Shown here in pieces: positions 1-6,145 of a stretch of 6,145 bases of DNA. The translations under genes were made by a program, and so were the position numbers. The notes beneath the pieces were generated by a model. That model was not told the origin of the DNA and made no database searches. It saw nothing but the letters and a program-made list of their open reading frames with translations. This DNA is from Candidatus Zixiibacteriota bacterium (GTDB lineage: Bacteria; SM23-81). Each line of letters begins with the position of its first letter. Position 1 is the first letter of the stretch. Where the stretch lies: assembly GCA_030628225.1 (NCBI GenBank), contig DAOVRJ010000153.1, forward strand, positions 1 to 6,145, written 5' to 3'.

Positions 1-1083
1 ATCTTTTTGGGGATCACTCTGGTCATTGGCCTGTTGGTGATGGGCTTGGCGAGCGCCACGGAGCACTGCGTGCTGCTTGAGCTGTTCACCAATTGCTACT
101 GAGGGGCCTGCGGCAATGCCAATGCGGCGCTTGACAGTGTTGTCAAGTACGATTTCTCCCCTTCCGAATTAGCAGTGATGCGATGTGAAGTGAACTCCTA
201 CTGCCCTTTATATACCAGTGAAGGAAACAGCAGGCTGTTCTGGTATCCCGAGATGGCGGGTGGAGGCTATTGGACACCCACCGTATGGGTGGATGGAATC
301 GACTCGGTAGCGACATCTGCGACTATCTCATGGTGGTGGGACGAGTTAAGGCGTATGGTCGCCGATCGCCGGGCCGTGTCCAGCCCGCTGAAGATGACTA
401 TGCAGGTGGAATTGGACGCCAAGGCGGATAGTGGGACGGTCCATGTGGAAATCGTGGCCACGGATACCATTCCTTTCACCGGACTGTATATTCGCTTTAC
501 CGTCATCGAGGACGATTTGACCTCTGGGTTAAAGCACTATGACCAAATACTGCGGGATTATTTCCCCTCGACGACAGGATACAGTATAACCATAGCCGAG
601 GGGGACACCCTGAGCTTTTCCGAAGACTTCGAAATCGATCCGTCCTGGGTGCTGGAGAACTGCCGTGTGCTGGTCTTCGTGCAGAACGGCAAGTATGTTG
701 CTCAGTATAAAAGGGAGGTGGCCCAGGCCATCCAGGGTCCGCTTCTTGCTCCGGTGCCGGATGCGGTGGCAAATCTGACCGTCACCCTGTTAGAGAGCGA
801 TCTGGTCCTGCAGTGGTCGCCGGTATCCACCGATACGAGCGGCAATCCCGTAGAGGTGGACTACTATCAGGTCTATCGCGACACGTTGAGCTTTTTCGAG
901 CCCGGCTCCGATCCCTTCACTTCCACCACAGACACTTTCTATGTGGACGACTCGGGGGTGGTGGGGGATGCCGGAACCCACTACTACTACGCCGTGACGG
1001 CCGTGGCGGGAAGCAAGGAATCGGATTTCTCCGGAACGGTTGGGGAGTTCGATACCGGGCTGACCAATGAGCCTCCGGAATAG
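1..1083 (+). CDS. Exported Omp28/thioredoxin-like selenoprotein with FN3-like C-terminus (5' partial, Sec at TGA 100-102)
   Basis: The reading frame is open from base 1 to the tandem TAG TAG stop at 1081-1086 except for one TGA at codon 34. The visible product is 360 codons; the true start lies before the window. Residues 1-19 are the hydrophobic core and ASA cleavage site of a signal peptide. The mature protein opens with VLLELFTNCY-U-GAC, which aligns with VLLEHFTSVN-C-GPC of the lipoprotein encoded at 1283-2329, so TGA replaces the first redox cysteine (U34, C37). The thioredoxin cis-proline is in WTPTVWVDG (Pro93). A beta-rich Omp28-like part follows to about residue 245 and shares GDTLSFS and FVQ blocks with the paralogue. 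Residues about 253-346 resemble a fibronectin type III domain. Extra cysteines are at 23, 32, 62, 68 and 221. By family it should act as an envelope thiol oxidoreductase; substrate unknown. An initiation at GTG 175 would remove the signal peptide and active site, so I reject it. The main alternative is a nonsense-mutated pseudogene. Confidence 0.85.
100..102 (+). other. In-frame UGA recoded as selenocysteine
   Basis: The TGA is in frame with about 33 codons upstream, including a signal peptide, and 326 sense codons downstream, and it occupies the catalytic Cys position of a UxxC motif. The genes ending at 2329, 3741 and 5953 use TGA as a normal stop, which argues against genome-wide reassignment of TGA and for local Sec insertion. 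The second cysteine of the motif (TGC at 109-111) is kept. A SECIS-like hairpin follows at 129-148. Confidence 0.85.
129..148 (+). promoter_or_regulatory. Candidate bacterial SECIS element
   Basis: CTTGACA at 130-136 pairs perfectly with TGTCAAG at 141-147, and G129-U148 can add a wobble pair. The four-base loop at 137-140 is GUGU. There are 34 nt between the UGA and the loop. As I recall the bacterial SECIS consensus, it has a short stem, a small loop with G in the first two positions, and a loop about 16-37 nt from the UGA; this hairpin meets all three. It would bind SelB and direct Sec insertion while also coding for the LDSVVK segment. Confidence 0.75.
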
Positions 1084-1112
1084 TAGTTGATATGTGAGTT
1101 GAAAGGAAAAGG

Positions 1113-1144
1113 GCCCTCCTGAGGTTTCGGGAGGGCTTTTTTTT
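1113..1144 (+). terminator. Rho-independent terminator after the selenoprotein gene
   Basis: GCCCTCC (1113-1119) pairs with GGAGGGC (1130-1136). Three inner pairs (U-G, G-C, A-U) extend the stem to about 10 bp around a GGUU loop. Eight T residues (1137-1144) follow and an A-rich run precedes it. It lies 27 nt after the tandem TAG stops and ends the transcript before the downstream operon. Confidence 0.93.
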
Positions 1145-1231
1145 GAATGAAAAATGGAAAATGGAGGATCCATGAAATCGCATTTCTGATACCCACAAAG
1201 AAATTTCAACCAAACCTGCGGAGCTTTTCGC

Positions 1232-1261
1232 TTGCGCTGTGGAGGTCCTTTTTGTTATATT
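1232..1261 (+). promoter_or_regulatory. Putative promoter of the downstream operon
   Basis: An extended -10 element, TG at 1253-1254 and TATATT at 1256-1261 (5 of 6 matches to TATAAT), lies 18 bp after a weak -35 TTGCGC at 1232-1237. It sits between the terminator and the first gene of the operon. The predicted transcript would start near 1267-1269, leaving a leader of only about 15 nt that contains the Shine-Dalgarno sequence. No operator or riboswitch is visible in the intergenic stretch. The -35 match is poor and the sigma factor preference of the organism is unknown. Confidence 0.5.
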
Positions 1262-1272
1262 CATGTCATCAT

Positions 1273-1277
1273 GGAGG
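1273..1277 (+). promoter_or_regulatory. Ribosome binding site fixing the start at 1283
   Basis: GGAGG lies 5 nt before ATG 1283. It settles the start: the upstream in-frame TTG at 1232 would place the putative promoter inside the gene and lacks the tight SD spacing, whereas starting at 1283 gives a clean lipoprotein signal peptide. Confidence 0.85.
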
Positions 1278-1282
1278 AATCG

Positions 1283-2329
1283 ATGCCGGACAAACATGCT
1301 CATATTCTGACCAAGGCGGTCCTTGGGTTTTTAGGGGTTGCCCTTATGGGCTTGGCCCTTCTGGGCGGCTGCGGCCAGCAGGATCCGGTGCAGCCTATCA
1401 CGGGGGCTATATTCGTCTCCTCCGACACGAGCGGAGCAGCGATATTTTTAGATGGAGAGGATTCTGGTCAGGCGACACCGGACACCCTGGGGGAAATTTC
1501 GGTGGGCAGGCATGTGGTCCGGGTCCGCCTGGAGGGATTCGTCAGCACCCCGGAGTCGCTGGTGGTTCAGGTCTCCAGCGGACAGATAGCCGAGGCCTTT
1601 TTTGCCATGAACAAGGTGGCCGGCAGCCGGCGGCTGGTCCTGCTGGAGCATTTCACCAGCGTCAATTGTGGTCCCTGTCCCCAGACAAACAGGATCATCA
1701 ATGGGCTGTTGCAGGATTTTGGCCCGGCAAAGGTGGTGGGCATCGAATATCACCCCTGGCCGGCGGATCCCTTTTACGACGCCGCCAACTTTGAGAACAT
1801 CACCAGAAAGAACTACTACAACATCACCAGCGTCCCGGACATATTCGTAGACGGCCTGGCCAATCCCGACCCGTTCGACTCGCTGGACATCGTGGAGGCG
1901 GTGGATGCCAGGCTGGATCAGATGCCCCCTCTGGCCATCGTAGTGACGGACACCGTGGTTGGTCAAAGCTGGGCCGGCACGGCCCAGGTCATCGGGTTGA
2001 CCGACATAGTCAGCAGCGATCTGCGGGGTTTCTTCGTCGTTCTGGAGAAGGAGGTGCATTATTCCCAGCCTCCGGGCACCAACGGGGAGAAGGATTTTTA
2101 CTTCGTCATGCGCAAGATAGTCCCGGCGGCCAACGGGGAGATGCTGAATATCTCCGCCGGCGACACCCTGACCATTTCCCAGGAGTGCGATCTGCATCCC
2201 GATTGTGATCCGGCAGAGATCTATTCTATCTACTTCGTCCAGGACTATCTCAATAAAGAGATTTTTCAGGCCGGCACCTCTCTGCCTGCGGAGACTTCCC
2301 GGTTTTCCCTGATGAGGAATTTGAGATGA
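1283..2329 (+). CDS. PEGA-domain, Omp28-like thioredoxin-fold lipoprotein
   Basis: The product has 348 residues. A lipoprotein signal peptide ends in LLGGC, giving lipidated Cys30. Residues about 40-108 resemble a PEGA domain (IFVSSDTSGAAIFLDGEDSG, ending in a hydrophobic strand), a fold usually linked to surface or cell-wall contact. A thioredoxin-like Omp28 domain starts near residue 116 with VLLEHFTS and carries the redox motif C129-G-P-C132; the cis-proline is Pro185 in SVPDIFVDG. The C-terminal beta part (about 215-348) has a second cysteine pair at 302 and 308. It aligns along most of its length with the selenoprotein at 1-1083, but carries a PEGA domain before the thioredoxin fold instead of FN3 after it. 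It is likely an envelope-anchored thiol oxidoreductase or disulfide handler. Its stop overlaps the next start by ATGA at 2326-2329, which indicates translational coupling. The domain family is fairly sure; the direction of redox chemistry and the substrate are not. Confidence 0.88.
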   Translation: MPDKHAHILTKAVLGFLGVALMGLALLGGCGQQDPVQPITGAIFVSSDTSGAAIFLDGEDSGQATPDTLGEISVGRHVVRVRLEGFVSTPESLVVQVSSGQIAEAFFAMNKVAGSRRLVLLEHFTSVNCGPCPQTNRIINGLLQDFGPAKVVGIEYHPWPADPFYDAANFENITRKNYYNITSVPDIFVDGLANPDPFDSLDIVEAVDARLDQMPPLAIVVTDTVVGQSWAGTAQVIGLTDIVSSDLRGFFVVLEKEVHYSQPPGTNGEKDFYFVMRKIVPAANGEMLNISAGDTLTISQECDLHPDCDPAEIYSIYFVQDYLNKEIFQAGTSLPAETSRFSLMRNLR

Positions 2330-3741
2330 AAAGGAGAGCCTTCAAAACCCTGCCCTCCCTGCTCGTTCTCTTTCTGTGGGTCGGATCCAGCATGGCCCAG
2401 GATTATTCCTTCAGCCACACCTGTGACAATCAGGGCTATGTGGTCCATCCGGACAGCTTCGCTCTCTTCACCACCATTCTGACAAATACCGGGGCCCAGG
2501 CCGATACCTACCGGGTGGTGCTGGACAAGGATCTGCCAGTGCCCTGGTACAGCCTGGCCTGTAATTCCATGGGCTGCTTTCCTGATTCCGTGCGGATCAC
2601 TCTTGCTTCCGCTGAGGCGGAGACCATCACCGTGTACATTTGGCCTTTCAGTTTCACCGGCGCGGGCACGGTGACCATGCGGGTCAGCTCCCTAGGCGAT
2701 CCGGGACAGACGACGGCCATGCCGCTGACGGCCATCACCAACACGGGGGTGGAGGTCCTGGTGGTGGACGACGACGGGACAGAGAATTACGAGACGTACT
2801 ATCAAACCGCTCTGTACAGCACCGGCCGCACCCACGGCACATTGGATAACGCCTTCACCACGATCGGCGCCGATGAGCTGGCTCCCTTCTCTGCGGTGGT
2901 CTGGTTCACCGGAGAGGCGACGCCCGTGTTGACGGAGGAGGACCGTCAAGCGATATCCGCTTATTTAGCGGGTGGAGGGAGGCTGTTCATCTCCGGTCAG
3001 GATATCGCCTATGCGCTGTGTGATCCGGCCAGCGGGGAGTCGGATTCGAGCACGGGTGCATGGTTTACTTACACTTTCTGTGCATCATATGGAGGCGAAT
3101 ATAACAGCACGTTGATATTGAACGGGATTGCTGGCAACTCCATATCCAATAGCAGCACGCTGAGTGTTTCTGGTGGCGATGGAGCAAATAATCAGACAGC
3201 ACCCGATATCATTGAGAATATCTATGGACAATATCCTCACTTTGCTTATCCGGCATTTCACTATTCTGATTTCTACGACTGGCCGCATGTGGGAGCTATT
3301 ACTTTGAGCACCGGGGTCTATCGAATCGTCTACTTCGCCTTCGGCTTCGAGGCCATAGACAACGCCGCCGACCGGGCCCTGCTGATGGAGCGCATCATGG
3401 ACTATTTCGAAGATTCCACTTATGTGGAGACGGACACAGAGATCGCCTCACATCCACAGAACTTCTTCCTCTCGCCCAACTATCCCAACCCATTCAACGC
3501 CACCACGGTCCTGAGCCTTACCATCCCCGGCGATGAGCCTATGCCCGCCTCACTGAAGATCTACAACGTCCTGGGCCAGGAGGTGCGCACTCTGGTGGAC
3601 GGGATCGTCTCACCGGGAAGGCACATCATTCTGTGGGATGGGACAGACGATACAGGCTGGGACCTGGCCAGCGGGGTGTATTTCTCCCGGCTGGATGCTG
3701 GCGGATTCACTCAGACACGAAAACTAGTGTTGTCTCGCTGA
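2326..3741 (+). CDS. Secreted protein with Rossmann/GATase-like domain and C-terminal FlgD-like sorting domain
   Basis: The product has 471 residues and begins at the ATG that overlaps the previous stop, with GAGGA 7 nt upstream. The signal peptide probably cleaves after SMA (residue 24). Residues about 26-138 form a beta-rich Ig-like region with Cys33, 79 and 84. Residues about 141-362 look like a Rossmann-type alpha/beta domain of the GATase/ThuA-like kind: VEVLVVDDDG at the first strand, then FSAVVWFTG, LAGGGRLFISGQDIAYAL and a late VYFAFGFEAI block. I see no convincing catalytic triad. Residues about 383-471 are a C-terminal sorting domain: NYPNPFNATT, LKIYNVLGQEVRTLVDG, WDGTDDTG, ASGVYFSRL and a final KLVLSR. 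This predicts export to the surface by a type IX-like route, if the genome has one. Its place between two thioredoxin-fold genes makes it a possible redox client or partner, but this is inference. Confidence 0.85.
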   Translation: MKRRAFKTLPSLLVLFLWVGSSMAQDYSFSHTCDNQGYVVHPDSFALFTTILTNTGAQADTYRVVLDKDLPVPWYSLACNSMGCFPDSVRITLASAEAETITVYIWPFSFTGAGTVTMRVSSLGDPGQTTAMPLTAITNTGVEVLVVDDDGTENYETYYQTALYSTGRTHGTLDNAFTTIGADELAPFSAVVWFTGEATPVLTEEDRQAISAYLAGGGRLFISGQDIAYALCDPASGESDSSTGAWFTYTFCASYGGEYNSTLILNGIAGNSISNSSTLSVSGGDGANNQTAPDIIENIYGQYPHFAYPAFHYSDFYDWPHVGAITLSTGVYRIVYFAFGFEAIDNAADRALLMERIMDYFEDSTYVETDTEIASHPQNFFLSPNYPNPFNATTVLSLTIPGDEPMPASLKIYNVLGQEVRTLVDGIVSPGRHIILWDGTDDTGWDLASGVYFSRLDAGGFTQTRKLVLSR

Positions 3742-3762
3742 CGGAAAGAGGATCACATCAAC

Positions 3763-4485
3763 ATGAGAAAGCGAATTGGTCTATTTCTGCTGCTGTCGCT
3801 CGTTGTGACCGGCCTGCTTTTCGTCTCCTGGGTCACCGCCGAGGAGGATAACGACAAGCTGCCCATAGTCCCCGATTTTAAGCTCAAGAACCTTGAGGGT
3901 GAAAGAATAGCCCTCAGCGATCTGCTGGGTAAAGGACCCATCCTCATCTCCTTCTGGGCTACCTGGTGCAAGCCCTGTATCAAGGAGCTGCCTCATCTCC
4001 AGGAGTTGTACGAGAAGTACAAAGATAGGGGTTTCCTGGTGGTGGCCATCTCTGAGGATGCGCCGCGGAGCGTCTCCAAGGTGAGAAGCTTCATCGCCGG
4101 AAAGCGCTATACCTTTCTGGTCCTGCTGGACGACAACAACAGCGTTCAGCGCAAGTTGAACTTCCGGGCCATTCCCTACACCATGTTGCTGGACAAAGAG
4201 GGACACATCGTGCACAAACGGATGGGCTACCGTCCTGGCGATGAGCGCTTGCTGGAAGAGGAGTTCTTGTCCTTGATCGAGGTGCCGGAGGAGCGGGAGA
4301 GGATGGCGGAGGAAGAGAAGAAGGATGAGGGCACCGGGCAGACGGCGGAGGATGAGCAAGGCGAACAGGAACAAGGTGAGGGTGAGAAGGGGAGTGCTGA
4401 GCAGGAGCGAGGCGAGAGAAAGTATATAAAGAAAGTGAAGAAGGAATGGGCTAAAATTAAGTCCGCAGAGGGACGCGATGAGTAA
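3763..4485 (+). CDS. TlpA-family exported thioredoxin with charged C-terminal tail
   Basis: The product has 240 residues. An N-terminal hydrophobic segment (about 6-24, KR before it, VTA at 24-26) is a signal peptide or membrane anchor. Residues about 34-172 form a TlpA/ResA-like thioredoxin domain: VPDFKLKNLEGERIALSDL, FWATWCKPC with active Cys69 and Cys72, VVAISED, and the cis-proline in RAIPYTMLL (Pro138). TlpA relatives usually reduce periplasmic disulfides, for example in cytochrome c maturation, taking electrons from a DsbD/CcdA-type protein; none is in the window. Residues 174-240 are an unusual tail, first rich in Glu, Gln and Gly, then Lys-rich (KYIKKVKKEWAKIK). The start is supported by AGAGGA about 10 nt upstream; the gap to the previous gene is 21 nt. 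The end overlaps the next gene by 8 nt. Family assignment is firm; the specific substrate is unknown. Confidence 0.93.
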   Translation: MRKRIGLFLLLSLVVTGLLFVSWVTAEEDNDKLPIVPDFKLKNLEGERIALSDLLGKGPILISFWATWCKPCIKELPHLQELYEKYKDRGFLVVAISEDAPRSVSKVRSFIAGKRYTFLVLLDDNNSVQRKLNFRAIPYTMLLDKEGHIVHKRMGYRPGDERLLEEEFLSLIEVPEERERMAEEEKKDEGTGQTAEDEQGEQEQGEGEKGSAEQERGERKYIKKVKKEWAKIKSAEGRDE

Positions 4486-5953
4486 AGCCTTGACGAGAAT
4501 GGCTCGAATATGCCCTATTCCGGGCTTTTTTTTCTGTCTGTTTCTGATCCCCGGAATTATCCCTCAGGCCGGAGCCCTGGACATGCTGGGCTTCGATCTC
4601 AGCAACCAGATGGAGTACTCCTGGGACACCGAGGACGAGGAGGAGATCTTCGAGAACTGGCTGGATGTCAACTACCGCATGGATATCCTGACCACCGGCC
4701 TGCGCTACGAAGTTTTCCAGCCCTCCAAAACGGGCCAGACGAAGGAGGAGGTTGCCCTGCTCTACTTCGCCGTGGAGAAGGACGGCATCGGATTGCGGGG
4801 AGGCGATTTCTATACGATTTTCGGCCGCGGCCTGGCTCTGCGGGCTTATGAGGACAGGGATTTGCGAGTGGATAACAAACTACGTGGTATTAAGTTTCAG
4901 GGGTACTATCGTGGATTGGAGGCGACGTTGTTGTCTGGCCGCCCACCGCGGAAGGACCGGGATAATGCCGACGAGATTCGCGGGCTCAACCTGAACCTTC
5001 AGCTGGCCCGCGGGCTGAGCTTCGGGTGGAGCTATGCTTCCCTGAAGGCACCCGGAACTTCCGGAAGGGGCACGGAAATCAACACCGGCCGCGTGGAGGC
5101 CTTCGCCGGGCCGCTGAGCTTTTACGGCGAGCTGGCCAAGCGGACCCGCAGCCTGGGGTACGGACTCTATTTTTCATCCAGCTTTTCACGATCGGGATTC
5201 GCCCTCATTGCCGAGTTCAAGGATTACGACCAGATGGTCCTGCAGACCAGCGATGGGCGCCAATACAACACGCCCCCCGCTCTGACCCGGGAGCATGCCT
5301 ACTCCCTCCTCCGGCGCCACCCCCATGTGCTTGACGCCGATGATGAGCTTGGTCTTCAGTTGGAGGCCAGTCTCTCGCCCCTGGAGTGGACCTCGGTGCT
5401 GCTGAACTACAGCTACACGGCGGAGCACGCCAGATATGAAGCTCACCCGAATGCCAGTGCAGAGCTTTCTGGAGAATGGGGCAAGCCTCTCTTCCGGGAA
5501 GCATACGCGGAGGTTACCCAGGAGATCGGGGAGCAGGCATCCCTGGTGGCCGCCGGCGGAATATCTCTGGCCCCTGGGGATGTCAATTATACCGGGGTTT
5601 TGGATGTAAGCCTCTACTTGGATCATATGAACACTATTCGCCTTGAGCTCCAGGCTCAGCACACCGAGGAATACGGAGAATACGACGATCATATGCTCAC
5701 GGTGGAATTCACCCGCGCTCCCCGCCTCTCGCTGAGTCTGGCGGGCGAGCACACCAACAAGTCGGACATGCAGAAGCTTTCCGGTGAGGCCAACAACTGG
5801 CTCTCTGCCCAGATGGATCTGCAGCTGACCGATAATCACGACGCCACCCTGTTCGTCGGTTCCCGGCAGGGAGGATTTATCTGCACCGGCGGCCGTTGCC
5901 GCTGGGAGCCGGAGTTCAAGGGTGTGGAGCTGAAGCTATTCAGCAATTTCTGA
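4478..5953 (+). CDS. DUF6029-like outer-membrane beta-barrel protein
   Basis: The product has 491 residues. It begins with a hydrophobic signal peptide (about residues 10-33, QAGA then LDMLGF). The mature part is made of many amphipathic strands with aromatic girdles (YSFSSS-like, LLNYSYTAEH, LSLSLAGEH) and ends in GVELKLFSNF with a terminal Phe, as expected for BAM-inserted barrels. The block GDFYTIFGRGLALRAYEDRD followed by RVDNKLRGIKF (about 109-140) matches my memory of the DUF6029 family, found in Bacteroidetes and relatives and of unknown function. The mature protein has only two cysteines, 469 and 474, in CTGGRC just before the last strand. The ATG at 4478 follows AGAGGGA and overlaps the TlpA gene by 8 nt, so it is probably translationally coupled; the ATG at 4499 is an alternative start that would still leave a signal peptide. 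It may be a pore or a receptor for the redox proteins of this operon, but no function is shown. Confidence 0.8.
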   Translation: MSKALTRMARICPIPGFFFCLFLIPGIIPQAGALDMLGFDLSNQMEYSWDTEDEEEIFENWLDVNYRMDILTTGLRYEVFQPSKTGQTKEEVALLYFAVEKDGIGLRGGDFYTIFGRGLALRAYEDRDLRVDNKLRGIKFQGYYRGLEATLLSGRPPRKDRDNADEIRGLNLNLQLARGLSFGWSYASLKAPGTSGRGTEINTGRVEAFAGPLSFYGELAKRTRSLGYGLYFSSSFSRSGFALIAEFKDYDQMVLQTSDGRQYNTPPALTREHAYSLLRRHPHVLDADDELGLQLEASLSPLEWTSVLLNYSYTAEHARYEAHPNASAELSGEWGKPLFREAYAEVTQEIGEQASLVAAGGISLAPGDVNYTGVLDVSLYLDHMNTIRLELQAQHTEEYGEYDDHMLTVEFTRAPRLSLSLAGEHTNKSDMQKLSGEANNWLSAQMDLQLTDNHDATLFVGSRQGGFICTGGRCRWEPEFKGVELKLFSNF

Positions 5954-5958
5954 GGGCC

Positions 5959-6145
5959 ATGGAGATCCCTTTGAGATCGAGAAGCTACTGGTTGGGCACA
6001 GCGGTTCTGGTCGCCTTTTTAGTGGTGGGGAGCGTTCCGGCTTTTAGCCGCCCTTTGGCCATCGATGGGTCGGTGGGTGGCTTTTCTTTGCAGAACGCGG
6101 CCCAGGATTCCCTTTCCAGTGTCCAGGTCAAGACCAAGTCGCCCA
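5959..6145 (+). CDS. Exported protein, 3' truncated by window end (possibly redoxin-like)
   Basis: Sixty-two codons are visible. The gap to the barrel gene is 5 nt, so it belongs to the same operon. A basic N-terminus (RSRSYW) is followed by a hydrophobic core (LGTAVLVAFLVVGSV) and a probable cleavage site near PAFS, giving a signal peptide of about 30 residues. The mature start, with GSVGGFSLQN at about 37-46, faintly resembles the xxPxFSLxxxxG entry of TlpA/redoxin domains, but there is too little sequence to decide. Start choice is uncertain: ATG 5959 has only a crowded SD (TGAGGG at 5951-5956), while TTG 5971 has GGAG at 5961-5964 with 6 nt spacing and also gives a good signal peptide. 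Confidence 0.7.
   Translation, partial: MEIPLRSRSYWLGTAVLVAFLVVGSVPAFSRPLAIDGSVGGFSLQNAAQDSLSSVQVKTKSP

Follow-up and report, generated by a model that had tools for sequence, protein, structure and literature searches.

The first gene in the window, by which we mean the whole 6,145-nucleotide stretch of Candidatus Zixiibacteriota DNA under analysis, is very probably a genuine selenoprotein gene, with the UGA at 100-102 read as selenocysteine (Sec) in an exported thioredoxin and Omp28-type protein that has a UxxC redox centre. An earlier note, made from the DNA letters, had proposed a selenoprotein with a UGAC active site, and this proposal is now supported, at the level of sequence, by conservation of the alignment column, by the Sec machinery of the source genome, and by a SECIS-like hairpin. 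In the mechanism that we envisage, SelB and Sec-tRNA would read UGA 100-102 as selenocysteine under the direction of the hairpin at 129-148, and a signal peptide would take the protein out of the cytoplasm. In the exported product, a thioredoxin domain would be joined on its C-terminal side to an Omp28-type beta domain, and U34, through its selenolate, would act with C37 as an extracytoplasmic thiol-disulfide redox centre of the UxxC type. The analysis establishes the codon, its conservation, the Sec machinery, the conserved codons of the hairpin, and a predicted fold; we infer Sec insertion, export, redox activity, and substrates.

The probable selenocysteine codon and its proposed decoding

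The Sec-containing Omp28-like gene, delimited by frame reading and homologue search, occupies positions 1-1083 of the forward strand, on which all features described here lie. Its translation runs to 360 residues, with codon 34 as the U of the motif NCY-U-GAC. On direct reading, the TGA at 100-102 is the sole interruption in a frame that is otherwise open from base 1 to a TAG at 1081-1083, so that the frame is indeed open on both sides of the codon, as had been claimed. The UGA occupies the position of the first Cys of the CxxC motif, a placement borne out by alignment with the downstream CGPC paralogue and with other homologues, and the resolving Cys 37 (TGC, 109-111) of the resulting UGAC motif is likewise retained, being invariant in alignment A3. 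Because the window starts at base 1 of its contig (C134), the gene is truncated at its 5' end, and neither its start codon nor the beginning of its signal peptide is on the contig.

A search with a four-sequence alignment returned five loci. In a survey over mixed relatives (386 genomes searched), 68 distinct homologous genes were profile-aligned over a domain of roughly 200 codons, with frames allowed through TGA and TAG. The U column of these genes holds 26 TGA, 23 TGC, 18 TGT, and one TCC, the last in a poorly aligned row that is probably misaligned; some of the TGA loci were fetched for having a TGA in the domain, with the position of the TGA itself no criterion of selection. UGA where homologues have Cys is a criterion for bacterial selenoproteins, and the U/C pairs that the earlier note suggested seeking in this column were found (26 TGA against 41 TGC/TGT among the 68 genes). 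Randomly placed nonsense codons in relatives, named there as a sign to the contrary, were looked for and not seen: elsewhere in the domain, none of the 68 aligned genes contains a TGA or TAG. Since 25 further homologous genes share the TGA at this column and the domain is otherwise free of TGA and TAG, chance is excluded. A tree of 67 rows implies at least nine Sec/Cys changes by parsimony, three of them forced by well-supported branches; the root is arbitrary, and the count gives changes without direction. In this tree the window Sec gene stands apart from the neighbouring Cys gene. Separately, one Omp28-like match (L099, G342 C17 51926-52597) was listed with an in-frame TAG; its aligned part has TGC at the column and no TAG in the domain.

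Sec machinery in the genome is a further criterion for bacterial selenoproteins, and all four of the genes that were to be checked for (selA, selB, selC, and selD) are present in the source genome. Profile searches placed selA (549 bits), selB (383 bits), and selD (364 bits) above their curated cut-offs, and tRNA-Sec lies at C240:150-244, with anticodon UCA and a score of 76.6 bits (ARAGORN anticodon TCA). Next to tRNA-Sec lies selD, whose N-terminal active-site motif TTAAG-U-AAK itself contains an in-frame TGA, a predicted second Sec site of this genome. Among the genomes tested, selB scored above cut-off in 17/17 with a TGA form, compared with 13/24 with Cys forms only (Fisher p about 0.0009). 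One Cys-only genome (G006) has neither selB nor tRNA-Sec above cut-off. Another genome (G028) has a TGA form and selB, with no tRNA-Sec match above cut-off among the candidates scored, which is possibly due to its fragmented draft and to the partial scoring of candidates.

Other readings of the TGA have to be weighed against this evidence. Errors of sequencing or assembly, or decay of the gene by nonsense mutation, are very unlikely to account for the codon: although the gene sits at a contig end in a fragmented draft of 306 contigs, the TGA recurs at the exact column in the 25 further homologous genes, of which three belong to the sister genome Zixibacteria SM23_81 (G001), in a domain otherwise without nonsense codons, and the frame stays open for 326 codons past it, with 52-55% identity to two SM23_81 homologues. 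Decoding of the TGA as some other amino acid, through a reassigned code or plain read-through, is highly improbable in a genome with a full Sec pathway. Such decoding would leave the frame open whatever the residue, but Cys is the alternative in all well-aligned homologues and the TGA form occurs only alongside selB among the genomes examined. Moreover, three of the four other complete window genes stop at TGA (2327-2329, 3739-3741, and 5951-5953), just as the earlier note had stated, and the fourth at TAA; TGA is therefore a normal stop here.

Finally, the region could be read as two genes, one for a short peptide that stops at the TGA and a separate ORF that begins at GTG 175, which we hold to be extremely improbable. 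A mechanical ORF of 302 aa does run from 175, and standard annotation would probably yield this truncated ORF, but a start at that point would lose the signal peptide together with the first strand and helix of the modelled thioredoxin fold, and homologues retain the sequence that spans the TGA. Sequencing error, code reassignment, and the two-gene arrangement were thus rejected on the recurrence of the codon, the Sec machinery, and the conserved N-terminus, in favour of a selenoprotein gene.

SECIS-like hairpin and predicted protein architecture

Published rules for bacterial SECIS elements call for a loop of 3-9 nt, a stem of 4-16 bp, a G in the first two loop positions, a spacing of 16-37 nt, and an MFE of -7.5 or lower (PMC13188914). 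The SECIS-like hairpin at 129-148, GCUUGACA-GUGU-UGUCAAGU, was recognised by folding, codon conservation, and these published criteria; it has a 4-nt apical loop (GUGU, 137-140), an 8-bp stem, a spacing of 34 nt after the UGA, and a folding energy of -9.7 kcal/mol, all within the published limits. The energy alone is unexceptional (z -0.62, reached by 6/20 codon shuffles), and energy-based support, weak by itself, was set aside as main evidence. No single SECIS form common to the TGA genes was found, and two loci (L045 and L027) have no qualifying hairpin.

Conservation at the level of codons is a stronger sign of a SECIS element than folding energy. When the window gene and three SM23_81 genes are compared, the codons for invariant residues are identical in 7/7 cases within codons 40-49, as against 24/73 elsewhere (Fisher p 0.0008, a somewhat optimistic value given that the hairpin range was picked after the fold was seen). 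In the same four genes, all 41/41 pairwise synonymous comparisons agree across codons 42-49, compared with 523/939 gene-wide, and the top-scoring of 142 eight-codon windows fall within the hairpin region. The upper stem differs in a single place, where a change of Lys AAG to Glu GAG preserves a U-G pair. The four genes with these near-identical hairpin codons span two genera.

The earlier description of the protein as exported is supported by what remains of a probable signal peptide at 1-60, LLVMGLASAT before EHC, recognised by direct reading, by a modelled helix at residues 2-14, and by the N-termini of complete homologues. These homologues start several residues earlier, with charged residues (MQKKK, MEAKK) ahead of the same hydrophobic stretch, in a typical signal peptide. 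Export of the window protein is predicted, with a putative cleavage site for its signal peptide.

A thioredoxin-fold domain covers residues about 24-124 (70-372), as indicated by an AlphaFold2 model, Foldseek, and profile matches to thioredoxins, and is followed by a mostly beta domain that matches Pfam Omp28 (PF11551) over residues 92-232 (274-696) in a profile search. The Omp28-like assignment is upheld by this match, which at 37.9 bits exceeds the gathering cut-off of 34.9, and by structural likeness to an Omp28 domain. The model, built on an 11-row alignment, is of good confidence over most of residues 21-240 and of low confidence over 254-360. Its best solved structural match is HBP35 of Porphyromonas gingivalis (5y1a, E 6e-13), followed by the Omp28 domain 2r2c from the same species; two small thioredoxin chains and Atu2684 are further matches, at the level of sequence profiles. 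Together, the model, Foldseek, and the profile matches support a predicted architecture of a thioredoxin domain and then an Omp28-type beta domain.

An FN3 domain had also been proposed but was not confirmed: at residues 250-356 Pfam yields no fn3 match even at E<=1, and the model of the C-terminal third has a pLDDT of about 30. Many other proteins of the source genome and its sister genome contain this C-terminal module (748-1068) at 33-68% identity; they are often large and, outside the module, unrelated. Its distribution suggests a lineage-specific surface or secretion module.

Relation to described selenoproteins

The suggestion that this might be an undescribed selenoprotein family, with Omp28-like proteins absent from lists of selenoproteins, was not borne out. 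A Trx-fold selenoprotein with a UxxC motif, GOS_C, was described in 2008, with 74 sequences in the Sec form and 312 in the Cys form (PMC2398784), and a 2026 review lists it with the domain NF045500 and the motif UxxC (PMC13188914). NF045500 bears the NCBIfam name 'Omp28-related selenoprotein'. In view of these two publications and this name, the statement about the lists was wrong.

Among NCBIfam families, NF045500 matches the window protein best (E 1e-10, residues 14-232), and the window protein has the trait expected of it, UxxC within a Trx-like fold with an Omp28-type region after it, the curated members being known here by description and profile. Its score, however, is 41.4 bits against a curated cut-off of 200 (the Cys paralogue scores 36 bits), and no match above this cut-off occurs in the 386 genomes searched. 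We therefore regard the window protein as a divergent relative that extends the described group, rather than as a strict member. By analogy of motif and fold, its mode of action should be the same as that of NF045500/GOS_C. The profile match ends at residue 232, however, and the C-terminal module lies outside it.

Other known systems are less close. HBP35 is the top structural match over 260 columns, and the family profile also matches a short stretch of it, but it was deposited as a 35 kDa hemin-binding protein, shares 15% identity with the window protein, and is alike in predicted fold. The Omp28 lipoprotein family (NF033782; PF11551; PDB 2r2c) resembles the window protein in the Omp28 domain at residues 92-232 and in structure, as judged from the P. 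gingivalis Omp28 domain; however, the window protein scores 19.8 against 150 bits on NF033782, and no lipobox was seen in the part of its signal peptide that is present. TlpA/ResA-like and DsbA/DsbG-like selenoproteins, thioredoxin-fold proteins with UxxC (or UGC), belong to the known catalogue (PMC13188914). They share the UxxC thioredoxin fold with the window protein, which nevertheless has no NCBIfam match to any of them, and the ResA-like gene of the window encodes a separate Cys protein.

A literature search for Omp28 together with selenoprotein gave no match. For Zixibacteria together with selenoprotein, the only match concerns dual code expansion in Deltaproteobacteria. We think it reasonably likely that the window gene and its 25 TGA relatives form a Sec-using Omp28-like group much broader than NF045500, spread over many lineages, with repeated Sec/Cys replacement, and missed by the 200-bit model, such genes being left annotated as truncated. 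The window gene in itself indicates that Sec in exported Omp28-like thioredoxin-fold proteins reaches well past the curated family and into poorly known lineages.

Gene neighbourhood

Four complete genes follow the Sec gene. The CGPC paralogue was correctly placed shortly downstream: it begins at ATG 1271, about 190 bp past the Sec gene stop, and extends to 2329, with a PEGA domain and a lipoprotein-like N-terminus (LLGGC) recognised by ORF, Pfam, and alignment. Next come an exported protein with a FlgD-Ig / T9SS type A sorting-like C-terminus (2326-3741; Pfam and NCBIfam), a TlpA/ResA-like thiol-disulfide oxidoreductase with the motif WATWCKPC (3763-4485; Pfam and NCBIfam), and a DUF6029 protein (4478-5953; Pfam), all three syntenic in the sister genome. 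By eye, the segment at 1113-1144, after the Sec gene stop, is terminator-like (GCCCTCC...GGAGGGC, then eight T); the scan left it unreported, its loop being above the allowed length.

The five-gene order is the same in SM23_81, where two tandem Sec copies (L055 3590-6083, motifs UFDC and UGAC) precede the Cys paralogue, the T9SS-like protein, the TlpA-like protein, and DUF6029. By analogy, a second Sec copy may lie upstream of the window, past the 5' contig end. The locus, in which Sec and Cys paralogues are neighbours within a single conserved cluster, lends itself to use as a test case. A third Sec copy in SM23_81 (L056 4971-6080) has the same N-terminal domains, with a FlgD-Ig/T9SS-like sorting tail in place of the shared C-terminal module.
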